Below are positions 1-64,000 of a DNA stretch of 64,000 nt, piece after piece; position 1 is the stretch's first letter; each line of letters begins with the position of its first letter. The position numbers and the translations under genes are program-made. The DNA comes from Maribacter cobaltidurans. Lineage in GTDB: Bacteria; Bacteroidota; Bacteroidia; Flavobacteriales; Flavobacteriaceae. The DNA lies in the NCBI RefSeq assembly GCF_002269385.1, contig NZ_CP022957.1, forward strand, positions 2,475,001 to 2,539,000, read 5' to 3'. The notes beneath the pieces were generated by a model. The model saw only the letters and a list, made by a program, of their open reading frames with translations, had not been told where the DNA came from and ran no database searches.

Positions 1-703
1 AAATAAATCCGTTTGCCAAGGCCCATTCATCTGTGTCCTCTCCCTTGTCCAAAAGCTCGAACTCTCCGGTCAACCAATAGTAGTCCTTGCCCATGGGATT
101 CGTTCTTTTGTCAAACTTTTCTTTCCAATTGGCTTTTGCTTGCCTGCAGACCTTGATGCCTTTCAAATCTTTTTTGGGCAGTTTGGGGATATTTACATTT
201 AGGACCACTCCGTTCGGAATACCATTGATTAAAGCTTCCTTCACAATATTTTTAATATACTTTTCCGCAGGGGAAAAATCAGCCTCCCAGTTATAGTCGC
301 ATAATGAAAAGCCTATTGCAGGCACTCCCTCTATTCCCGCTTCAATGGCGGCACTCATGGTACCGGAATAAATGACGTTGATAGAAGAATTGGATCCATG
401 GTTGATGCCGCTTACACAGATATCGGGCTTACGGTCCAATAACTCTTGAAGTCCTAGTTTTACACAATCTGCCGGGGTACCGCTACAACTGTACTCCTCT
501 GTGCCCGTATGGCTAAGGTCCACTTGCATCTTTTTGGAGTACAAGGTGCTATCCAAGGTAATTGCATGCCCCATGCCAGATTGTGGACTATCCGGTGCAA
601 CTACTATCACATCACCTATTTCCCTCATATAGGAGACCAACGCCCTAAGCCCTGGAGCCGTAATTCCGTCATCGTTGGTGACCAATATCAAAGGTTTTTC
701 CAT
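1..703 (-). CDS. surE: 5'/3'-nucleotidase SurE (3' end cut by window edge)
   Basis: SurE is a metal-dependent phosphatase that dephosphorylates nucleoside monophosphates in the cytoplasm. The reading frame is open from an ATG at 703 to the left edge, giving 234 residues; the family is usually about 250-260, so only the C-terminus is missing. The N-terminus reads MEKPLILVTNDDG, with the family's Asp-Asp metal ligands at residues 11-12. Further in, SPQSGMGHAIT and SGINHGSN match the active-site loops. The gene is divergent from the protease gene at 893, so the 190-base gap should hold both promoters. The family call is firm; substrate preference cannot be read from sequence. Confidence 0.95.
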   Translation of the reverse strand, partial: MEKPLILVTNDDGITAPGLRALVSYMREIGDVIVVAPDSPQSGMGHAITLDSTLYSKKMQVDLSHTGTEEYSCSGTPADCVKLGLQELLDRKPDICVSGINHGSNSSINVIYSGTMSAAIEAGIEGVPAIGFSLCDYNWEADFSPAEKYIKNIVKEALINGIPNGVVLNVNIPKLPKKDLKGIKVCRQAKANWKEKFDKRTNPMGKDYYWLTGEFELLDKGEDTDEWALANGFI

Positions 704-892
704 AGCATATACTTTCTAGGGTAAAAATACGTTTTTAAATAGGATTTGGTGATCTGGTCGTTTAACAAAAAATTAATTCCCTGTCTCCAAATTGGCATGG
801 TTTTTTCTTTATCTTAGAGGATTTCGACACAAAAGTTGTCCGTGTAATCCTCAAATTCAAAGGTTTTGAAAAGTAGATTTAAAAATATATTT

Positions 893-3037
893 ATGAAAAG
901 AAATTTAGCCTATGTTTTAACGGTAATGCTGGTGGCAGTAGCTTCCTGCAGTTTTACCAATAAGTCGTTTGAAAATGATGACAAGGATAAATTATTATTG
1001 GATCTAATTACGTATGTTCTGGAAAAGGGACATTATGAACCAAAGGATATCGATGATGATTTTTCCGTTAGTGTCTTTGAGGACTTCATAGATGTTCTTG
1101 ATCCAACGAAAAGATATTTTTTAGCTTCGGATATTGCTGATTTTGAACAGTATAAATTTCAGATAGATGACCAAATAAAAAATACGGATATTTCCTTTTT
1201 TAATTTGGTCTATGAGCGTTTAATTAAACGAATGGATGATGCCAAGGCTATTTACAAGGAAGTACTACAACAGCCCTTCGATTATTCTGAAAATGAAAGT
1301 ATAAACATTAAGTACGAAGAAGAGTCCTTTGCTTCCAGTAGAAAGGAGTTAATGGAAAGATGGAGGAAACAATTGAAGTATGCCACCTTGGGAACATATG
1401 ACTCAAAGATTACCCATGCTGAAAAATCGGTAGATGAAGGTATGTCCGATGATCATGACCATAGTGCCCATACCCCGGAAGAAGCAGAAATAGAATCAAG
1501 AGAATCTACAGAGGCCACATTGGACGAGTTTTTTGATTTTGTTGACGACCTAGAGCGTAAGGATTGGTTTGTACAATACATCAATACCATAGTCGATGAA
1601 TTTGACCCCCATACGTATTATTTTGCTCCAGATGACAAGGAGAAATTTGACATGAATATGTCCGGAAAATTTGAAGGTATAGGTGCCAGGCTTCAGAAAA
1701 AACCGGAAGGAGCTAAAATTGTAGAAATTATTTCTGGCGGTCCTGTATGGAGGGACCAAAGATTGGAAGTTGGTGATGAGATCATCAAAGTAGGTCAGAA
1801 TGGAGAGGAACCAATTAATATTGTTGGGATGCGTTTGGATGACGCCATTAAGTTAATCAAAGGTCCGCAGGGAACTGTTGTAGACTTAACCGTAAGAAAG
1901 GTAGATGGTTCCCTCGAAGAAATTTCCTTGACTCGGGATGTTGTAGAACTTGAGGAATCCTATGCAAAATCTGCCAATATCATTCGAGGTGATGAAAAAT
2001 TCGGTATCATCAATCTTCCTAAATTCTATGTGGATTTCGAGGATTACAATGAAAGAAATGCCGCAACGGATGTTGCCAAGGAAGTAGAGCGATTAAAAGA
2101 AGAAGGTGTAGAAGGTCTAATTCTTGACCTCAGGGATAATGGTGGAGGATCTTTAAAGACCGTTGTTGAAATGGCAGGTCTATTTATTAAGGATGGACCT
2201 ATTGTTCAAGTTAGATCCGGAAATAAGGAGAAAGAAATCTATGATGATAAAGATGAGAGAATTCAGTGGGACGGTCCCTTGGTAATCTTGGTCAACGAAC
2301 TTTCCGCTTCCGCTTCAGAAATATTGGCGGCAGCTATGCAGGATTATAAAAGAGCTATCATAATTGGCAGCAAGCAGACTTTTGGTAAGGGAACCGTACA
2401 AAATGTTATTCCGTTATCCAATATTGTTAGAAGTAACGATCACGGAGACTTGGGGGCCATAAAATTGACCACTCAAAAGTTCTATAGAATCAATGGAGGT
2501 TCCACACAATTGGAAGGTGTTAAAAGTGACGTAGTCGTACCGGATAAATACAGCTATATAGACTTAGGGGAGCGGGATCAGGCAAACCCTTTAAAGTGGG
2601 ACAAAATTACTCCGGCTGAATATAAAACCTGGGATGGCTACTTGGATTACGAGGAAACGGTTGCCAAGAGTAAAAAGAGAATGGCAAACAATCCTCAAAT
2701 AAAATTAATCGAGGAAAATGCCAAATGGTTAAAATCAGAACAGGAAGAAACTGAGATTCCTTTGAATTACATGACTTACAAAGAGGAAAAAGAGAAAGAC
2801 AAAGAACAGTCGGATTATTTTAAGAACCTTTCAAACTATGACTCTAAATTGACCTTTGAATCATTGAAATATGAACAGGAATTATTTACTCAAGATTCCG
2901 TTTTAAGGGAAAAAAGAGATAGATGGCACAAAAACCTTGCTAAGGATGTATATGTTGAGGAAGCTGTAAATGTGCTACAAGATTTGAAAATGAACAATCT
3001 TAAAAACATAAAATTGGCTAGTAGTGTAAAGAACTAA
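893..3037 (+). CDS. Carboxy-terminal processing protease (Prc/Tsp-type, S41), lipoprotein
   Basis: Periplasmic tail-specific serine protease of the Prc/Tsp family, which degrades or trims proteins from their C-termini. I chose the ATG at 893 over an upstream TTG at 866 because it gives a clean lipoprotein signal ending VAVASC, with lipidated Cys19. The protein then has 714 residues. Domains in order are an N-terminal Tsp region, a PDZ domain (around IISGGPVWRDQRLEVGDEI), the S41 core and a C-terminal DUF3340-like region. The catalytic Ser lies in SASASEILAAA and the Lys in TFGKGTVQ, as in E. coli Prc. A short Asp/His-rich stretch (DDHDHSAH) sits before the PDZ domain. A strong terminator follows at 3055-3088. 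Confidence 0.93.
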   Translation: MKRNLAYVLTVMLVAVASCSFTNKSFENDDKDKLLLDLITYVLEKGHYEPKDIDDDFSVSVFEDFIDVLDPTKRYFLASDIADFEQYKFQIDDQIKNTDISFFNLVYERLIKRMDDAKAIYKEVLQQPFDYSENESINIKYEEESFASSRKELMERWRKQLKYATLGTYDSKITHAEKSVDEGMSDDHDHSAHTPEEAEIESRESTEATLDEFFDFVDDLERKDWFVQYINTIVDEFDPHTYYFAPDDKEKFDMNMSGKFEGIGARLQKKPEGAKIVEIISGGPVWRDQRLEVGDEIIKVGQNGEEPINIVGMRLDDAIKLIKGPQGTVVDLTVRKVDGSLEEISLTRDVVELEESYAKSANIIRGDEKFGIINLPKFYVDFEDYNERNAATDVAKEVERLKEEGVEGLILDLRDNGGGSLKTVVEMAGLFIKDGPIVQVRSGNKEKEIYDDKDERIQWDGPLVILVNELSASASEILAAAMQDYKRAIIIGSKQTFGKGTVQNVIPLSNIVRSNDHGDLGAIKLTTQKFYRINGGSTQLEGVKSDVVVPDKYSYIDLGERDQANPLKWDKITPAEYKTWDGYLDYEETVAKSKKRMANNPQIKLIEENAKWLKSEQEETEIPLNYMTYKEEKEKDKEQSDYFKNLSNYDSKLTFESLKYEQELFTQDSVLREKRDRWHKNLAKDVYVEEAVNVLQDLKMNNLKNIKLASSVKN

Positions 3038-3054
3038 TGGTAATATAAACGTTT

Positions 3055-3088
3055 AAAAAGCCCCTTTGATCAAAGGGGCTTTTTTTTT
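3055..3088. terminator. Bidirectional terminator between the S41 protease gene and msrA
   Basis: A perfect inverted repeat has arms AAAAAGCCCCTTTGA (3055-3069) and TCAAAGGGGCTTTTT (3070-3084), followed by more T. It is flanked by A and T runs on both sides, so it can act in both directions between two convergent genes. The msrA stop codon lies at its right edge. Confidence 0.9.
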
Positions 3089-3626
3089 ATTTGGTTTTTT
3101 CAGCGTGAAGCTTCCGCAATTTTGCCAATTTTGGATTGATGACTACTTGGCAATAGCCCTGCGAACTATTGTTTTTATAATAATCTTGATGATAATCCTC
3201 GGCCTCATAGAATACGCCTAAAGGGGATAGTTCCGTGACAATGGGATTTTCATAAAGGCGAGTAATATCATTAAGTACATTTTCGGCTATGCTCTTTTGA
3301 TTTTCGTTGGCATAGTAAATTACAGATCGATATTGGGTTCCTACGTCCGCACCTTGTCTGTTCAAAGTGGTTGGGTCATGTGTGGTCATAAAAATTTCCA
3401 ATATATCATATAGGGAGATGACCTGTGAATCAAAAGTGACTTGAACAACCTCTGCATGTCCGGTTAAGCCAGAGCATATTTCCCTATAAGTGGGTTTGCC
3501 GGGTGCCGTTCCTCCAGTATATCCTGAGACTACTGAGTGCACTCCCTTTACCTCTTGGAATACCGCTTCCGTACACCAAAAGCAACCGCCACCAATGGTT
3601 ATGGTTTCTAATTTCATATCATTCAT
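3087..3626 (-). CDS. msrA: Peptide-methionine (S)-S-oxide reductase MsrA
   Basis: MsrA reduces the S-epimer of methionine sulfoxide in proteins, and of free methionine sulfoxide. The 179-residue protein carries the signature GGGCFWC near its N-terminus; Cys15 is the catalytic residue by family comparison. It also has the GYTGG and [18 protein letters not shown] motifs. The ATG at 3626 overlaps the end of msrB by 8 bases, which suggests translational coupling. A second ATG at 3617 is also possible and would remove three residues. MsrB, encoded upstream on the same strand, repairs the R-epimer, so the pair covers both forms. Confidence 0.95.
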
Positions 3627-4080
3627 CTACTTGGTCCTTTGTCATTTTCATGGATTCTGAATTGATGCAATATCGTAAACCACTTGGCGGTGGTCCATCT
3701 GGGAAAACATGACCTAAGTGCGCATCACAAGTATTGCAAAGGACCTCTACCCGAACCATACCAAAAGAAGTGTCCTTGATATATTTAATCGCATTATCCT
3801 CTATGGGTTGGGTAAAGCTTGGCCAACCCGTACCAGATTCAAATTTAATACTGGAATCAAAAAGAGGTGTTCCACAGCAGATACATTCATATTTTCCTGC
3901 ATCATGTACGCTACACAAAGCACCGGAATGAGGTGCCTCCGTTCCTTTTTTTCGGGTAATCCTATATTGTTCCGGAGTTAGGATTTCCTTCCATTCCTCC
4001 TCAGATTTCTCTACTCTTTCATTGGGAACGGGGTTTCCATTTACTGAAAAATGAATTACATCTTTCCAAGTTAGTACCAT
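3619..4080 (-). CDS. msrB: Peptide-methionine (R)-S-oxide reductase MsrB
   Basis: MsrB reduces the R-epimer of methionine sulfoxide in proteins. The 153-residue protein has paired zinc-binding cysteines (the C-x-C-C cluster at 66-69 and CNTC at 115-118), the GTGWPSF motif and the catalytic Cys138 in RYCINS. Cys56 in GALCS could be the resolving cysteine; this is inference. No signal peptide is visible, so it should act in the cytoplasm. It is the first gene of a two-gene unit with msrA. Confidence 0.95.
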
Positions 4081-4170
4081 AAATTTTCTTTTTCTTTAAT
4101 CGGTTTACAGTGTAGGGCAATAGTCGTAACATCGGTCCAAAACTTACTAAATTGTCAGTAAATTTGGAAG

Positions 4171-4983
4171 ATGGCGAGATACCCTAAAAATAGCACTATT
4201 TACTCTATTTTGATAGGAATGTGTATTGTAGGTTTTTGGGTATTTGAGAATTTTTACACCCCAAGCCCATACTCTGAAAATAGCGAGGAGAATCGTGAAA
4301 GTTCATTTCCTTTCGAGTTCTTGCCCAGCTCCACCACTGGAGACATTGTTCATCATTCCTATTTTTCACTATCGTATAACGAACCATATGAACAAGCGGA
4401 ATGGGTGGCCTATACTTTGGATTGGAAACATTTAACTTATGAGGATAGGGAAAGACCATTTTTTGTAGAGGATCCGTGGGTAAAATCGAAGTCGGCAGAT
4501 TGGAGAAACTACAAAGGTTCCGGATACGACCGGGGACATTTGTGCCCGGCAGGTGACCGTAGATTTTCGGAACAAGCCTATAATGAAACATTTTATACGA
4601 GCAACATCAGTCCGCAGGACAAATATTTTAATGCAGGTGTTTGGAATCGTTTGGAAAGGCACGTTAGACAATGGGCCAAGCGCTATGGTAGTGTAAATGT
4701 GATTACAGGAGGGGTATTGGAGCCGGGCCTTGAGGAAATAGGTGATGAGGATGTGGACGTGCCCAAAACTTTTTATAAGATTGTAGCAAGACAGGACAAA
4801 GGAAAACTAAAAGTAATTGGCTTTTTAATGCGGGGAGTGGAGCAACAAATACCGTTGGAAAAACTCTGTGTACCTATTGACAGTATTGAAGCCTTGACAG
4901 GGATTGATTTTTTCAAGGGTATTGACTCTGGACTCCAAAAGAAATTAGAAAGATCCGTTGATACGAAGGAATGGAAATTTTAA
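4171..4983 (+). CDS. Membrane-anchored DNA/RNA non-specific endonuclease (beta-beta-alpha metal type)
   Basis: A 270-residue protein of the NUC/EndA family, which cleaves DNA and RNA with a single bound divalent metal. The hallmark DRGHLCPAGD is present, with catalytic His123, and the metal-binding Asn is expected in NISPQDKYFNAGVWNRLE. Residues about 10-26 form one hydrophobic segment (uncleaved anchor or signal), so the nuclease domain should face the periplasm. The stop codon overlaps the stop of convergent rodA by a few bases. A role in nutrient DNA breakdown is likely but not shown. Confidence 0.9.
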   Translation: MARYPKNSTIYSILIGMCIVGFWVFENFYTPSPYSENSEENRESSFPFEFLPSSTTGDIVHHSYFSLSYNEPYEQAEWVAYTLDWKHLTYEDRERPFFVEDPWVKSKSADWRNYKGSGYDRGHLCPAGDRRFSEQAYNETFYTSNISPQDKYFNAGVWNRLERHVRQWAKRYGSVNVITGGVLEPGLEEIGDEDVDVPKTFYKIVARQDKGKLKVIGFLMRGVEQQIPLEKLCVPIDSIEALTGIDFFKGIDSGLQKKLERSVDTKEWKF

Positions 4984-6260
4984 AAATTTTCCTTAAGCCG
5001 ATTTGTATCCAGTTTTAAAAATATAAATAGCAAAAGGGTAAAGAATAAAAGTCCTGAACCCCCGTAACTAAAAAATGGTAAAGGAATACCAATAGTGGGT
5101 AAAATGCCAATGACCATACCTATATTGATAAAGTAATGGATTAGCAATATTGATATTACCCCATACCCATACATTCTGGAAAAGTCGTTTTTTTGACGTT
5201 CCGCGAGATAAATCAGCCTCAAAAAAAGAATGGAAAATAGAATAATTACAGTGGCGGTCCCAATGAATCCCCATTCTTCGCCAATCGTTGTGAAAATATA
5301 GTCCGTATCCTGTTCGGGAACAAAATCACCTTTGGTTCTGGTACCTTCCAAAAAGCCTTTTCCGAAAAAACCTCCGGACTCTATGGCTTTTTCCGACTGA
5401 TACGTATTATAACCAATTGTTTTTCGTATTTGCTCCAATTTTTCAGGATCCTTTTCCAAGCGTAACCATAGGCTAAACCTGTCCCTATGTCGTTGTTCAA
5501 AAATATTGTTGAAAACAAAATTTACGGATAGGGAAAAAAGAATAATGGCAATGGAACCTATTACTAATGGAAAGATGGGAACTTTGAAGGATTTTCGCTT
5601 CACAAAAAAGAACAAAACAAGTAGTAAGAATAGACCAATGATTAACCAAATTGTTCCGAACATCAAGGTGACAATAAAAATCAAAATCAAGGCAAAACCT
5701 ATGCTCAAATAGTAAAGTGGTAAACCTTCCCTAAAAATTACAAATATCAGGGAAAAGAATACGAGGGCACTTCCTGGATCGGGTTGAGGTATAATAAGCA
5801 GTGCAGGAATAAGAATAATTAAAATGGCATATAATTGGTCTTTTCTGCGCCTAAGGTCGGTTTGTATATCGCTCAAGTATTTTGCGAGGGCCAATGCCGT
5901 GGCCACCTTTGCCAATTCTGAAGGTTGCAGGTTAAAAAAACCAAGGTCATACCAAGAGGTTGCGCCAGCTATGGTTTTTCCAAATATGAATAGCCCCAAA
6001 AGGGACAGCATGGAAAACAGATAAAAAACACTTGCAAAACGCTCATAAAAATTGGCTTCCAGGGCAAGAACTAATACAATGGTTACCAGGCTCACACTAA
6101 TGAAAAACAGCTGCTTCCCAGATCGTGTACCTAAATCAAGAAGAGAGGTTTGTTCCTCACTAAAAGTACTGGAATATATATTGATCCAACCTATGGAGAC
6201 CAGTGCTATGTAAATAAGTATCGTAAGCCAATCTATTCTCCTTAGAACTTTACCAAACAC
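4980..6260 (-). CDS. rodA: Rod-shape SEDS peptidoglycan glycosyltransferase RodA
   Basis: RodA is the SEDS-family polymerase that makes glycan strands for cell elongation, together with the transpeptidase PBP2. The 426-residue protein is almost entirely membrane-spanning, with about ten hydrophobic helices. It has the family signatures AGATSWYDLGFFNLQPSE (the WxxLG...QPSE type) and, near the C-terminus, IGIPLPFFSYGGSG. Its start overlaps the end of mrdA by 11 bases. It is the last gene of mreB-mreC-mreD-mrdA-rodA. Confidence 0.97.
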   Translation of the reverse strand: MFGKVLRRIDWLTILIYIALVSIGWINIYSSTFSEEQTSLLDLGTRSGKQLFFISVSLVTIVLVLALEANFYERFASVFYLFSMLSLLGLFIFGKTIAGATSWYDLGFFNLQPSELAKVATALALAKYLSDIQTDLRRRKDQLYAILIILIPALLIIPQPDPGSALVFFSLIFVIFREGLPLYYLSIGFALILIFIVTLMFGTIWLIIGLFLLLVLFFFVKRKSFKVPIFPLVIGSIAIILFSLSVNFVFNNIFEQRHRDRFSLWLRLEKDPEKLEQIRKTIGYNTYQSEKAIESGGFFGKGFLEGTRTKGDFVPEQDTDYIFTTIGEEWGFIGTATVIILFSILFLRLIYLAERQKNDFSRMYGYGVISILLIHYFINIGMVIGILPTIGIPLPFFSYGGSGLLFFTLLLFIFLKLDTNRLKENF

Positions 6261-8118
6261 GCTCGTTTATTTTAAATTCCTCGCCGCTATAGGGCTTTGC
6301 GTACTCATGTTCCAATGTTTTTTCTAGCATTTTCTTCTCCAAATCCTTTCGTGTGATTTCACCCTTAAGGTATTTTTCAATCATTAGAGACGCTATATGG
6401 CCCGCATAGCGGGAACCGAAATAACCGTTTTCTATATATACGGCAATGGCAATTTTTGGGTCATCGACAGGAGCAAAGGCAACAAATACCGAATGATCCG
6501 TTAACTGGGTGCGTACCCCATCAATTTTAGTAAAGTTTTCAGCGGTACCCGTCTTTCCGGCTATTTCGATTCCCGGAATTTTTAAAGGACTGGCTGTACC
6601 TTTCCTATATACATCGGCCATACCCTGAATAACAGGTTCAAAATATTGTTTATCAATTGTGGTGTGTTTGGCTTCAGTAAACCTTGGGTCTGTAATGTCT
6701 TTTCCTTCTACCTTTTTTAGAATATGGGGTGTAAAATAAAATCCTCTATTTGCAATGGCTGCCGTCATATTGGCCAACTGAACCGGAGTGGCCAAAACCT
6801 CCCCTTGTCCTATGGCATTGGATATAATATAGGAAGAGCTCCATCTGTTATCCCCGTACCACTTGTCGTAGTATTCCTTGCTTGGGATCCTTCCTTTTTG
6901 GCCAAAGGGCAGATCATAACCAAGGTAATCGCCCAGACCAAAACTCTTCATATGTTTTTCCCACACATCCATAGCTTCGTCCGTAGTATCGAACTTTTCA
7001 TAAATCTTTCTAAAAACCCCAGCAAAATAGGCATTACAGGACTTGTAGATGCCACTATTTAGATTGCGCAATCCTCCTCCACAATGGCAACCCCGCTTTT
7101 TTCTTCCCACGTAAAATCCGTGATAACATTGTATAGTTGTATTCTCGTTAATGACCCCTTCCTGCAGGGCAATAAGAGCATTTACTGTTTTAAATGGTGA
7201 GCCGGGTGGCTGTTGTGCGTGGATGGAACGGTCCCAAGTAGGGTTTGCGATAGTATCGTTGTAAAGTTCTGTATAGTTTATGGAACGTTGTCTGCCAACT
7301 AGAAGGGATGGGTCATATGTTGGCCCTGAGATCATGCTCAAAATTTCTCCAGTTTCGGGTTCCAAGGCCACGATTCCCCCTCTTTTTCCTACCATTAATC
7401 GCTCGCCATACTCCTGAAGTGTTTTGTCCAAGGTTATGGTAATCTGCTTCCCTTGTTCAGGTAATGTATCCAAAGAACCATTTTTATAGGGGCCTATATC
7501 TCGATTGAATCGGTCCTTTTGAATATACTGTACACCTTTTCTGCCTCTTAATAGATCCTCATAATATCTTTCAACACCTGTTCTCCCCCTTAGCTCTCCT
7601 TGTATATAATATTTATTTTTAGCCAGATCTCCCTCATTTACTTCGCTTATATACCCCAAAACATTGGCAGCACTAGAAGTATCGTAATATCTCAAAGATC
7701 GTTTTTGAATGTAGAACCCTTTGTACTTTCTCATTTTTTCCTGCAACTTGGCATAGTCTTCCTTAGAAAGTTGAGGAATCAAGACAGAGGGTAATCTAGG
7801 AGAATATACCCTGGCTTTCGTTAACTTTTCAATAAATTTTTCCTTGTCGATACCCAGCATTTCACAAAATTCCAGAGTATCCAATGGTTTAACTTCCCTT
7901 GGTATGACCATTACATCATAGGCAGGGTCGTTTCCCACCAGAAGGTTTCCATTACGATCATAGATATAACCTCTTTCAGGGTAAGTATATATTCTTTTTA
8001 TACTTGGATCTTCCAATAGTTGGTCTGGAGAAAAACTGAATATCTGTAAATAGGACAGCCTACTTAAAAAAGTGATGCCTATAATAATGATTATTGATGA
8101 TAGTAAAACTCTTCTCAT
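6250..8118 (-). CDS. mrdA: Penicillin-binding protein 2 (elongasome transpeptidase)
   Basis: PBP2 cross-links peptidoglycan made by RodA. The 622-residue protein has one N-terminal membrane helix, a pedestal domain and a C-terminal transpeptidase domain. The three active-site motifs are visible: SPFK (Ser307, Lys310), SCN (360-362) and KTGT (522-525). A Cys/His-rich stretch between the first two motifs (Cys331, His333, Cys344, His345, Cys346) could bind a metal. The gene starts inside the end of mreD (4-base overlap) and ends inside the start of rodA. Confidence 0.97.
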   Translation of the reverse strand: MRRVLLSSIIIIIGITFLSRLSYLQIFSFSPDQLLEDPSIKRIYTYPERGYIYDRNGNLLVGNDPAYDVMVIPREVKPLDTLEFCEMLGIDKEKFIEKLTKARVYSPRLPSVLIPQLSKEDYAKLQEKMRKYKGFYIQKRSLRYYDTSSAANVLGYISEVNEGDLAKNKYYIQGELRGRTGVERYYEDLLRGRKGVQYIQKDRFNRDIGPYKNGSLDTLPEQGKQITITLDKTLQEYGERLMVGKRGGIVALEPETGEILSMISGPTYDPSLLVGRQRSINYTELYNDTIANPTWDRSIHAQQPPGSPFKTVNALIALQEGVINENTTIQCYHGFYVGRKKRGCHCGGGLRNLNSGIYKSCNAYFAGVFRKIYEKFDTTDEAMDVWEKHMKSFGLGDYLGYDLPFGQKGRIPSKEYYDKWYGDNRWSSSYIISNAIGQGEVLATPVQLANMTAAIANRGFYFTPHILKKVEGKDITDPRFTEAKHTTIDKQYFEPVIQGMADVYRKGTASPLKIPGIEIAGKTGTAENFTKIDGVRTQLTDHSVFVAFAPVDDPKIAIAVYIENGYFGSRYAGHIASLMIEKYLKGEITRKDLEKKMLEKTLEHEYAKPYSGEEFKINERVW

Positions 8119-8624
8119 TCTTTCCTAGTACTGAATAACGAACTAAACAATAAACAAACTATTATGGAGGCCGCTCCTATGGTAATACTTTTTTTAAGGA
8201 TCAGTAGCAAATTAGCAATACTAAAAATCTCTAACGTAAAATATATCACGTGATGTATTACAACTAATAACGCTAAAAATGTGAATTGTTGTGCCTTCGT
8301 TGAGCTATTTAACTTAAAGCTTTGAAACTCATAATTTACTCCAAAAACAAACCTCATAATAGAAGGTCTTAAATAGGCTATTGTGACTGTGGCCGCAGCA
8401 TTTATAGCTAAGGTATCCGAGAAAACATCGACCAAAAGGCCAAGAAAAAAGCAGATTAAAATAAAGGTTGTTCTGTTCTTCTTTATTGGGTACCAGTAAA
8501 GAAACAAAATATAGACCATTGGATTTATAAAACCGAAAAAATTCAACCTATTGAATACAAGAACTTGTACCAAAATCAAAAGGACGAACCTTACTACATT
8601 TATAAAAAAGGTGCTATTAATCAT
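8115..8624 (-). CDS. mreD: Rod shape-determining protein MreD
   Basis: A 169-residue integral membrane protein with about five hydrophobic segments, placed exactly where mreD sits in the elongasome operon. MreD links MreC with the RodA-PBP2 synthase. MreD sequences are poorly conserved, so the call rests on size, hydrophobicity and position; the LGLLVDVFSDTLAINA segment is typical of the family. It overlaps mreC by 8 bases and mrdA by 4. Confidence 0.9.
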   Translation of the reverse strand: MINSTFFINVVRFVLLILVQVLVFNRLNFFGFINPMVYILFLYWYPIKKNRTTFILICFFLGLLVDVFSDTLAINAAATVTIAYLRPSIMRFVFGVNYEFQSFKLNSSTKAQQFTFLALLVVIHHVIYFTLEIFSIANLLLILKKSITIGAASIIVCLLFSSLFSTRKE

Positions 8625-9435
8625 TCGTTTCCGTTTGCTCCTGTAGTTCTATGATTTCTTCCCTATTCAGGTTTTTTATGATATAGACATTGCTGATGTT
8701 GGTCATATCATTGAAAAGGGAGACATCTATTTGATAAAAACTCTTGGATTTGTCCAAGTCGAACTTTTTTATGACCCCAATGGGGATGTTCTCCGGGAAT
8801 ATACTGCTCATGGCACCGGTTACTATGGTATCGCCAATAGTGAGCTGTACCAATCTGGGTATGTCCACAAGTTGTACGGTGTTGTAATCCTTGGAATCCC
8901 AGATTAAAGAACCAAAATGATTGGAGTTCTTGATTTTGGCGTTGATGTTCGATTTTTCGTTCAAGATGCTTTGCACTGTGGAATAGCCATTGGAGGTATT
9001 CTCTACAATACCAAGTATTCCTTTTGAGGTAATTACACCCATATCTTGTTCCACACTATCCTTTTCACCTTTGTCTATGGTGATGTAATTACGTTGATCT
9101 GAGTAGCTATTCTTGATAACGCGACCCCTAACTACCAAGTAGTCGTTTTCCAATGAAGATAGGGGTTGAATACTATCTGAATTTTTATTGTAAAGCTGAT
9201 ACCTCAATCTTTGGTTCTCCTGTAATAGTTTTTCGTTTTCCTCACGCAATCCAAAATACGATGTTGTATTGTCAAAAAAGGAATATATGGAACCCGAAAA
9301 ATAATTGGCGGAGTTTAAGAATCTAGATTGATGGTATGAATGGGATTGAAAAGTGAAAATTAAGGAAATGAGCAAGAGTAAAAGGTAAAGCAAAAAGATT
9401 TTATATCTAATCAGAAAATTTATAATCTGTTGCAT
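8617..9435 (-). CDS. mreC: Rod shape-determining protein MreC
   Basis: MreC is a bitopic scaffold that activates PBP2 from the periplasmic side. The 272-residue protein has one membrane helix at about residues 10-30, a short coiled coil at about 60-80 (LREENEKLLQENQRLRYQL) and a beta-rich periplasmic part with the typical GVITSKGILGIVENTS and IFPENIPIGVI segments. It lies 39 bases downstream of mreB on the same strand. Confidence 0.95.
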   Translation of the reverse strand: MQQIINFLIRYKIFLLYLLLLLISLIFTFQSHSYHQSRFLNSANYFSGSIYSFFDNTTSYFGLREENEKLLQENQRLRYQLYNKNSDSIQPLSSLENDYLVVRGRVIKNSYSDQRNYITIDKGEKDSVEQDMGVITSKGILGIVENTSNGYSTVQSILNEKSNINAKIKNSNHFGSLIWDSKDYNTVQLVDIPRLVQLTIGDTIVTGAMSSIFPENIPIGVIKKFDLDKSKSFYQIDVSLFNDMTNISNVYIIKNLNREEIIELQEQTETND

Positions 9436-9474
9436 TCACTCTAAATTTTCATTTTTTGGAATCGATGTTGCGTA

Positions 9475-10503
9475 TTACTTGATCAGAATACTCTTATATC
9501 TTTCCAAATTTTTCAATGCTATTCCGGTTCCCCGAACAACCGCTCTTAAAGGGTCTTCAGCTATGTAGACAGGTAAATCCGTCTTTTGGGAAAGCCTTCT
9601 ATCCAAGCCTCGTAACATGGAACCCCCACCGGCCAAGTAGATTCCGGTGTTATAAATATCGGCGGCCAATTCAGGAGGAGTTTGTGATAAGGTTTCCATT
9701 ACTGCATCTTCGACCCTAAGAATGGACTTGTCCAGGGCCTTGGCAATCTCGCGATAGGATATTTGTACCTGTTTTGGCTTACCTGTTAAAAGGTCGCGAC
9801 CTTGAACAGATTTTTCTTCAGGGGGCGACTGTAAATCTTCGGTAGCCGAACCAATTTCAATTTTAATGGCTTCGGCAGTACTCTCGCCAACATATAAATT
9901 ATGTTGGGTACGCATATAATAAATAATGTCGTTTGTAAATACATCACCGGCTATCTTTACCGATTTATCACAAACAATACCACCTAAAGCAATTACTGCA
10001 ATTTCCGTAGTACCACCACCTATATCAACAATCATGTTTCCCTTAGGCTGCATGATGTCCAAACCGATACCTATTGCGGCAGCCATAGGTTCATGTATCA
10101 AGTAAACCTCTTTTCCGTTAACCCTTTCTGCAGATTCTTTTACAGCTCGCATTTCCACTTCTGTAATACCCGATGGTATGCAAATAACCATTCTCAAAGC
10201 AGGCGGAAACCATTTTTTCTTTAAAGCAGGAATGTTTTTGATGAACATATTGATCATCTTTTCAGATGCATCAAAATCTGCTATTACACCGTCTTTTAGA
10301 GGCCTAATCGTTTTTATGTTTTCATGGGTTTTTCCTTGCATCATGTTGGCTTCTTTACCAACTGCAATTATTTTTCCACTTACTCTATCCCTGGCTACAA
10401 TGGACGGACTGTCTACCACGACTTTGTCCATGTGAATGATTAGGGTGTTAGCCGTACCTAAGTCTATAGCTATTTCCTCGGTCAAGAAGTCAAAAAATCC
10501 CAT
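9475..10503 (-). CDS. mreB: Rod shape-determining protein MreB (bacterial actin)
   Basis: MreB forms ATP-dependent filaments at the inner membrane that steer the elongation machinery. The 342-residue length is normal. Actin-fold phosphate loops are clear: IAIDLGTANTLI near the N-terminus and MIVDIGGGTTEIAVI in the middle, with GTGIALKNL near the C-terminus. It is the first gene of the shape operon and has a -7 element (TACTTTTG) in the 56-base gap after purH, so it can be transcribed separately. Confidence 0.97.
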   Translation of the reverse strand: MGFFDFLTEEIAIDLGTANTLIIHMDKVVVDSPSIVARDRVSGKIIAVGKEANMMQGKTHENIKTIRPLKDGVIADFDASEKMINMFIKNIPALKKKWFPPALRMVICIPSGITEVEMRAVKESAERVNGKEVYLIHEPMAAAIGIGLDIMQPKGNMIVDIGGGTTEIAVIALGGIVCDKSVKIAGDVFTNDIIYYMRTQHNLYVGESTAEAIKIEIGSATEDLQSPPEEKSVQGRDLLTGKPKQVQISYREIAKALDKSILRVEDAVMETLSQTPPELAADIYNTGIYLAGGGSMLRGLDRRLSQKTDLPVYIAEDPLRAVVRGTGIALKNLERYKSILIK

Positions 10504-10545
10504 ATGATAGTATTTGGTTATGGATTAGGGGGTGCAATACATCGA

Positions 10546-10553
10546 CAAAAGTA
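10546..10553 (-). promoter_or_regulatory. -7 promoter element for mreB
   Basis: On the minus strand TACTTTTG matches the Bacteroidota -7 consensus TAnnTTTG exactly, 43 bases upstream of the mreB ATG. No perfect TTG lies at the -33 position, so this is a partial promoter match. Confidence 0.55.
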
Positions 10554-10559
10554 GTAAAT

Positions 10560-12092
10560 TTAATGCTTAAAATGACGTGTGCCAGTCATCACCATAGAAA
10601 TATCATTTTCATTGCAATAATCTATGCTCAACTGATCTTTAATTGATCCCCCGGGCTGTATCACGCTTGTAATTCCTGCCTTGCCTGCAATCTCTACACA
10701 ATCTGGAAACGGGAAGAATGCATCACTGGCCATAACCGCTCCCTTTAAATCGAAATTAAACGAGTTTGCCTTATGTATGGCCTGGTTCAAGGCATCCACT
10801 CTGGAGGTCTGACCGGTTCCGCTGGCACATAGCTGTTTGTTCTTGGTCAGCACTATAGTGTTGGATTTTGTATGCTTGCAAATTTTGGATGCAAACAAAA
10901 GATCCTCCAACTCTTGATCGGTTGGTTGGGTTTTGGTAGCATGACTTACATCTGCCAGAGCATCGGTCTTATGGTCTTTTTCTTGGAGTAATATTCCGTT
11001 CAGGCATGTTCTTACTTGCATTTCAGGCATATCTACTTCGTTCAGTACTAAAATAATCCTGTTCTTTTTCCCTTTTAAAATTTCCAAGGCATCTGCCGCA
11101 TAACTTGGTGCAATGACTACTTCACAAAAAAGTTTATGAATTTCCTCCGCCGTATCCTTGTCTATTTCCTTGTTGCTGATCAGTACTCCTCCAAAGGCCG
11201 ATACTGGGTCGCCGGCCAATGCATCTACATAAGCCTGATGCAATGTGTCCCTTTGCGCCAATCCACAAGCATTATTGTGTTTTAGAATGGCAAACGTAGG
11301 TGCTTCGTTCTTAAATTCTAGCATCAAGTTTACAGCGGCATCTACATCTAACAAATTATTGTAAGAGAGTTCCTTACCGTGCAATTTGGAGAACATGGCG
11401 TCAAAATCCCCAAAGAAAAATCCCTTTTGATGCGGGTTTTCTCCATAACGCAATACTTTTCCCTGTGTTTCGCTAACCTTTAGGGCCGCAATGTCATGAT
11501 TTTTGTTAAAATAGTTGAAAATAGCGGAATCGTAATGGGATGATACATTGAATGATTTTGTCGCAAACCTCCTTCGTTCTTCCAATGTAGTTTCCCCTTC
11601 GTTTTTGGACATTACCTCCAAAAATTCAGCATAGTCCTCCATGGAGGAAACGCAAATCACATCCTTGTAGTTTTTGGCTGCTGCCCTGATCAATGATATA
11701 CCACCAATATCAATTTTTTCAATAATATCTTGTTCCGAAGCCCCACTTGCAACCGTTTTTTCGAAAGGGTAGAGATCTACGATTACGATGTCCAATTGAG
11801 GGATGTCAAACTCTTCCAGTTGGGCAACATCGTTTTCGTTGTCCTGCCTGTTTAGAATACCTCCAAAGACTTTGGGATGCAATGTTTTAACTCTTCCCCC
11901 TAAAATGGAAGGGTAGCTAGTAACGTCCTCTACCGGGATTACATCAATACCCAGATCTTTAATGAACTTCTCTGTACCTCCAGTGGAATAAATGGTTATG
12001 CCTAGTTCTTGAAATTTCTTAACGATGGGCTCTAGGCCATCTTTATGGAATACTGAAATAAGGGCCGAGGATGCTTTTTTTGAGCTGCTCAT
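10560..12092 (-). CDS. purH: Bifunctional AICAR transformylase/IMP cyclohydrolase PurH
   Basis: PurH carries out the last two steps of IMP synthesis: formylation of AICAR and ring closure. The 510-residue protein has an N-terminal methylglyoxal-synthase-like cyclohydrolase domain (about 1-190; GITIYSTGGTEKFI, LGGRVKTLHPKVFGGIL) and a C-terminal transformylase domain with KHNNACG and SDAFFPFPD. The gene stands between the GAF-domain gene and mreB on the same strand, with its own -7 element upstream. Confidence 0.97.
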   Translation of the reverse strand: MSSSKKASSALISVFHKDGLEPIVKKFQELGITIYSTGGTEKFIKDLGIDVIPVEDVTSYPSILGGRVKTLHPKVFGGILNRQDNENDVAQLEEFDIPQLDIVIVDLYPFEKTVASGASEQDIIEKIDIGGISLIRAAAKNYKDVICVSSMEDYAEFLEVMSKNEGETTLEERRRFATKSFNVSSHYDSAIFNYFNKNHDIAALKVSETQGKVLRYGENPHQKGFFFGDFDAMFSKLHGKELSYNNLLDVDAAVNLMLEFKNEAPTFAILKHNNACGLAQRDTLHQAYVDALAGDPVSAFGGVLISNKEIDKDTAEEIHKLFCEVVIAPSYAADALEILKGKKNRIILVLNEVDMPEMQVRTCLNGILLQEKDHKTDALADVSHATKTQPTDQELEDLLFASKICKHTKSNTIVLTKNKQLCASGTGQTSRVDALNQAIHKANSFNFDLKGAVMASDAFFPFPDCVEIAGKAGITSVIQPGGSIKDQLSIDYCNENDISMVMTGTRHFKH

Positions 12093-12124
12093 TTGTGGGT
12101 GCTTAAGGTTAACGATTAAGGCAA

Positions 12125-12132
12125 CAAAAGTA
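12125..12132 (-). promoter_or_regulatory. -7 promoter element for purH
   Basis: TACTTTTG on the minus strand matches TAnnTTTG exactly, 33 bases upstream of the purH ATG. A TTG at the expected -33 distance is absent. Confidence 0.55.
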
Positions 12133-12184
12133 CCTTTTTTGATGCTAAAAAAGAGTTGAGTTTATCAACAAAAACACTAAAGTT

Positions 12185-12634
12185 TTAAAGAATTTTAGAG
12201 ACCTCGCTATTGATGAACTCCAAGAATCGCTCATCCTCTTCAGTAAATGGGTCCAACGTGTTGGAATCTATATCTATTTGTCCAATATTTTCCCCGTTGA
12301 CGAATAGCGGTACCACAATTTCTGACTTAACGGTGATACTACAGGCAATGTAGTTATCCTGACCCTTAACATCGGGCACAACAAAGTTTTGGTTGCTAAC
12401 CGCAACCTGTCCGCAAATCCCCTTTCCAAATGGAATGATGGTATGGTCTGTTGGCGCACCTGCGTAGGGTCCTAATTTTAGTTCTTCCTTGTCTCCGTTC
12501 CTGAAATAAAATCCTACCCAGTCATAATGGTCTATACTCTCCTTTAAGAGTTCGCAAATTTCCTGAAGTTTTATTTCCGTTGAGTTATCCGATTCTAAAA
12601 TGGTAACGATTAGAGGTTTTAAGGAAGTGAACAT
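12185..12634 (-). CDS. GAF-domain protein related to free methionine-(R)-sulfoxide reductase
   Basis: A 149-residue single GAF domain of the fRMsr (MsrC) family, which reduces free methionine-R-sulfoxide. Two of the three family cysteines are here: Cys74 in GKGICG and Cys98 in YIACS, 24 residues apart just as Cys94 and Cys118 are in the E. coli enzyme. The position of the third (E. coli Cys84) is His64. The protein may therefore use another reducing route or be a ligand-binding GAF protein. It fits functionally with msrA and msrB 9 kb away. It is divergent from the small basic peptide gene at 12860. Confidence 0.8.
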   Translation of the reverse strand: MFTSLKPLIVTILESDNSTEIKLQEICELLKESIDHYDWVGFYFRNGDKEELKLGPYAGAPTDHTIIPFGKGICGQVAVSNQNFVVPDVKGQDNYIACSITVKSEIVVPLFVNGENIGQIDIDSNTLDPFTEEDERFLEFINSEVSKIL

Positions 12635-12750
12635 TATAGCAAATTTTTAAGCGATAAAATTGGGGTTAAACCTTTAGAAAAACAATGGTTTTCCAATAAA
12701 TTTTAATTTATACCCTTTATGGTGTAACTATATGATTAACAAATAGATAA

Positions 12751-12764
12751 AAAGATTAATCTTT
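12751..12764. repeat. 14-bp perfect palindrome upstream of the basic peptide gene
   Basis: AAAGATTAATCTTT is a perfect palindrome in the 225-base gap between the divergent GAF gene and the 12860 gene. It could be an operator. Its right half runs into AATCTTTG, a near match to a -7 element. Confidence 0.4.
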
Positions 12765-12859
12765 GTTGCTTATATATTTTAGTTAATATTTTCTTAACAA
12801 AAATATCACGAATCACAATCTGAAATACATTAGCGCAAATTTCTATTAATTAGATACCA

Positions 12860-12958
12860 ATGGCACAAGCAAAATCGGCTGGAAAACCAGCTGCAAAGCC
12901 TTCACCAGCTAAAGCTGGAAAAAAGGCTGCTCCAAAAGCTGCTCCTAGAAAGAAGTAG
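12860..12958 (+). CDS. Very small basic Ala/Lys/Pro-rich protein (32 aa), histone-tail-like
   Basis: A 33-codon frame starts at ATG 12860 and ends at TAG 12958; an in-frame TAG at 12851 fixes this ATG as the first possible start. The product begins MAQAKSAGKPAAKP and ends AAPKAAPRKK. It has nine Lys, one Arg, eleven Ala, five Pro and no acidic residue. Such AKP-rich chains resemble the DNA-binding tails of histone H1-like proteins and some HU variants. A clear terminator follows 43 bases after the stop, which argues that this is a real transcription unit. DNA or RNA binding is inference; I do not recognise a named family. Confidence 0.7.
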   Translation: MAQAKSAGKPAAKPSPAKAGKKAAPKAAPRKK

Positions 12959-13001
12959 TCATGTTCGGGCTTATGGGATAAGTCCTTACTTTTGGAAAAA
13001 T

Positions 13002-13037
13002 AAACCACCTTTTGTAAAGAAAGAAGGTGGTTTTTTT
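13002..13037 (+). terminator. Terminator of the 32-aa basic peptide gene
   Basis: Arms AAACCACCTT (13002-13011) and AAGGTGGTTT (13024-13033) form a 10-bp stem with a 12-base loop, and the T run continues to 13037. It points in the plus direction. Confidence 0.85.
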
Positions 13038-13050
13038 ATGACCTGAAATA

Positions 13051-13085
13051 AAAAAACTGCCCAATATTTATTGGACAGTTTTTTA
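13051..13085 (-). terminator. Terminator of groS-groL
   Basis: AAAAAACTGCCCAA and TTGGACAGTTTTTT flank a short loop. In minus-strand RNA every base pairs (one G-U), and a U run ends the hairpin, so it fits the groL transcript that stops at 13129. Confidence 0.8.
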
Positions 13086-13095
13086 AATACTCATT

Positions 13096-13128
13096 TGCCA
13101 ATGGCTACTTGGCAGTGGCGGCTCGCCA

Positions 13129-13130
<2 letters not shown>
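13096..13130. repeat. Two small hairpins at the groL 3' end (GGCTAC-type element)
   Basis: TGCCAA (13096-13101) and TTGGCA (13109-13114) enclose TGGCTAC. Directly next to this, AGTGGCG (13114-13120) and CGCCACT (13124-13130) form a second hairpin that covers the groL stop codon. The GC-rich words stand out from the AT-rich surroundings and resemble short dispersed repeats. Confidence 0.4.
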
Positions 13131-14766
<1,636 letters not shown>

Positions 14767-14796
14767 TTATTTTAACTTTTGGCCTTTGGTTTATTG

Positions 14797-14870
14797 CCTG
14801 TGGCCGTTAATTGTTTTTCTGTTTTTTTAATTTTTAGGATAGACTACTTTCCTGTGTCCAGTAGCCGTTT
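14797..14870. repeat. Repeated GC-rich words in the groS-groL gap
   Basis: CCTGTGGCCGTT (14797-14808) is echoed by CCTGTG (14851-14856) and GCCGTTT (14864-14870). Both stand in otherwise AT-rich spacer. They look like decayed copies of a short repeat related to the GGCTAC-type words after groL. Confidence 0.35.
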
Positions 14871-14875
14871 GCTAT

Positions 14876-15154
14876 TTAGATAATAGCTAAAATGTCGCTT
14901 TCACGCATCATAAGGTAATCAGAACCATCTAACTTTAATTCTGTACCGGCATATTTTCCGTAAAGAACAGTATCACCAACCTTCACAGTAACTTTTTCGT
15001 CTTTGGTACCCGGCCCTACGGCAACAACTTTTCCCCTTTGAGGTTTCTCCTTTGCCGTATCTGGAATATAAATTCCTGACGCAGTTTTTGTTTCAGCCGC
15101 CATTGGCTCAATAAGAACTCTGTCCGCCAATGGTTTGATATTAACTTTAGCCAT
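14876..15154 (-). CDS. groS: Co-chaperonin GroES
   Basis: The 10-kDa lid of the chaperonin. The 92-residue protein has the family start ([12 protein letters not shown]), the mobile loop ([13 protein letters not shown]) and [25 protein letters not shown] at the end. It is the first gene of groS-groL. No CIRCE operator is present upstream; instead there is a sigma54-like -24/-12 element at 15199-15213. Confidence 0.98.
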
Positions 15155-15198
15155 AATATTTAAATTTTAAATTGATTTTTAAGTTTCATCCTTAATAG

Positions 15199-15213
15199 GC
15201 AGAAATTATGCCA
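15199..15213 (-). promoter_or_regulatory. Putative sigma54 (-24/-12) promoter of groS-groL
   Basis: The minus strand reads TGGCATAATTTCTGC. The GG and GC dinucleotides are 10 bases apart, as required for RpoN promoters, and TGGCA is a perfect -24 half. The -12 half is CTGC instead of TTGC. The predicted start would lie about 33 bases before the groS ATG. The gap before it contains the secG terminator, so groS needs its own promoter. Not tested; the match is visual. Confidence 0.6.
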
Positions 15214-15241
15214 TTGCTTAAAAACTGACACATTGTAAAAC

Positions 15242-15274
15242 AAAAATGCCAGCTTGTCATTAAGCTGGCATTTT
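15242..15274 (-). terminator. Terminator of the miaB-lptE-secG operon
   Basis: AAAATGCCAGCTT (15243-15255) and AAGCTGGCATTTT (15262-15274) form a 13-bp perfect stem. Read on the minus strand it ends in a T run, 23 bases after the secG stop. Confidence 0.85.
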
Positions 15275-15296
15275 ATATAAGTTTTTAATCACCTAT

Positions 15297-15656
15297 CTAT
15301 AAACTATCATTGGGTGTAGTTTCATTTGTGGCAGGTGGGGTAACTTCTTCTGGCAATGTTTCCGGAACGGTAGTCTCTATATCATCTCCCTGTAATAATC
15401 TGGAATCTGCATCGCCAAAGTTTCCTTTTAAGGCTATATTGGATGTCAAGATCAAAACGACCAAAAGTCCGGCCAAGGTCCAAGTACTCTTATCCAAAAA
15501 GTCGCCCGTCTTCTTAACACCTCCTACAACTTGATTTCCTCCTCCACCGAAAGAAGATGATAACCCTCCTCCTTTAGGGTTCTGTACCATAATTACCAAT
15601 ACCAATAAAAAGCAAACAATTATGATCAGTATCAGGAATATTGAAAATGTACTCAT
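15297..15656 (-). CDS. secG: Preprotein translocase subunit SecG
   Basis: SecG is a small integral membrane part of the SecYEG channel. The 119-residue protein has two hydrophobic helices (about 3-24 and 58-77) joined by the typical MVQNPKGGGLSSSFGGGG loop. The acidic, Thr/Pro-rich C-terminal tail is common in Bacteroidota SecG. It is the last gene of the operon, 5 bases after the TPR gene. Confidence 0.95.
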   Translation of the reverse strand: MSTFSIFLILIIIVCFLLVLVIMVQNPKGGGLSSSFGGGGNQVVGGVKKTGDFLDKSTWTLAGLLVVLILTSNIALKGNFGDADSRLLQGDDIETTVPETLPEEVTPPATNETTPNDSL

Positions 15657-15661
15657 TTTAC

Positions 15662-16546
15662 CTACTTGTTTTCTTGTTGAATTTTTTGTACCGATTTTAT
15701 TCGGTCTGCAAAGAAACTACTTTTTTCCGGATATTTCAAACTTAAAATTTTGTATGCCTGAATGGCTTTTTTATACTTTTTCTGCTCCAGATAAACCCGT
15801 GCCAAAGTTTCTGTCATCAACTCGTTTTTATCAATCCTTACAGAGTCCTTTGGATTGAAGGATGGCTTAATGTTTTCTTTTGGAACTATTTTGGGATTCT
15901 CTGCAATAAACTTATCGATGATATCGAACTTTTGTTTTTTAAGTGAGGCATTATCGGATGGGTTATCCCTTTTGGTTTTGGGTTTGCTCTTTTCTGTTTT
16001 GGGTGTTGTACTTTCCCTATCTATTTTTTTCTTGGAGGTTAACTGCAGCCATTCCGCAAAGGAGTATTTTTCTTTTTTATCAAAGTCTAGGGGTTCACCT
16101 ATTTCCAAGGACTTGGCCTCTTTTGATGTTTCTTTGCTAGAAAAAATTTCAGGGTCCAGAATATTTTCCGCATCCTGGATATCCTGGGGCAGAGGCTTGT
16201 CCTCAGACTCTTCTATCAAATGTTTTTCCTTTTCCGTTTTGTCAACCGGTTCCGCGGTATCCAAATAATCGACATTGCCGGTGGATCCGGTCAGGTCATA
16301 CCGCAAAAAATCCTTAGAGGTAATAAAGTCGAATAAAACGTCCCTGTCCGTCGTGTAGGCAGCCGTGGTTTTTAATGCTTTGTTGTATTTATAGCTATTG
16401 AGGTTTTTTAGCCCTTTCAAGTGTAATGCCCTTGCAGCTTGGAAATAAGGGTATTCTTCTATTATATCCTCCAGTTGCTTCGTTTGTAACGGGTCAACGA
16501 CTTTGTTGGGGTTTTCAAGGAAGTATGTAAAATCCGTTATTGTCAT
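15662..16546 (-). CDS. TPR-like protein of unknown function (LptE-SecG operon)
   Basis: A 294-residue protein without a signal peptide. Residues about 1-95 are helical and include a YPYFQAARALHLKGLK segment. The middle is long, acidic and low in complexity, probably disordered. The C-terminus has one clear TPR-like helix pair (ETLARVYLEQKKYKKAIQAY). It sits between lptE (3-base gap) and secG (5-base gap), an arrangement I know from Flavobacteriia. Function unknown; a protein-protein interaction role at the envelope is a guess. Confidence 0.75.
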   Translation of the reverse strand: MTITDFTYFLENPNKVVDPLQTKQLEDIIEEYPYFQAARALHLKGLKNLNSYKYNKALKTTAAYTTDRDVLFDFITSKDFLRYDLTGSTGNVDYLDTAEPVDKTEKEKHLIEESEDKPLPQDIQDAENILDPEIFSSKETSKEAKSLEIGEPLDFDKKEKYSFAEWLQLTSKKKIDRESTTPKTEKSKPKTKRDNPSDNASLKKQKFDIIDKFIAENPKIVPKENIKPSFNPKDSVRIDKNELMTETLARVYLEQKKYKKAIQAYKILSLKYPEKSSFFADRIKSVQKIQQENK

Positions 16547-16549
16547 GGG

Positions 16550-17077
16550 TTACCAATCCGCTAGGGATGCATTAAAGATGTCCTGTGTGATTCGTTCAAA
16601 GATGACCTCATGGGCTTCGTCCTTTACTGCCGACAACTGCACGTTTGCCGGGTAATCGTAAAAAAAGGAAAAGCTTTGGTCAAAATCCGCATCGGGATTG
16701 TTTCTGTTGTAAAACCGGGCCTTTACCCTGATGGAAAGTCGGTTTTGGGCCGCAGTTTGTTGTGCAGTTGCGGACATGGGCGAAATCCTATATTCCGTTA
16801 TTTCACCTTCGTATAGGAGATCTGCATTTCCGTTATTTACCAAATCCAAACTAGTCTGGTTCAATATCCTGTTTTGAAGGGCTTGGGTAAAATCCCGGTC
16901 CATACCCGGCTCAAAGGTGGAACCTGGGCTTTGGGTGGCATAATTTTGAAAGTAATTTACCTGAAATGTATCGGCATCAATGGGTCCGGCACCTGTAAAA
17001 TTATAGATTCCACAACCATTCAAGGCTACTATCAGAACCATCAAAAAGATCTTACAAATGGACTTTCCTACCTTCAA
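16550..17077 (-). CDS. LptE-like LPS assembly lipoprotein
   Basis: LptE plugs the LptD barrel that inserts lipopolysaccharide in the outer membrane. The 175-residue protein has a lipoprotein signal ending LNGCGIYNFTG, with Cys22 as the likely lipidated residue. It shows the Bacteroidota LptE pattern: FTQALQNRILNQTSLDLVNNGNADL and LYEGEITEYRISP. The last region contains the expected QDIFNASLADW end. It lies in a tight operon behind the AAA+ activator gene. Confidence 0.85.
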   Translation of the reverse strand: MKVGKSICKIFLMVLIVALNGCGIYNFTGAGPIDADTFQVNYFQNYATQSPGSTFEPGMDRDFTQALQNRILNQTSLDLVNNGNADLLYEGEITEYRISPMSATAQQTAAQNRLSIRVKARFYNRNNPDADFDQSFSFFYDYPANVQLSAVKDEAHEVIFERITQDIFNASLADW

Positions 17078-17096
17078 CTCTTTAAAATTTTTAGAC

Positions 17097-18368
17097 CTAT
17101 AGGTCGTATTGTTTGATTTTTCTATATAACGTTCTTTCCGAGATACCCAACTCCGAAGCTGCGGCCTTTCTTTTGCCCCTATTTCTTTCCAAGGATTTTT
17201 TGATCAGTTCAACTTCCTTTTCCTGTAAAGATAAGGTTTCCTCTTCCTCGATTTCCTCGGCAAAGTGATATTTGTCTTCCTGAGGTGCAGGTGTGTAAGG
17301 CCGTTCTACCTTAGGTTCAGGTAAATGAAGGACCTCTAGGGGCGAAATATCCTGATCTTCTATTTCCTCTTCCTGTTTGTCTCCATAAATTTTTCGAATA
17401 AGGTTTTCATTTTCTTCCTGAACTTTTTGGCTATCATTGTTTTTAAGGAGTTCCATGGTCAACTTTTTAAGATCGTTGAGGTCCCCTTTCATATCGAAAA
17501 GTACTTTATACAGGATTTCCCGTTCATTACTGAAATCACCTTCCGATTTCTTATTGTTTACCACTGCGGGAAGGTTAGAGCCTACATTATGAGGTAGATA
17601 AGCATTTAGCGTGGACGCGCTAATGGAACGATTTTCTTCCAATACGGAAACCTGCTCTGCTATGTTTCGCAGTTGCCTAATATTACCTGGCCATCGGTAT
17701 TTTAAAAGAAGGTCTACGGCACTATCTTCCAGACGTATCGTGGGCATCTTATATTTCTGCCCAAAATCCGAAGCAAACTTTCTGAACAACAAATGGATAT
17801 CTTCCTGTCTTTCCCGCAAAGGCGGTATATTGATTTCAACCGTACTTAACCTGTAATAGAGGTCTTCCCTGAATTTTTCCTTCTTTATGGCCTCGAACAT
17901 ATTTACATTTGTCGCTGCCACGATTCTCACATTGGTCTTCTGAACCTGCGAGGAACCAACCTTAAGAAATTCGCCATTTTCCAGGACCCTAAGTAGTCTA
18001 ACTTGGGTGGTTAATGGAAGTTCCCCAACTTCATCCAAGAAAATGGTACCTCCGTCCGCTACCTCAAAATAACCGCTACGGGTTTGGGTAGCCCCTGTAA
18101 AGGCACCCTTTTCGTGTCCAAATAGTTCACTGTCTATAGTCCCTTCCGGAATAGCACCACAGTTTACCGCAATGTATTTGGCATGCTTTCTATGGGAAAG
18201 AGAATGAATGATTTTGGGTATGGACTCCTTACCAACACCACTTTCCCCGGTTACCAAAACGGATATATCGGTAGGTGCTACCTGTATGGCCTTTTCAATC
18301 GCCCTATTAAGTTTAGGGTCTTGGCCTATAATTTCAAAACGTTGTTTTATACTCTGTATACTTTCCAT
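17097..18368 (-). CDS. Sigma54-dependent transcriptional activator without receiver domain
   Basis: A 423-residue bacterial enhancer-binding protein. The AAA+ domain starts almost at once (residue 12): Walker A is GESGVGKE, the sigma54-contacting loop GAFTGA is intact, Walker B is GGTIFLDEVGEL, and the arginine-finger region follows. A low-complexity acidic linker (about 290-375) leads to a C-terminal Fis-type helix-turn-helix (KRKAAASELGISERTLYRKIKQ). There is no response-regulator or other sensory domain, so activity may be set by abundance or a partner. It is co-transcribed with miaB and lptE (gaps of 19 bases each). Targets are unknown; groESL has a matching type of promoter. Confidence 0.93.
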   Translation of the reverse strand: MESIQSIKQRFEIIGQDPKLNRAIEKAIQVAPTDISVLVTGESGVGKESIPKIIHSLSHRKHAKYIAVNCGAIPEGTIDSELFGHEKGAFTGATQTRSGYFEVADGGTIFLDEVGELPLTTQVRLLRVLENGEFLKVGSSQVQKTNVRIVAATNVNMFEAIKKEKFREDLYYRLSTVEINIPPLRERQEDIHLLFRKFASDFGQKYKMPTIRLEDSAVDLLLKYRWPGNIRQLRNIAEQVSVLEENRSISASTLNAYLPHNVGSNLPAVVNNKKSEGDFSNEREILYKVLFDMKGDLNDLKKLTMELLKNNDSQKVQEENENLIRKIYGDKQEEEIEDQDISPLEVLHLPEPKVERPYTPAPQEDKYHFAEEIEEEETLSLQEKEVELIKKSLERNRGKRKAAASELGISERTLYRKIKQYDL

Positions 18369-18387
18369 TTATAGTACAGTATCTTGC

Positions 18388-19833
18388 TTAGTTGTTAGAG
18401 GAATACCCAATGGCTTTTCCTAATAATGTAGCCGATGTACAATCCTGCATTTCTACCATCACAAAGTCGCCCACCTTATAATTTTCTTTAGGGAAAACCG
18501 CTACGGTATTCTGGGAGGTGCGTCCCATCCAATGTGCATCTGACTTTTTGGAGCTTCCCTCTATCAATACCTCCTGAGTCTTACCAAGATTGGCTTTTAT
18601 GCGTTCATAGGAATGTTGGCGTTGAAGTGCTATAATTTCTGAAAGCCGACGCTTTTTTATTTCGTTTGGAACATCATCTTCCAATTTACGTTCAGCAAGT
18701 GTTCCGGGTCTTTCGGAGTAAGCGAACATGAACCCGTAGTCATATTTTACATATTCCATCAATGACAATGTATCCTTATGGTCCTCTTCCTCTTCTGTGG
18801 GGAATCCCGTAATCATGTCTTGGGAAATGGCGCAATCCGGTATAATGTTCCTTATGTTGTCAATAAGTTCAAAGTACTCTTCGCGGGTATGCAGGCGATT
18901 CATCGCCTTTAATATTCTATTGCTTCCACTTTGCACGGGTAAATGAATGTAGTTGCATATATTTTCATACTTCGCCATGGTGTGGATTACATCCAAGGTC
19001 ATATCCTGAGGATTTGATGTGGAAAACCTAATTCTCATCTTAGGTTGGGCCAATGCCACTTTCTCCAATAATTGAGCGAAGCTGACGGCCATGGCCTTTT
19101 CCATTTCAGAGGCCTTGCCAAAATCTTTTTTTAATCCACCACCATACCAAAGATAGCTGTCCACATTTTGGCCCAAAAGGGTAACTTCCTTGAATCCCTT
19201 GTGCCACAGGTCGTTTACTTCCTTAATTATCGATTGTGGGTCCCTACTTCTTTCCCTTCCCCGGGTGAAAGGTACCACGCAAAAAGTGCACATGTTATCA
19301 CAGCCCCTGGTAATGGATACGAATGCGTTAACCCCGTTGGAGTTCAATCTTACAGGGGCCACATCCCCATAAGTCTCGTCCTTTGAAAGAATAACGTTAA
19401 CGGCATTTCTACCTTCATCGATTTCCTGGATGAGGTTGGGCAAATCTTTATAGGCATCGGGGCCCACCACCATATCCACTATTTTTTCTTCTTCAAGGAA
19501 CTGATGTTTCAAACGTTCTGCCATACACCCCAGTACACCAACTTTTAGATGTGGTCTATCCTTTTTAATGGTATTGAATTTCTCAAGACGTTTTCTTACG
19601 GTCAATTCGGCCTTTTCACGTATGGAACAGGTATTTACCAGAACTAAATCTGCGTCCTCCAATTTTTGGGTGGTGTTAAAACCTTCCTGTGCTAGAATGG
19701 AGGCCACAATCTCACTATCGGAAAAATTCATCTGACAACCATAACTCTCTATGTAGAGATTCCGCCCGTTGTGAATTTTATTTTCAGTTCTCAAAGCGGA
19801 ACCTTGAATGCTCTCGTCAATTGTTTTCTCCAT
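18388..19833 (-). CDS. miaB: tRNA-2-methylthio-N6-dimethylallyladenosine synthase MiaB
   Basis: MiaB is a radical-SAM methylthiotransferase that modifies A37 of certain tRNAs. The 481-residue protein has the N-terminal cluster-binding domain ([14 protein letters not shown]), the radical-SAM motif [21 protein letters not shown] and a C-terminal TRAM domain. It is the first gene of a five-gene minus-strand operon and has a full promoter match upstream at 19868-19899. Confidence 0.96.
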
Positions 19834-19867
19834 AAATTCCTCAAATTGCCATTGAATAATGGGTCCG

Positions 19868-19899
19868 CAAAGATAGCATTATATTCAAAAATGTGACAA
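19868..19899 (-). promoter_or_regulatory. Promoter of the miaB operon
   Basis: On the minus strand TTG (19897-19899) is followed after 21 bases by TATCTTTG (19868-19875). This matches the Bacteroidota primary-sigma consensus TTG-N19-23-TAnnTTTG fully and lies 35 bases before the miaB ATG. Confidence 0.8.
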
Positions 19900-19969
19900 G
19901 TTGACAGTTTAATTTAGCTTAATTTTATACTTTAAATGCCATTAAATTAACCCTATTAAATTATCCACC

Positions 19970-20707
19970 ATGAGCCTTGGGCAACTAAAAAAAATAATAG
20001 AGGAAAAGCAACCTTTGGATTTTGGTTCCATATTCAGTAGGTCTATAGACCTTTTCAAAAAGGTTTGGCTACAGGGTTTTATAACGCTATTATTAACCGT
20101 TGTAACCGTACTTCCTTTTTATTTCATGATTTATATTCCTATGATTGCGGCAGGAATTACAGATCCAGAGATGTTGCGTAATGATGACCCACCGTTGATT
20201 GTTATTTTAAGCATGTCCATATTACTGCCTATAGTAATGATAGGAATGACCACTTTTGCCATTGCATTGAATGCGGCGTTTTTGAAAATTTGTAGGCAAA
20301 AGGATGTAGATGGGGCTGGCAACGACGATTACTTTTATTTCTTTAGGGAAGGTCGCCTTGGAAAAATTCTTGTACTTTCTTTAATCATGTTGGGCTTAAG
20401 TATTTTGGGAGTTTTCACGTGTGGAATAGGTATTTTCTATTTGGTGGTTCCCTTGTCCCTTTTTCCTGCTTTTGTTGCATTTAATGAAAATCTAACTGCC
20501 ATGGAAACTGTAAAGGCCAGTTTTAAACTGGGCAATAAAAATTGGTTGGTTATTTTCGGATTGGTCGTTGTTATGGGTATTGTCGCGGAATTAGGAATTT
20601 TACTGTGTTGTGTTGGTGTTTTGTTTACCGCAATGTTATCAAAAATACCCGTCTATTTTATATATAAGGACGGTTTGGGCTTTGTGGCTGAAATGAAGGA
20701 ATATTAG
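19970..20707 (+). CDS. Multi-pass membrane protein of unknown function
   Basis: A 245-residue protein with a short cytoplasmic start (DFGSIFSRSIDLFKKVW) and about five or six hydrophobic helices. The pattern, including SLFPAFVAFNENLTAMETVKASFKLGNKNW, resembles the membrane domain seen in DUF975 and glycerophosphodiester phosphodiesterase membrane-part families. I do not recognise a precise function. It is divergent from miaB and is followed by an LVIVD lipoprotein gene on the same strand. Confidence 0.75.
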   Translation: MSLGQLKKIIEEKQPLDFGSIFSRSIDLFKKVWLQGFITLLLTVVTVLPFYFMIYIPMIAAGITDPEMLRNDDPPLIVILSMSILLPIVMIGMTTFAIALNAAFLKICRQKDVDGAGNDDYFYFFREGRLGKILVLSLIMLGLSILGVFTCGIGIFYLVVPLSLFPAFVAFNENLTAMETVKASFKLGNKNWLVIFGLVVVMGIVAELGILLCCVGVLFTAMLSKIPVYFIYKDGLGFVAEMKEY

Positions 20708-20840
20708 GCTGGCTTGACGCAACTTTTCATCTTAAAATGAATCTATTATGTAACAAACTTTTTCCGCAATTCGTGGGAAAGGCCAATTGTGCCTGATCAA
20801 AATGTTGGTTGGAATAAATAACGTGCAAAATGGATCTGCT

Positions 20841-22076
20841 ATGAAAAAACTTGCCTTTTTCCTTCTTCTTGGCGTATTGTTTATCTCCTGTGATAAAAAG
20901 GACGACGACCTTTACAAAGAGTACCAAGTGGCCAAACCCCTTAAAATAAGTCTTGCCGAATTTGAAAATGGTGTGGACATAATTGATCCGATACCAATAG
21001 ACGAATCCGGAAAAATTTATGCTTACAAGGACTACATTTTTGTGAACGATAAATATAAAGGTGTTCATGTTATCGATAATTCCAATCCCGCTTCTCCCCA
21101 AAAAATTGCTTTTATAAAAATTGCGGGAAACGTGGATATTTCGGTAAAAGACGATTATCTCTTCGCGGATAGTCTTATGGATTTAGTTGTGTTGGATATT
21201 TCCAATATCAATAACATCACCATTGTAAACCGTTTGGAAAATGTACTAAGGGACAATATAATATGGCCTTCGGAAGCAGATTTTATAGAGTATGAGACTA
21301 TTGATTACAATGAGGAAATATTAATAGGTTGGGAAATAGTAACGGAAAAAAGATTGAAATCTGAATATGAGGAAAGGTTTTCCGGTATTGACTTCGCTCT
21401 TGCGGAATCCGCCAATGACGCATCGGTAGGACAGGGAGGTTCTTTGGCCCGGTTTAAGATTGTGGACCAATATCTTTATGCGGTGGACAGTCATAATATA
21501 AATGTCTTCAATATTTCCAACCTAGAAAACCCTAAGGATCTGGAAGATGTCTTTGCCGGTTTTGATATAGAAACCATATTTAACAAAGGTCAATATCTTT
21601 TTCTAGGTAGTATGAGAGGGATGTACATATATGATATCTCTTCTCCGGCGACTCCAACCTTTGTTTCGGAATTTCAGCATGGTACGGCCTGTGACCCGGT
21701 TGTGGTAGACGATAACTACGCCTATGTTACACTACGAGGAGGCAATACCTGTGGAGCAACGGAAAGTGGTTTATTTATCATAGATATTTCCAATATTTCT
21801 GAACCCGTACTTAAACAAACCTACAGTATGGATGAGCCCTACGGTTTGGGCATAAAGGATGAGAAGCTATTTATTTGTGATGGCGCTTCCGGTTTAAAAG
21901 TTTTTGATAAATCCGATATAGCAAACCTAAAGACCTTGGACCACTTTAAAAACGTGGTGACCTTTGATGTAATTCCCTTGGAGGAAAATCTTTTAATGGT
22001 AGGTGAAGGAGTTTTGTATCAATATGAATATTTAGATCATAAAATCAATTTGATCAGCGAGTTGGAACTCAACTAA
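20841..22076 (+). CDS. LVIVD-repeat lipoprotein
   Basis: The protein has 411 residues when started at ATG 20841, which gives a lipoprotein signal MKKLAFFLLLGVLFISC with lipidated Cys17; the frame is open further up to a TTG at 20787, but that would spoil the signal. Repeated units of the form GVHVIDNSNPASPQKI, DLVVLDISNINNITIV and LFIIDISNISEPVLKQ identify LVIVD beta-propeller repeats. It should sit on the outer or inner membrane facing the periplasm or exterior. The molecular role is unknown. Confidence 0.85.
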   Translation: MKKLAFFLLLGVLFISCDKKDDDLYKEYQVAKPLKISLAEFENGVDIIDPIPIDESGKIYAYKDYIFVNDKYKGVHVIDNSNPASPQKIAFIKIAGNVDISVKDDYLFADSLMDLVVLDISNINNITIVNRLENVLRDNIIWPSEADFIEYETIDYNEEILIGWEIVTEKRLKSEYEERFSGIDFALAESANDASVGQGGSLARFKIVDQYLYAVDSHNINVFNISNLENPKDLEDVFAGFDIETIFNKGQYLFLGSMRGMYIYDISSPATPTFVSEFQHGTACDPVVVDDNYAYVTLRGGNTCGATESGLFIIDISNISEPVLKQTYSMDEPYGLGIKDEKLFICDGASGLKVFDKSDIANLKTLDHFKNVVTFDVIPLEENLLMVGEGVLYQYEYLDHKINLISELELN

Positions 22077-22098
22077 TATTGACCTTTATTCAACTGAG

Positions 22099-22126
22099 AA
22101 CACCCATTAAACATGGGTGTTTTTTT
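22099..22126 (+). terminator. Terminator after the LVIVD lipoprotein gene
   Basis: AACACCCAT (22099-22107) and ATGGGTGTT (22113-22121) form a 9-bp stem with a 5-base loop and a T run to 22126. Confidence 0.88.
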
Positions 22127-22144
22127 ATACCATATTATTATATG

Positions 22145-22176
22145 TTGAGGCAAATTAAAAAAATCGACTACTTTTG
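22145..22176 (+). promoter_or_regulatory. Promoter of topA
   Basis: TTG (22145-22147), 21 bases, then TACTTTTG (22169-22176): a full match to TTG-N19-23-TAnnTTTG, ending 20 bases before the topA ATG. It lies just after the preceding terminator. Confidence 0.8.
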
Positions 22177-22196
22177 TTGCTCATAAAAACCAACGC

Positions 22197-24686
22197 ATGG
22201 CCAAGAATTTAGTAATAGTTGAGTCTCCGGCGAAAGCAAAAACCATCGAAAAATTTCTGGGAAAGGATTTTAAGGTAGAGTCCAGTTTTGGACATATTGC
22301 AGATTTGCCGTCCAAGGAATTGGGAGTGGATGTGGAGAATGATTTTGCGCCCAAATATATTGTTGATAAGGAAAAAAAGGCCTTGGTCAAAAAATTAAAA
22401 GATCTTGCAAACAAAGCGGAAACCATATGGCTGGCAAGTGATGAAGATCGAGAAGGAGAAGCCATTTCTTGGCACTTGGCAGAAGAATTAGGCTTGGATA
22501 AAGAAAAAACGAAAAGAATTGTTTTTAACTCGGTTACAAAGGCCGCCATACAAAGGGCCATTGAAAATCCACGGGATATCAATTACAACTTGGTAAATGC
22601 CCAACAAGCTAGGAGGGTGTTGGATCGTTTGGTAGGGTATGAGCTGTCTCCGGTACTCTGGAAAAAGATAAAACCGGGATTATCTGCGGGTAGGGTGCAA
22701 TCCGTTGCCGTAAGACTTATTGTGGAGCGGGAGCGTGATATTGAAGCTTTTGTCCCGGAAGGATCCTTTAAGGTTTCTGCGGAGTTCAGAACGAATTCTG
22801 GCAGTGTTTTCCAGGCGAAGTTGCCAAAGTCCTTTGAATCCAAAGAGGAAGCGAATGCCTTTCTGGAAGAAAATATAGAAGCCAAATTTTCTGTAGCCAA
22901 ACTGGATAAAAAGCCTGCCAAGAAATCTCCCTCGGCACCATTTACCACTTCCACATTGCAGCAGGAGGCGTCAAGAAAGCTATATTTTTCGGTGGGCAGA
23001 ACCATGCAGGTGGCACAACGTTTGTACGAGGCCGGACTCATAACCTATATGAGAACGGATAGCGTAAACCTATCTGGCGAGGCAATAAATGCTGCCAAGG
23101 AGGCAATTGTTGAAAATTACGGAGAGAAGTATAGCAAGGTCAGAAACTTTACAGGCAAGTCCAAGGGAGCACAGGAGGCTCACGAGGCAATACGTCCCAC
23201 GGATATGGGAAATCAATCTCCTTCGCTTGAAAGAGACCAGGCAAAATTGTATGATCTTATTTGGAAAAGAACGATAGCGTCCCAAATGAGCGATGCTGAA
23301 TTGGAACGAACCAATGTACGCATTCAGGCAGATAAGCATTCCGAAGAATTTACGGCCAACGGAGAGGTCATTAAGTTTGATGGTTTCCTGAAAGTCTATC
23401 TTGAAGGTGTTGATGATGAGGACTTGGCAGAGGAACAGGATGGCATGCTTCCGGTATTGAAGGTAAACGAAGTTCTCTTAAACAATTATATTTCCGCCAC
23501 AGAGCGATTTACACGACCACCTTATCGATTTACCGAAGCTTCCTTGGTTAAAAAATTGGAGGAACTAGGAATAGGAAGGCCATCTACATATGCACCTACC
23601 ATTTCAACAATTTTAAACCGGGGATATGTAGAAAAGGGTACCGTTGAGGGTACCGAAAGAAAATATGCCCAATTGGTTTTGGAAGCCAATAGGATAAAGG
23701 AAAAGAACCTCACTGAAAATGTTGGTTCTGATAAAGGTAAAATGGTACCCACCGATATAGGAACCATTGTCACCGATTTCTTGGTCAGTAATTTTGGAAA
23801 TATCCTGGATTATAATTTTACCGCTCAGGTAGAAGAGGATTTTGATGAAATTGCTACGGGCGAGGAAGATTGGAAGAAAATGATGAAGAACTTTTATAAG
23901 GATTTTCATCCCAATGTGGTAGATGTTGAGGAAAATGCGGATCGTGCCAGTGGTGAACGTGTGCTGGGGAAAGACCCGAAAACTGGAAGACAGGTGTCTG
24001 TACGTTTAGGTAGATTTGGGCCCATGGTCCAGATTGGAACAGTAGAAGAGGAAGAAAAACCACTTTTTGCCAGTCTTTTGCCGGATCAATCATTAAATAC
24101 CATTACCTATGAGGAGGCTATGGACCTTTTTAAACTTCCAAGAAAATTAGGGGTTTACGAAGGTGAAGAAGTCGAGGCCAATGTAGGTAGGTTTGGACCT
24201 TATGTACGTTTTGGCAAGACCTTTATTTCGCTACCCAAGGATGAAAGTGCCATGGAAGTTGAAATGGAACGGGCCATAGAGTTAATAAAGGAGAAACAAG
24301 AGGCCGATGCCCCTATTGCCAGTTATGAAGGTGAGGATGTAACCAAAGGTGTCGGAAGATTTGGACCTTATATAAAATGGAACGGTATGTTTATCAATGT
24401 CAACAAAAAATATGACTTTGATAATTTGTCCAAAGATGATATTGTGGCGCTTATTGAAGACAAAAAGCAGAAGGAAAGAGAAAAAGTCGTTCAAAACTGG
24501 CCAGACCAGGGCATTAGAATTGAAAAGGCAAGATGGGGACGGCACAATATTATAAAAGGTAAAACTAAGGTCGAATTGGCCAAGACGGTGGATGTATCCA
24601 AAATGTCATTGGAAGAAGCTGCAGAATTAATTGAAAAAAAGGCTCCCAAAAAAAAGACGAAAGCGAAACCCAAATCAAAAAAGTAG
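22197..24686 (+). CDS. topA: DNA topoisomerase I
   Basis: Type IA topoisomerase that relaxes negative supercoils. The 829-residue protein opens with the Toprim domain (LVIVESPAKAKTIEKFLG; DEDREGEAISWHLAEEL). The catalytic Tyr lies in YMRTDSVNLS. The C-terminal part has three repeats of the GRFGP(M/Y)V type, about 75 residues apart, typical of the TopA C-terminal domain in Bacteroidota, and ends in a very basic Lys-rich tail (KKKTKAKPKSKK). The ATG at 22197 gives the expected MAKNLVIVESPAKA start. Confidence 0.97.
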   Translation: MAKNLVIVESPAKAKTIEKFLGKDFKVESSFGHIADLPSKELGVDVENDFAPKYIVDKEKKALVKKLKDLANKAETIWLASDEDREGEAISWHLAEELGLDKEKTKRIVFNSVTKAAIQRAIENPRDINYNLVNAQQARRVLDRLVGYELSPVLWKKIKPGLSAGRVQSVAVRLIVERERDIEAFVPEGSFKVSAEFRTNSGSVFQAKLPKSFESKEEANAFLEENIEAKFSVAKLDKKPAKKSPSAPFTTSTLQQEASRKLYFSVGRTMQVAQRLYEAGLITYMRTDSVNLSGEAINAAKEAIVENYGEKYSKVRNFTGKSKGAQEAHEAIRPTDMGNQSPSLERDQAKLYDLIWKRTIASQMSDAELERTNVRIQADKHSEEFTANGEVIKFDGFLKVYLEGVDDEDLAEEQDGMLPVLKVNEVLLNNYISATERFTRPPYRFTEASLVKKLEELGIGRPSTYAPTISTILNRGYVEKGTVEGTERKYAQLVLEANRIKEKNLTENVGSDKGKMVPTDIGTIVTDFLVSNFGNILDYNFTAQVEEDFDEIATGEEDWKKMMKNFYKDFHPNVVDVEENADRASGERVLGKDPKTGRQVSVRLGRFGPMVQIGTVEEEEKPLFASLLPDQSLNTITYEEAMDLFKLPRKLGVYEGEEVEANVGRFGPYVRFGKTFISLPKDESAMEVEMERAIELIKEKQEADAPIASYEGEDVTKGVGRFGPYIKWNGMFINVNKKYDFDNLSKDDIVALIEDKKQKEREKVVQNWPDQGIRIEKARWGRHNIIKGKTKVELAKTVDVSKMSLEEAAELIEKKAPKKKTKAKPKSKK

Positions 24687-24754
24687 TATAATTTTGAAAG
24701 GAAGTGATAGAAGGCTTCACTTTTAAATAATCAAAATCAATACTTAAAACCAAC

Positions 24755-25912
24755 ATGGCTTTTGATTTTTTAGTTCCTGTAGAGGATAGGGTGCTTGCCC
24801 ATTGCGAATTGTTGCCAGCCCAGGCAATAGGTAGAAATACATATATTCATACGGTTAAAGACGGTTTGCCGGTTTTAGCCAATGCGACCGTTGCGATTTT
24901 CGGCGTCAAAGAATCCAGGAATGCCTATGAAAAGAAGCTGGAAATTTTGGACGTTTCGGCGATTCGGTTACAGTTGTATAAACTGATGCTTGGTAACTGG
25001 GATACCACCATCGTGGATCTTGGCGATCTGGAAGAAGGTGAAACGGTCGAGGATACCTATTTTGTGGTCAAGGAGGTTACGGCCGGTCTTTTGGAAGAGG
25101 GCATTATACCTATAATATTAGGAGCTACGCAAGACATTACCTATCCGGCATATCGTGCTTTTGACGGAATTAAGGATATGATCAACTTGGTCTCCGTGGA
25201 TAGCCGATTTGATTTTGGTATTGATGATGAACTCATATCCTCCCATTCCTATATGAGCAAAATCATTACGGACAAGCCTAATAATCTTTTCAATTTTTCC
25301 AATATTGGCTATCAGAGTTATTTCAATGCTCAAGAGGAGGTGGATCTTATGGAGCGTCTTTTTTTTGACTCTTATAGGTTGGGAGAAATAGCCAACGATC
25401 TTTCTCTGGCGGAACCGGTGCTCAGAAATGCACACATGGTTAGCCTGGATTCAAGAGCCATAAAGGCCAGTGAAATTGGATTTTCAGGAAATTTTTCACC
25501 TAACGGATTTACGGGAAGGGAAATTTGTGCCATAGCAAGATACGCGGGTATTAGTGAGCGTGTCATGGTGTTTGGTATTTTTGAAATGGAAAACAATGTC
25601 CAATGTCAACAACTATTAGCTCATATAATATGGTACTTTATAGAAGGTATAAATTATCGTATCAAGGAGTCGCCCTACAATAAAACGGACGATTTTACCA
25701 AATATAATGTTCCCAACGAGGAAGAGGAGCTCGTTTTCTACAAGAGCCTTTTAACAGAAAGATGGTGGGTAGAGGTGCCATCTATTTTTACTTCACATAC
25801 TAAAGAAGGTACACAAGCGTTATTACCTTGCACAGAGCAGGATTATTTGGACGCATGTGACCAAAAAATTCCCGAACGGTGGTTTAAGGCCTATAAAAAG
25901 GGCTTTAATTAA
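24755..25912 (+). CDS. Arginase-fold protein with degenerate metal site, upstream of gldK
   Basis: A 385-residue protein of the ureohydrolase (arginase/agmatinase/formimidoylglutamase) superfamily by fold signatures. However, the manganese ligands are eroded. The GGDHS motif is GATQD (123-127), DAHxD is DSRFD (149-153) and SxDxD is SLDSR (230-234). The two ligand His and one Asp are thus replaced, while Asp149, Asp153 and Asp232 remain. The nearby NGFTGREICAIARYAG matches the conserved helix of true family members. It lies 68 bases after topA and 120 bases before gldK. Catalysis seems unlikely; a structural or regulatory role, perhaps with gliding/T9SS, is inference. Confidence 0.8.
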   Translation: MAFDFLVPVEDRVLAHCELLPAQAIGRNTYIHTVKDGLPVLANATVAIFGVKESRNAYEKKLEILDVSAIRLQLYKLMLGNWDTTIVDLGDLEEGETVEDTYFVVKEVTAGLLEEGIIPIILGATQDITYPAYRAFDGIKDMINLVSVDSRFDFGIDDELISSHSYMSKIITDKPNNLFNFSNIGYQSYFNAQEEVDLMERLFFDSYRLGEIANDLSLAEPVLRNAHMVSLDSRAIKASEIGFSGNFSPNGFTGREICAIARYAGISERVMVFGIFEMENNVQCQQLLAHIIWYFIEGINYRIKESPYNKTDDFTKYNVPNEEEELVFYKSLLTERWWVEVPSIFTSHTKEGTQALLPCTEQDYLDACDQKIPERWFKAYKKGFN

Positions 25913-26032
25913 TTGAAAAATTAGTAAGACATAAAATTATTAATACAATAATTTATTCAAAAGATAGTTTTAAGAATTAGAATAACATTATAGTATTTAC
26001 ATTTTAACCATAATCGAAATTTAACCTAAAGT

Positions 26033-27397
26033 ATGAAGAAGCTATTGTTATCATCTATAGCGTTTGTTTTTTTGCTCACGAGTTGTGGGTCAAAGACTAA
26101 AGGAGAGCTAGTCGGAGCCCAGGGCAAAAAATGGTATCCCGAAAAACCATATGGAATGGAACTTATCCCAAGGGGTTCTTTCATTATGGGTAAAAGTGAA
26201 GAAGACCAAGCCAAAGTATTGAACGCACCTACAAAGACAGTTACGGTAAGATCCTTTTATATGGACGATACTGAAATTACCAATAGTGAATACCGTCAAT
26301 TCGTGGAATGGGTAAAGGATTCTATAACCAGAACACGTTTGGCCATTTTGGCCGATGAGCTTGGAATTGGACCCGAGGATGGAGGAATTGGGGATTATGC
26401 ATTTAAGGATGCGGATACTACCAGAGCCTCTGTTTATGATAAATATATGCTTGATAATTATTCAGGTATGGGAGAAACTGGTTATGAAGGAAGGGCTCTA
26501 AATAAAGATGAGGACCTCATTTGGGACACTTCAGAATATCCGGACGAATATTACGCCGAGGTGATGGATTCATTGTATATTCCAGAAGAGGAATCCTATA
26601 ATGGTCAAAGAAGCATCGATGTAACTAAGCTAAAATATAAGTATAGCTGGATGGATATCGAGGCAGCAGCTCGTGCTTCAAAAAAAGGCAAAGGCAGCAG
26701 AAAGGACTTTATCCGTCATGAGGAATTGGAAATATATCCAGATACTACAGTATGGATCAGGGATTTTGAATACTCCTATAACGAACCAATGCATAACGAT
26801 TATTTTTGGCACGATGCCTACAGTGATTACCCGGTAGTTGGAATCTCTTGGCAACAGGCAAAAGCTTTCTGTAATTGGAGAACAAAGTTTAAAAACGATG
26901 ACCAAAAAAGTCGTGGAAAGCAATTTGTGAACCAATTTAGGTTACCTACAGAAGCAGAGTGGGAATATGCCGCAAGAGGTGGAATTGAAGGAGGTACTTA
27001 TCCTTGGGGTGGTCCATATGTAATTAGTGACACGGGTTGTTTTATGGCTAACTTTAAGCCTCAGCGAGGTGATTACGCAGCGGATGCCGCTTTGTACACG
27101 GTAGAAGCCAAGTCCTATGAGCCGAATGACTTTAACTTATACAATATGGCCGGTAACGTGGCGGAATGGACCAACTCCAGTTATGATCCAAGTGCGTACG
27201 ATTATGTATCCACTATGAACCCTAACGGAGGTGATCAATCCAATACGAGAAAAGTTATCAGAGGTGGTTCCTGGAAAGATGTTGCCTATTTCTTACAAGT
27301 AAGCACAAGGGATTACGAATATGCGGATTCTGCCCGTAGTTACATAGGCTTCAGAACCGTACAGGATTACATGGGCGAAGAAGATTCAACGCAATAA
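26033..27397 (+). CDS. gldK: Gliding motility/T9SS lipoprotein GldK
   Basis: GldK (PorK in Porphyromonas) forms, with GldN, the periplasmic ring of the type IX secretion system and gliding motor. The 454-residue protein has a lipoprotein signal ending LLTSCGSK (Cys18) and an FGE-sulfatase-like fold: YGMELIPRGSFIMG, GISWQQAKAFCNW, FRLPTEAEWEYAARGG, YNMAGNVAEWTNSSY, VIRGGSWKD and YIGFRTVQ. It is the first of gldK-gldL-gldM-gldN, all on the plus strand. I could not find a strict promoter in the 120 bases upstream. Confidence 0.97.
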   Translation: MKKLLLSSIAFVFLLTSCGSKTKGELVGAQGKKWYPEKPYGMELIPRGSFIMGKSEEDQAKVLNAPTKTVTVRSFYMDDTEITNSEYRQFVEWVKDSITRTRLAILADELGIGPEDGGIGDYAFKDADTTRASVYDKYMLDNYSGMGETGYEGRALNKDEDLIWDTSEYPDEYYAEVMDSLYIPEEESYNGQRSIDVTKLKYKYSWMDIEAAARASKKGKGSRKDFIRHEELEIYPDTTVWIRDFEYSYNEPMHNDYFWHDAYSDYPVVGISWQQAKAFCNWRTKFKNDDQKSRGKQFVNQFRLPTEAEWEYAARGGIEGGTYPWGGPYVISDTGCFMANFKPQRGDYAADAALYTVEAKSYEPNDFNLYNMAGNVAEWTNSSYDPSAYDYVSTMNPNGGDQSNTRKVIRGGSWKDVAYFLQVSTRDYEYADSARSYIGFRTVQDYMGEEDSTQ

Positions 27398-27475
27398 AAA
27401 GAGTAAACTAGTAAACTATTCATATCAATTATTAACCAAATCTTTAGTATTAAACCTTTAAATTAAAATTAAATC

Positions 27476-28126
27476 ATGGCACAGTCAAAATCAACAAAAA
27501 AATTATTCAACATGGCCTACGGGCTTGGAGCATCAGTCGTAATCATAGGTGCATTATTTAAAATTCTTCACTGGGAGTTTGGACCTTTAACAGGTGGTCT
27601 TTTATTGGCGATCGGTCTTATTACAGAAGCATTGATCTTCGCTATTAGTGCATTTGAACCAGTAGACGATGAATTGGATTGGTCTTTAGTCTATCCAGAA
27701 TTAGCTGGCGGGGAATCCAAAGGAAGAAAAAATGAACTAGCTGAAGTTAAGGAAGCAGAAACTTCTTTGTCCAAAAAATTGGATGATCTTTTAAAAGAGG
27801 CAGGTGTTGACGCCAGCCTAATGGAGAGCTTGGGATCTAGCATCAAGAACTTTGAAGGTGCTGCGAAAGGTATCGCTCCTACTGTTGATGCTATGGAGTC
27901 TACAAGAAAGTATTCCGAAGAAATGGTACAGGCTGCCGCTCAAATGGAATCTTTAAACAGTCTTTATAAAGTACAATTGGAAAGTGCTAGCAGACAAGCT
28001 TCCGTTAACGAGGAAGTTGTTCAGAATGCAAGTGCGCTTAAAGAGCAAATGGCTTCATTGTCCACAAACCTTTCTTCTTTGAATGGTGTTTATGGTGGAA
28101 TGTTGTCCGCAATGAACAGAAACTAA
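27476..28126 (+). CDS. gldL: Gliding motility/T9SS inner-membrane motor protein GldL
   Basis: GldL and GldM form the proton-driven rotary motor of the T9SS. The 216-residue protein has two membrane helices at about residues 12-31 and 38-57, containing the conserved ILHWEFGPLTGG and GLITEALIFAISAFEP. The second helix carries the Glu expected to handle protons. The C-terminal half is cytoplasmic, with helices that could be coiled coil. It lies 78 bases after gldK. Confidence 0.97.
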   Translation: MAQSKSTKKLFNMAYGLGASVVIIGALFKILHWEFGPLTGGLLLAIGLITEALIFAISAFEPVDDELDWSLVYPELAGGESKGRKNELAEVKEAETSLSKKLDDLLKEAGVDASLMESLGSSIKNFEGAAKGIAPTVDAMESTRKYSEEMVQAAAQMESLNSLYKVQLESASRQASVNEEVVQNASALKEQMASLSTNLSSLNGVYGGMLSAMNRN

Positions 28127-28184
28127 ATTGGATTTTAATAAAACCAAACCAAATCAGTATTAATTAAAATCTAATTAAAAAACC

Positions 28185-29741
28185 ATGGCAGGAGGAAAAC
28201 AAACACCACGTCAGAAGATGATCAACCTAATGTACTTGATCTTCATCGCAATGCTGGCGTTAAATATGAGTAAAGAGGTGCTAGCAGCATTCGGCATAAT
28301 GAACGAAAAGCTAGAGACTTCTAATGAAATGACTACGGCAAGTAACGAAGCGTTCTTGGGTAGTCTGGAAACAAAAGCATCTGAAGATGCGGCTAAATAC
28401 GAAAAGCTGTACCAAGATGCCCAGAAAATCAAAGCAATGTCCCAAGAGTATTATGACTATTTACAAACTCTTAAAGACGGAATGACGGAGGGATTGGAAG
28501 ACCCTAAGGATTATGCCCGTATGGATAATTCAGATTATTTGGATCAGAAATTCTTCCAAGGAGATAATTTATCAGAAGGTGGTCAAGAGTTTATGAAAAG
28601 ACTTACCGACTATAGAGATCAAGTTGCCGCTATTGTTCCGGCGTCTTTGAAGCAATCTGTTATCGATAGATTTCAGACTGGCAACGAAGAAGGAAAAGTA
28701 AAGGCAAAGGATGGTATGCAAGATTGGATCAACTATCATTACGAGGGATATCCCCTTGTGGCCTCTTTGGCAAAATTGACTGCTTTACAAGCTGATGTTA
28801 AAGCTACTGAAGAATCTGCCTTGAAATCTATGTTGGAAGGAGAGTTAACAAGTCAAGTTTCTTTAAAGAACTTTGCAACATCACTTTCTGCATCTAAATC
28901 TGCTTATTATGCCGGAGAAAGGTATGATGGTAAAATCATCATCAGTAAAACGGATAATACTTCTACTCCGGTAAGAGCTGAATTGACTTTGGACGGCAGA
29001 AAGCTTTCTGAAGGTACAGACTACAAATTGGAAGCTGGTGGTGTTAAAATGTTGATTGGAGCCGGTTCTGCCGGAGACCACGAGGTAGAAGGTACGATTT
29101 TCTTCAAGCAGGACGGAGAAGAAATAGAAGTACCTGTTAAAAACTCCTTTGCTACCATTTCAAAACCAAATTCAGCATTGATCGCTGCAGATAAGATGAA
29201 CGTTGTGTATCGTGGTGTAGCCAACCCAATGTCCATCTCTATCCCTGGTATTCCAGATAATAAAGTAAGTGCTTCCGCTCCCGGACTTAAGAAAGTGAGT
29301 GCTAGTAAGTACGTAATGAATCCAGGTACAGGTAGGGAAGTTACTATTAATGCTAGTGGTATTTTACCTGACGGTACAAAAATAAATACACCGGCTACGT
29401 TTAGGATTAAGGATATTCCAAGACCTGAAGGTACGCTTAGCAAGCAGGCAGGTAGTGTAAAATTACCTAGGGCCAACGTTGAGATTGCTACAATTGGCGC
29501 TATGTTGGATGATTTTGATTTTGACTTGAACCTTGCGGTAAGCGGATTTAAGTTCAAAGTTCCAGGTCAGCCTACAGTAAGTGTTAGAGGTAATAAGTTG
29601 GACTCTAAAGCTAAAGCTGCATTGAAACGTGCAGGTAGAGGTGATGTGGTTCAGATCTTCGATATCGAAGCATATATTACGAACAACAAAAGTTACAAAT
29701 TGAAGAAAGTATCTCCGGTAGTTGTGGAGATAACAAACTAA
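28185..29741 (+). CDS. gldM: Gliding motility/T9SS motor protein GldM
   Basis: GldM crosses the inner membrane once and reaches through the periplasm to the GldK/GldN ring. The 518-residue protein starts with the family hallmark MAGGKQTPRQKMINLMYLIF, a single membrane helix at about residues 13-33, then a helical D1 domain and several beta-rich domains. The length matches known GldM/PorM. It is 58 bases after gldL and 62 bases before gldN. Confidence 0.97.
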   Translation: MAGGKQTPRQKMINLMYLIFIAMLALNMSKEVLAAFGIMNEKLETSNEMTTASNEAFLGSLETKASEDAAKYEKLYQDAQKIKAMSQEYYDYLQTLKDGMTEGLEDPKDYARMDNSDYLDQKFFQGDNLSEGGQEFMKRLTDYRDQVAAIVPASLKQSVIDRFQTGNEEGKVKAKDGMQDWINYHYEGYPLVASLAKLTALQADVKATEESALKSMLEGELTSQVSLKNFATSLSASKSAYYAGERYDGKIIISKTDNTSTPVRAELTLDGRKLSEGTDYKLEAGGVKMLIGAGSAGDHEVEGTIFFKQDGEEIEVPVKNSFATISKPNSALIAADKMNVVYRGVANPMSISIPGIPDNKVSASAPGLKKVSASKYVMNPGTGREVTINASGILPDGTKINTPATFRIKDIPRPEGTLSKQAGSVKLPRANVEIATIGAMLDDFDFDLNLAVSGFKFKVPGQPTVSVRGNKLDSKAKAALKRAGRGDVVQIFDIEAYITNNKSYKLKKVSPVVVEITN

Positions 29742-29803
29742 AATAGTAAATACTACCGGGTAGCCCCAAAAGGGTTGCCCGGTTAATTTTAAAGTTAACA
29801 AGA

Positions 29804-30691
29804 ATGAATTGGAAAAATGTTTTAGTAATGGGCGCGGTAACCTTGTTGCCGGCTTCCATAATGGCTCAGGCCAATATCTTGAACGCTAAAAAACCACAAG
29901 AAATAGGGGTTCGTACGGAAGAACAAAAAGCCGTGGACAACGATGCTCCTTTGGAATACGGTTATGTGGATGATCGGGATATTCTTTGGTCCAAAACACT
30001 GTGGGAAACCATTGATTTGGATGAAAGGGTAAACTTTCCCTTGTATTATCCAACAGATACCATGGATATAGGTAAAGACAGAAGGTCTTTGTACCATGTG
30101 TTGATCAAAAATCTTAAGGAAGGTAATCTGGAAGCCTATGCGGATTCCTATTTTACCGAGAAAAGAACCTATAATGACTTATCCGGTGCACTACAGTCAG
30201 TGGATACATTGGACTATGGTTATGAACAAATGAATGCTGGGGAGCAGGTTTCTGCCGAATACATTACCCGTAGAAATATCACTGCAGGTGAAATTGAGGA
30301 ATACCATATCAAAGGAATGTGGTATTTTGATAAAAGACAGGGGGAGTTAAAATATCGTTTATTGGGTATTGCTCCAGTTGCGCCGGACGTAAACTTCATC
30401 GATGATGAAAATCCTGATATGGTGGAGTTGTTTTGGGTATGGTATCCAGATGCTCGTGAAATTTTGCACGAGGCCAAAGTCTTTAACCAGCAAAATTCCG
30501 CTCAACCCATCTCTTATGATATGTTGCTGAACGCAAGAAGGTTTAATGCTGTTATCTATAAAGAAGACAATGTTCATGGAGACCGTGAGGTCAGCGAATA
30601 TATTGCGGACAATGCACTTTTCCAATTGTTGGAGGCTAAACGTATCAAGGAAGCTATTAGGGACAGGGAACAAGATATGTGGGCATACTAA
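29804..30691 (+). CDS. gldN: Gliding motility/T9SS ring protein GldN
   Basis: GldN (PorN) binds GldK in the periplasmic ring. The 295-residue protein has a signal peptide ending ASIMAQA and the family segments DRDILWSKTLWETIDLDERVNFPLY (shown in part) and NPDMVELFWVWYPDAR. No gldO paralogue follows, unlike in F. johnsoniae. The operon closes with a strong terminator at 30721-30748. Confidence 0.96.
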   Translation: MNWKNVLVMGAVTLLPASIMAQANILNAKKPQEIGVRTEEQKAVDNDAPLEYGYVDDRDILWSKTLWETIDLDERVNFPLYYPTDTMDIGKDRRSLYHVLIKNLKEGNLEAYADSYFTEKRTYNDLSGALQSVDTLDYGYEQMNAGEQVSAEYITRRNITAGEIEEYHIKGMWYFDKRQGELKYRLLGIAPVAPDVNFIDDENPDMVELFWVWYPDAREILHEAKVFNQQNSAQPISYDMLLNARRFNAVIYKEDNVHGDREVSEYIADNALFQLLEAKRIKEAIRDREQDMWAY

Positions 30692-30720
30692 GCCAAATGA
30701 AAATTCCAATTCAATAATAT

Positions 30721-30748
30721 AAGCTCCGATAATATATCGGAGCTTTTT
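30721..30748 (+). terminator. Terminator of gldKLMN
   Basis: AAGCTCCGATA (30721-30731) and TATCGGAGCTT (30735-30745) form a perfect 11-bp stem with a 3-base loop and a T run to 30748. Confidence 0.92.
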
Positions 30749-30769
30749 GTTTATGTCTATTTTTGCCAA

Positions 30770-31822
30770 ATGGTAGATTATATTGTCGTTGGCTTGGGTT
30801 TGGCAGGAACTGCTTTTTGTGAAACCTTAAGGCGAAATCAAAGAAGTTTTTGTGTCATTAGTGACCAATCCCAGACCTCTTCAAAGGTAGCAGCAGGGTT
30901 ATCCAACCCGGTCATCTTAAAACGGTTTACTTTAGCCTGGAGAGCCGATGAACTGGTGCCCTATTCCAAAAGCTTTTACACAGAATTGGAAAAGGAATTA
31001 AATGTGAAGTTCCTCATTGATCAACCCATCTTACGTAAATTCAGTTCAATAGAGGAACAGAATCTATGGTTCGAAGCTTCCGATAAGGATGCATTGAACC
31101 AATTTTTATCTCCACAACTGGAAAGGAATTCGAACAAGGCCCTAATTGCACCATTTGATTTTGGAAGTTTAAATGGAGCATATAAACTAAATACCGAATT
31201 ATTCCTTACGAGTTATCAAAATGAAATATTGCATCCTGATATTCATATACGAGAAACTTTTGATTATTCCGAGATAAGGAAAAAGCAGGACTATTTAGAG
31301 TACAAGGGAATTAGAGCCCGCAATATTCTTTTTGCTGAGGGTTTTGGGCTTAAAAAAAATCCGTTTTTCAATTATCTTCCCATGAACGGTTCAAAAGGAG
31401 AATATTTGATCATAAAATCCAATGAACTAGGTCTAGAGAGCGCCGTTAAATCATCCATTTTTGTTATACCACTTGAGCCAAGTTTTTATTTGGTCGGAGC
31501 CAACTATAATTCCGTGGATAAGGACAATGAACCCTCAGAAGAAGCAAAAGCAGAACTACTTAAAAAACTGGAGAACATTATAAATTGTCCTTATCAAGTG
31601 GTAGGTCATGTAGCTGGGGTTAGACCCACCGTAAAGGATAGACGGCCTTTGATAGGAACCCATCCCGGGAACAAAATGTTTCATGTTTTAAATGGTTTTG
31701 GTTCGCATGGAGTGATGATTGCTCCTTGGGCGGCAAATGAATTGTTCAATTTTTTGGAGAATGGAACGGACTTGGATGATGAGATAAACATCAATAGATT
31801 TCAATATTTGTGGTCTAATTGA
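30770..31822 (+). CDS. FAD-dependent oxidoreductase (DAO family)
   Basis: A 350-residue flavoprotein of the D-amino-acid oxidase/DadA fold. The N-terminal dinucleotide-binding motif is VVGLGLAGTAFCETL, and the C-terminal FAD segment includes GVRPTVKDRRPLIG and NGFGSHGVMIAPW. There is no signal peptide. It follows gldN but is separated by a terminator, so it is likely its own unit. The substrate is not predictable; the resemblance to the MnmC oxidase part is only general. Confidence 0.85.
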   Translation: MVDYIVVGLGLAGTAFCETLRRNQRSFCVISDQSQTSSKVAAGLSNPVILKRFTLAWRADELVPYSKSFYTELEKELNVKFLIDQPILRKFSSIEEQNLWFEASDKDALNQFLSPQLERNSNKALIAPFDFGSLNGAYKLNTELFLTSYQNEILHPDIHIRETFDYSEIRKKQDYLEYKGIRARNILFAEGFGLKKNPFFNYLPMNGSKGEYLIIKSNELGLESAVKSSIFVIPLEPSFYLVGANYNSVDKDNEPSEEAKAELLKKLENIINCPYQVVGHVAGVRPTVKDRRPLIGTHPGNKMFHVLNGFGSHGVMIAPWAANELFNFLENGTDLDDEININRFQYLWSN

Positions 31823-31856
31823 ATGTTTGGGAATTCATTTTTTCAAATCCTTGAAC

Positions 31857-31904
31857 GGATAAGAACTTCTGTGAAAATACCATAGAGTTCTTATCCTTTT
31901 TTTT
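31857..31904 (+). terminator. Terminator after the FAD oxidoreductase gene
   Basis: GGATAAGAACT (31857-31867) and AGTTCTTATCC (31886-31896) form a perfect 11-bp stem with an 18-base loop, followed by eight T. Confidence 0.88.
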
Positions 31905-31975
31905 GACCTTTGCAAATCCAAAAAAGAAACCATCACAACATAATTCCGTGGGTTCTTTTTTTAAAATTTGTTAGA

Positions 31976-33886
31976 ATGCTAAATATTCACAATTTATCCG
32001 TTTCATTTGGAGGGGAGTATTTATTTGAGGAAATATCCTTTAGGTTAAACGCTGGAAATAGGGTAGGACTGGTAGGTAAGAATGGAGCTGGGAAATCTAC
32101 TTTGCTGAAGTTGTTGGCCAGGGATATGCCCATAGATTCTGGGACCATTGCCATAGAAAAGGATATTAAAATTGGGTTTCTGCGTCAGGATATAGATTTT
32201 GAACTTGGTAGAACGGTTTTGGAGGAAGCTTATCAAGCATTCGAGGAAATTAAGGTATTGGAGGCCAAAATGGATGAGATCAACCATCAATTGGCCGAAA
32301 GAACGGATTACGAAAGTGATTCCTACAATCAGCTCATCATTGACTTAAGTGATGTTACTTCACATTATGAGATATTGGGAGGTTATAACTATCAAGGTGA
32401 AACCGAAAAAATACTTCAAGGGCTTGGCTTTAAGAGAGACGATTTTGATAAGAAAACGGAAACCTTCTCAGGAGGATGGCGCATGCGTATAGAACTGGCC
32501 AAATTACTCCTACAGAGCAACGATGTTTTGCTTTTGGATGAACCTACTAACCACTTGGATATTGAATCCATTATCTGGTTTGAACAATTCTTGAATAATT
32601 ACACGGGTGCGGTCATGATCGTATCCCATGATAGAATGTTCCTGGACAACGTAACGAACAGAACCATTGAAATATCACTGGGAAGGATATATGATTACAA
32701 TAAACCGTATTCCAAATATCTGGTATTGCGTGATGAAATAAGGCAGCAGCAATTAAGTGCGCAAAAAAATCAGGATAGGGAAATACAGCAGGCAGAAAGG
32801 TTGATTGAAAAGTTTAGGGCAAAATCCACAAAGGCCTCTATGGCACAGTCCCTTATCAAAAAGTTGGATAAGATTGAACGAATAGAGGTGGACGAAGATG
32901 ATAATAGCGTCATGAGCCTTAGGTTTCCGGTTTCCATTACCCCGGGAAAAGTAGTGGTGGAAATGGAAAATCTTTCAAAATCATATGGCAGCAAAGAGGT
33001 ATTGAGAGATATCGACTTACTGGTGGAACGAGATAGCAAAACGGCGTTTGTAGGGCAAAATGGACAGGGGAAATCTACTTTGGCCAAAATTATAGTTGGA
33101 GAGTTGGAACATCAAGGTCATCTTAAACTGGGGCACAATGTGCAAATTGGATATTTCGCGCAAAATCAAGCTGAATATTTGGATGGGAACAAAACCATTT
33201 TGGATACCATGATAGATGCGGCCAACGAATCCAATAGGAGTAAGGTAAGAGATATATTGGGTTCTTTTTTGTTTAGGGGAGATGATGTGGAAAAATATGT
33301 CAAGGTTTTATCTGGTGGTGAACGCAACCGGCTAGCCTTGGCCAAAATGCTTCTTCAGCCCTTTAACGTTCTGGTCATGGATGAGCCTACCAATCATCTG
33401 GATATAAAATCAAAAAATGTGCTTAAGCAAGCTTGCTTAAATTTTGAAGGAACACTTATTCTGGTTTCCCACGACAGGGACTTCCTTCAGGGACTTACAA
33501 ATAAGGTATATGAATTTAAAGACAGGAAAATCAAGGAGTATCTAGGGGATATCGATTTTTATCTGGAACAGCGAAAAGTCAATGATTTTAGGGGTATAGA
33601 AAAGAAAGAAGATAAAAGGGAGGAGAAGCCCATCCAAAACAAAAACACGTCCTTTGAGGATCAAAAGCTACTTAAGAGTCTAAAGAATCAACTTAGTGGT
33701 ATGGAAAGCAAAATATCGGCACTCGAAAAGGAAATAAAAAAAATAGACCATGATCTTCTTATGAATTATGATGCTACAATTGCCAAGCCCAATTTCTTTG
33801 ATAATTACCAAGCTAAAAAGGCCAAATTGGAAAAGCATATGCAAAAGTGGGAAGCACTTACTTTGGAAATTGAAAATTTTAAATAA
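31976..33886 (+). CDS. ABC-F family ATPase
   Basis: ABC-F proteins have two ATPase domains and no membrane part, and act on ribosomes in translation or antibiotic protection. I chose ATG 31976 because MLNIHNLSVSFGGEYLFEE is the usual domain start; the frame is open up to a TTG at 31910. The 636-residue protein has Walker A motifs GKNGAGKST and GQNGQGKST, signatures FSGGWRMRIELAKLL and LSGGERNRLALAKML, Walker B motifs with LLLDEPTNHLD and VMDEPTNHLD, and a C-terminal coiled coil. The form is Uup-like. Resistance cannot be assumed. Confidence 0.93.
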   Translation: MLNIHNLSVSFGGEYLFEEISFRLNAGNRVGLVGKNGAGKSTLLKLLARDMPIDSGTIAIEKDIKIGFLRQDIDFELGRTVLEEAYQAFEEIKVLEAKMDEINHQLAERTDYESDSYNQLIIDLSDVTSHYEILGGYNYQGETEKILQGLGFKRDDFDKKTETFSGGWRMRIELAKLLLQSNDVLLLDEPTNHLDIESIIWFEQFLNNYTGAVMIVSHDRMFLDNVTNRTIEISLGRIYDYNKPYSKYLVLRDEIRQQQLSAQKNQDREIQQAERLIEKFRAKSTKASMAQSLIKKLDKIERIEVDEDDNSVMSLRFPVSITPGKVVVEMENLSKSYGSKEVLRDIDLLVERDSKTAFVGQNGQGKSTLAKIIVGELEHQGHLKLGHNVQIGYFAQNQAEYLDGNKTILDTMIDAANESNRSKVRDILGSFLFRGDDVEKYVKVLSGGERNRLALAKMLLQPFNVLVMDEPTNHLDIKSKNVLKQACLNFEGTLILVSHDRDFLQGLTNKVYEFKDRKIKEYLGDIDFYLEQRKVNDFRGIEKKEDKREEKPIQNKNTSFEDQKLLKSLKNQLSGMESKISALEKEIKKIDHDLLMNYDATIAKPNFFDNYQAKKAKLEKHMQKWEALTLEIENFK

Positions 33887-33907
33887 AGTAAACATACAGT
33901 TTTAGCG

Positions 33908-33935
33908 GTTTCACAACATAATTTGGCATTTTCAC
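33908..33935 (+). promoter_or_regulatory. Composite repeat motif upstream of the LRR gene (site A)
   Basis: The site reads GTTTCACAA, three bases, AATTTGG, three bases, TTTCAC. The two TTTCAC copies are 21 bp apart, two helical turns. The same arrangement recurs at 35234-35261 before the RND operon, with 22 of 28 bases identical and all differences in the two 3-base spacers. A direct-repeat operator for a dimeric regulator is the simplest reading. Confidence 0.6.
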
Positions 33936-34041
33936 AACAATGTGGATTCCTTTAACGATAATTTTTGGTCTTTTATCGTTTATGATAGAAATTTGTAAGA
34001 TAATTCTTAAAGATAAATAAGAAAAACTAATTTCGAGGTAT

Positions 34042-34917
34042 ATGAAAAAGCTTTACTTGATACTTTCCATTTTCATGTTAATTTCTAGCCTCGGTATGGC
34101 CAAGGTTTCAAAAAAGGAAAGAAAGGCCTTGATCAGTCTTTATAATAGCACGAATGGTGCGCATTGGAAAAGGAAATGGGATTTGAACAAGCCTGTTTCC
34201 CAATGGTACGGCGTAAAGGTGGAAAATGACCAGGTGGTCGAGATAAATCTCTTCAACAATAACTTAATGGGTCCTTTGCCATTAGGAATTTCCAAATTGG
34301 AGAATCTAAGAGTTTTGAATTTAGCCTTCAATTTAATTACGGGAGAACTGCCTGAAGATTTGGCCCTATTGTCTAATTTAAAGGTCTTAAAGTTGGAGAT
34401 GAACAGGTTGAAAGGAGGTTTGCCTCAAAATATAGGCGGACTTTCAAATCTAGAGGAACTTACCGCCTTCAATAATTTTCTGTCTGGAGGTATTCCAGAA
34501 AGTATAGGACAAATAAAGAAACTTAAGATATTGAACCTTTCCAGCAATTCCTTGAAAGGAAATATTCCGAGTTCACTTGGCCAATTAGCCGAATTGGAAA
34601 CTTTAGGGCTTTTTGAAAATACGTTGGAAGGTGCTATTCCAGGAGAAATAGGGCAATTGACCAAATTAAAGGAATTGGTTTTGGCTAATAACAGTTTTAA
34701 TGGTGAAATCCCTGAGGAATTCAACCAACTGGCCAGCTTACAGATTTTTCAAATACAGAACAATAATTTTTCATCATTTGAAAACTTGGAAAAACTTAAA
34801 ACAAAAGAGTACTTGGTGTTTGATTATGACGGATTTGACAAAAAAAAGGAGTTCAAAGAGCTTAAGCTTAACAGAACCAGAATGGCCGATACAAAATTTG
34901 AAGACATAGAAAATTAA
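34042..34917 (+). CDS. Exported leucine-rich-repeat protein
   Basis: A 291-residue protein with a signal peptide ending SSLGMA and then a short N-terminal cap (LISLYNSTNGAHWKRKW). About seven 23-24-residue repeats of the plant-type LRR pattern follow (for example NNFLSGGIPESIGQIKKLKIL). The C-terminal tail is charged. No T9SS sorting domain is visible. LRRs bind proteins or glycans; the partner is unknown. It has a notable repeat motif 107 bases upstream of its start and a terminator after it. Confidence 0.88.
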   Translation: MKKLYLILSIFMLISSLGMAKVSKKERKALISLYNSTNGAHWKRKWDLNKPVSQWYGVKVENDQVVEINLFNNNLMGPLPLGISKLENLRVLNLAFNLITGELPEDLALLSNLKVLKLEMNRLKGGLPQNIGGLSNLEELTAFNNFLSGGIPESIGQIKKLKILNLSSNSLKGNIPSSLGQLAELETLGLFENTLEGAIPGEIGQLTKLKELVLANNSFNGEIPEEFNQLASLQIFQIQNNNFSSFENLEKLKTKEYLVFDYDGFDKKKEFKELKLNRTRMADTKFEDIEN

Positions 34918-34950
34918 GAGTAGTTTACACTTTTAGTTAGTTTGGTGAAG

Positions 34951-34978
34951 AAAGAGGTGTTGGTAGCACCTCTTTTTT
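34951..34978 (+). terminator. Terminator of the LRR gene
   Basis: AAAGAGGTG (34951-34959) and CACCTCTTT (34967-34975) form a 9-bp stem with a 7-base loop and T to 34978. Confidence 0.87.
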
Positions 34979-35233
34979 GTTTTAAGGTAATACATAAACA
35001 TGATAGACGTTCCTTCATAGTTTCTCTATCCCAATTTTTATGAAATTTTTAACCTTCTTCAAGTTATCTACGGGAAACGATTTTTTGTAGTTTCGCCCCT
35101 TAATAATGTTCGATTTCGTTCTAATTAACTGATATTTATTGAATTAGCTTGTAATCTAAAATTATTTTAATGTCTATAAGTGTATTGAACTTTTCTTTAT
35201 TGGGTCTTTAAAAGTTAAAGTTTGCTCCAAGTC

Positions 35234-35261
35234 GTTTCACAAATCAATTTGGACGTTTCAC
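35234..35261 (+). promoter_or_regulatory. Composite repeat motif upstream of the RND operon (site B)
   Basis: GTTTCACAA, three bases, AATTTGG, three bases, TTTCAC: the same layout as site A. Its right edge is 33 bases upstream of the -7 element at 35295. The CGTTTCAC words at 35233 and 35254 are 21 bp apart. The position just above the core promoter suits an activator. Confidence 0.6.
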
Positions 35262-35294
35262 TGATATTATAAAAGGGTTGAAAATATACGGGAC

Positions 35295-35302
35295 TATATT
35301 TG
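35295..35302 (+). promoter_or_regulatory. -7 element of the RND efflux operon
   Basis: TATATTTG matches TAnnTTTG exactly, 41 bases before the adaptor ATG. The nearest TTG (35278-35280) is only 14 bases away, shorter than usual. A poor -33 box together with an upstream repeat site suits a regulated promoter. Confidence 0.55.
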
Positions 35303-35343
35303 TATTCGTTTTAAAAAATCAATAGTTAAAACCAAAACCAAAA

Positions 35344-36474
35344 ATGCGAAAAATCATCTTTACCGGACTGGGTATCGTGTTAATATTAGCTTCATTTTTC
35401 TTTGCAAAAATGATTATAGACAATAAGAAAGTCTTTAAACCACGAGCACAGAAAGTTGTAAAAACCGTTTTTACGGAAGTCGTTGAAAATAAGACTATTC
35501 CAATCATTGTTACCGCTAATGGAAATTTGAGGGCGAAACAGCGGGTTGAACTGTATGCTGAAGTCCAAGGTGTTTTTAGAAGAGGAAATAAATTGTTCAA
35601 GGAAGGACAATCCTATAGACAAGGTGAAACTATTATTAATATCGATGCTCAGGAATATACTGCTAGTGTTCAATCGGCTAAAAGTAACTTGTACAATGAG
35701 TTGACCTCTATCATGCCCGATTTGCGGTTGGACTATCCGGAGTTTTATCCTAAATGGCAATCTTATCTTAATAATTTCGACCTTTCAAAAGGAACACCAC
35801 AATTACCTGAAATGAACTCTGAAAGTGAACGATTCTTTATTTCCGGTAGGGGTATTCTAACTAGTTATTACAATGTTAAGAATTTGGAACAAAGGCTTTC
35901 AAAATATAGGATTAGTGCCCCTTTCAACGGAGTATTGACAGAAGCACTTGTTACCGAAGGAACCTTGGTCAGATCTGGTCAGAAATTAGGGGAATTCATC
36001 AATCCGGGAGTTTATGAATTGGAAGTTGCCGTAAGTAAGTCCTTTACAGATCTTTTAAAAGTTGGTGAGTCTGTTGAATTGACCAATTTTGATGATAATG
36101 AGGTATATAAGGGAAAGGTTACAAGAATAAATGGGAATATAGATCAGGCATCCCAAACAATCAAGGCTTATATAGAAGTAGATAATGACAAATTAAGGGA
36201 AGGAATGTACTTGGAAGCCAACCTCGATGCCAAAAAAGAGGAAAATGCCATAGAAATAGACAGAAGCCTTCTCCTAGAGGGTAATAAAATATTTGTCGTA
36301 AGGGATTCCGTCCTGGATCTTATCGACGTTAAACCAGTCTATTTTTCAGAGAAAAGCGTAGTGTTGAAGGATGTTCCAGATGGTATGACAATTATGTCCA
36401 AACCATTGATCGGGGCATTTACGGGTATGGCCGTAAAGGTATACGAAGATCAACCAGATAATTCCAAGGGATAA
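35344..36474 (+). CDS. RND efflux periplasmic adaptor (HlyD/MFP family)
   Basis: The adaptor bridges the inner-membrane pump and the outer-membrane channel. The 376-residue protein has an N-terminal membrane anchor (ILASFFFAKMIID), a split lipoyl domain (VTANGNLRAKQRVELYAEVQG; YRISAPFNGVLTEALVTEG), a short helical hairpin and beta-barrel domains. It is the first gene of an operon; its stop codon shares a base with the start of the pump gene (TAATG). Confidence 0.93.
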   Translation: MRKIIFTGLGIVLILASFFFAKMIIDNKKVFKPRAQKVVKTVFTEVVENKTIPIIVTANGNLRAKQRVELYAEVQGVFRRGNKLFKEGQSYRQGETIINIDAQEYTASVQSAKSNLYNELTSIMPDLRLDYPEFYPKWQSYLNNFDLSKGTPQLPEMNSESERFFISGRGILTSYYNVKNLEQRLSKYRISAPFNGVLTEALVTEGTLVRSGQKLGEFINPGVYELEVAVSKSFTDLLKVGESVELTNFDDNEVYKGKVTRINGNIDQASQTIKAYIEVDNDKLREGMYLEANLDAKKEENAIEIDRSLLLEGNKIFVVRDSVLDLIDVKPVYFSEKSVVLKDVPDGMTIMSKPLIGAFTGMAVKVYEDQPDNSKG

Positions 36475-39400
36475 TGCGAAAAATTATAGAATATTTTATA
36501 AGGTACCATGTTGCGGTCAATGTGGTAGTGATTTCTTTCGCCCTTTTCGGTATAGTAGGGGCCAAATCACTCAAGTCCTCCTTCTTTCCTTTGACGGATT
36601 CCAAGAATATATCCATTACAATTACATATCCGGGTGCATCGCCACAGGAGGTAGAGGAAGGTATTGTTCTTAAAATTGAGGATAATTTAAAAGGATTGGA
36701 AGGTGTTGACCGTGTTACCTCCACCTCAAGGGAAAATAGTGGGACTATCAATATCGAAATAGAAAAAGGAAGGGATATTGATTTTATGCTTCTTGAAGTC
36801 AAGAACGCAGTAGATAGGGTTCCTACGTTCCCAACGGGTATGGAGCCATTGGTGGTGTCAAAATTGGAAGCCGTACGCCAAACAATTTCCTTTGCCATTA
36901 GCGGAGAGAACATTCCATTGGCCACTTTAAAAAATGTAGGTCGCCAGATAGAAAACGATTTAAGGGCCATTCCAGGAATTTCCCAAATAGAGATTTCAGG
37001 ATTTCCCCAAGAAGAAATAGAAATAGCGGTTAATGAAAATAGTCTATTGGCTTACGGAATTTCATTTCAAGAGGTGGCTACTGCAGTTGGTAATGCCAAT
37101 ATTTTGGTAACGGGCGGTAATATAAAGACAGATGCCGAAGAATATCTAATTAGGGCAAACAATAGATCGTATTACGGCGATGAACTATCCAATTTAATAG
37201 TCAAGGCAGACCCTTCCGGTAGTACGGTACGGTTAAAGGATGTTGCCGACATACGCGATCGTTTCGCTGAAAACCCAAATGCCACATATTTTAATGGAAA
37301 CTTATCAGTAAATACCTCTATAACAAGTACGAATACGGAAGACTTAATTCAATCTGCCGAGGATGTTAAGGCATATATCGAGGAGTTCAACCAAAAGTAT
37401 AGCAATGTTAAATTGGATATAGTTTCGGATCAGTCCGAAACCTTGGTGCAACGAACACAACTTTTGACGGAGAATGCCATTATGGGTATGATCCTGGTTC
37501 TGGTCTTTCTTTCGTTATTCTTAAACACAAGATTGGCATTTTGGGTAGCTTTTGGTTTACCGGTGGCATTCTTAGGAATGTTCGTTTTTGCCGGATTCTT
37601 TAATGTGACGATAAACGTTCTATCGCTGTTCGGTATGATTATCGTAATCGGGATTTTGGTAGATGATGGTATCGTAATCGCGGAGAATATTTACCAGCAT
37701 TATGAAAAAGGTAAATCTCCTGTACAAGCTGCCGTGGATGGTACTATGGAAGTTTTGCCTCCAATTATTTCTGCTATTATCACTACCCTTCTGGCCTTTT
37801 CCATTTTCTTGTTTTTGGACAGTAGAATTGGGGAATTCTTTGGAGAGGTATCGGTAATCGTAATATTAACCTTGGTAGTTTCCTTGGTTGAGGCATTGAT
37901 TATTTTACCGGCCCACTTGGCACATTCGAAGGCCCTACAGCCTTTGGATAAAAAACCAAAAAAAGGATTGGCAAAGGCTTTTGCCAAACTTAGGGTAATC
38001 AATGATTCAGGGGATAAGTTAATGGTTTGGATGCGGGATAAACTTTATAGTCCGGCACTTAGGTTCGCCATGAAATATAAAATACTAACCTTTAGTTTTT
38101 TCGCTGTGGCATTGATTCTAACCTTCGGCTCCGTTGGGGGCGGAATTATTAGAACTGCATTTTTCCCTAGGGTGGCCAGTGATAGGGTAGGCATTGAGCT
38201 GCAAATGCCCAATGGTACCAACGAAAAAATTACGGACTCCATTATCTCCATGATTGAGGATAAGGCAGTAATCGTAAATCAGGAATTGACCGATAAATAT
38301 TTACAGGGAACCGATAAGATGATGTTCGAAAATATGATCAGAAGAATCGGGCCAGGTTCATCAAGCGCAGAATTAACGATAAACCTATTACCTGGGGAGG
38401 AACGACCGGATGAGGTAGTTTCGGATATGGTTACCCGTAGAATTGAAGAATTAGTAGGTCCGGTTATCGGTGTGGAAAGTTTGATCTACGGTTCTGGTGG
38501 TAATTTTGGAGGATCTCCCGTTTCCGTTTCCTTGTTGGGAAATAATATTGAAGAACTAAAAGCGGCCAAAAATGAACTGAAGGGTATACTTCAGAATAAT
38601 TCCAGGCTAAAGGATATTTCGGATAATGATCCCGCGGGTATCAAGGAAATAAGACTTCAGTTAAAGGAAAATGCATATCTGTTAGGGCTAGACCTAAGAA
38701 CAGTAATGAACCAGGTACGTGCAGGTTTCTTTGGGGTACAGGCACAGCGCTTTCAAAGGTCACAGGATGAAATTAGGGTTTGGGTACGATATGATCGGGA
38801 AGATCGATCTTCCATAACCAATTTGGATGATATGCGAATCGTAACTCCAACGGGCGACCGTGTTCCTTTAAAAGAAATTGCAGAATATACTATTGAACGT
38901 GGCGATGTCGCGATTAATAGATTGGAAGGTAGAAGGGAAATTCAGGTTTCTGCGGATATGAAGGATATCAAGGATAGCCCAACGGAGATTATGGCAGAAA
39001 TTCAGAATGTCATCATGCCCGATATTCAGTCTAGATACCCGACCGTAACGGCCTCCTATGAGGGGCAGAACAGGGAACTGGGGAAACTAACAGGGTCCTT
39101 AAAAGTTGTAGGTCTTTCCATCTTGCTTCTTATTTACATAACCATCGCTTTTACGTTCAGAAGTTTTAGTCAGCCTTTGATGTTGCTATTGCTGGTTCCC
39201 TTTAGCTTTACTGCGGTGGCCTGGGGGCATTGGATACATGACTTTCCCATTAACGTGCTTTCCATATTGGGAATCATAGCCTTAATCGGAATTATGGTGA
39301 ATGATGGTCTGGTGTTAATCGGAAAGTTTAATTCTAACCTGAGGGAAGGAATGACTTTTGATTCGGCCATTTATGAGGCGGGTAGGTCTAGGTTTAGAGC

Positions 39401-39743
39401 TATTTTCTTGACATCCGCTACCACTATTGCCGGTTTGGCTCCGTTAATGATAGAAACCAGTAGACAGGCACAATTCCTAAAGCCAATGGCCATTTCCATT
39501 GCCTACGGAATAGGAATAGCTACGATATTGACGTTGCTAATGTTGCCCTTGTTTTTATCGTTTGGCAATAACTTAAAATCCAAGAATAGAATGTTGGCTT
39601 CCGGTCATAAGATTACCAAGGAAGAGGTGGAAAGGGCCATCCTTGAAAAAAGGGAAGCAGAGCATTTGGAAGGTATAAAACATCAGGGACTAAATGGATC
39701 GTTGACCAAAGACGAAGCATATCATAAAGAAGAAACCTTATAA
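36474..39743 (+). CDS. RND efflux permease (HAE1/AcrB-like)
   Basis: The proton-driven pump subunit of a tripartite exporter. The 1089-residue protein has the RND layout: one N-terminal helix, a large periplasmic loop, helices 2-6, a second large loop and helices 8-12. Conserved segments include PGASPQEVEE, LGMFVFAGFFNVTINVLSLFGM, LVDDGIVIAENIYQ and GIMVNDGLVLIGKFN. The family exports drugs, lipids or other small hydrophobic molecules; the substrate is unknown. The stop shares a base with the tolC start. Confidence 0.95.
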   Translation: MRKIIEYFIRYHVAVNVVVISFALFGIVGAKSLKSSFFPLTDSKNISITITYPGASPQEVEEGIVLKIEDNLKGLEGVDRVTSTSRENSGTINIEIEKGRDIDFMLLEVKNAVDRVPTFPTGMEPLVVSKLEAVRQTISFAISGENIPLATLKNVGRQIENDLRAIPGISQIEISGFPQEEIEIAVNENSLLAYGISFQEVATAVGNANILVTGGNIKTDAEEYLIRANNRSYYGDELSNLIVKADPSGSTVRLKDVADIRDRFAENPNATYFNGNLSVNTSITSTNTEDLIQSAEDVKAYIEEFNQKYSNVKLDIVSDQSETLVQRTQLLTENAIMGMILVLVFLSLFLNTRLAFWVAFGLPVAFLGMFVFAGFFNVTINVLSLFGMIIVIGILVDDGIVIAENIYQHYEKGKSPVQAAVDGTMEVLPPIISAIITTLLAFSIFLFLDSRIGEFFGEVSVIVILTLVVSLVEALIILPAHLAHSKALQPLDKKPKKGLAKAFAKLRVINDSGDKLMVWMRDKLYSPALRFAMKYKILTFSFFAVALILTFGSVGGGIIRTAFFPRVASDRVGIELQMPNGTNEKITDSIISMIEDKAVIVNQELTDKYLQGTDKMMFENMIRRIGPGSSSAELTINLLPGEERPDEVVSDMVTRRIEELVGPVIGVESLIYGSGGNFGGSPVSVSLLGNNIEELKAAKNELKGILQNNSRLKDISDNDPAGIKEIRLQLKENAYLLGLDLRTVMNQVRAGFFGVQAQRFQRSQDEIRVWVRYDREDRSSITNLDDMRIVTPTGDRVPLKEIAEYTIERGDVAINRLEGRREIQVSADMKDIKDSPTEIMAEIQNVIMPDIQSRYPTVTASYEGQNRELGKLTGSLKVVGLSILLLIYITIAFTFRSFSQPLMLLLLVPFSFTAVAWGHWIHDFPINVLSILGIIALIGIMVNDGLVLIGKFNSNLREGMTFDSAIYEAGRSRFRAIFLTSATTIAGLAPLMIETSRQAQFLKPMAISIAYGIGIATILTLLMLPLFLSFGNNLKSKNRMLASGHKITKEEVERAILEKREAEHLEGIKHQGLNGSLTKDEAYHKEETL

Positions 39744-41104
39744 TGACACATTTTAGATTAACAATTTTCCTTTTACTGTCTTCCGTTCTAGTCGTTGCAC
39801 AAGAAAATTTGCTTTCCAAGGAGGAGGCGGTAGCCAAGGCATTGGAAAATAATTTTGGAATAATTATCGCAAAAAATCAAATTGATATTGCAGGGAACAA
39901 CGCCAGTTTACTCAACTCAGGGTATTTGCCTACGCTTACGGGTACGGCAGGAGCCAACTACACCAATAACGAAAGTCGCCAGGAATTTCCAGGTAGGTTT
40001 GATAGTATTGGCAACCCTCAGGCCGATGTTAGCTTAAGCGGACTTGAAAGTCAGCGATACAATGCAGGATTAAATTTAAATTATACCTTGTTTGATGGAT
40101 TGGGTAGGTTCTATAATTACAAAAGGCTTAAGGAGCAATATCAGTTATCGGAGTTGCAAGCACGAGAGACCATTGAAAATACAATGCTCCAAATGTTCAG
40201 TGTTTATTTTGAAATTGCCAGGCTAACCGAGAACAGAAATGTACAATTGGAGGCTCTGGAAATTTCAAAACAGCGTATCACAAGATCAGAATATGCCTTT
40301 GAATATGGACAAAATACCAAATTGGACATTCTTAATGCCCAGGTGGACGTGACCAATGACAGTATCAATTTATTGAATACGGAACAACAATTGGAAAACG
40401 CAAAAAGGGATTTAAACGTACTCTTGAATCAAGACTTAAGTTCAAATTTTGTGGTCGATACGCTAGTCTCTTTTACCCCCAGGATTACCTTGGTGGATTA
40501 TATGGAACAATCCATATCGAATAACGTGGCCATTTTGCAAACGGAGCAAAACCTTAAGATCAATGCCTATGATATCAAGGTAAATAAATCAGGATATCTT
40601 CCCACTATTGGCCTTACGGGGTCCTATGGATGGAACAGAAGTCAAAATCCGGATCAAGTATTCTTTACCGGGCAGGTTTTCCCGGGGACCAATAGTACGC
40701 AGCTAAGTTTTGGACTTGGTGCCAGTTTAACGTGGAACCTATTTGATGGCGGAGGTACCGCAGTGCGGGTAAAAAATGCCAAGATTACCTATGCAAACCA
40801 AGAGTTATTGCGAAAGCAAGTAGAACTGGAGGTTAATAGGGACATGCAAAATGCCATGGCCATTTATGAAAATAGACTTCGAATATTTAAAATTCAGGAA
40901 CAAAACGTAGTCACCAACCAAAATAATTTTGAACGTTCGAGGGAACAATTTCAATTGGGAAGGATTACTTCTATTGAATTCAGGCAGGCACAGATAAATT
41001 TATTGAATGCACAAACCAATAAGAATTTGGCAAAGTACGATGCTAAATTGGCAGAACTACAGTTGCTTCAGCTTACAGGGCAATTACTGAATATTGAAAT
41101 ATGA
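39743..41104 (+). CDS. TolC-family outer-membrane efflux channel
   Basis: The outer-membrane exit duct of the RND system. The 453-residue protein has a signal peptide ending VLVVAQ and two OEP repeats of long helices, with the typical TLFDGLGRFYNYKRLKEQY and LTWNLFDGGGTAVRVKNA segments. Its stop overlaps the start of the next gene by 4 bases (ATGA). Confidence 0.94.
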   Translation: MTHFRLTIFLLLSSVLVVAQENLLSKEEAVAKALENNFGIIIAKNQIDIAGNNASLLNSGYLPTLTGTAGANYTNNESRQEFPGRFDSIGNPQADVSLSGLESQRYNAGLNLNYTLFDGLGRFYNYKRLKEQYQLSELQARETIENTMLQMFSVYFEIARLTENRNVQLEALEISKQRITRSEYAFEYGQNTKLDILNAQVDVTNDSINLLNTEQQLENAKRDLNVLLNQDLSSNFVVDTLVSFTPRITLVDYMEQSISNNVAILQTEQNLKINAYDIKVNKSGYLPTIGLTGSYGWNRSQNPDQVFFTGQVFPGTNSTQLSFGLGASLTWNLFDGGGTAVRVKNAKITYANQELLRKQVELEVNRDMQNAMAIYENRLRIFKIQEQNVVTNQNNFERSREQFQLGRITSIEFRQAQINLLNAQTNKNLAKYDAKLAELQLLQLTGQLLNIEI

Positions 41105-41808
41105 TAGCCGCAGGTCAACAAATAACGACGAGCAATATGTATAATGACAAAACGGACAAGGAAATTTTGGAGGTGTTGGAACAACATGCTCTATTGACCT
41201 TTGAATCCCAGCTTCAATTAAAGGAAGAAATAAATAGAAGGGGCCTATCATTGGATATTTCAAGTTTGGACGCTGCCATTGATGATAAGATTGCCCGAAT
41301 TAAAAACTTTGAATATTTAAAAGATTTTGGTTTTAAGGCTGAGACCATCGATAATAGATTCTTGGTTACCAGAACCCTCAACGCGGTTTTAACGGATGTT
41401 TTTGCGGTTTTACTAGGTTTGGTCGCCTTTTTTATCGGAATTAACGGGGCGATAAATCTCGTATTGACCTTTATAAATGGCGATGAAGTAGATGTGTTTA
41501 CCCTGGCCGTAAAATTTGCCATGGCCGGGCTGCTTTTCGTTGGAATCCGATTCTTTAGTGGACTCAAGCGTTTGTTTGACTATGCTGGTTTTGAACTGGC
41601 CCGGAAGAATGGGGAGATTACGCTTAAAAAGAGATTCGATATAAAGTTGGAGGAAATTCAGGCCAAACCCTCAGATTTAATTTTGCACAGGGAAGAGGAT
41701 GATTTGGGACTCCAATTGGGCAATGAGGTAATCTTTACTTCCAATGCCGAAAATTTGATACAAAGAATGACCTTGGAGGAATTGACCAAAAGACTCAAGG
41801 GAAATTAA
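41101..41808 (+). CDS. Membrane protein of unknown function in the RND operon
   Basis: A 235-residue protein that I do not recognise. The N-terminal 85 residues are charged and helical, including TDKEILEVLEQHALLTFESQLQLKEE (shown in part). Two membrane helices follow at about 92-120 and 135-157. The rest is polar and ends TLEELTKRLKGN. The start at 41101 overlaps the tolC stop; an ATG at 41137 is an alternative. Translational coupling with tolC links it to the pump, but a role in export is not shown. Confidence 0.75.
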   Translation: MIAAGQQITTSNMYNDKTDKEILEVLEQHALLTFESQLQLKEEINRRGLSLDISSLDAAIDDKIARIKNFEYLKDFGFKAETIDNRFLVTRTLNAVLTDVFAVLLGLVAFFIGINGAINLVLTFINGDEVDVFTLAVKFAMAGLLFVGIRFFSGLKRLFDYAGFELARKNGEITLKKRFDIKLEEIQAKPSDLILHREEDDLGLQLGNEVIFTSNAENLIQRMTLEELTKRLKGN

Positions 41809-41820
41809 TCGGCAATCCCC

Positions 41821-42003
41821 ATGTATGAACATTTTTTTCAATGCCCTTATTGCTGGGAGGAGGTATCTATGCTTATGGATTCATCCATTACGGACCAAAC
41901 GTATATAGAAGATTGTGAGGTCTGTTGTAATCCTATAGAGATAACAGCTAAATTTCGGGAAAATGTGTTGGTCTCTTTTGAAGCCAAGGAAATAGGACAA
42001 TAA
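41821..42003 (+). CDS. CPXCG-motif cysteine-rich protein
   Basis: A 60-residue protein with two cysteine knuckles, CPYC (8-11) and CEVCC (32-36), that should bind one zinc ion. It matches the small Cys_rich_CPXG family found in many proteobacteria and Bacteroidota, whose function is unknown. It starts 12 bases after the membrane protein gene and ends next to the convergent DUF2807 gene, so it closes the RND operon. Confidence 0.85.
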   Translation: MYEHFFQCPYCWEEVSMLMDSSITDQTYIEDCEVCCNPIEITAKFRENVLVSFEAKEIGQ

Positions 42004-42681
42004 TTACATTTCCTTTATTTTCCCTCCAAATACCTTGTCCTTTTTCACGTTTTTGGGGTTTCCATAGATATATATGGAGCCACCTGCCTTTACCTTGGCG
42101 TTTACTTCTTCCGATGCTTTTACATCTGCCCTGCCACCAGCCATAACGGTAACCATGGTTTCGGATGTGTCCAAACCTTTACAATACGCCTTGCCTCCTG
42201 TATTGACAGATATTTCTTGTTTTTTACTGGTTCCAGTTAGGGTTACTTCACTTCCGGATACGGCACGGACATTAACCTCGTCCAAGGAAACTTTTAGGTC
42301 TATAATTCCGCCTTCCTGTCCCTTGATTTCCACTTTGGAGGCCTTAAATGTTACATCGGAGATAATCTTGGCATTCTCGTTCGCATCGATTAAAATCAAA
42401 TCCTCTGTATAATATAAGGTGCCTTTCGCTTCGTCTCCATCCATAAAATTACCAAATTCCATCTTTATCTTAAGAAGTCCGTTCTTGTTGGAAATATTAA
42501 CCTCATCCTTGTCATCGCCGGTAATGACCAATTTGTTTTCGTTACTTTTTACCAAGGAAACCACAATGCGGTCGTATACCTTCAACTCTGTAAATTTCTC
42601 TAAGGTCTTGGTATTTGCTTTTTGGGCGAAGCATACGGGAACAATAAACAGTAGCGAAACGGATAGTAACCAATTTTTCAT
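42004..42681 (-). CDS. Exported DUF2807 (head-GIN domain) protein
   Basis: A 225-residue protein with a signal peptide ending VPVCFAQ. The rest is a right-handed beta-helix-like putative auto-transporter adhesin head (DUF2807): FTELKVYDRIVVSLVKSNENKLVI followed by short beta repeats such as VNVRAVSGSEVTLTGTSK (each shown in part). These proteins are surface or periplasmic and of unknown function. The gene is convergent with the CPXCG gene and directly abuts it. Confidence 0.88.
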   Translation of the reverse strand: MKNWLLSVSLLFIVPVCFAQKANTKTLEKFTELKVYDRIVVSLVKSNENKLVITGDDKDEVNISNKNGLLKIKMEFGNFMDGDEAKGTLYYTEDLILIDANENAKIISDVTFKASKVEIKGQEGGIIDLKVSLDEVNVRAVSGSEVTLTGTSKKQEISVNTGGKAYCKGLDTSETMVTVMAGGRADVKASEEVNAKVKAGGSIYIYGNPKNVKKDKVFGGKIKEM

Positions 42682-42736
42682 TTTAATCTATTCTTTTAGT
42701 GGTTGTTGGGAAATGTATTTTATAATAAATATTCTT

Positions 42737-42744
42737 CAAATATA
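42737..42744 (-). promoter_or_regulatory. -7 element of the DUF2807 gene
   Basis: TATATTTG on the minus strand matches TAnnTTTG, 56 bases upstream of the ATG at 42681. No exact TTG at -33. Confidence 0.5.
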
Positions 42745-42776
42745 TTAGGAATTCCATTGTATTGGAAGAAAATAAG

Positions 42777-43622
42777 TCATCGTATGGATTTTCTGTACTC
42801 CGTAGGCGTAACTCCCTTTATTTCCTTGAACCTTCTATTGAAATTGGATTGGGACTGGAAACCGCATCCTTCTGCGATATTCATAATAGCATCGTTCTTG
42901 GATTGTGCCAGCTGTTGACAGGCATGTTCTACCCTATAGGAAATCAAAAAATCAAAAAAACTCTGATTCGTATGTTTTTTAAAGAACCTACAAAAGGAAT
43001 TCTTGGTCATATATGTCAGTTCGGCAACCTCTTCCAAGCTAATGGGTCTTTTAAAATTTTGGATAACCAAATCGAATATCCGCTGAAGCCTTTCCCCTTC
43101 GTCCAAGCTCCGTATTTTTGATGGTGCCCCAAGCGATAGACTTTTTATAGGCACTTCACAGAACCGTTTTAACAGATGTAGCAGGCCCAAAAACCGGTCC
43201 AATCTATTTTTATCCTCCATTTTTTGTAGGATTAGGCCTAGTTCCTTTTGGTTTTCCAAAATTTTAAAGCCATTCTGGACCTTGGTAAAAAATGACTTTA
43301 AGTACTGAAGTTCCAATAAATCAAAAAAGTCCTTTCCAAAGGACTCATTCGTAAAAAAGAGGGTATACATTTTGGAGGTGGACTTATCCGTTCCCTCGCT
43401 TTTAAATAGGTGGGGCATGTTACTACCCAAAACGAACAGATCATTTGGATGATAAGGATGGATACTATCCATAAGGACCAGCTTACCGTGCCCCCTACTT
43501 ATATAACTAATCTGTATCTCTTCATGCTGATGCAGCTTATCATAGAAGCGGATTTCTTCATCAATCTGGAAAACCAGATTCTCGGATGGCGATTTTGGAA
43601 TGATAAACGGAAGTACCTTCAT
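42777..43622 (-). CDS. AraC-family transcriptional regulator (divergent from hydroxyproline cluster)
   Basis: A 281-residue regulator with an N-terminal cupin-like sensing domain (HEEIQISYISRGHGKLVLMD) and a C-terminal double helix-turn-helix (about 185-281; SLEEVAELTYMTKNSFCRFFK and FQSQSNFNRRFKEIKGVTPTEYR, shown in part). It is transcribed away from the DapA-like gene across a 140-base gap. That layout suggests it senses an amino acid such as hydroxyproline and controls the cluster; this is inference. Confidence 0.92.
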   Translation of the reverse strand: MKVLPFIIPKSPSENLVFQIDEEIRFYDKLHQHEEIQISYISRGHGKLVLMDSIHPYHPNDLFVLGSNMPHLFKSEGTDKSTSKMYTLFFTNESFGKDFFDLLELQYLKSFFTKVQNGFKILENQKELGLILQKMEDKNRLDRFLGLLHLLKRFCEVPIKSLSLGAPSKIRSLDEGERLQRIFDLVIQNFKRPISLEEVAELTYMTKNSFCRFFKKHTNQSFFDFLISYRVEHACQQLAQSKNDAIMNIAEGCGFQSQSNFNRRFKEIKGVTPTEYRKSIR

Positions 43623-43762
43623 GTCTTAGGAGTAGTTTCAATTATTCATGAAATGTAATGAATATATAAGTTGTATGGTAATTTAGTATTGGTAATTGGT
43701 AAAATCGAATTAATGATTTTTTAATTGTATAGCTAATTTTACGAAAACAAAATTAAAGTAAT

Positions 43763-44692
43763 ATGGCACTTTCATGGAGCGGGGTAATGCCCGCGGTTAC
43801 GACAAAATTCACAAAGGAGGGAAATTTGGACTTGGATATGTTTCAAGTAAATATAGAGGCTCAGTTAGCTGCTGGGGTAAACGGAATTATCTTGGGCGGC
43901 ACTCTTGGCGAGGCAAGTACCTTAACGGGAACAGAAAAAGAGACCCTATTAAAAAAGACGGTTGAAATTGTGGATGGCCAGGTTCCCGTTGTCCTTAACA
44001 TAGCAGAACAGACAACACAGGGAGCTATAGAAGCGGTAAAGGCTGCCGAGAGAAATGGGGCTTCAGGTCTTATGATGTTGCCTCCAATGCGCTATAAGGC
44101 GAACGATTTGGAAACGGTGACTTACTTTCAAGAAGTGGCAAGAAGTACGGATTTGCCCATTATGATCTACAATAACCCTATTGATTATGGTATCATGGTG
44201 ACTTTGGATATGTTCGAAGTTTTACTCCAAGAGGAGAACATTACGGCCGTAAAGGAGAGTACACGGGATATTTCCAATGTAACACGAATAAAGAATAGGT
44301 TTGGTGACCGACTCAAAGTTTTGACAGGTGTGGACACCTTGGGTCTAGAGAGTTTGTTGATGGGTGCCGAAGGATGGGTAGCCGGTTTGGTATGTGCATT
44401 TCCCGCGGAAACTGTAGCCATTTATAAATTGGCAAAGGCCGGTAGGATCAAAGAGGCTCTAGAAATTTACAGATGGTTCCTCCCCCTATTGGAACTGGAC
44501 ATTAATCCGCAACTTGTGCAGAACATAAAATTGGCCGAAGTAGCCACAGGTATAGGCACGGAAAATGTTAGGGCACCAAGACTTCCGTTGCAAGGTGCTG
44601 AACGGGAAAGGGTTTTGAAAATAATTGAAATTGGAATGGCGAACAGACCTCAATTGCCCGATTATCTCGAATTGGAAGAAATCATGGCATAA
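43763..44692 (+). CDS. DapA-family lyase/deaminase, probably 1-pyrroline-4-hydroxy-2-carboxylate deaminase
   Basis: A 309-residue class I aldolase-like enzyme of the dihydrodipicolinate synthase family. The Schiff-base Lys164 is in AVKEST, and Tyr136 lies in MIYNNP; the GGTLGEASTL loop replaces the usual GTTGE. Biosynthetic DapA is unlikely because of the neighbours: a hydroxyproline epimerase and a D-amino-acid dehydrogenase. In that pathway a DapA homologue deaminates pyrroline-4-hydroxy-2-carboxylate to 2-oxoglutarate semialdehyde. The exact reaction is inference from context. Confidence 0.85.
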   Translation: MALSWSGVMPAVTTKFTKEGNLDLDMFQVNIEAQLAAGVNGIILGGTLGEASTLTGTEKETLLKKTVEIVDGQVPVVLNIAEQTTQGAIEAVKAAERNGASGLMMLPPMRYKANDLETVTYFQEVARSTDLPIMIYNNPIDYGIMVTLDMFEVLLQEENITAVKESTRDISNVTRIKNRFGDRLKVLTGVDTLGLESLLMGAEGWVAGLVCAFPAETVAIYKLAKAGRIKEALEIYRWFLPLLELDINPQLVQNIKLAEVATGIGTENVRAPRLPLQGAERERVLKIIEIGMANRPQLPDYLELEEIMA

Positions 44693-44702
44693 ACTATAGA
44701 AC

Positions 44703-46445
44703 ATGGCACTTCGAATTTTTAAGCAGCATCTTGTCTTTGGCCTATGGGTATTCTTGGCCGGAATGAACCTTTACGCCCAAAACTTCAATAACGGTACTGA
44801 AGCATTGGAGAAAATCATAGGGGAGGTTGAGAAGTTTAAATTGTATGATCGAAGCGAGTACCCATTGGGCAGATATCTGCCCGAGGTATATGAAAAAGAT
44901 GCCCAATTTGCCGCTAAAAAACTCGAAGATCTTGGCAATATTGACCTAGAGACACTTTCCGAAACGGAAAGGATTTCCTTGGAATTGCTAAAATTCAGTC
45001 TTCAAAATAGGGTGGATGAGTACAATTTTGGACTTTATTTAAACCCGATACAGGCGGATCAAGGTTTTCACCTTAGCCTAAATTATCGCATTAGGCCCAT
45101 TCGCGATTATGAAAGTGCCAAGGAATATTTGAATGTTCTTGATGATATGCCCCGTTTCGCGGATGAGCACTTTCAAATATTGCGTATCGCACTGGAGAAG
45201 AAGGTCTCACAGCCCAAGGTAATTTTTGACGGATATGAATCCACCTATAACCAGCATATTAGCGTAGAAGTTGAAGAAAATCCATTTTATGCTCCTTTCA
45301 AGGAGCTACCTGCTTCACTTACCCAAGCACAAAATGATTCTATTTTGAATGCGGCCAAAGTGGCCATAGCTGAATCGGTGGTTCCTACCTTTAAAAAAAT
45401 AAAACTCTTTTTTGAATCGGAATATATACCCAACACCCGAAATAGTGTGGGTATTTCAGATACCCCAGGTGGATCGAAGTTGTACCAGAATAGGGTAAAC
45501 TATTATACCACGACCGACAAGTATACTGCGGATGATATACACGAAATAGGGTTAAAGGAAGTAGCAAGGATAAGGTCTGAAATGGAAGAGATTATCAAAT
45601 CGGTCGGATTCAAGGGAAGTTTTGTCGACTTTTTGGAGTTCCTCCGTACCGATGAACAATTTTATGTAACGAATGGGGAGGATTTATTGAAGGAAGCTAG
45701 GAACATTGCAAAACAGATCGATGCAAAATTACCCACCTATTTTTCAACCCTACCCAGAAAACCTTATGGTGTAAAAAAAGTACCGGATGCCTTAGCGCCA
45801 AAATATACAGGGGGTCGCTACTCGGGTTCCCGTAGTCCAACGGAGCCGGGCTATTATTTGGTCAATACCTATAAATTGGACAGTAGGCCCTTGTATGTCC
45901 TGCCTTCCCTGACACTTCATGAGTCGGTTCCTGGACATCATTTGCAGGGCAGCCTTAATCAGGAAATGTCGGATAGTATTCCACAGTTTAGAAAAAATAT
46001 GTACCTATCTGCTTTTGGTGAGGGTTGGGCGCTGTATACCGAGTTTTTGGGAGATGAGATGGGTATGTATAAAACGCCTTATGAGAAGTTCGGAAAACTG
46101 ACTTATGAGATGTGGAGGGCCGCCAGATTGGTTGTGGATACCGGAATCCATGCCAAAGGATGGACCAAACAGCAAGTATTGGATTTTATGAAGAATAATA
46201 CGGCACTGTCCCTTCATGAAATCAATACCGAAACGGACCGATATATTGCATGGCCCGGACAAGCTTTATCCTACAAAATGGGAGAACTAAAGATTAGGGA
46301 ACTGAGAAAAAGGGCAGAAAATGAATTAGGACCAAATTTTGACATCAGAAAATTCCATGAAGTCATTTTAGGACAAGGTACGGTAACCCTACCTATTTTG
46401 GAAAGAAGGGTAAATACGTATATTGAAAATGTAAAAAAGAGCTGA
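44703..46445 (+). CDS. Exported DUF885 metallopeptidase-like protein
   Basis: A 580-residue DUF885 protein with a signal peptide ending GMNLYAQ. The likely zinc site is in LHESVPGHHLQGSL (an HExxxGHH arrangement) with ALYTEFLGDEMG downstream. Some family members act as peptidases. Its place between the deaminase gene (10-base gap) and the hydroxyproline epimerase gene (5-base gap) suggests that it releases hydroxyproline or proline from peptides in the periplasm; this is inference. Confidence 0.88.
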   Translation: MALRIFKQHLVFGLWVFLAGMNLYAQNFNNGTEALEKIIGEVEKFKLYDRSEYPLGRYLPEVYEKDAQFAAKKLEDLGNIDLETLSETERISLELLKFSLQNRVDEYNFGLYLNPIQADQGFHLSLNYRIRPIRDYESAKEYLNVLDDMPRFADEHFQILRIALEKKVSQPKVIFDGYESTYNQHISVEVEENPFYAPFKELPASLTQAQNDSILNAAKVAIAESVVPTFKKIKLFFESEYIPNTRNSVGISDTPGGSKLYQNRVNYYTTTDKYTADDIHEIGLKEVARIRSEMEEIIKSVGFKGSFVDFLEFLRTDEQFYVTNGEDLLKEARNIAKQIDAKLPTYFSTLPRKPYGVKKVPDALAPKYTGGRYSGSRSPTEPGYYLVNTYKLDSRPLYVLPSLTLHESVPGHHLQGSLNQEMSDSIPQFRKNMYLSAFGEGWALYTEFLGDEMGMYKTPYEKFGKLTYEMWRAARLVVDTGIHAKGWTKQQVLDFMKNNTALSLHEINTETDRYIAWPGQALSYKMGELKIRELRKRAENELGPNFDIRKFHEVILGQGTVTLPILERRVNTYIENVKKS

Positions 46446-46450
46446 TTTGT

Positions 46451-47458
46451 GTGAAAAAACATGTATTTAAATGTATTGACGGTCATACTTGCGGAAACCC
46501 CGTAAGGTTGATCGTTGAAGGGGCTCCCGATCTTAAAGGGGCTAACATGAGTGAAAAAAGACTTCATTTTATAAAGGAATACGATTGGATCAGAAAAGGG
46601 TTGATGTTTGAGCCCAGGGGCCACGACATGATGAGCGGTGCCTTTTTATATCCGCCGTCCAACCCAGAAAATGACTTTGGCATTGTTTTTATAGAGACGA
46701 GTGGCTGTCTTCCCATGTGTGGGCATGGCAGCATTGGTGTAATAACGATGGCCATTGAGGAGGGAGTCGTTGTTCCCAAGGAACCAGGGAAGGTCAGAAT
46801 GGAAGCTCCGGCCGGTTTGGTCGAGGTTACCTACCATCAGAATGGCAATAAAGTGGAATGGGTAAAATTGCTCAACGTGGGTTCTTATTTGGCAGCTTCG
46901 GAATTGACCGTTACCTCCAAATTTCTTGGGGATCTTACTTTTGACGTGGCCTATGGGGGTAACTACTATGCCATTGTCGATCCGCAGGAAAATTTTTCCG
47001 GACTCCAGAATTATTCCGCATCGCAACTGATAGAAATGGCCAGGGAGCTTCGGCAGCAAATCAATTTGAAATATCCCGGAAAATTCGTGCATCCAGAAAA
47101 TCCGTCTATCAAGGATGTGAGCCACATACTTTGGACGGGCACTACAATTTCCCCCGATGCTGCGGCCAGAAATGCCGTGTTCTACGGGGATAAGGCCATA
47201 GACAGATCACCCTGTGGCACGGGTACTTCAGCAAGGATGGCGCAGTGGTATGCCAAAGGAAAACTGGAAAAAGGGGAAGAATTCATCCATGAAAGTATTA
47301 TTGGTTCCAAATTTATTGGTGAAGTAGAATCAGAATGTAAAATTGGTAATTTTATGGGTATAATACCTAGTATTAAAGGTTGGGCAAGACAATACGGTTA
47401 TAATGAAATCAGTATTGATGAATCCGATCCGTATGCCCAAGGTTTTCAGGTGATATAG
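46451..47458 (+). CDS. 4-hydroxyproline 2-epimerase (proline racemase family)
   Basis: The enzyme interconverts trans-4-hydroxy-L-proline and cis-4-hydroxy-D-proline. The 335-residue protein has both catalytic cysteines: Cys90 in LPMCGHGSIG and Cys255 in DRSPCGTGTSA. The Cys/Cys pair points to an epimerase or racemase and rules out the Cys/Thr dehydratase form. The start is a GTG at 46451, 5 bases after the DUF885 stop; no in-frame ATG exists nearby. Hydroxyproline is preferred over proline because of the neighbouring genes. Confidence 0.9.
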   Translation: MKKHVFKCIDGHTCGNPVRLIVEGAPDLKGANMSEKRLHFIKEYDWIRKGLMFEPRGHDMMSGAFLYPPSNPENDFGIVFIETSGCLPMCGHGSIGVITMAIEEGVVVPKEPGKVRMEAPAGLVEVTYHQNGNKVEWVKLLNVGSYLAASELTVTSKFLGDLTFDVAYGGNYYAIVDPQENFSGLQNYSASQLIEMARELRQQINLKYPGKFVHPENPSIKDVSHILWTGTTISPDAAARNAVFYGDKAIDRSPCGTGTSARMAQWYAKGKLEKGEEFIHESIIGSKFIGEVESECKIGNFMGIIPSIKGWARQYGYNEISIDESDPYAQGFQVI

Positions 47459-47469
47459 TCAAGACCAAA

Positions 47470-47901
47470 ATGAAGTTCAAAAGTAAAAAAGATACATTAT
47501 TCAGTGTGATAATTTTTGGGACAAATGTATTCTTGATTATTGTCACCATAGCTGGGATTTTAAAAGGAGAAATGGAGAAGGGGGAATATTGGTCTTTAAT
47601 ACCTGTTCTTGGTATTGTCGGATTTTTATTTTGGCTGTATTTCGGAACTAATTATGAACTTACTAAAGAGAATGGTCTAATTTATAGGAGTGGGCCTTTC
47701 AATGGGAAAATAAGTCTTGAGCGTATAACGGAAATCATAAAAGGAAAAACACTTTGGGTGGGTTTCAGACCAGCTACTGCAAGAAAAGGATTGATAATTA
47801 AATATGATAAGTTTAATGAAATCTACATAAGCCCAAAAAACAATGAATCTTTTATAGAAAAGATATTGGAATTGAATAAAACAATAAAAATAACCCAATG
47901 A
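47470..47901 (+). CDS. Small membrane protein with bacterial PH-like domain
   Basis: A 143-residue protein with two membrane helices (about 9-30 and 42-60), followed by a soluble domain with the bPH_4-type pattern YELTKENGLIYRSGPFNGKISLERI, ending in ISPKNNESFIEKI (first motif shown in part). The sequence is more AT-rich than the neighbours and the product has no obvious link to hydroxyproline use, so it may be a later insertion. Function unknown. Confidence 0.75.
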   Translation: MKFKSKKDTLFSVIIFGTNVFLIIVTIAGILKGEMEKGEYWSLIPVLGIVGFLFWLYFGTNYELTKENGLIYRSGPFNGKISLERITEIIKGKTLWVGFRPATARKGLIIKYDKFNEIYISPKNNESFIEKILELNKTIKITQ

Positions 47902-47969
47902 ATAGGCTATTTTAGATTCTATGAGATTTTTTGACACTGGAGTAAGATTATAATTATACCTGTTTAAAC

Positions 47970-49226
47970 ATGGCGGACAAAAATACATTGATTGTTGGTG
48001 GGGGAATTATGGGACTTTGTTCCGCATATTATTTGCATAAGAAGGGATACCAAGTTACCGTACTGGAAAAATCGCAAGGAGGGATGGGGGCCTCGTTTGT
48101 GAATGCGGGATATCTTACCCCAAGCCATATTGTACCTTTGGCGGCGCCAGGAGTAATTACCAAAGGATTATCCATGATGATGGACAGCAAAAGTCCTTTT
48201 TATATTAAGCCACGCTGGGATATCGATTTTTTTAAATGGGCATGGTCCTTTCACAAATCCTCCACCAAGGAAAAGGTCGAAAAAGCTGCACCGATAATAA
48301 AGGACATTAATCTGTTGAGTTCCAAGTTGTACGATGAGATAAAGGAGTCGCGGGATTTGGGAGATTTCCATTTGGAAAAGAAGGGGCTGCTCATGATTTA
48401 CCAGACTGATGCCTATGGCAATGCCGAAAAGGAAGTGGCCGCGAAGGCTAAAGAGATGGGTTTGGAGGTTTCCAATCTCAATGCCGATGAACTAAAAGCG
48501 TTGCATGGAGATATGAAGGTAATAGGAAAAGGTGCTTTGCATTACTTTTGCGATGCCCATAGCACGCCAAATGTCTTCATGGCCAAGATGAGGGAGTACC
48601 TAATAAAGAGCGGGGTCCAGATAAAGTATGAGGAGGAAGTACTTAAGTTCGATTATTCCGATTCATCCATCCGTAAAGTACATACCGATAAAGATACCTA
48701 TACCCCGGACGATATAGTATTGGCCTCCGGGTCGTGGAGCAATAACCTGGTAAAACAATTGGGTCTGACATTACAGGTACAGGCGGGAAAGGGCTATTGC
48801 ATTGATGTTCATAGGCCTACGGGAATAGAATTACCGGCCATCTTAATGGAGGCAAAGGTGGCGATTACACCTATGGAAGGATTTACCCGGTTTGCGGGAA
48901 CTATGGAATTTTCAGGGATTAATTATGATATTAATTTGAATAGGGTCGAAGCTATTGCAGAGGCCGTAAAGAAATTTTATCCTAACGTTGAAATAACCCA
49001 AGAAGAAATTAGGAATGCCAAATGCGGTTTACGTCCTGTATCGCCGGATGGACTCCCGTACATTGGGAAGACAGGCCACTTTGATAATTTGTTTATTGCA
49101 ACCGGCCATGCCATGATGGGATGGAGTATGGGTCCTGCAACCGGAAAACTTATATCAGAGGTCTTGGAAGGTAACACCCCTTCCATGGATTTAAAACCGT
49201 TTGATCCCGAGAGGAAGTTCCTGTGA
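47970..49226 (+). CDS. FAD-dependent D-amino-acid dehydrogenase, probable D-hydroxyproline dehydrogenase
   Basis: A 418-residue DadA-like flavoprotein. The FAD-binding N-terminus reads LIVGGGIMGLCSAYYLHKKG, and the C-terminus has the GLRPVSPDGLPYIG and GHAMMGWSMGPATGKLI blocks. In the cluster it would oxidise cis-4-hydroxy-D-proline to the pyrroline that the DapA-like enzyme then deaminates. The specific substrate is inference; a general D-amino-acid dehydrogenase is possible. It ends 5 bases before the convergent acetyltransferase gene. Confidence 0.87.
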   Translation: MADKNTLIVGGGIMGLCSAYYLHKKGYQVTVLEKSQGGMGASFVNAGYLTPSHIVPLAAPGVITKGLSMMMDSKSPFYIKPRWDIDFFKWAWSFHKSSTKEKVEKAAPIIKDINLLSSKLYDEIKESRDLGDFHLEKKGLLMIYQTDAYGNAEKEVAAKAKEMGLEVSNLNADELKALHGDMKVIGKGALHYFCDAHSTPNVFMAKMREYLIKSGVQIKYEEEVLKFDYSDSSIRKVHTDKDTYTPDDIVLASGSWSNNLVKQLGLTLQVQAGKGYCIDVHRPTGIELPAILMEAKVAITPMEGFTRFAGTMEFSGINYDINLNRVEAIAEAVKKFYPNVEITQEEIRNAKCGLRPVSPDGLPYIGKTGHFDNLFIATGHAMMGWSMGPATGKLISEVLEGNTPSMDLKPFDPERKFL

Positions 49227-49231
49227 TTTAG

Positions 49232-50083
49232 TTACTTCAACTCATTGTAATACCAAACATTCATACTTTCCAATGCATCACGGACAAAAGCATTGTTCGT
49301 AAGCGTGCCTGCATATTTAAATCCGTGCTTGCTGTAAGTGATGTTTAAACCATAGGACGTGGCCCTAGCTAACGCATAGATTGTTGTACAACCTACATCC
49401 TGCATCAAAGTTTTGATTTCCTGCACCAAATAATAGGAAAGATTCTGTCCCCGGTAATCTGGATGTGTAGCAAAATCAACAATTTCAAGATTAGATTCCG
49501 TTGGGTGTACTCTCAAAATAGCCGAGACCAATAATTGTTCTTTCACAAATAGGCCATAGAATTGATGGTCAAGTTCCGCCAATTGTTCAAAATCTTGCTC
49601 CCTTTTAATATGCTTGGGATGGTACTTATATGCTTTTTCATGCAAGTCTACCAATTCCGAAAAGTCCTTTGACCCCAATTTTCTTACCTCGTGATTACTA
49701 GGTATGCCCATGTGGGGATTTTCATTGGGTTTGTTGGCAGCCATGGCAATGGTTTTTACCGTTTCAATGATTTTCAACTGTTTTTCATCACATTGATGTC
49801 TACCCTCGTTCAGATAATCGGCCAAAAAATATCCTGTAGTTTTTCCATGATAAAGTCCAGGTATTTTTGCTTCTACGGTATAGCCATTGGACTCAAATTT
49901 ATTTATGGCATTTTCCGGAACCCTGCTCAGAATCTTGTCATACTTCTTTTGTTTTGCCAAAGCCGTCATTTTGGGCAGGATGGCATCTATTTTCTCCTGA
50001 TTTATTTCCGATAAATAAATCCTATTGTGGATTTCTCCATGATATATGGTTGCTCCTTCTATATTTTCTATCGTTTCAAACAT
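49232..50083 (-). CDS. Putative beta-lysine N-acetyltransferase (AblB-like)
   Basis: A 283-residue GNAT protein. Motif A of the acetyl-CoA site is in VDFATHPDYRGQNLSYYLVQ. The C-terminal GLNITYSKHGFKYAGTLTNN and ESMNVWY are typical of AblB, which makes the osmolyte N6-acetyl-beta-lysine from beta-lysine. No ablA (lysine 2,3-aminomutase) is in the window. Instead the gene follows proA by 31 bases on the same strand, at the end of the proline operon. It may act in osmoprotection alongside proline or use another amine; not resolved. Confidence 0.85.
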   Translation of the reverse strand: MFETIENIEGATIYHGEIHNRIYLSEINQEKIDAILPKMTALAKQKKYDKILSRVPENAINKFESNGYTVEAKIPGLYHGKTTGYFLADYLNEGRHQCDEKQLKIIETVKTIAMAANKPNENPHMGIPSNHEVRKLGSKDFSELVDLHEKAYKYHPKHIKREQDFEQLAELDHQFYGLFVKEQLLVSAILRVHPTESNLEIVDFATHPDYRGQNLSYYLVQEIKTLMQDVGCTTIYALARATSYGLNITYSKHGFKYAGTLTNNAFVRDALESMNVWYYNELK

Positions 50084-50114
50084 ATATGATTTAAGATTTG
50101 GTAATTAATATTCG

Positions 50115-51314
50115 TTACTCCCTTATTTGACCGTCGCCAAAGACAAAATATTTGTTGGTGACCAATTGTTCTAGCCCTAAAGGCCCTCTATGGTGTAACT
50201 TGTCAGTACTAATCGCCAGTTCTGCACCTACTCCCATTTGTCCTCCGTCGGTGAAACGTGTAGAGGCATTTTGATATACGGCAGCGCAATCTACCTCCTC
50301 CATAAATTGCCTGGCACTACCCTTGTCGCTGGTCATAATGGTTGCAGAGTGGCCACCGGAATTCTCATTGATTTTGGATACGGCTTCATTTAAAGTTTCC
50401 ACAGCTCCCAAACAACATTTCATAGCCAAAAATTCTTCTTTCCAAATAGAATCGTCGGTAATAAGGGTGGCATTAGTCAGGGTTTTGGAAACCTTATCAT
50501 CGACCAAAATATCCACTCCATTGGAACTGAGAAGGTTGTATAATTCGGTTAATTTTTGATTGTAGTTATTTATACTTTGACTGATCAAAATCTTGTCCAA
50601 TGCATTACACGCCGATATTTTATCCGTTTTTGCGTTCATAATGACCTTTAGACTTTTTTCCCAATCGGCATTTTCGTCCACATAAAGGAAATTATTTCCC
50701 CTACCACTAACAAGCACTGCGCAATTGGCGTGTTCTTTTACAAAGTTTATCAATCTCTCGCCACCTCTGGGAACTATTAAATCTAACTTTTCGACAGGAT
50801 TTTTAAGAAAATCTTGGGTTTCCTGTCGGTTCATGGTCAACAGTTGGATATAATCCGTTGGAAGCCCATTTTCCTCCAACGCCTTGTGCCATAATTCTGT
50901 AAGTATGGTGTTACTGTGCAAGGCTTCTTTGCCTCCTTTAAGGAGTATTTTATTACTGGCTTTAAAAGCCAAAACAGCGGCCTCTATAGTAACATCAGGG
51001 CGCGATTCGTAAATAATCATTATGGTTCCGAAAGGTGCCGTTTTATTGGTTATCTCCAATCCATTGTCCAAAATCCTGGTTGAAATGGGTTGGTTAACCG
51101 GATCTTCCTGGCTCTGAACCTCTCGTATGGATTGTATCATACCATCTATTTTCTTATCCGTGACAATAAGACGGTCATACATGGCCTGATCCTCTTTTTG
51201 GAATAGGTCCAAGTCCTTTTTATTTGCTTTGATGATACTTTCCCTGTTTTTGTCCAACAGGTCTATCATGCTTGTTAATACGTTGTTTTTTATCTCTGTA
51301 GTCAATATTTTCAT
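50115..51314 (-). CDS. proA: Gamma-glutamyl phosphate reductase
   Basis: ProA reduces glutamyl-5-phosphate to the semialdehyde in proline synthesis. The 399-residue protein has the aldehyde-dehydrogenase-like fold; NKTAPFGTIMIIYESRPDVT, the segment DLIVPRGGERLINFV and FTDGGQMGVGAELAISTDKLHHRGP (shown in part) are diagnostic. The catalytic Cys lies in ISACNALDKILIS. The start overlaps the proB stop by 4 bases. Confidence 0.96.
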   Translation of the reverse strand: MKILTTEIKNNVLTSMIDLLDKNRESIIKANKKDLDLFQKEDQAMYDRLIVTDKKIDGMIQSIREVQSQEDPVNQPISTRILDNGLEITNKTAPFGTIMIIYESRPDVTIEAAVLAFKASNKILLKGGKEALHSNTILTELWHKALEENGLPTDYIQLLTMNRQETQDFLKNPVEKLDLIVPRGGERLINFVKEHANCAVLVSGRGNNFLYVDENADWEKSLKVIMNAKTDKISACNALDKILISQSINNYNQKLTELYNLLSSNGVDILVDDKVSKTLTNATLITDDSIWKEEFLAMKCCLGAVETLNEAVSKINENSGGHSATIMTSDKGSARQFMEEVDCAAVYQNASTRFTDGGQMGVGAELAISTDKLHHRGPLGLEQLVTNKYFVFGDGQIRE

Positions 51315-52099
51315 TTTATTAATTCTTCTTCCAAGGTTACTCTTGTCCCTACATTTTTACCATCAATGATGTCGATGATGGTATTCTTCTTTTTACCGTT
51401 GGCAATATAGGTCGGTATACCCTTGGCTGCCGCCTGCTGGGCGTAATCCAGTTTGGATCCCATGCCTCCTCGGCCTTCCTCCTCTTTTTTATTATTGTCC
51501 TTGATATACTTGTCCAGATTTTCCTCTGGTTTTACATGTTGCACCAAGTCACTGTTCTTTTCATTGGGATCACCTGTGTACAGTCCATCGATATCGGTTA
51601 GGATGATGAGTTTGTCCGCATTCAATAGTTGGGCAATCAAACTTGCCAATTCATCATTATCGGAAAACATACTCATAGTTACGGATACGGCGTCATCTTC
51701 ATTGGCAATAGGAATAACACCTTCAGACAATAGACCTTCACAACAATTGATCATATTTTGCCGGTGAACACCAGGGCTAAAGTCCCTTTTGGTGGGAAGT
51801 ACCTGGGCACATTTCATTCCATAATCATGGAAAATATTGTAATAAAGCCTCATCATTCTGGGTTGTCCAATGGCAGAATATACTTGCCGTCTTTGGGTCC
51901 TATCCTCGATATTGGATTTTCCCAAAACCTCTTTTCCTGCAATTACGGATCCGGAAGAAACCAGTACGGTAATAATATCCCTTTCGTACAATTTTGCAAT
52001 TTGCTCTACTAGGTTTCGTAATACAGGTCTAACAATTCTATTGTCTTTGTTGGTCATTACGTTGGTACCAACTTTCACTACTATTTTTTCCTTATACAT
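51311..52099 (-). CDS. proB: Glutamate 5-kinase
   Basis: ProB phosphorylates glutamate, the first and usually feedback-regulated step of proline synthesis. I chose the ATG at 52099 (MYKEKIVVKVGTNVMT), giving 262 residues; the frame is open further up but only through proC sequence. The amino-acid-kinase domain is complete, with IVVKVGTN, ANEDDAVSV and GMGSKLDYAQQAAAKGI. There is no C-terminal PUA domain, so it is a short form. The start overlaps the proC stop by 8 bases. Confidence 0.94.
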   Translation of the reverse strand: MYKEKIVVKVGTNVMTNKDNRIVRPVLRNLVEQIAKLYERDIITVLVSSGSVIAGKEVLGKSNIEDRTQRRQVYSAIGQPRMMRLYYNIFHDYGMKCAQVLPTKRDFSPGVHRQNMINCCEGLLSEGVIPIANEDDAVSVTMSMFSDNDELASLIAQLLNADKLIILTDIDGLYTGDPNEKNSDLVQHVKPEENLDKYIKDNNKKEEEGRGGMGSKLDYAQQAAAKGIPTYIANGKKKNTIIDIIDGKNVGTRVTLEEELIK

Positions 52100-52907
52100 A
52101 CGATTTCTCTTTTCCAAGTTCAATGGCACGTTCAAATGCTGCAAAGGCAGCTTCCTTAATTAATTCACCTACCTTGTTATTATCCATACTATCCAAAGCG
52201 GCACGGGTAGTACCTCCTTTGCTGGCCACCTTGTCCATCCAGGAATTGGGTGAAAGGTCGTTCTGATTGAAGAGTTCAATGGCACCTGTAAAGGTCTGGC
52301 TTACCAGGACTTTGGAGACATTTTTGGAAAAGCCCATTTTTAGCGCCGCCTCCATCATACTTTGCATAAAATAAAACACGTAGGCCGGACCGCTTCCAGA
52401 AATACCTGTAGAAGCATCGATAAAATTTTCGTCGCTTACCAAAATGGACTTGCCTGTGGTATCCAATAAACTTTCAATGGTTAAAAGTTCTATTCTGGAT
52501 ACTTCCTCAGAGGCCACAAAAGAGGTCAACCCTTTTCCTATTTGAGCGGGTAGATTGGGCATAGCCCGTACCACTTTATTAAGGCCTGTAAGATCTTTAA
52601 TCGTTTTAATGGTTACCCCGGCCATGATCGAAATTACAATTTGACCCTTGTTGACCAATGGCTCCATTTTCATCATTAAAGCATCAGCATGGTATGGTTT
52701 AACGGCAATAAAAATGATATCTGCCTGTGGAACACAATCTGCCAATTCCTTATAAGTATCAAATTTGGCCTCTTTCCTAAGCGCTTCTAATTTTTCCTCG
52801 GAGGTATCCAACACCATGATGTTTCTTCTTTTCAATAGTTTGGATTTGGACATTCCTTCAGCGTAGGTGAGTCCCATATTTCCCGCTCCGATAACTAAAA
52901 TCTTCAT
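52092..52907 (-). CDS. proC: Pyrroline-5-carboxylate reductase
   Basis: ProC makes proline from pyrroline-5-carboxylate. The 271-residue protein begins with the NAD(P) site KILVIGAGNMGLTYAEG and contains the family signature around ASKGGTTRAALDSMD plus DASTGISGSGPAYVFYFM. It leads the proC-proB-proA unit, so all three steps from glutamate are encoded together. A small basic ORF lies 45 bases upstream on the same strand. Confidence 0.96.
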   Translation of the reverse strand: MKILVIGAGNMGLTYAEGMSKSKLLKRRNIMVLDTSEEKLEALRKEAKFDTYKELADCVPQADIIFIAVKPYHADALMMKMEPLVNKGQIVISIMAGVTIKTIKDLTGLNKVVRAMPNLPAQIGKGLTSFVASEEVSRIELLTIESLLDTTGKSILVSDENFIDASTGISGSGPAYVFYFMQSMMEAALKMGFSKNVSKVLVSQTFTGAIELFNQNDLSPNSWMDKVASKGGTTRAALDSMDNNKVGELIKEAAFAAFERAIELGKEKSYV

Positions 52908-52952
52908 AAGATAGTTTTGTTGTTTATTAAAATTTAAAAGTGATCGTTTAGT

Positions 52953-53144
52953 TTAAATGAATAGCATTTTTTCTACTCTGTTATTTTTTTTCGTGAAAAA
53001 AGTATGTGTGTATTTGTGCATGGTTTTGAACGGCATTCCTAGAAAATATTTTTTAATATAGGTTACCTTCCAGTTCAAACGGCCTAGACTGGTTCTATAC
53101 ACTTCTTTCACATTGCTTTCTCTTTTTATATAAATAATTTTCAT
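52953..53144 (-). CDS. Possible small basic protein (63 aa) upstream of proC
   Basis: The frame runs from ATG 53144 to a TAA, giving 63 residues rich in Lys, Tyr and Thr (MKIIYIKRESNVKEVYRTSL at the start; YIKKYFLGMPFKTMHKYTHT inside). The middle is less AT-rich than true spacer and uses codons like the neighbours, which favours coding. I do not recognise a family. It would be the first gene of the proline operon or a separate small gene. It could also be chance. Confidence 0.4.
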   Translation of the reverse strand: MKIIYIKRESNVKEVYRTSLGRLNWKVTYIKKYFLGMPFKTMHKYTHTFFTKKNNRVEKMLFI

Positions 53145-53163
53145 TCATTGGTATTTATGGGGC

Positions 53164-53218
53164 ATAACATAAGATTCTCCATGAACCTAACAAATTAGCC
53201 ATGTTAAGCTTATGTTAT
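53164..53218. repeat. Spaced inverted repeat ATAACATAAG
   Basis: ATAACATAAG (53164-53173) and its exact complement CTTATGTTAT (53209-53218) are separated by 35 bases. It lies just upstream of the possible small gene and may fold as RNA or bind a regulator. Confidence 0.45.
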
Positions 53219-53233
53219 ATTGATTATCAGATA

Positions 53234-53253
53234 GTTAATCCTCAAGGATTAAC
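53234..53253. repeat. 20-bp near-perfect palindrome
   Basis: GTTAATCCT and AGGATTAAC flank a central CA. It is too compact for a terminator loop and has no T run, so an operator is more likely. Confidence 0.45.
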
Positions 53254-53281
53254 CAAAATTATCGTGGATTTGTTAGTTTAT

Positions 53282-53322
53282 GAGCCAAAGGGAGGGTAAT
53301 TTGATAATTACCCTTTTTGCTC
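53282..53322. terminator. Hairpin abutting the rpsU stop codon
   Basis: GGGTAATT (53294-53301) and AATTACCC (53306-53313) form an 8-bp stem extended by outer GAGC/GCTC pairs. It starts directly after the rpsU stop. A T run follows the stem on the plus strand, while the minus-strand side lacks one, so it may act as an RNA end or stabiliser for rpsU, or stop a plus-strand transcript. Confidence 0.55.
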
Positions 53323-53520
53323 TTATTGGTCTTCGTTCTCCAATAGATATTGTTGCTTGTATTCGGCCTTTTGCAAGGCTTCCCTTCTTTCTGTAGACTG
53401 TTTGGTGTAATGTTGTCTATCCTTAATCTGGTCCAATACTTTGGTTCTTCTATATTTTCTTTTGTACCGTTTGAGGGCACGTTCTATGGATTCTCCTTCT
53501 TTTACTTCTATTTTTAGCAT
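53323..53520 (-). CDS. rpsU: 30S ribosomal protein S21
   Basis: S21 helps the small ribosomal subunit start translation. The 65-residue basic protein has the family start MLKIEVKEGESIERALKRYK, followed by RKYRRTKVLDQIKDR. It lies 15 bases downstream of rpoD on the same strand and is probably co-transcribed. A longer frame in another register overlaps it but is a shadow. Confidence 0.93.
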   Translation of the reverse strand: MLKIEVKEGESIERALKRYKRKYRRTKVLDQIKDRQHYTKQSTERREALQKAEYKQQYLLENEDQ

Positions 53521-53535
53521 AGTTCTTTTTTTAAA

Positions 53536-54396
53536 TTATAAATAACTTCTTAATACTTTATTTCTGGACTTTTTTCTTAGTGCACGCAGTCCTTTTTCGC
53601 GTACTTGTCTCACACGTTCCCGAGTAATATCAAATAAATCACCAATTTCTGAAAGGCTCATAGGGGGCTCTTTTCCAATACCATAAAATAGGCGGATTAC
53701 ATCACGCTGTCTTTCAGGTATTGTGTTCAAGGCTTCGTCCAGGTCGGTTTGAAGTGATTCTTCCATCATTTTTTCATCCGGTTTATCCGCATCCTTGGAG
53801 GAAAGTACGTTGTATAGATTGGATGATTCTTCCTCCTTAAAGGGAGCATCCAACGATAGTGACCTTCCGGAACTCTTAATGGAACTTTCCACCTTTTTTA
53901 CACTCATATCCAATTCCGATGCAATTTCCGATGGATTTGGTGGGCGTTCCAGTTTCTGTTCCAATGCGGAGTATACCTTATATATTTTGGTATTCGTTGC
54001 AATTTTATTCTGGGGTAGTCGAATGGATTTTCCATTCTTGGACAACGCCTGTAAAATAGCTTGGCGTATCCACCACACAGCATAGGAAATAAATTTAAAG
54101 CCTCGGGTTTCGTCAAAGCGCTTTGCGGCTTTGACCAGTCCCAAATTTCCTTCATTAATAAGGTCTGTTAAACTTAACCCTCTATTTTGATATTGTTTGG
54201 CCGCTGAGACCACAAATCTTAGATTGGCATTTACCAATTTTTCCAAAGCCTTTTGGTCGCCCTCTCTTATTCTTTGGGCCAATTCCACCTCCTCATCTGC
54301 TGTAATCAGTTCGATTTTACTGATCTCTTGAAAGTATTTTTCAAGTGACTTCGTGTCTCGGTTCGTGATTTGCTTTGTAATTTTTAGTTGACGCAT
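53536..54396 (-). CDS. rpoD: Primary RNA polymerase sigma factor (RpoD/SigA)
   Basis: The 286-residue length is typical of the primary sigma factor in Bacteroidota, which lacks the long non-conserved region of proteobacterial RpoD. Visible parts are region 1.2 (about 10-45), region 2 (NRGLSLTDLINEGNLGLVKA; GFKFISYAVWWIRQAI), region 3 and region 4.2 with the -33 recognition helix (SLSEIGDLFDITRERVRQVR). This factor should read the TTG/TAnnTTTG promoters noted in this window. It is followed by rpsU. Confidence 0.96.
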   Translation of the reverse strand: MRQLKITKQITNRDTKSLEKYFQEISKIELITADEEVELAQRIREGDQKALEKLVNANLRFVVSAAKQYQNRGLSLTDLINEGNLGLVKAAKRFDETRGFKFISYAVWWIRQAILQALSKNGKSIRLPQNKIATNTKIYKVYSALEQKLERPPNPSEIASELDMSVKKVESSIKSSGRSLSLDAPFKEEESSNLYNVLSSKDADKPDEKMMEESLQTDLDEALNTIPERQRDVIRLFYGIGKEPPMSLSEIGDLFDITRERVRQVREKGLRALRKKSRNKVLRSYL

Positions 54397-54820
54397 AAAA
54401 GTGTTTTGGATTATGACTAACTCATAACCTACACCTTTTATCTAAAAATCCAAATAAATGGACAAAAACCTTCAATTTTGAATGAAATGAGTCAAGATTT
54501 AATCGAAATGGCCCTCAAAACACTAAAAATTGAGTAAAATCAACTTTCTTCTCTTAGACTTCGCTATTGCGAACTAATTTTCATAGATAAATCTAGATAT
54601 TGGAATTTAGAGATATAATTTAAACACCTGATGAAAGGATTTCGGCCCAAATGGAACACGGAATTTGTTTGAAAACGAAATAGTAGATCTAATTTTAAAC
54701 AGAAAATTCCTATATTTATTTCGGTTTGTCGGAGTACTAAAAATGGTATGTTTAAAGCTATTAATTTTTAAGTAATTCTAGAAGATTTTGATTACCGGCG
54801 TAATTTTTAAATAGAATGCG
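54397..54820. other. AT-rich intergenic region between rpoD and the broken AraC gene
   Basis: Divergent genes flank 424 bases with no credible ORF. The left part must hold the rpoD promoter, but I found no strict match. TATATTTA at 54711-54718 is a near match to a -7 element for the AraC gene. A small partial palindrome (TCCA-N6-TGGA) is at 54449-54462. Confidence 0.6.
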
Positions 54821-55850
54821 ATGCTCAATATTCAGGAAAGTAACCCTGTAAATATGCTGCGACAGTTCGCAGAGCATTATCGTGCAATATTTGAAGAAGA
54901 TTTTGGCGCCGCCAATTTAAAGTTGGACAATGAGAAGGGAAGGGGACATATTAGTCTTTTTAAACCTTTTGCCGGTGTTACGGCTTGGGCATATAGCATT
55001 CGTTTTGAACAAGATCTAAAGTTCAATCTTAATTTTTCACCCAATAAATTACTCTATTTGGGTATTGTTGTAAATGGCTATCAGTTGCACAAATATTCAA
55101 ATGAGAAAACTTATCATAAGATTCATCAAAGCCAAAATTTCATCTTGGTTGGAGAGGATGGTGAAAGTGCTGAGTTTGTTATACCAAAGGGGATCGATTT
55201 CAAATGTTGTTACGTCATTTTGGAGCCCAGCAAATTGGAAATTTCAGGTAATAATAATAGTACAAGCTTACAATCCGATTTAAAAAAGTGTTTTTTCGCC
55301 TTTTCTAAACAAGGATAAATCCTTTAGGTTCTTCGGAGGAATAAGTGGGAGGATTTCTGAAGTGGCAACGACCTTAATAGATAATAAAAGAACCGATGTT
55401 GTTGGGAGATTATTGGCCGAAGGGGCATTAATGAATATGTTGGCATTTCAGATTGAGGCCCATGATCGGGAGAAAAACACAGATGATTTATCGCCAAAAT
55501 TGAGCAAGGCAGAGTTATCCAGAATAACGGATTTGGGAGATTTGATCAGGAAAAATATAAGCAGAAGGCCCTCCATTGAGGAATTGGCAAATATGATCGG
55601 AGTTTCACAAAGTAAGTTGCAGACTGGGGTTAAGTATCTTCATGGCCGTACCGTGAACCAATTCGTAACGAACATTCGTTTGGAAGTTGCCCGAGAACTT
55701 ATTCAAAATACGGATATGAACCAATCTGAAATTTGTTATCACATTGGATTTTCCAGCAGAAGTCATTTCACCAAAATTTTCGAGGAGCGTTTTGGCAAAG
55801 TACCTTCTGAGTATAAAAAGGCTTTTATTCGCAACAAACAAGGTTCATAA
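54821..55850 (+). pseudogene. AraC-family regulator split by a +1 frameshift
   Basis: The first part (54821-55318, 165 residues) is an N-terminal sensing domain that ends soon after LQSDLKKCFF. The second part, in the next frame, is coding from about 55284 and reads KDKSFRFFGGISGRISEVAT before the segment that begins at GTG 55362; it ends with an AraC helix-turn-helix (MNQSEICYHIGFSSRSHFTK; FGKVPSEYKKAF). Removing one base from the A6 (55282-55287) or T6 (55291-55296) run joins them into one normal regulator of about 340 residues. This could be a true mutation, slippage or a sequencing error. Confidence 0.85.
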
Positions 55851-55918
55851 ACAATGAAACGAACCTTTGATTTTTGGGCAAACCTTTCTAGAAATTTTAG
55901 TTAATAAACGTTCTTTCA

Positions 55919-56923
55919 TTACTCAAATTTGGAGGCGTCCAAATTGAAAAACCTGACCGCATTATTAAAGAATATATCTCGTTTCTGGTCTTCAGAAAGG
56001 TAATCTGCATTTTCAATAACACCAATTGAAGTTTCCAATAGACCGGGCCACATCATTAAATCGGTTCCATATAAAATTCTTTTGGCAAAGCCCGCTTGGA
56101 CCAATCGCTTCAGATAGGCGTGGATTTCTTCTTGGGGATAACTCCAAATAAACCCGGCCAAGTCAACATACACATAGGCATTGGCTCCCATAAGTGCAAT
56201 CATCTGGTCTATCATGGGATAACCGGCATGCATGACCCAGATTTTTAGTTTTGGGTGGCGGGCCAACATATCTTCCAATAAAAAAGGTTGTCCAAGAGAG
56301 GCTCTATACTTGGGCGAAGTAATATTGGCCATTCCGTTACCGCCCGTACCCATATGAATTCCTACGGGAAAACCAAGTTCTTCGGCAACCCCAAAATATT
56401 CGTCCAAGGACATGTCACTTGGGGACATTCCCTGATATTGTGGAGCTACCTCGCCCATGACTTTGTAAAAGCCATTGGACAGGGAATCCCTAAAGGCCTC
56501 CACGGTCATTTGATTGGAGTTGCTTATCCCGAAGGATGGAATAATTCGATTTGGTGCAGCGCTATGCCATTTATGAATGATATCCGCATCTCCACTTACT
56601 ACCATAGTGATGTTCAATTCCTTATTGGCCCTAAGAATGGCCTCTTGCATTTCCTTATCGGTCTTTGCCGGTTTCAAAGGGGCGACACATCCGGTATTGA
56701 TAAATGATGGCGGATTCTGATTGGGTCCACTTCCTGGCATATCCTTGAGGAACCACGGACACATTTCAGAAGAAAAGTTTGGGTTAACCTTCATGGCATG
56801 TACGTGTACATCTATAATGGGCAACCTTTTTTTGGTTTCTTGGGCGTTACCTTCCAACGCAAATACTCCAAAGATAATGGCTAAGAAAAAGGTTGTTTTC
56901 AGTGTGTTGGTCAAGTGCTTCAT
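55919..56923 (-). CDS. Exported amidohydrolase-family (TIM-barrel) hydrolase
   Basis: A 334-residue amidohydrolase-2-type protein with a signal peptide ending LEGNAQ. The metal-binding HxH is in IIDVHVHAMKV, further likely ligands are in GIHMGTGGNG and WVMHAGYP, and the late Asp is in LYGTDLMMWPG. Related enzymes include decarboxylases and hydrolases of ring compounds; the substrate here is unknown. It lies 20 bases downstream of the esterase gene on the same strand, suggesting a shared transcript. Confidence 0.88.
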   Translation of the reverse strand: MKHLTNTLKTTFFLAIIFGVFALEGNAQETKKRLPIIDVHVHAMKVNPNFSSEMCPWFLKDMPGSGPNQNPPSFINTGCVAPLKPAKTDKEMQEAILRANKELNITMVVSGDADIIHKWHSAAPNRIIPSFGISNSNQMTVEAFRDSLSNGFYKVMGEVAPQYQGMSPSDMSLDEYFGVAEELGFPVGIHMGTGGNGMANITSPKYRASLGQPFLLEDMLARHPKLKIWVMHAGYPMIDQMIALMGANAYVYVDLAGFIWSYPQEEIHAYLKRLVQAGFAKRILYGTDLMMWPGLLETSIGVIENADYLSEDQKRDIFFNNAVRFFNLDASKFE

Positions 56924-56943
56924 TTTAAATTAAATATTTTCAA

Positions 56944-58191
56944 TTATTTAAATAACATGGGTGCAAATTCGGATAGGTAGATTCTCCAATTGCTCCAAGT
57001 ATGTCCTCCGATACTTTCACGGTACTTATAATCGAAGTCTTGCTTGTCAAGTTCATTACGCATGGTAACCACACTTTCATATAGGAAATCATCTTTTCCA
57101 CAGGCTATCCAATATAGCTCGGGGTCTGCCTCTTTGAGCGCCAAAATCTGTTGGGCTCTTTTTGAATGGTCTACCTCAATTCCGAATCGGCTCAAATCTG
57201 CAAAGCCCATGCTCATGACACCGATATAATCGAAAAGGTTTGGGTTTTCAAAGGAGGTATTTATGGTTTGTAAACCACCCATGCTTAAACCTGTTAGAGC
57301 CCTATTTTCTTTATTGGCCTTTACCCTAAAATTGTTTTCAATATAGGGAATCACATCGTTGACCAAACTTTTTTCGAACATCATGTTGGCCATTCCCCTG
57401 GCGGATTGCTCTACTTTGGGTAGTTTGGGAGATATGGTTTGTGCAGACGCTTGGGTAGGGTTGCCATTGGTCATAACCACGATCATGGGTTTGGCCTTGC
57501 CACTATTGATAAGATTGTCCAAGATGGTTGGAGCCACGCCAAGGGTTGGCCACGCTTCTTCATCACCGCCTCCGCCATGTAGTAAATATAAAACCGGATA
57601 ATCTTCCTTGGATTCATGATATCCCGGTGGCGTGTAAACGAACATACGACGGGTCAAATCCAACGTAGGGGATTCATACCAAATTTGATGCACACTTCCT
57701 TTAGGACCTGTTTTGGCCCAATAAAGGTCCGACGCATCACCTGGGACATAAAGGAGGCTTTCCGTTCTAAAAGTCCCGTCCCTTGCCACCATTAAATTAG
57801 AAGGGTCTAAGGTGGTAACATCATCTACCAAAAAGGAATAGCCGTATAATTCGGGCTCCAATGGCCCAACAGTGGCAGACCATACACCTTGCCCGTCTTT
57901 GGTAAGAGCTACGGTCTGTCTCTTCATTCCCTGATTTCCATCGGGTACCATAGGCATCCAATTCCCGGAAAGCGTTACGTTTTCTGCTTTTGGAGCCCTT
58001 ATACTAAAGACCACGGTATTATCATCCTTTAATTCAGGGGAAACCAAACGTTCCCTTTGACCCACTTCCTGGGCCATTGCATTTAGTGTAATTAGTGATA
58101 GCAGTGCAGCTGTCTTTTGCCAAATGGCAACTTTTTTGGCAAAATTTAAATGGGATAATAACATAGTTTTCTCTTTGTTGGGTTCATACAT
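56944..58191 (-). CDS. Exported esterase with N-terminal E-set domain (enterochelin-esterase/XynZ type)
   Basis: A 415-residue alpha/beta hydrolase of the putative esterase (EstD/Fes) family. A signal peptide ends LNAMAQ; an ATG at 58164 would give a shorter, cleaner start. Residues about 45-150 form an E-set (glycogen-branching-like) domain (VTLSGNWMPM). The catalytic Ser is in GLSMGGLQT and the His in GGHTWSNW. Family members cleave feruloyl or acetyl esters of polysaccharides or siderophore esters. The target is unknown. Confidence 0.9.
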   Translation of the reverse strand: MYEPNKEKTMLLSHLNFAKKVAIWQKTAALLSLITLNAMAQEVGQRERLVSPELKDDNTVVFSIRAPKAENVTLSGNWMPMVPDGNQGMKRQTVALTKDGQGVWSATVGPLEPELYGYSFLVDDVTTLDPSNLMVARDGTFRTESLLYVPGDASDLYWAKTGPKGSVHQIWYESPTLDLTRRMFVYTPPGYHESKEDYPVLYLLHGGGGDEEAWPTLGVAPTILDNLINSGKAKPMIVVMTNGNPTQASAQTISPKLPKVEQSARGMANMMFEKSLVNDVIPYIENNFRVKANKENRALTGLSMGGLQTINTSFENPNLFDYIGVMSMGFADLSRFGIEVDHSKRAQQILALKEADPELYWIACGKDDFLYESVVTMRNELDKQDFDYKYRESIGGHTWSNWRIYLSEFAPMLFK

Positions 58192-58377
58192 TTTGTTTGT
58201 ACTCTCAAATTATCCACGGCGGTTTTTTATAATTCCGATATGGTCAATTCGTTTTCATGAAACTGTTAAGGTATTTACGAATTTTAATTTTACTAAGAAT
58301 AAAAGGGTGGTTAGTGATAATTTATACAGGGAAAAATAGTCAATAATTTAAATAAAACAGGGTTTTTAAATGTTAAA

Positions 58378-58392
58378 GTCTCAAATTGAGAC
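58378..58392. promoter_or_regulatory. 15-base palindrome, possible operator
   Basis: GTCTCAA and TTGAGAC flank a single A. It stands midway between two divergent genes and has the shape of a dimer-binding site. Confidence 0.45.
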
Positions 58393-58615
58393 AATAATAA
58401 TTTTTCTAACCGTACAATAATGTAAAATATATTCCTTGGAAGGGACTATGGTTTGTTCTTATGAGTGATGTTGATCTGTGCTGGTTGTTGCACTATTCAT
58501 CAAATAAGGCATACGCAGAAGGTTGAATCCCGTCCCGTAGAAAAGTAATAATCGTTAATCAGGACATCCCTTTGACTAATAATTGCAATATCAATTTTTA
58601 TTCTGTACGATATAT

Positions 58616-58623
58616 TATTTTTG
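58616..58623 (+). promoter_or_regulatory. -7 element of the propeller gene
   Basis: TATTTTTG matches TAnnTTTG and ends 21 bases before the ATG at 58645. It overlaps the alternative TTG start at 58621, which supports the ATG as the real start. No exact -33 TTG. Confidence 0.5.
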
Positions 58624-58644
58624 ACGGTAACGAAAACATATCGG

Positions 58645-61600
58645 ATGAAAGTTAACGTATTTACAACGGTCCTATTGGCCCTATTTTGTTTAAGCTTGGC
58701 AAGTGCGCAACAAATCGATTTCTCAACCCTTAAAAACCTAAACATACGCAATGTAGGTCCTGCGAATATGAGCGGAAGGATAACGGCCATTGACGTCGTG
58801 ACCGATAACCCCAAAATCATGTATGTAGGTGCGGCATCTGGTGGGGTATGGAAATCCGAAAATGGAGGTTCTGCCTGGAAACCTGTTTTTGACGACGAAC
58901 CAACCCAGAATATTGGTGCATTGGCCATTCAACAAAGCTACCCTAATGTGGTCTGGGTGGGAACGGGGGAAGGAAATCCAAGAAATTCCATGAACCTAGG
59001 TATGGGTGTTTTTAAAAGTACCGACGGCGGACTTACTTGGAAACATATGGGCCTTGAAAGTACTAAGGCTATCCATAGAATCCTCGTTGACCCCAAAAAT
59101 CCTAATGTTGTTTATGTAGGTGCCATGGGAGATCCTTTTACGGCAAATGCAGATAGGGGACTTTTTAAAACCGTAGATGGCGGACAACATTGGGAGAAAA
59201 TGCTATTTACAAATGAAAAATCGGGAGTTGCAGATATGGTGATGGACCCAACAAATCCGAATCGAATTTTTGTGGCCATGTATGAACATGAACGTACACC
59301 CTACTATTTCACTTCTGGGGGAAAAGGTTCGGGACTTTACCTAACAACCGATTCGGGAAAAAGTTGGAAAAAATTGAATGAAAAGAATGGGTTGCCCTCA
59401 GGTGATTTAGGACGTATCGGGTTGGCAATTGCCCCTTCGGAGCCCAATAGAATGTATGCCAAGATAGAGGCGAAAAAGAATGCCATCTATCGTAGCGATG
59501 ATGGTGGCAGCAGTTGGAAAATGATCAATGATAATCCCAAGTTTGCCAATAACCGACCGTTTTACTTTCAGGATTTGGCAGTCGATTCGGAAGATGCCGA
59601 CCGGGTCTATAACATTTACCAACCTTTATCCGTCAGTTATGATGGGGCGGCAACTTTTGATACCATCCCAATGATACCGGCTGATGAAACTAAGGGAATC
59701 CATGCGGATTTTCACGCGTTTTGGGTGAATCCCAAGGATGCGAAGCATTTTATAATCGGTGGTGATGGCGGTTTGGGTATTACTTACGACCATGGAAAAA
59801 GTTGGTATTTTCCAGAGACCATTCCCGTGGCGCAATTTTATCATGTGGGTGTGGATAATGACCGCCCATATAATGTGTACGGAGGTATGCAGGACAATGG
59901 CAACTGGTCCGGACCGGCATATACATGGAAACGCGGAGGTATACGTACCCTGTATTGGCAATATTTGGTGGGGGGCGATGGTTTTGACATTTCACCCGAC
60001 CTCGATAATTCCCGTTTTGGCTATGGTTCCTCACAAAATGGAAACTTGTATCGGTACGATAAATTGACGGGATATTATGTGAGTATTCAACCCCCGGCAC
60101 CCGACCTAAATACCATACTTCGTTTTAACTGGAATGCGGGTTTTGCTAGGGACCCCTTCAATCCCGACGCTGCTTATTATGGATCGCAATTTGTTCATTA
60201 TACTGAAGACAAAGGGGCTACTTGGCAAGTTATTTCTCCAGATTTGACAACTAACAATCCAGACTATCAAAAAAAGGACTATGGGGGACTCACCTTGGAT
60301 GTATCGGGTGCCGAACGATATTCCTCTATTTTAACGATAGCCCCAAGTCCGAAAAACAAGGAAGTGGTTTGGGTAGGAACCGACGACGGTCAAGTTCAAT
60401 TAACCAAAGATGGTGGCGAGACCTGGGTCAACTTAACGCCTAATGTTGGGCAATTACCTGAGGAAGGATGGATCGCCCAAATTGAAGCTTCCCGATACGA
60501 TGTAGGTACTGCTTGGATGGTCGTAAACAATTACAGAAAAGGTGATTACGAGCCCTATCTTTTTAAAACGGTCGATTTTGGAAAAACATGGCAGCGAATG
60601 GTCGATGCCAATACGGTGAAAGGCTATGCTTTAAGTATTATCCAGGATCCTGTAGAACCCAATTTAGTATTTCTGGGAACAGAAAATGGATTGTGGGTCA
60701 GTGTGGATGAAGGACAAACCTGGGCCCAGTTTAAAAATGGATTTCCTTCCGTTTCCACCATGGATTTAAAGATTCAGGAACCGGAGTCGGCTTTGATCGT
60801 TGGAACTTTTGGACGGGCTATTTGGGTGTTGGACGATTTGCTATCCTTACGGGAAATTGCAGGGAACCGAATAAAATCGGGTGTTACTGCATTCCCCATG
60901 AACGATGCCGTTCAGGTAAAAGGCTTGTTCATTAACCCCCCGGGAAATATTTGGACCGGTTTCCATACCACCTTTGAGGGCGAGAACAAGGTGTTTCAAA
61001 AAACAAAGATTCCATTTTTTATATCCGAAATACGGGAGAGTGACAGCCTTTTAAAGGCCGATATTTTTGATGCTCAAAACAACAAAATCAATTCGGTACA
61101 AACCAAGGATTTAGAAGAAGGGCTTAACTATTTGATTTGGAAGTTGGATGAGAAAGCGAGTTCCTTACCAGGTTCATGGTCGGATGATTTTTCTCGGGAT
61201 ATCCCGGTGTTGCCCGGTGAATACTCCATCGTAGTGCAATATGGTTCTTCAACGGATACTACGAAAGTAAAGGTTATTCCTGACCCAAGATTTGATGTAG
61301 ATCCCGAAGTAGATCGTGAACTATATGCCTATCGGAAAGCTGCTGATACGGAAGTGGCTATGTTATCCGAAAAATTGAAAACTATTGATGAAAAGATAAA
61401 GCAGGTGGAGAAATTATCAAAGCAGCTTGAAGGTAACTCTGATAAAGTTAATAAATCCTTGGAGAAAAAAATCAATGCAATGAAGCAGGCCTTAAAAGAC
61501 TTGCGGGCAAAAGGGCAGACCCCAAGACCGGAAAGGCAAGTAGGGGCATGGCAATCCTTTGAAACCTCGCCCTATTCCAAAATTAGGGAAGTATTGAATA

Positions 61601-61761
61601 TTGCTGCGGCCCAGACCCGTGTGCCATCACAACAGCATCAAGAGATTTTGAAACAGGCGAAGATGTTGATTTCAGATTTTTCAACTGAGGTAGACCGTTT
61701 TATGAAAAAGGAGTGGCCATCTTTTGAAAGCGAGATCAAAAAATCAAATCTGAAATGGTAG
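58645..61761 (+). CDS. Exported Asp-box (BNR/sortilin-like) beta-propeller protein
   Basis: A 1038-residue protein starting at ATG 58645, which gives a signal peptide ending LASAQ. About ten Asp-box motifs are visible, such as KSENGGSAW, KSTDGGLTW, RSDDGGSSW, TKDGGETW and SVDEGQTW, spread over the first 730 residues; they form one or two propellers of the VPS10/sialidase-like type. The C-terminus has a coiled coil (about 895-960). Annotations in this family often say glycosyl hydrolase, but no catalytic site is evident. No T9SS sorting domain is seen. Confidence 0.88.
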   Translation: MKVNVFTTVLLALFCLSLASAQQIDFSTLKNLNIRNVGPANMSGRITAIDVVTDNPKIMYVGAASGGVWKSENGGSAWKPVFDDEPTQNIGALAIQQSYPNVVWVGTGEGNPRNSMNLGMGVFKSTDGGLTWKHMGLESTKAIHRILVDPKNPNVVYVGAMGDPFTANADRGLFKTVDGGQHWEKMLFTNEKSGVADMVMDPTNPNRIFVAMYEHERTPYYFTSGGKGSGLYLTTDSGKSWKKLNEKNGLPSGDLGRIGLAIAPSEPNRMYAKIEAKKNAIYRSDDGGSSWKMINDNPKFANNRPFYFQDLAVDSEDADRVYNIYQPLSVSYDGAATFDTIPMIPADETKGIHADFHAFWVNPKDAKHFIIGGDGGLGITYDHGKSWYFPETIPVAQFYHVGVDNDRPYNVYGGMQDNGNWSGPAYTWKRGGIRTLYWQYLVGGDGFDISPDLDNSRFGYGSSQNGNLYRYDKLTGYYVSIQPPAPDLNTILRFNWNAGFARDPFNPDAAYYGSQFVHYTEDKGATWQVISPDLTTNNPDYQKKDYGGLTLDVSGAERYSSILTIAPSPKNKEVVWVGTDDGQVQLTKDGGETWVNLTPNVGQLPEEGWIAQIEASRYDVGTAWMVVNNYRKGDYEPYLFKTVDFGKTWQRMVDANTVKGYALSIIQDPVEPNLVFLGTENGLWVSVDEGQTWAQFKNGFPSVSTMDLKIQEPESALIVGTFGRAIWVLDDLLSLREIAGNRIKSGVTAFPMNDAVQVKGLFINPPGNIWTGFHTTFEGENKVFQKTKIPFFISEIRESDSLLKADIFDAQNNKINSVQTKDLEEGLNYLIWKLDEKASSLPGSWSDDFSRDIPVLPGEYSIVVQYGSSTDTTKVKVIPDPRFDVDPEVDRELYAYRKAADTEVAMLSEKLKTIDEKIKQVEKLSKQLEGNSDKVNKSLEKKINAMKQALKDLRAKGQTPRPERQVGAWQSFETSPYSKIREVLNIAAAQTRVPSQQHQEILKQAKMLISDFSTEVDRFMKKEWPSFESEIKKSNLKW

Positions 61762-61794
61762 ATGTACAAACCCTGATATGATTTAAAAAGATAA

Positions 61795-63243
61795 TTAGGA
61801 TAGAACCGCCTCCGCTTCAATCTCCACCAAATAACCATCGCCTACCAATTTGGCCTCCACCAAGGTATTTGCCGGATTGATACCGTTGAACCGTTCACCA
61901 TGGGCATATGCTACGGACTCCCAATCCTTTAGTTGGTTTACAAAAATTCGGGTACGAACCACATCGGCCAGCGTGCCACCAAAAGAAGTGATGACGCCTT
62001 CTATCTTGTCAATAATGAAATGCGTCTGCGCGGCGGGGTCGTTACCTCCGATCATTTTACTGCCATGCGTGGCCGTTGTACCAGACACATGAATACGGTT
62101 GTTTATTTTCACGGCCCTGCAATACCCTGCGTATGCTTCCCATTCGGTTCCGCTAAAAATCTGTTCGCGATGATTACCTGTTTTAATAGGGGTAAAAGCT
62201 TTCGGAATGGTTTCCAAGTGATCGCTGAGGTCTCCGGATGCGGTCAAGAACGGTGGTTTTCTATATTCGTCCCCGCAGTCGCCCGGTATCATTTGAAAGG
62301 CTTTCAGAGCGGTTTTAATAGCATCTAAATCGGCAGAGTCCAAGTTGATGTCCAACATGCTTCTGTTGTCCTGGATATGCTCGCTTTCACCCAGTCTAGC
62401 TCCAACGATTACGGCAGCTACGGCCGGATTCTCAAGGATGTATCTTGTGGCGATATTGGCGATAGACGCATGGTGTTTTTCAGCAATGTTCTTTACGGTC
62501 TGCAATACGTTTTGATACGGTTGCCATCCTCCTGCAGCATCAATAAAGCGCTTATATTTCATTTGTGACCACGTGGTCAATGCTTCTTGTGAAGGTTCTG
62601 GTTTTCCTAACCATTTATCGGTTAAAAATCCACCGGCCAAGGTACCAAAGGCCAATAATTTTACACCGTATTCTTTGCAAACATCTGCCATTTTACCCAT
62701 GGCACGTTGATCTATCAAGGAATGGCAAATTTGATTGCTTACAATTGGGATACCGCTGGCCAAGGCTATTCGTAAATGGGCGGCATCAAAGTTGGTAACG
62801 CCCAAATGTTTAATAAGACCTTCTTCCTGCAATTCCTTCAGATAAAAAAGACCATCCAACCAACTGGCATCCGGATAGTACCACGCGTGAAACTGCATCA
62901 GGTCAATAGAAGACTGTTGCATTCTATCCAAAGCGGTGTTTACCGCTTCCCGAACGTCTTCCCGGGTAATCTTACCGGGTTTGGGGACCCATTTGGTAAA
63001 TAACTGCACTTGGTTTTTGTCATCCAAGCTTTTTTTAAACGTACCCGCAATAATTTCGCTAGATCCGTAATGGTCGGCCATATCAAAAGAAGTGAGTCCG
63101 GCATCCAAATAGGGTTGCATATATTTTGAGGTGGCCAATGGATCCAGGGTAGTGCCATCACGCTCCATATCGGCTATTTGCCAGAGTCCGGTAATAACTC
63201 TTGAAATTTCTAAACCATCAGCTAATTGTATTGTTGTTCGCAT
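61795..63243 (-). CDS. Fusion of aldo/keto reductase and RidA-like domains
   Basis: A 482-residue fusion. Residues 1-330 are an aldo/keto reductase with the full catalytic tetrad: Asp54 and Tyr59 in DMADHY, Lys84 in LFTK and His119 in MQFHAWY. Residues about 355-482 are a RidA (YjgF) domain. The Arg that binds the carboxylate in imine-deaminating RidA is replaced: the PAR motif is PAN (457-459). So the second domain is probably not a standard deaminase. It starts just upstream (4-base gap) of a permease gene's end, which suggests a shared operon for amino-compound metabolism. Confidence 0.88.
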   Translation of the reverse strand: MRTTIQLADGLEISRVITGLWQIADMERDGTTLDPLATSKYMQPYLDAGLTSFDMADHYGSSEIIAGTFKKSLDDKNQVQLFTKWVPKPGKITREDVREAVNTALDRMQQSSIDLMQFHAWYYPDASWLDGLFYLKELQEEGLIKHLGVTNFDAAHLRIALASGIPIVSNQICHSLIDQRAMGKMADVCKEYGVKLLAFGTLAGGFLTDKWLGKPEPSQEALTTWSQMKYKRFIDAAGGWQPYQNVLQTVKNIAEKHHASIANIATRYILENPAVAAVIVGARLGESEHIQDNRSMLDINLDSADLDAIKTALKAFQMIPGDCGDEYRKPPFLTASGDLSDHLETIPKAFTPIKTGNHREQIFSGTEWEAYAGYCRAVKINNRIHVSGTTATHGSKMIGGNDPAAQTHFIIDKIEGVITSFGGTLADVVRTRIFVNQLKDWESVAYAHGERFNGINPANTLVEAKLVGDGYLVEIEAEAVLS

Positions 63244-63246
63244 TTG

Positions 63247-64000
63247 TTATTCTTCAGGGAGTTTTAAAAATCGTGTTGCAATATCGGTTTTGTTCTTCTT
63301 TAAGCGGCCCCAATTATACGCAAAGATACCACTGGCCAAGCCCATAACGATCAACCAAATAGGGGTAGAGTGAAAATACCAGGCACTGGCACTAGTGGTG
63401 AGATCTTTATAAGTATGAATGATTAAAAATGCGGTTAGGCTAATAATGCCCAGCCAACCGATACACAATTGCCAGTTTCTATTTTTTATGACCGAGATTC
63501 CATTGGCTATATTGGGATTGATGCTGTGGATGGACACTAAAGTGATACACATCAACAAGAAATTGACCATCATTGAGGTCACCATAATGTCGATGCCCAA
63601 AAAGAAGTCCCCGGCAAAATGAGATCCCAAAACCCCGATGCTGGCCATACCACCAGCTACTAAAAGGGCAATGTGCGGAGTATGGTTTTTAGGGTGTATC
63701 CGTGAAACAGCCTTTGGAAAAATACCATCTTTTGCCCAGGCGAACATTAATCTGGAGACGGACAAGAGCATGGCAGGCAAATCATTGATCAGGGCAATGG
63801 CGGCCCCAGCTAAAATAGCGATTCCCAAACCAGAGGGCAAAACATAGCTCAATAGGCCCGGTGCGGATATATCCTTTTCCAAGGCCTCTTGGGCAACAAA
63901 ACTCCATGGCACAATATGGTAAACCGAAGCGGCAAATAAAAAGTAAAAAAGACCTACGCCAAAAATGGCCAATAGAATGGCGGTAGGTAAAGCTTTTGTC
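63247..64000 (-). CDS. APC-family amino acid permease (N-terminus beyond window edge)
   Basis: The frame is open to the right edge, giving 251 residues of the C-terminal part of an amino acid/polyamine transporter. About seven membrane helices are visible, with the family segment GAAIALINDLPAMLLSVSR and FAWAKDGIFPKAVSRIHPKN. The start lies outside the window. It is followed 4 bases later by the AKR-RidA gene on the same strand, so import and metabolism of one substrate may be coupled. Confidence 0.88.
   Translation of the reverse strand, partial: TKALPTAILLAIFGVGLFYFLFAASVYHIVPWSFVAQEALEKDISAPGLLSYVLPSGLGIAILAGAAIALINDLPAMLLSVSRLMFAWAKDGIFPKAVSRIHPKNHTPHIALLVAGGMASIGVLGSHFAGDFFLGIDIMVTSMMVNFLLMCITLVSIHSINPNIANGISVIKNRNWQLCIGWLGIISLTAFLIIHTYKDLTTSASAWYFHSTPIWLIVMGLASGIFAYNWGRLKKNKTDIATRFLKLPEE

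Follow-up and report, generated by a model that had tools for sequence, protein, structure and literature searches.

The gene directly upstream of gldK in the window (the whole stretch of 64,000 nucleotides of Maribacter cobaltidurans DNA that was analysed) codes for a pseudo-ureohydrolase whose family is both large and old in the Bacteroidia. We refer to the gene as argL, a name coined only here, and to its product as ArgL. With roughly an even chance of being right, we would describe ArgL as a cytoplasmic, non-catalytic binding protein that carries an added, conserved C-terminal module and has no obligatory role in T9SS. The features on which the argument turns are the following.

22197..24686, + strand: topA, DNA topoisomerase I, the upstream neighbour (Pfam Topoisom_bac, 409.7 bits)
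24687..24754, + strand: gap between topA and argL, 68 nt as measured in the window
24755..25912, + strand: argL, pseudo-ureohydrolase of 385 aa, with the arginase fold and altered metal motifs
25121..25135, + strand: GATQD, residues 123–127, at the GGxH(D/S) position (H101 replaced by Q126)
25199..25213, + strand: DSRFD, residues 149–153, at the DAHxD position (D124 and D128 kept, H126 replaced by R151)
25442..25456, + strand: SLDSR, residues 230–234, at the SxDxD position (D232 kept, D234 replaced by R234)
25667..25909, + strand: C-terminal module, residues 305–385, past the matched arginase fold (W337, W338, C359 and Y364 highly conserved)
25913..26032, + strand: gap between argL and gldK, 120 nt as measured in the window
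26033..27397, + strand: gldK (FGE-sulfatase domain, 174.7 bits), followed by gldL, gldM and gldN
27476..28126, + strand: gldL (GldL_N, 99.3 bits)
28185..29741, + strand: gldM (four GldM domains)
29804..30691, + strand: gldN (GldN, 221.5 bits)

If the metal motifs of ArgL are altered, is the fold retained? The original prediction, made from the DNA alone, held that it is, and at 24755–25912 both the three altered motifs and the fold of the arginase superfamily (arginase fold/PF00491, above the cut-off) were confirmed. The best structural matches include HutG (4mxr from T. cruzi, 3m1r from B. subtilis) and chains of metformin hydrolase (8x3g, 8ryi, 8snf). We mapped ArgL on the HutG of its own genome at the ligand positions, which we take to be numbered H101, D124, H126, D128, D232, D234 and E277. 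There ArgL has Q, D, R, D, D, R and E, respectively. Three of the six ligands of the two-metal site are kept, short of the set of a catalytic ureohydrolase.

How general is this loss? The ligand alignment contains 143 family rows, 140 of them with letters at all positions; two bacterial families, f3 (24 rows) and f1 (21 rows), are over-represented. Four of the six ligands are kept in 32 members, three in 83, two in 10, one in 14 and none in 1. With five or six ligands in none of the 140, no family member among them has an intact site, and the conserved pseudoenzyme of the original prediction stands. H126 is retained in six rows and D234 in nine (eight from f2, one from f5), never in the same row. 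Since no member keeps five or six ligands, and since H126 and D234 never occur together, two-metal chemistry has been lost at the level of the family. D124, H126, D232, D234 and E277 are present in each of the 12 canonical controls; D128 is kept in 11, and H101 is H in 8 and N in 4. Ten canonical controls are weak matches of the single-sequence search in other classes, and these were found to be canonical-like. Among the named loci (the best 80 of 572, hence close relatives) the substitutions are fixed, as H101 is Q in 80/80 and H126 and D234 are kept in 0/80, with the three aspartates present in 80/80.

Named database entries call the argL protein formimidoylglutamase, formiminoglutamase or arginase. 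These identities are ruled out by the lost ligands, by the score with the best-scoring NCBIfam model, TIGR01227 (33.7 bits against an equivalog cut-off of 229, or 229.15 unrounded), and by the separate HutG of the same genome, which scores 293.1 bits with that model. The suspicion that the label was wrong had been voiced at the outset and was well founded. In comparison with HutG (TIGR01227; 4mxr, 3m1r), ArgL has the same fold and the same order of strands and motifs, but it is without three metal ligands, has an extra C-terminal module and lies outside any hut cluster. The genome contains two canonical ureohydrolase paralogues (an agmatinase and HutG), and its three arginase-family genes are far apart. 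The ORF adjoining HutG is presumably urocanate hydratase; at the argL locus there are no histidine-utilisation neighbours, the adjoining genes being topA and gldK. Because of the mislabel, pathway reconstructions will credit organisms with a step of histidine breakdown that argL cannot supply in the known way.

What distinguishes ArgL besides its ligands? At its C terminus it has gained a conserved module of some 80 residues. When conservation was counted in 79 sequences from 62 families (at most three rows per family), the most conserved positions included Q187, E220, P221, R224 and W293 together with W337, W338, C359 and Y364 of the module. The consensus of a 23-row alignment reads RLGE, EPxxRxAD, TxRWWM and PCSYxDY, and the invariant residues specific to the argL family sit in EPxxR, in RWW, and in C359 and the DY that follows. 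Matches of the module to SH3 families are faint (SH3b_P2 in 3/18 members, best E 0.0013), and the module modelled alone gave no fold match. An SH3-like nature of the module is weakly hinted at by sequence and finds no support from fold.

A search with the single sequence found relatives in 151/395 genomes across the phylum. With E 1e-5 as the limit, the 23-row profile finds a match in 366/395 Bacteroidia genomes. Canonical paralogues also pass this limit (1e-6 to 1e-14), and at least three of the positives (G448, G479 and G477), probably divergent or fragmentary, have best E-values near 1e-17 to 1e-20. In almost all of the genomes sampled the gene is intact. Of the 29 negative genomes, nine were inferred from the SprA list. 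In a tree of 139 rows, 127 family rows are split from the 12 canonical rows by one branch (SH-aLRT 100) of length 1.22, drawn on the family side under a midpoint root. The tree omits 16 of 155 rows, eight of them fragmentary or very divergent and eight further Sphingobacterium.

If the gene is so widespread, does it go with T9SS? We scored the presence of SprA and of GldL each as a match to one Pfam domain (SprA_N and GldL_N). Among 395 Bacteroidia, argL and SprA occur together in 360 genomes, argL alone in 6, SprA alone in 23 and neither in 6 (Fisher p 6e-5, relatedness uncorrected). The association is real in this simple count, yet loose. Completeness reaches 90% or more in fifteen of the 23 genomes with SprA alone, among them all four of the sampled Spirosomataceae (f10), and all four have SprA and GldL without argL. 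We read f10 as Spirosomataceae because one of its genomes (G190) encodes a GldL with 90% identity to the Runella zeae protein.

The reciprocal situation is found in Sphingobacterium. In this genus argL is present in 60/60 genomes, SprA_N in 18 and GldL_N in 53; 42/60 have argL without SprA_N and 7/60, two of them single-contig, have argL without either domain. The SprA-less genomes have likely lost all T9SS activity; matches to the T9SS cargo tail (TIGR04183) fail to separate the two groups, at least one being present in 18/18 genomes, SprA-positive or SprA-negative alike. The Sphingobacterium argL copies are full-length in the profile match. For nine pairs of copies dN is 0.06–0.25, with dS not computable and taken as saturated; dN is 0.11–0.25 in five SprA-less pairs and 0.06–0.09 in three SprA-positive pairs, and one pair is mixed. 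Mean identity is 0.73 among ten SprA-less copies and 0.79 among six SprA-positive ones.

We conclude that the distribution rules out an obligatory role: argL occurs without SprA and GldL, SprA and GldL occur without argL, and the gene is not one that is present with T9SS and absent without it. Because argL persists where SprA is gone (and, in seven genomes, where GldL is gone too), and because T9SS genes survive the loss of argL, the main job of ArgL would be independent of T9SS, and it is probably broader than secretion. The original prediction had named independence from T9SS as the observation that would tell against it. That independence is found in part, in the 42 and the seven Sphingobacterium genomes and in the 15 genomes, at least 90% complete, with SprA and without argL.

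How constant, then, is the neighbourhood seen in the window? We scored 126 loci from 64 families, in fetched stretches of up to about 20 kb, some ending at contig ends, and counted as upstream or downstream a gene within two genes. Two further loci (L057, L058) were dropped, the ORF filter having preferred a longer frame that overlapped. The name gldJ is our own and was given to any FGE-sulfatase protein beside porU/porP or murF. On the same strand, gldK or porP lies downstream of argL in 56/126 loci and 34/64 families, and 53 of these 56 loci also have topA upstream. In seven loci topA is present without gldK or porP, and three have gldK or porP without topA. Four others (three from f5, one from f98) lie at a cluster of porU and a gldJ-like gene instead, so that two more families show linkage to T9SS genes; in one locus (L110) sprA is upstream of a cluster of this type. 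None of the tested neighbours was present in the fetched stretches of 59/126 loci, and in 24/64 families they are absent from every locus scored.

The label 'next to gldK/porP' changes 6 times on the tree, as against 40.9 in shuffles, in a set that includes close relatives. This fits one old arrangement that was broken up several times. The gene order topA-argL-(porP)-gldKLMN is widespread. That argL stands directly before gldK, as first noted from the window, is also seen in the 80 named loci (best 80 of 572), where gldK follows in 80/80. In 70 of these topA precedes argL by the rule of the script and in nine more by coordinates, the ORF start having been chosen inside topA; the last is a contig end. 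A sigma-54 activator and a miaB-like gene, on the opposite strand upstream of topA (17097–19833, − strand, in the window), recur in many linked loci. The block of sigma-54 activator, miaB-like gene, topA, argL and gld looks like an old conserved chromosomal segment. In two families (L077, L078, L120) argL has beside it a recurrent cluster of murF and a gldJ-like gene, together with porU.

To which of its neighbours does argL belong? The gap between topA and argL has a median of 12 nt in 20 Flavobacteriaceae loci, 16 nt in 33 others and 7.5 nt in 70 named loci. From argL to the next gene the medians are 118 nt in Flavobacteriaceae, 145 nt in the others and 121 nt in the 80 named loci. Against these medians the window itself has 68 nt and 120 nt. 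Such short distances from topA suggest that, where the genes stand in the common order, a topA unit ends with argL and is followed by a porP-gldKLMN unit. In that arrangement argL probably shares a transcript with topA, whose function is a general cellular one, gene spacing being a different thing from a transcript map. The sequence TAnnTTTG, which we take to be the Bacteroidetes promoter motif, occurs between argL and the next gene in 4/20 Flavobacteriaceae loci (3.0 expected) and 10/36 elsewhere (4.0 expected), and between topA and argL in 0/20 (0.4 expected) and 3/33 (1.1 expected), respectively, frequencies too weak for the mapping of transcripts.

Covariation points in the same direction, in part. 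When topA is held constant, the pairwise distances computed for argL in 49 loci correlate at 0.14–0.20 with those of gldK, gldL, gldM and gldN, as against 0.72–0.86 among the gld genes themselves. In a set of 34 loci the corresponding values for argL are 0.23, 0.02, 0.18 and 0.22, and 0.09 for the sigma-54 regulator. These low partial correlations indicate that argL lacks the close covariation that the motor genes show among themselves; a weak tie is possible. With miaB held constant, the values are 0.48 for topA, 0.42, 0.23, 0.38 and 0.42 for gldK, gldL, gldM and gldN, and 0.37 for the regulator.

Taken together, several observations argue for the binding protein with which we began: the loss of ligands, the long branch with an SH-aLRT of 100, the presence in 366/395 genomes, the invariant residues specific to the family, the retention in Sphingobacterium and the dN values of its SprA-less pairs, the spacing to topA, the seven loci with topA alone as against three of the reverse kind, and the weak covariation with the gld genes. 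ArgL would be cytoplasmic, no signal sequence being seen by eye, and would act by binding rather than by catalysis. Its ligand, held by the cleft of the former active site and the new C-terminal face, may be a small molecule or another protein. The position before gldKLMN would mainly reflect old gene order, help to the T9SS motor being optional. Other observations tell against this reading. Linkage to T9SS genes in 34 families, and in two more at the gldJ/porU-type cluster, exceeds what indifferent gene order would give, and argL does go with SprA over the 395 Bacteroidia. Of the 42 SprA-less Sphingobacterium, 35 keep a GldL-type protein, the cargo tails are uninformative and the SprA-less copies are less alike. 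With miaB held constant, argL tracks gldK, gldM and gldN about as well as it tracks topA.

The same observations lend themselves to a role in the motor. ArgL might be a cytoplasmic accessory of the T9SS or gliding motor that, for example, assembles or tunes GldLM through binding to the cytoplasmic GldL tail; genomes without T9SS would then have a leftover GldLM or a second role for ArgL. A cytoplasmic domain of GldL is described in passages of PMC8986121 and PMC10202324. The linkage to gldK/porP, the 80 named relatives, the loci at the gldJ/porU-type cluster and the GldL retained in most SprA-less Sphingobacterium all favour such an accessory. Set against it are the seven Sphingobacterium genomes without either domain, the Spirosomataceae and others that have SprA and GldL without argL, the weak covariation with the gld genes, the closer spacing to topA and the 24 families without the tested neighbours. 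We consider it possible, with something like half the standing of the binding protein. The accessory T9SS role raised by the original prediction is unsupported as it was stated, given the distribution and the spacing; a motor-related role is possible in the part of the phylum that keeps the linkage. The gldKLMN/porKLMN motor genes are conserved neighbours of argL, but the distribution of argL does not match that of T9SS. A more speculative and rather improbable form makes ArgL a cytoplasmic regulator of the GldLM rotary motor: the dead site would sense a guanidino or polyamine ligand and the C-terminal module would bind the tail of GldL, tying motor output to nitrogen status, with other GldLM-type or housekeeping targets where T9SS is lost.

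In two SprA-less Sphingobacterium loci there is a gldL-gldM pair, at L163 (G002) and L164 (G785), one with gldN and gldK on the other strand, the other without these in the fetched DNA. The possibility of a GldLM motor that runs without SprA in this genus is worth a look. A dead enzyme present in 366/395 Bacteroidia, and near T9SS motor genes in about half of 64 families, also lends itself well to study by simple deletion. Its case illustrates that a conserved neighbourhood by itself can overstate a functional link. In the parts of the T9SS literature consulted no arginase-family component is named, and in the open-licence literature no link was found between an arginase-family or formimidoylglutamase gene and T9SS, gliding, gldK or Flavobacterium.

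Might ArgL instead have been re-purposed as a different enzyme? Site A (Q or H at 101, D124, D128 and D232) might hold one cation for another reaction, or a metal-free pocket might do the work. The three site-A aspartates are all retained in 111/140 members, and site A is complete, with four ligands, in 28/140; in ArgL the aspartates (D149, D153 and D232) rank 42, 47 and 34 of 385 positions by conservation. Judged from these alignments, many members, though not all, could still have a one-cation site, a point that goes beyond the original prediction. Against a new enzyme, the protein persists in f2 although 7/7 full rows keep no ligand of the six but that at the D234 position, and 51/143 rows have N or G where the catalytic glutamate, E277, would stand. 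Nor do the unlinked families have a metabolic neighbour in common. The clusters beside argL differ among them (phenylalanyl-tRNA synthetase, 3-hydroxyacyl-CoA dehydrogenase, D-Ala-D-Ala carboxypeptidase, MutL, a SIS domain and others), and as they vary by family we dropped shared metabolic neighbours as a clue to role. A re-purposed enzyme seems to us improbable, about on a par with the nitrogen-sensing regulator.

Least probable, and quite unlikely, is a dead subunit of the MetCb kind that would form a hetero-oligomer with an active ureohydrolase made in its own cell, the agmatinase and HutG encoded elsewhere in the genome being candidates: passages of PMC11271267 describe metformin hydrolase as a pair of metal-free pseudo-subunit and active ureohydrolase subunit, its chains are among the best structural matches of ArgL and the genome has two canonical paralogues, but no second ureohydrolase lies beside argL among the window ORFs and the protein families matched there, and both canonical genes are distant. 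MetCb/MfmB (8x3g, 8ryi, 8snf) resembles ArgL in having a ureohydrolase fold without a working two-metal centre; unlike it, argL does not adjoin the gene of an active partner in this genome and has a far wider distribution.

The combination of an arginase fold with a lost metal cluster has a eukaryotic counterpart. Hai and colleagues reportedly described, in 2015, a Trypanosoma brucei arginase-like protein without the manganese cluster; it differs from ArgL in being eukaryotic.

Finally, two groups of copies stand apart. In f2 (L068–L074), where five ligand positions and the linkage to gldK are gone and the protein is retained, topA lies at most two genes upstream in 4/7 loci. In f5 (L076–L079) the copies are short (277–351 aa), very divergent and match mainly in their second half. 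Three of these four loci are close to porU and a gldJ-like gene. The f5 copies may be in decay, or they may represent a new form.
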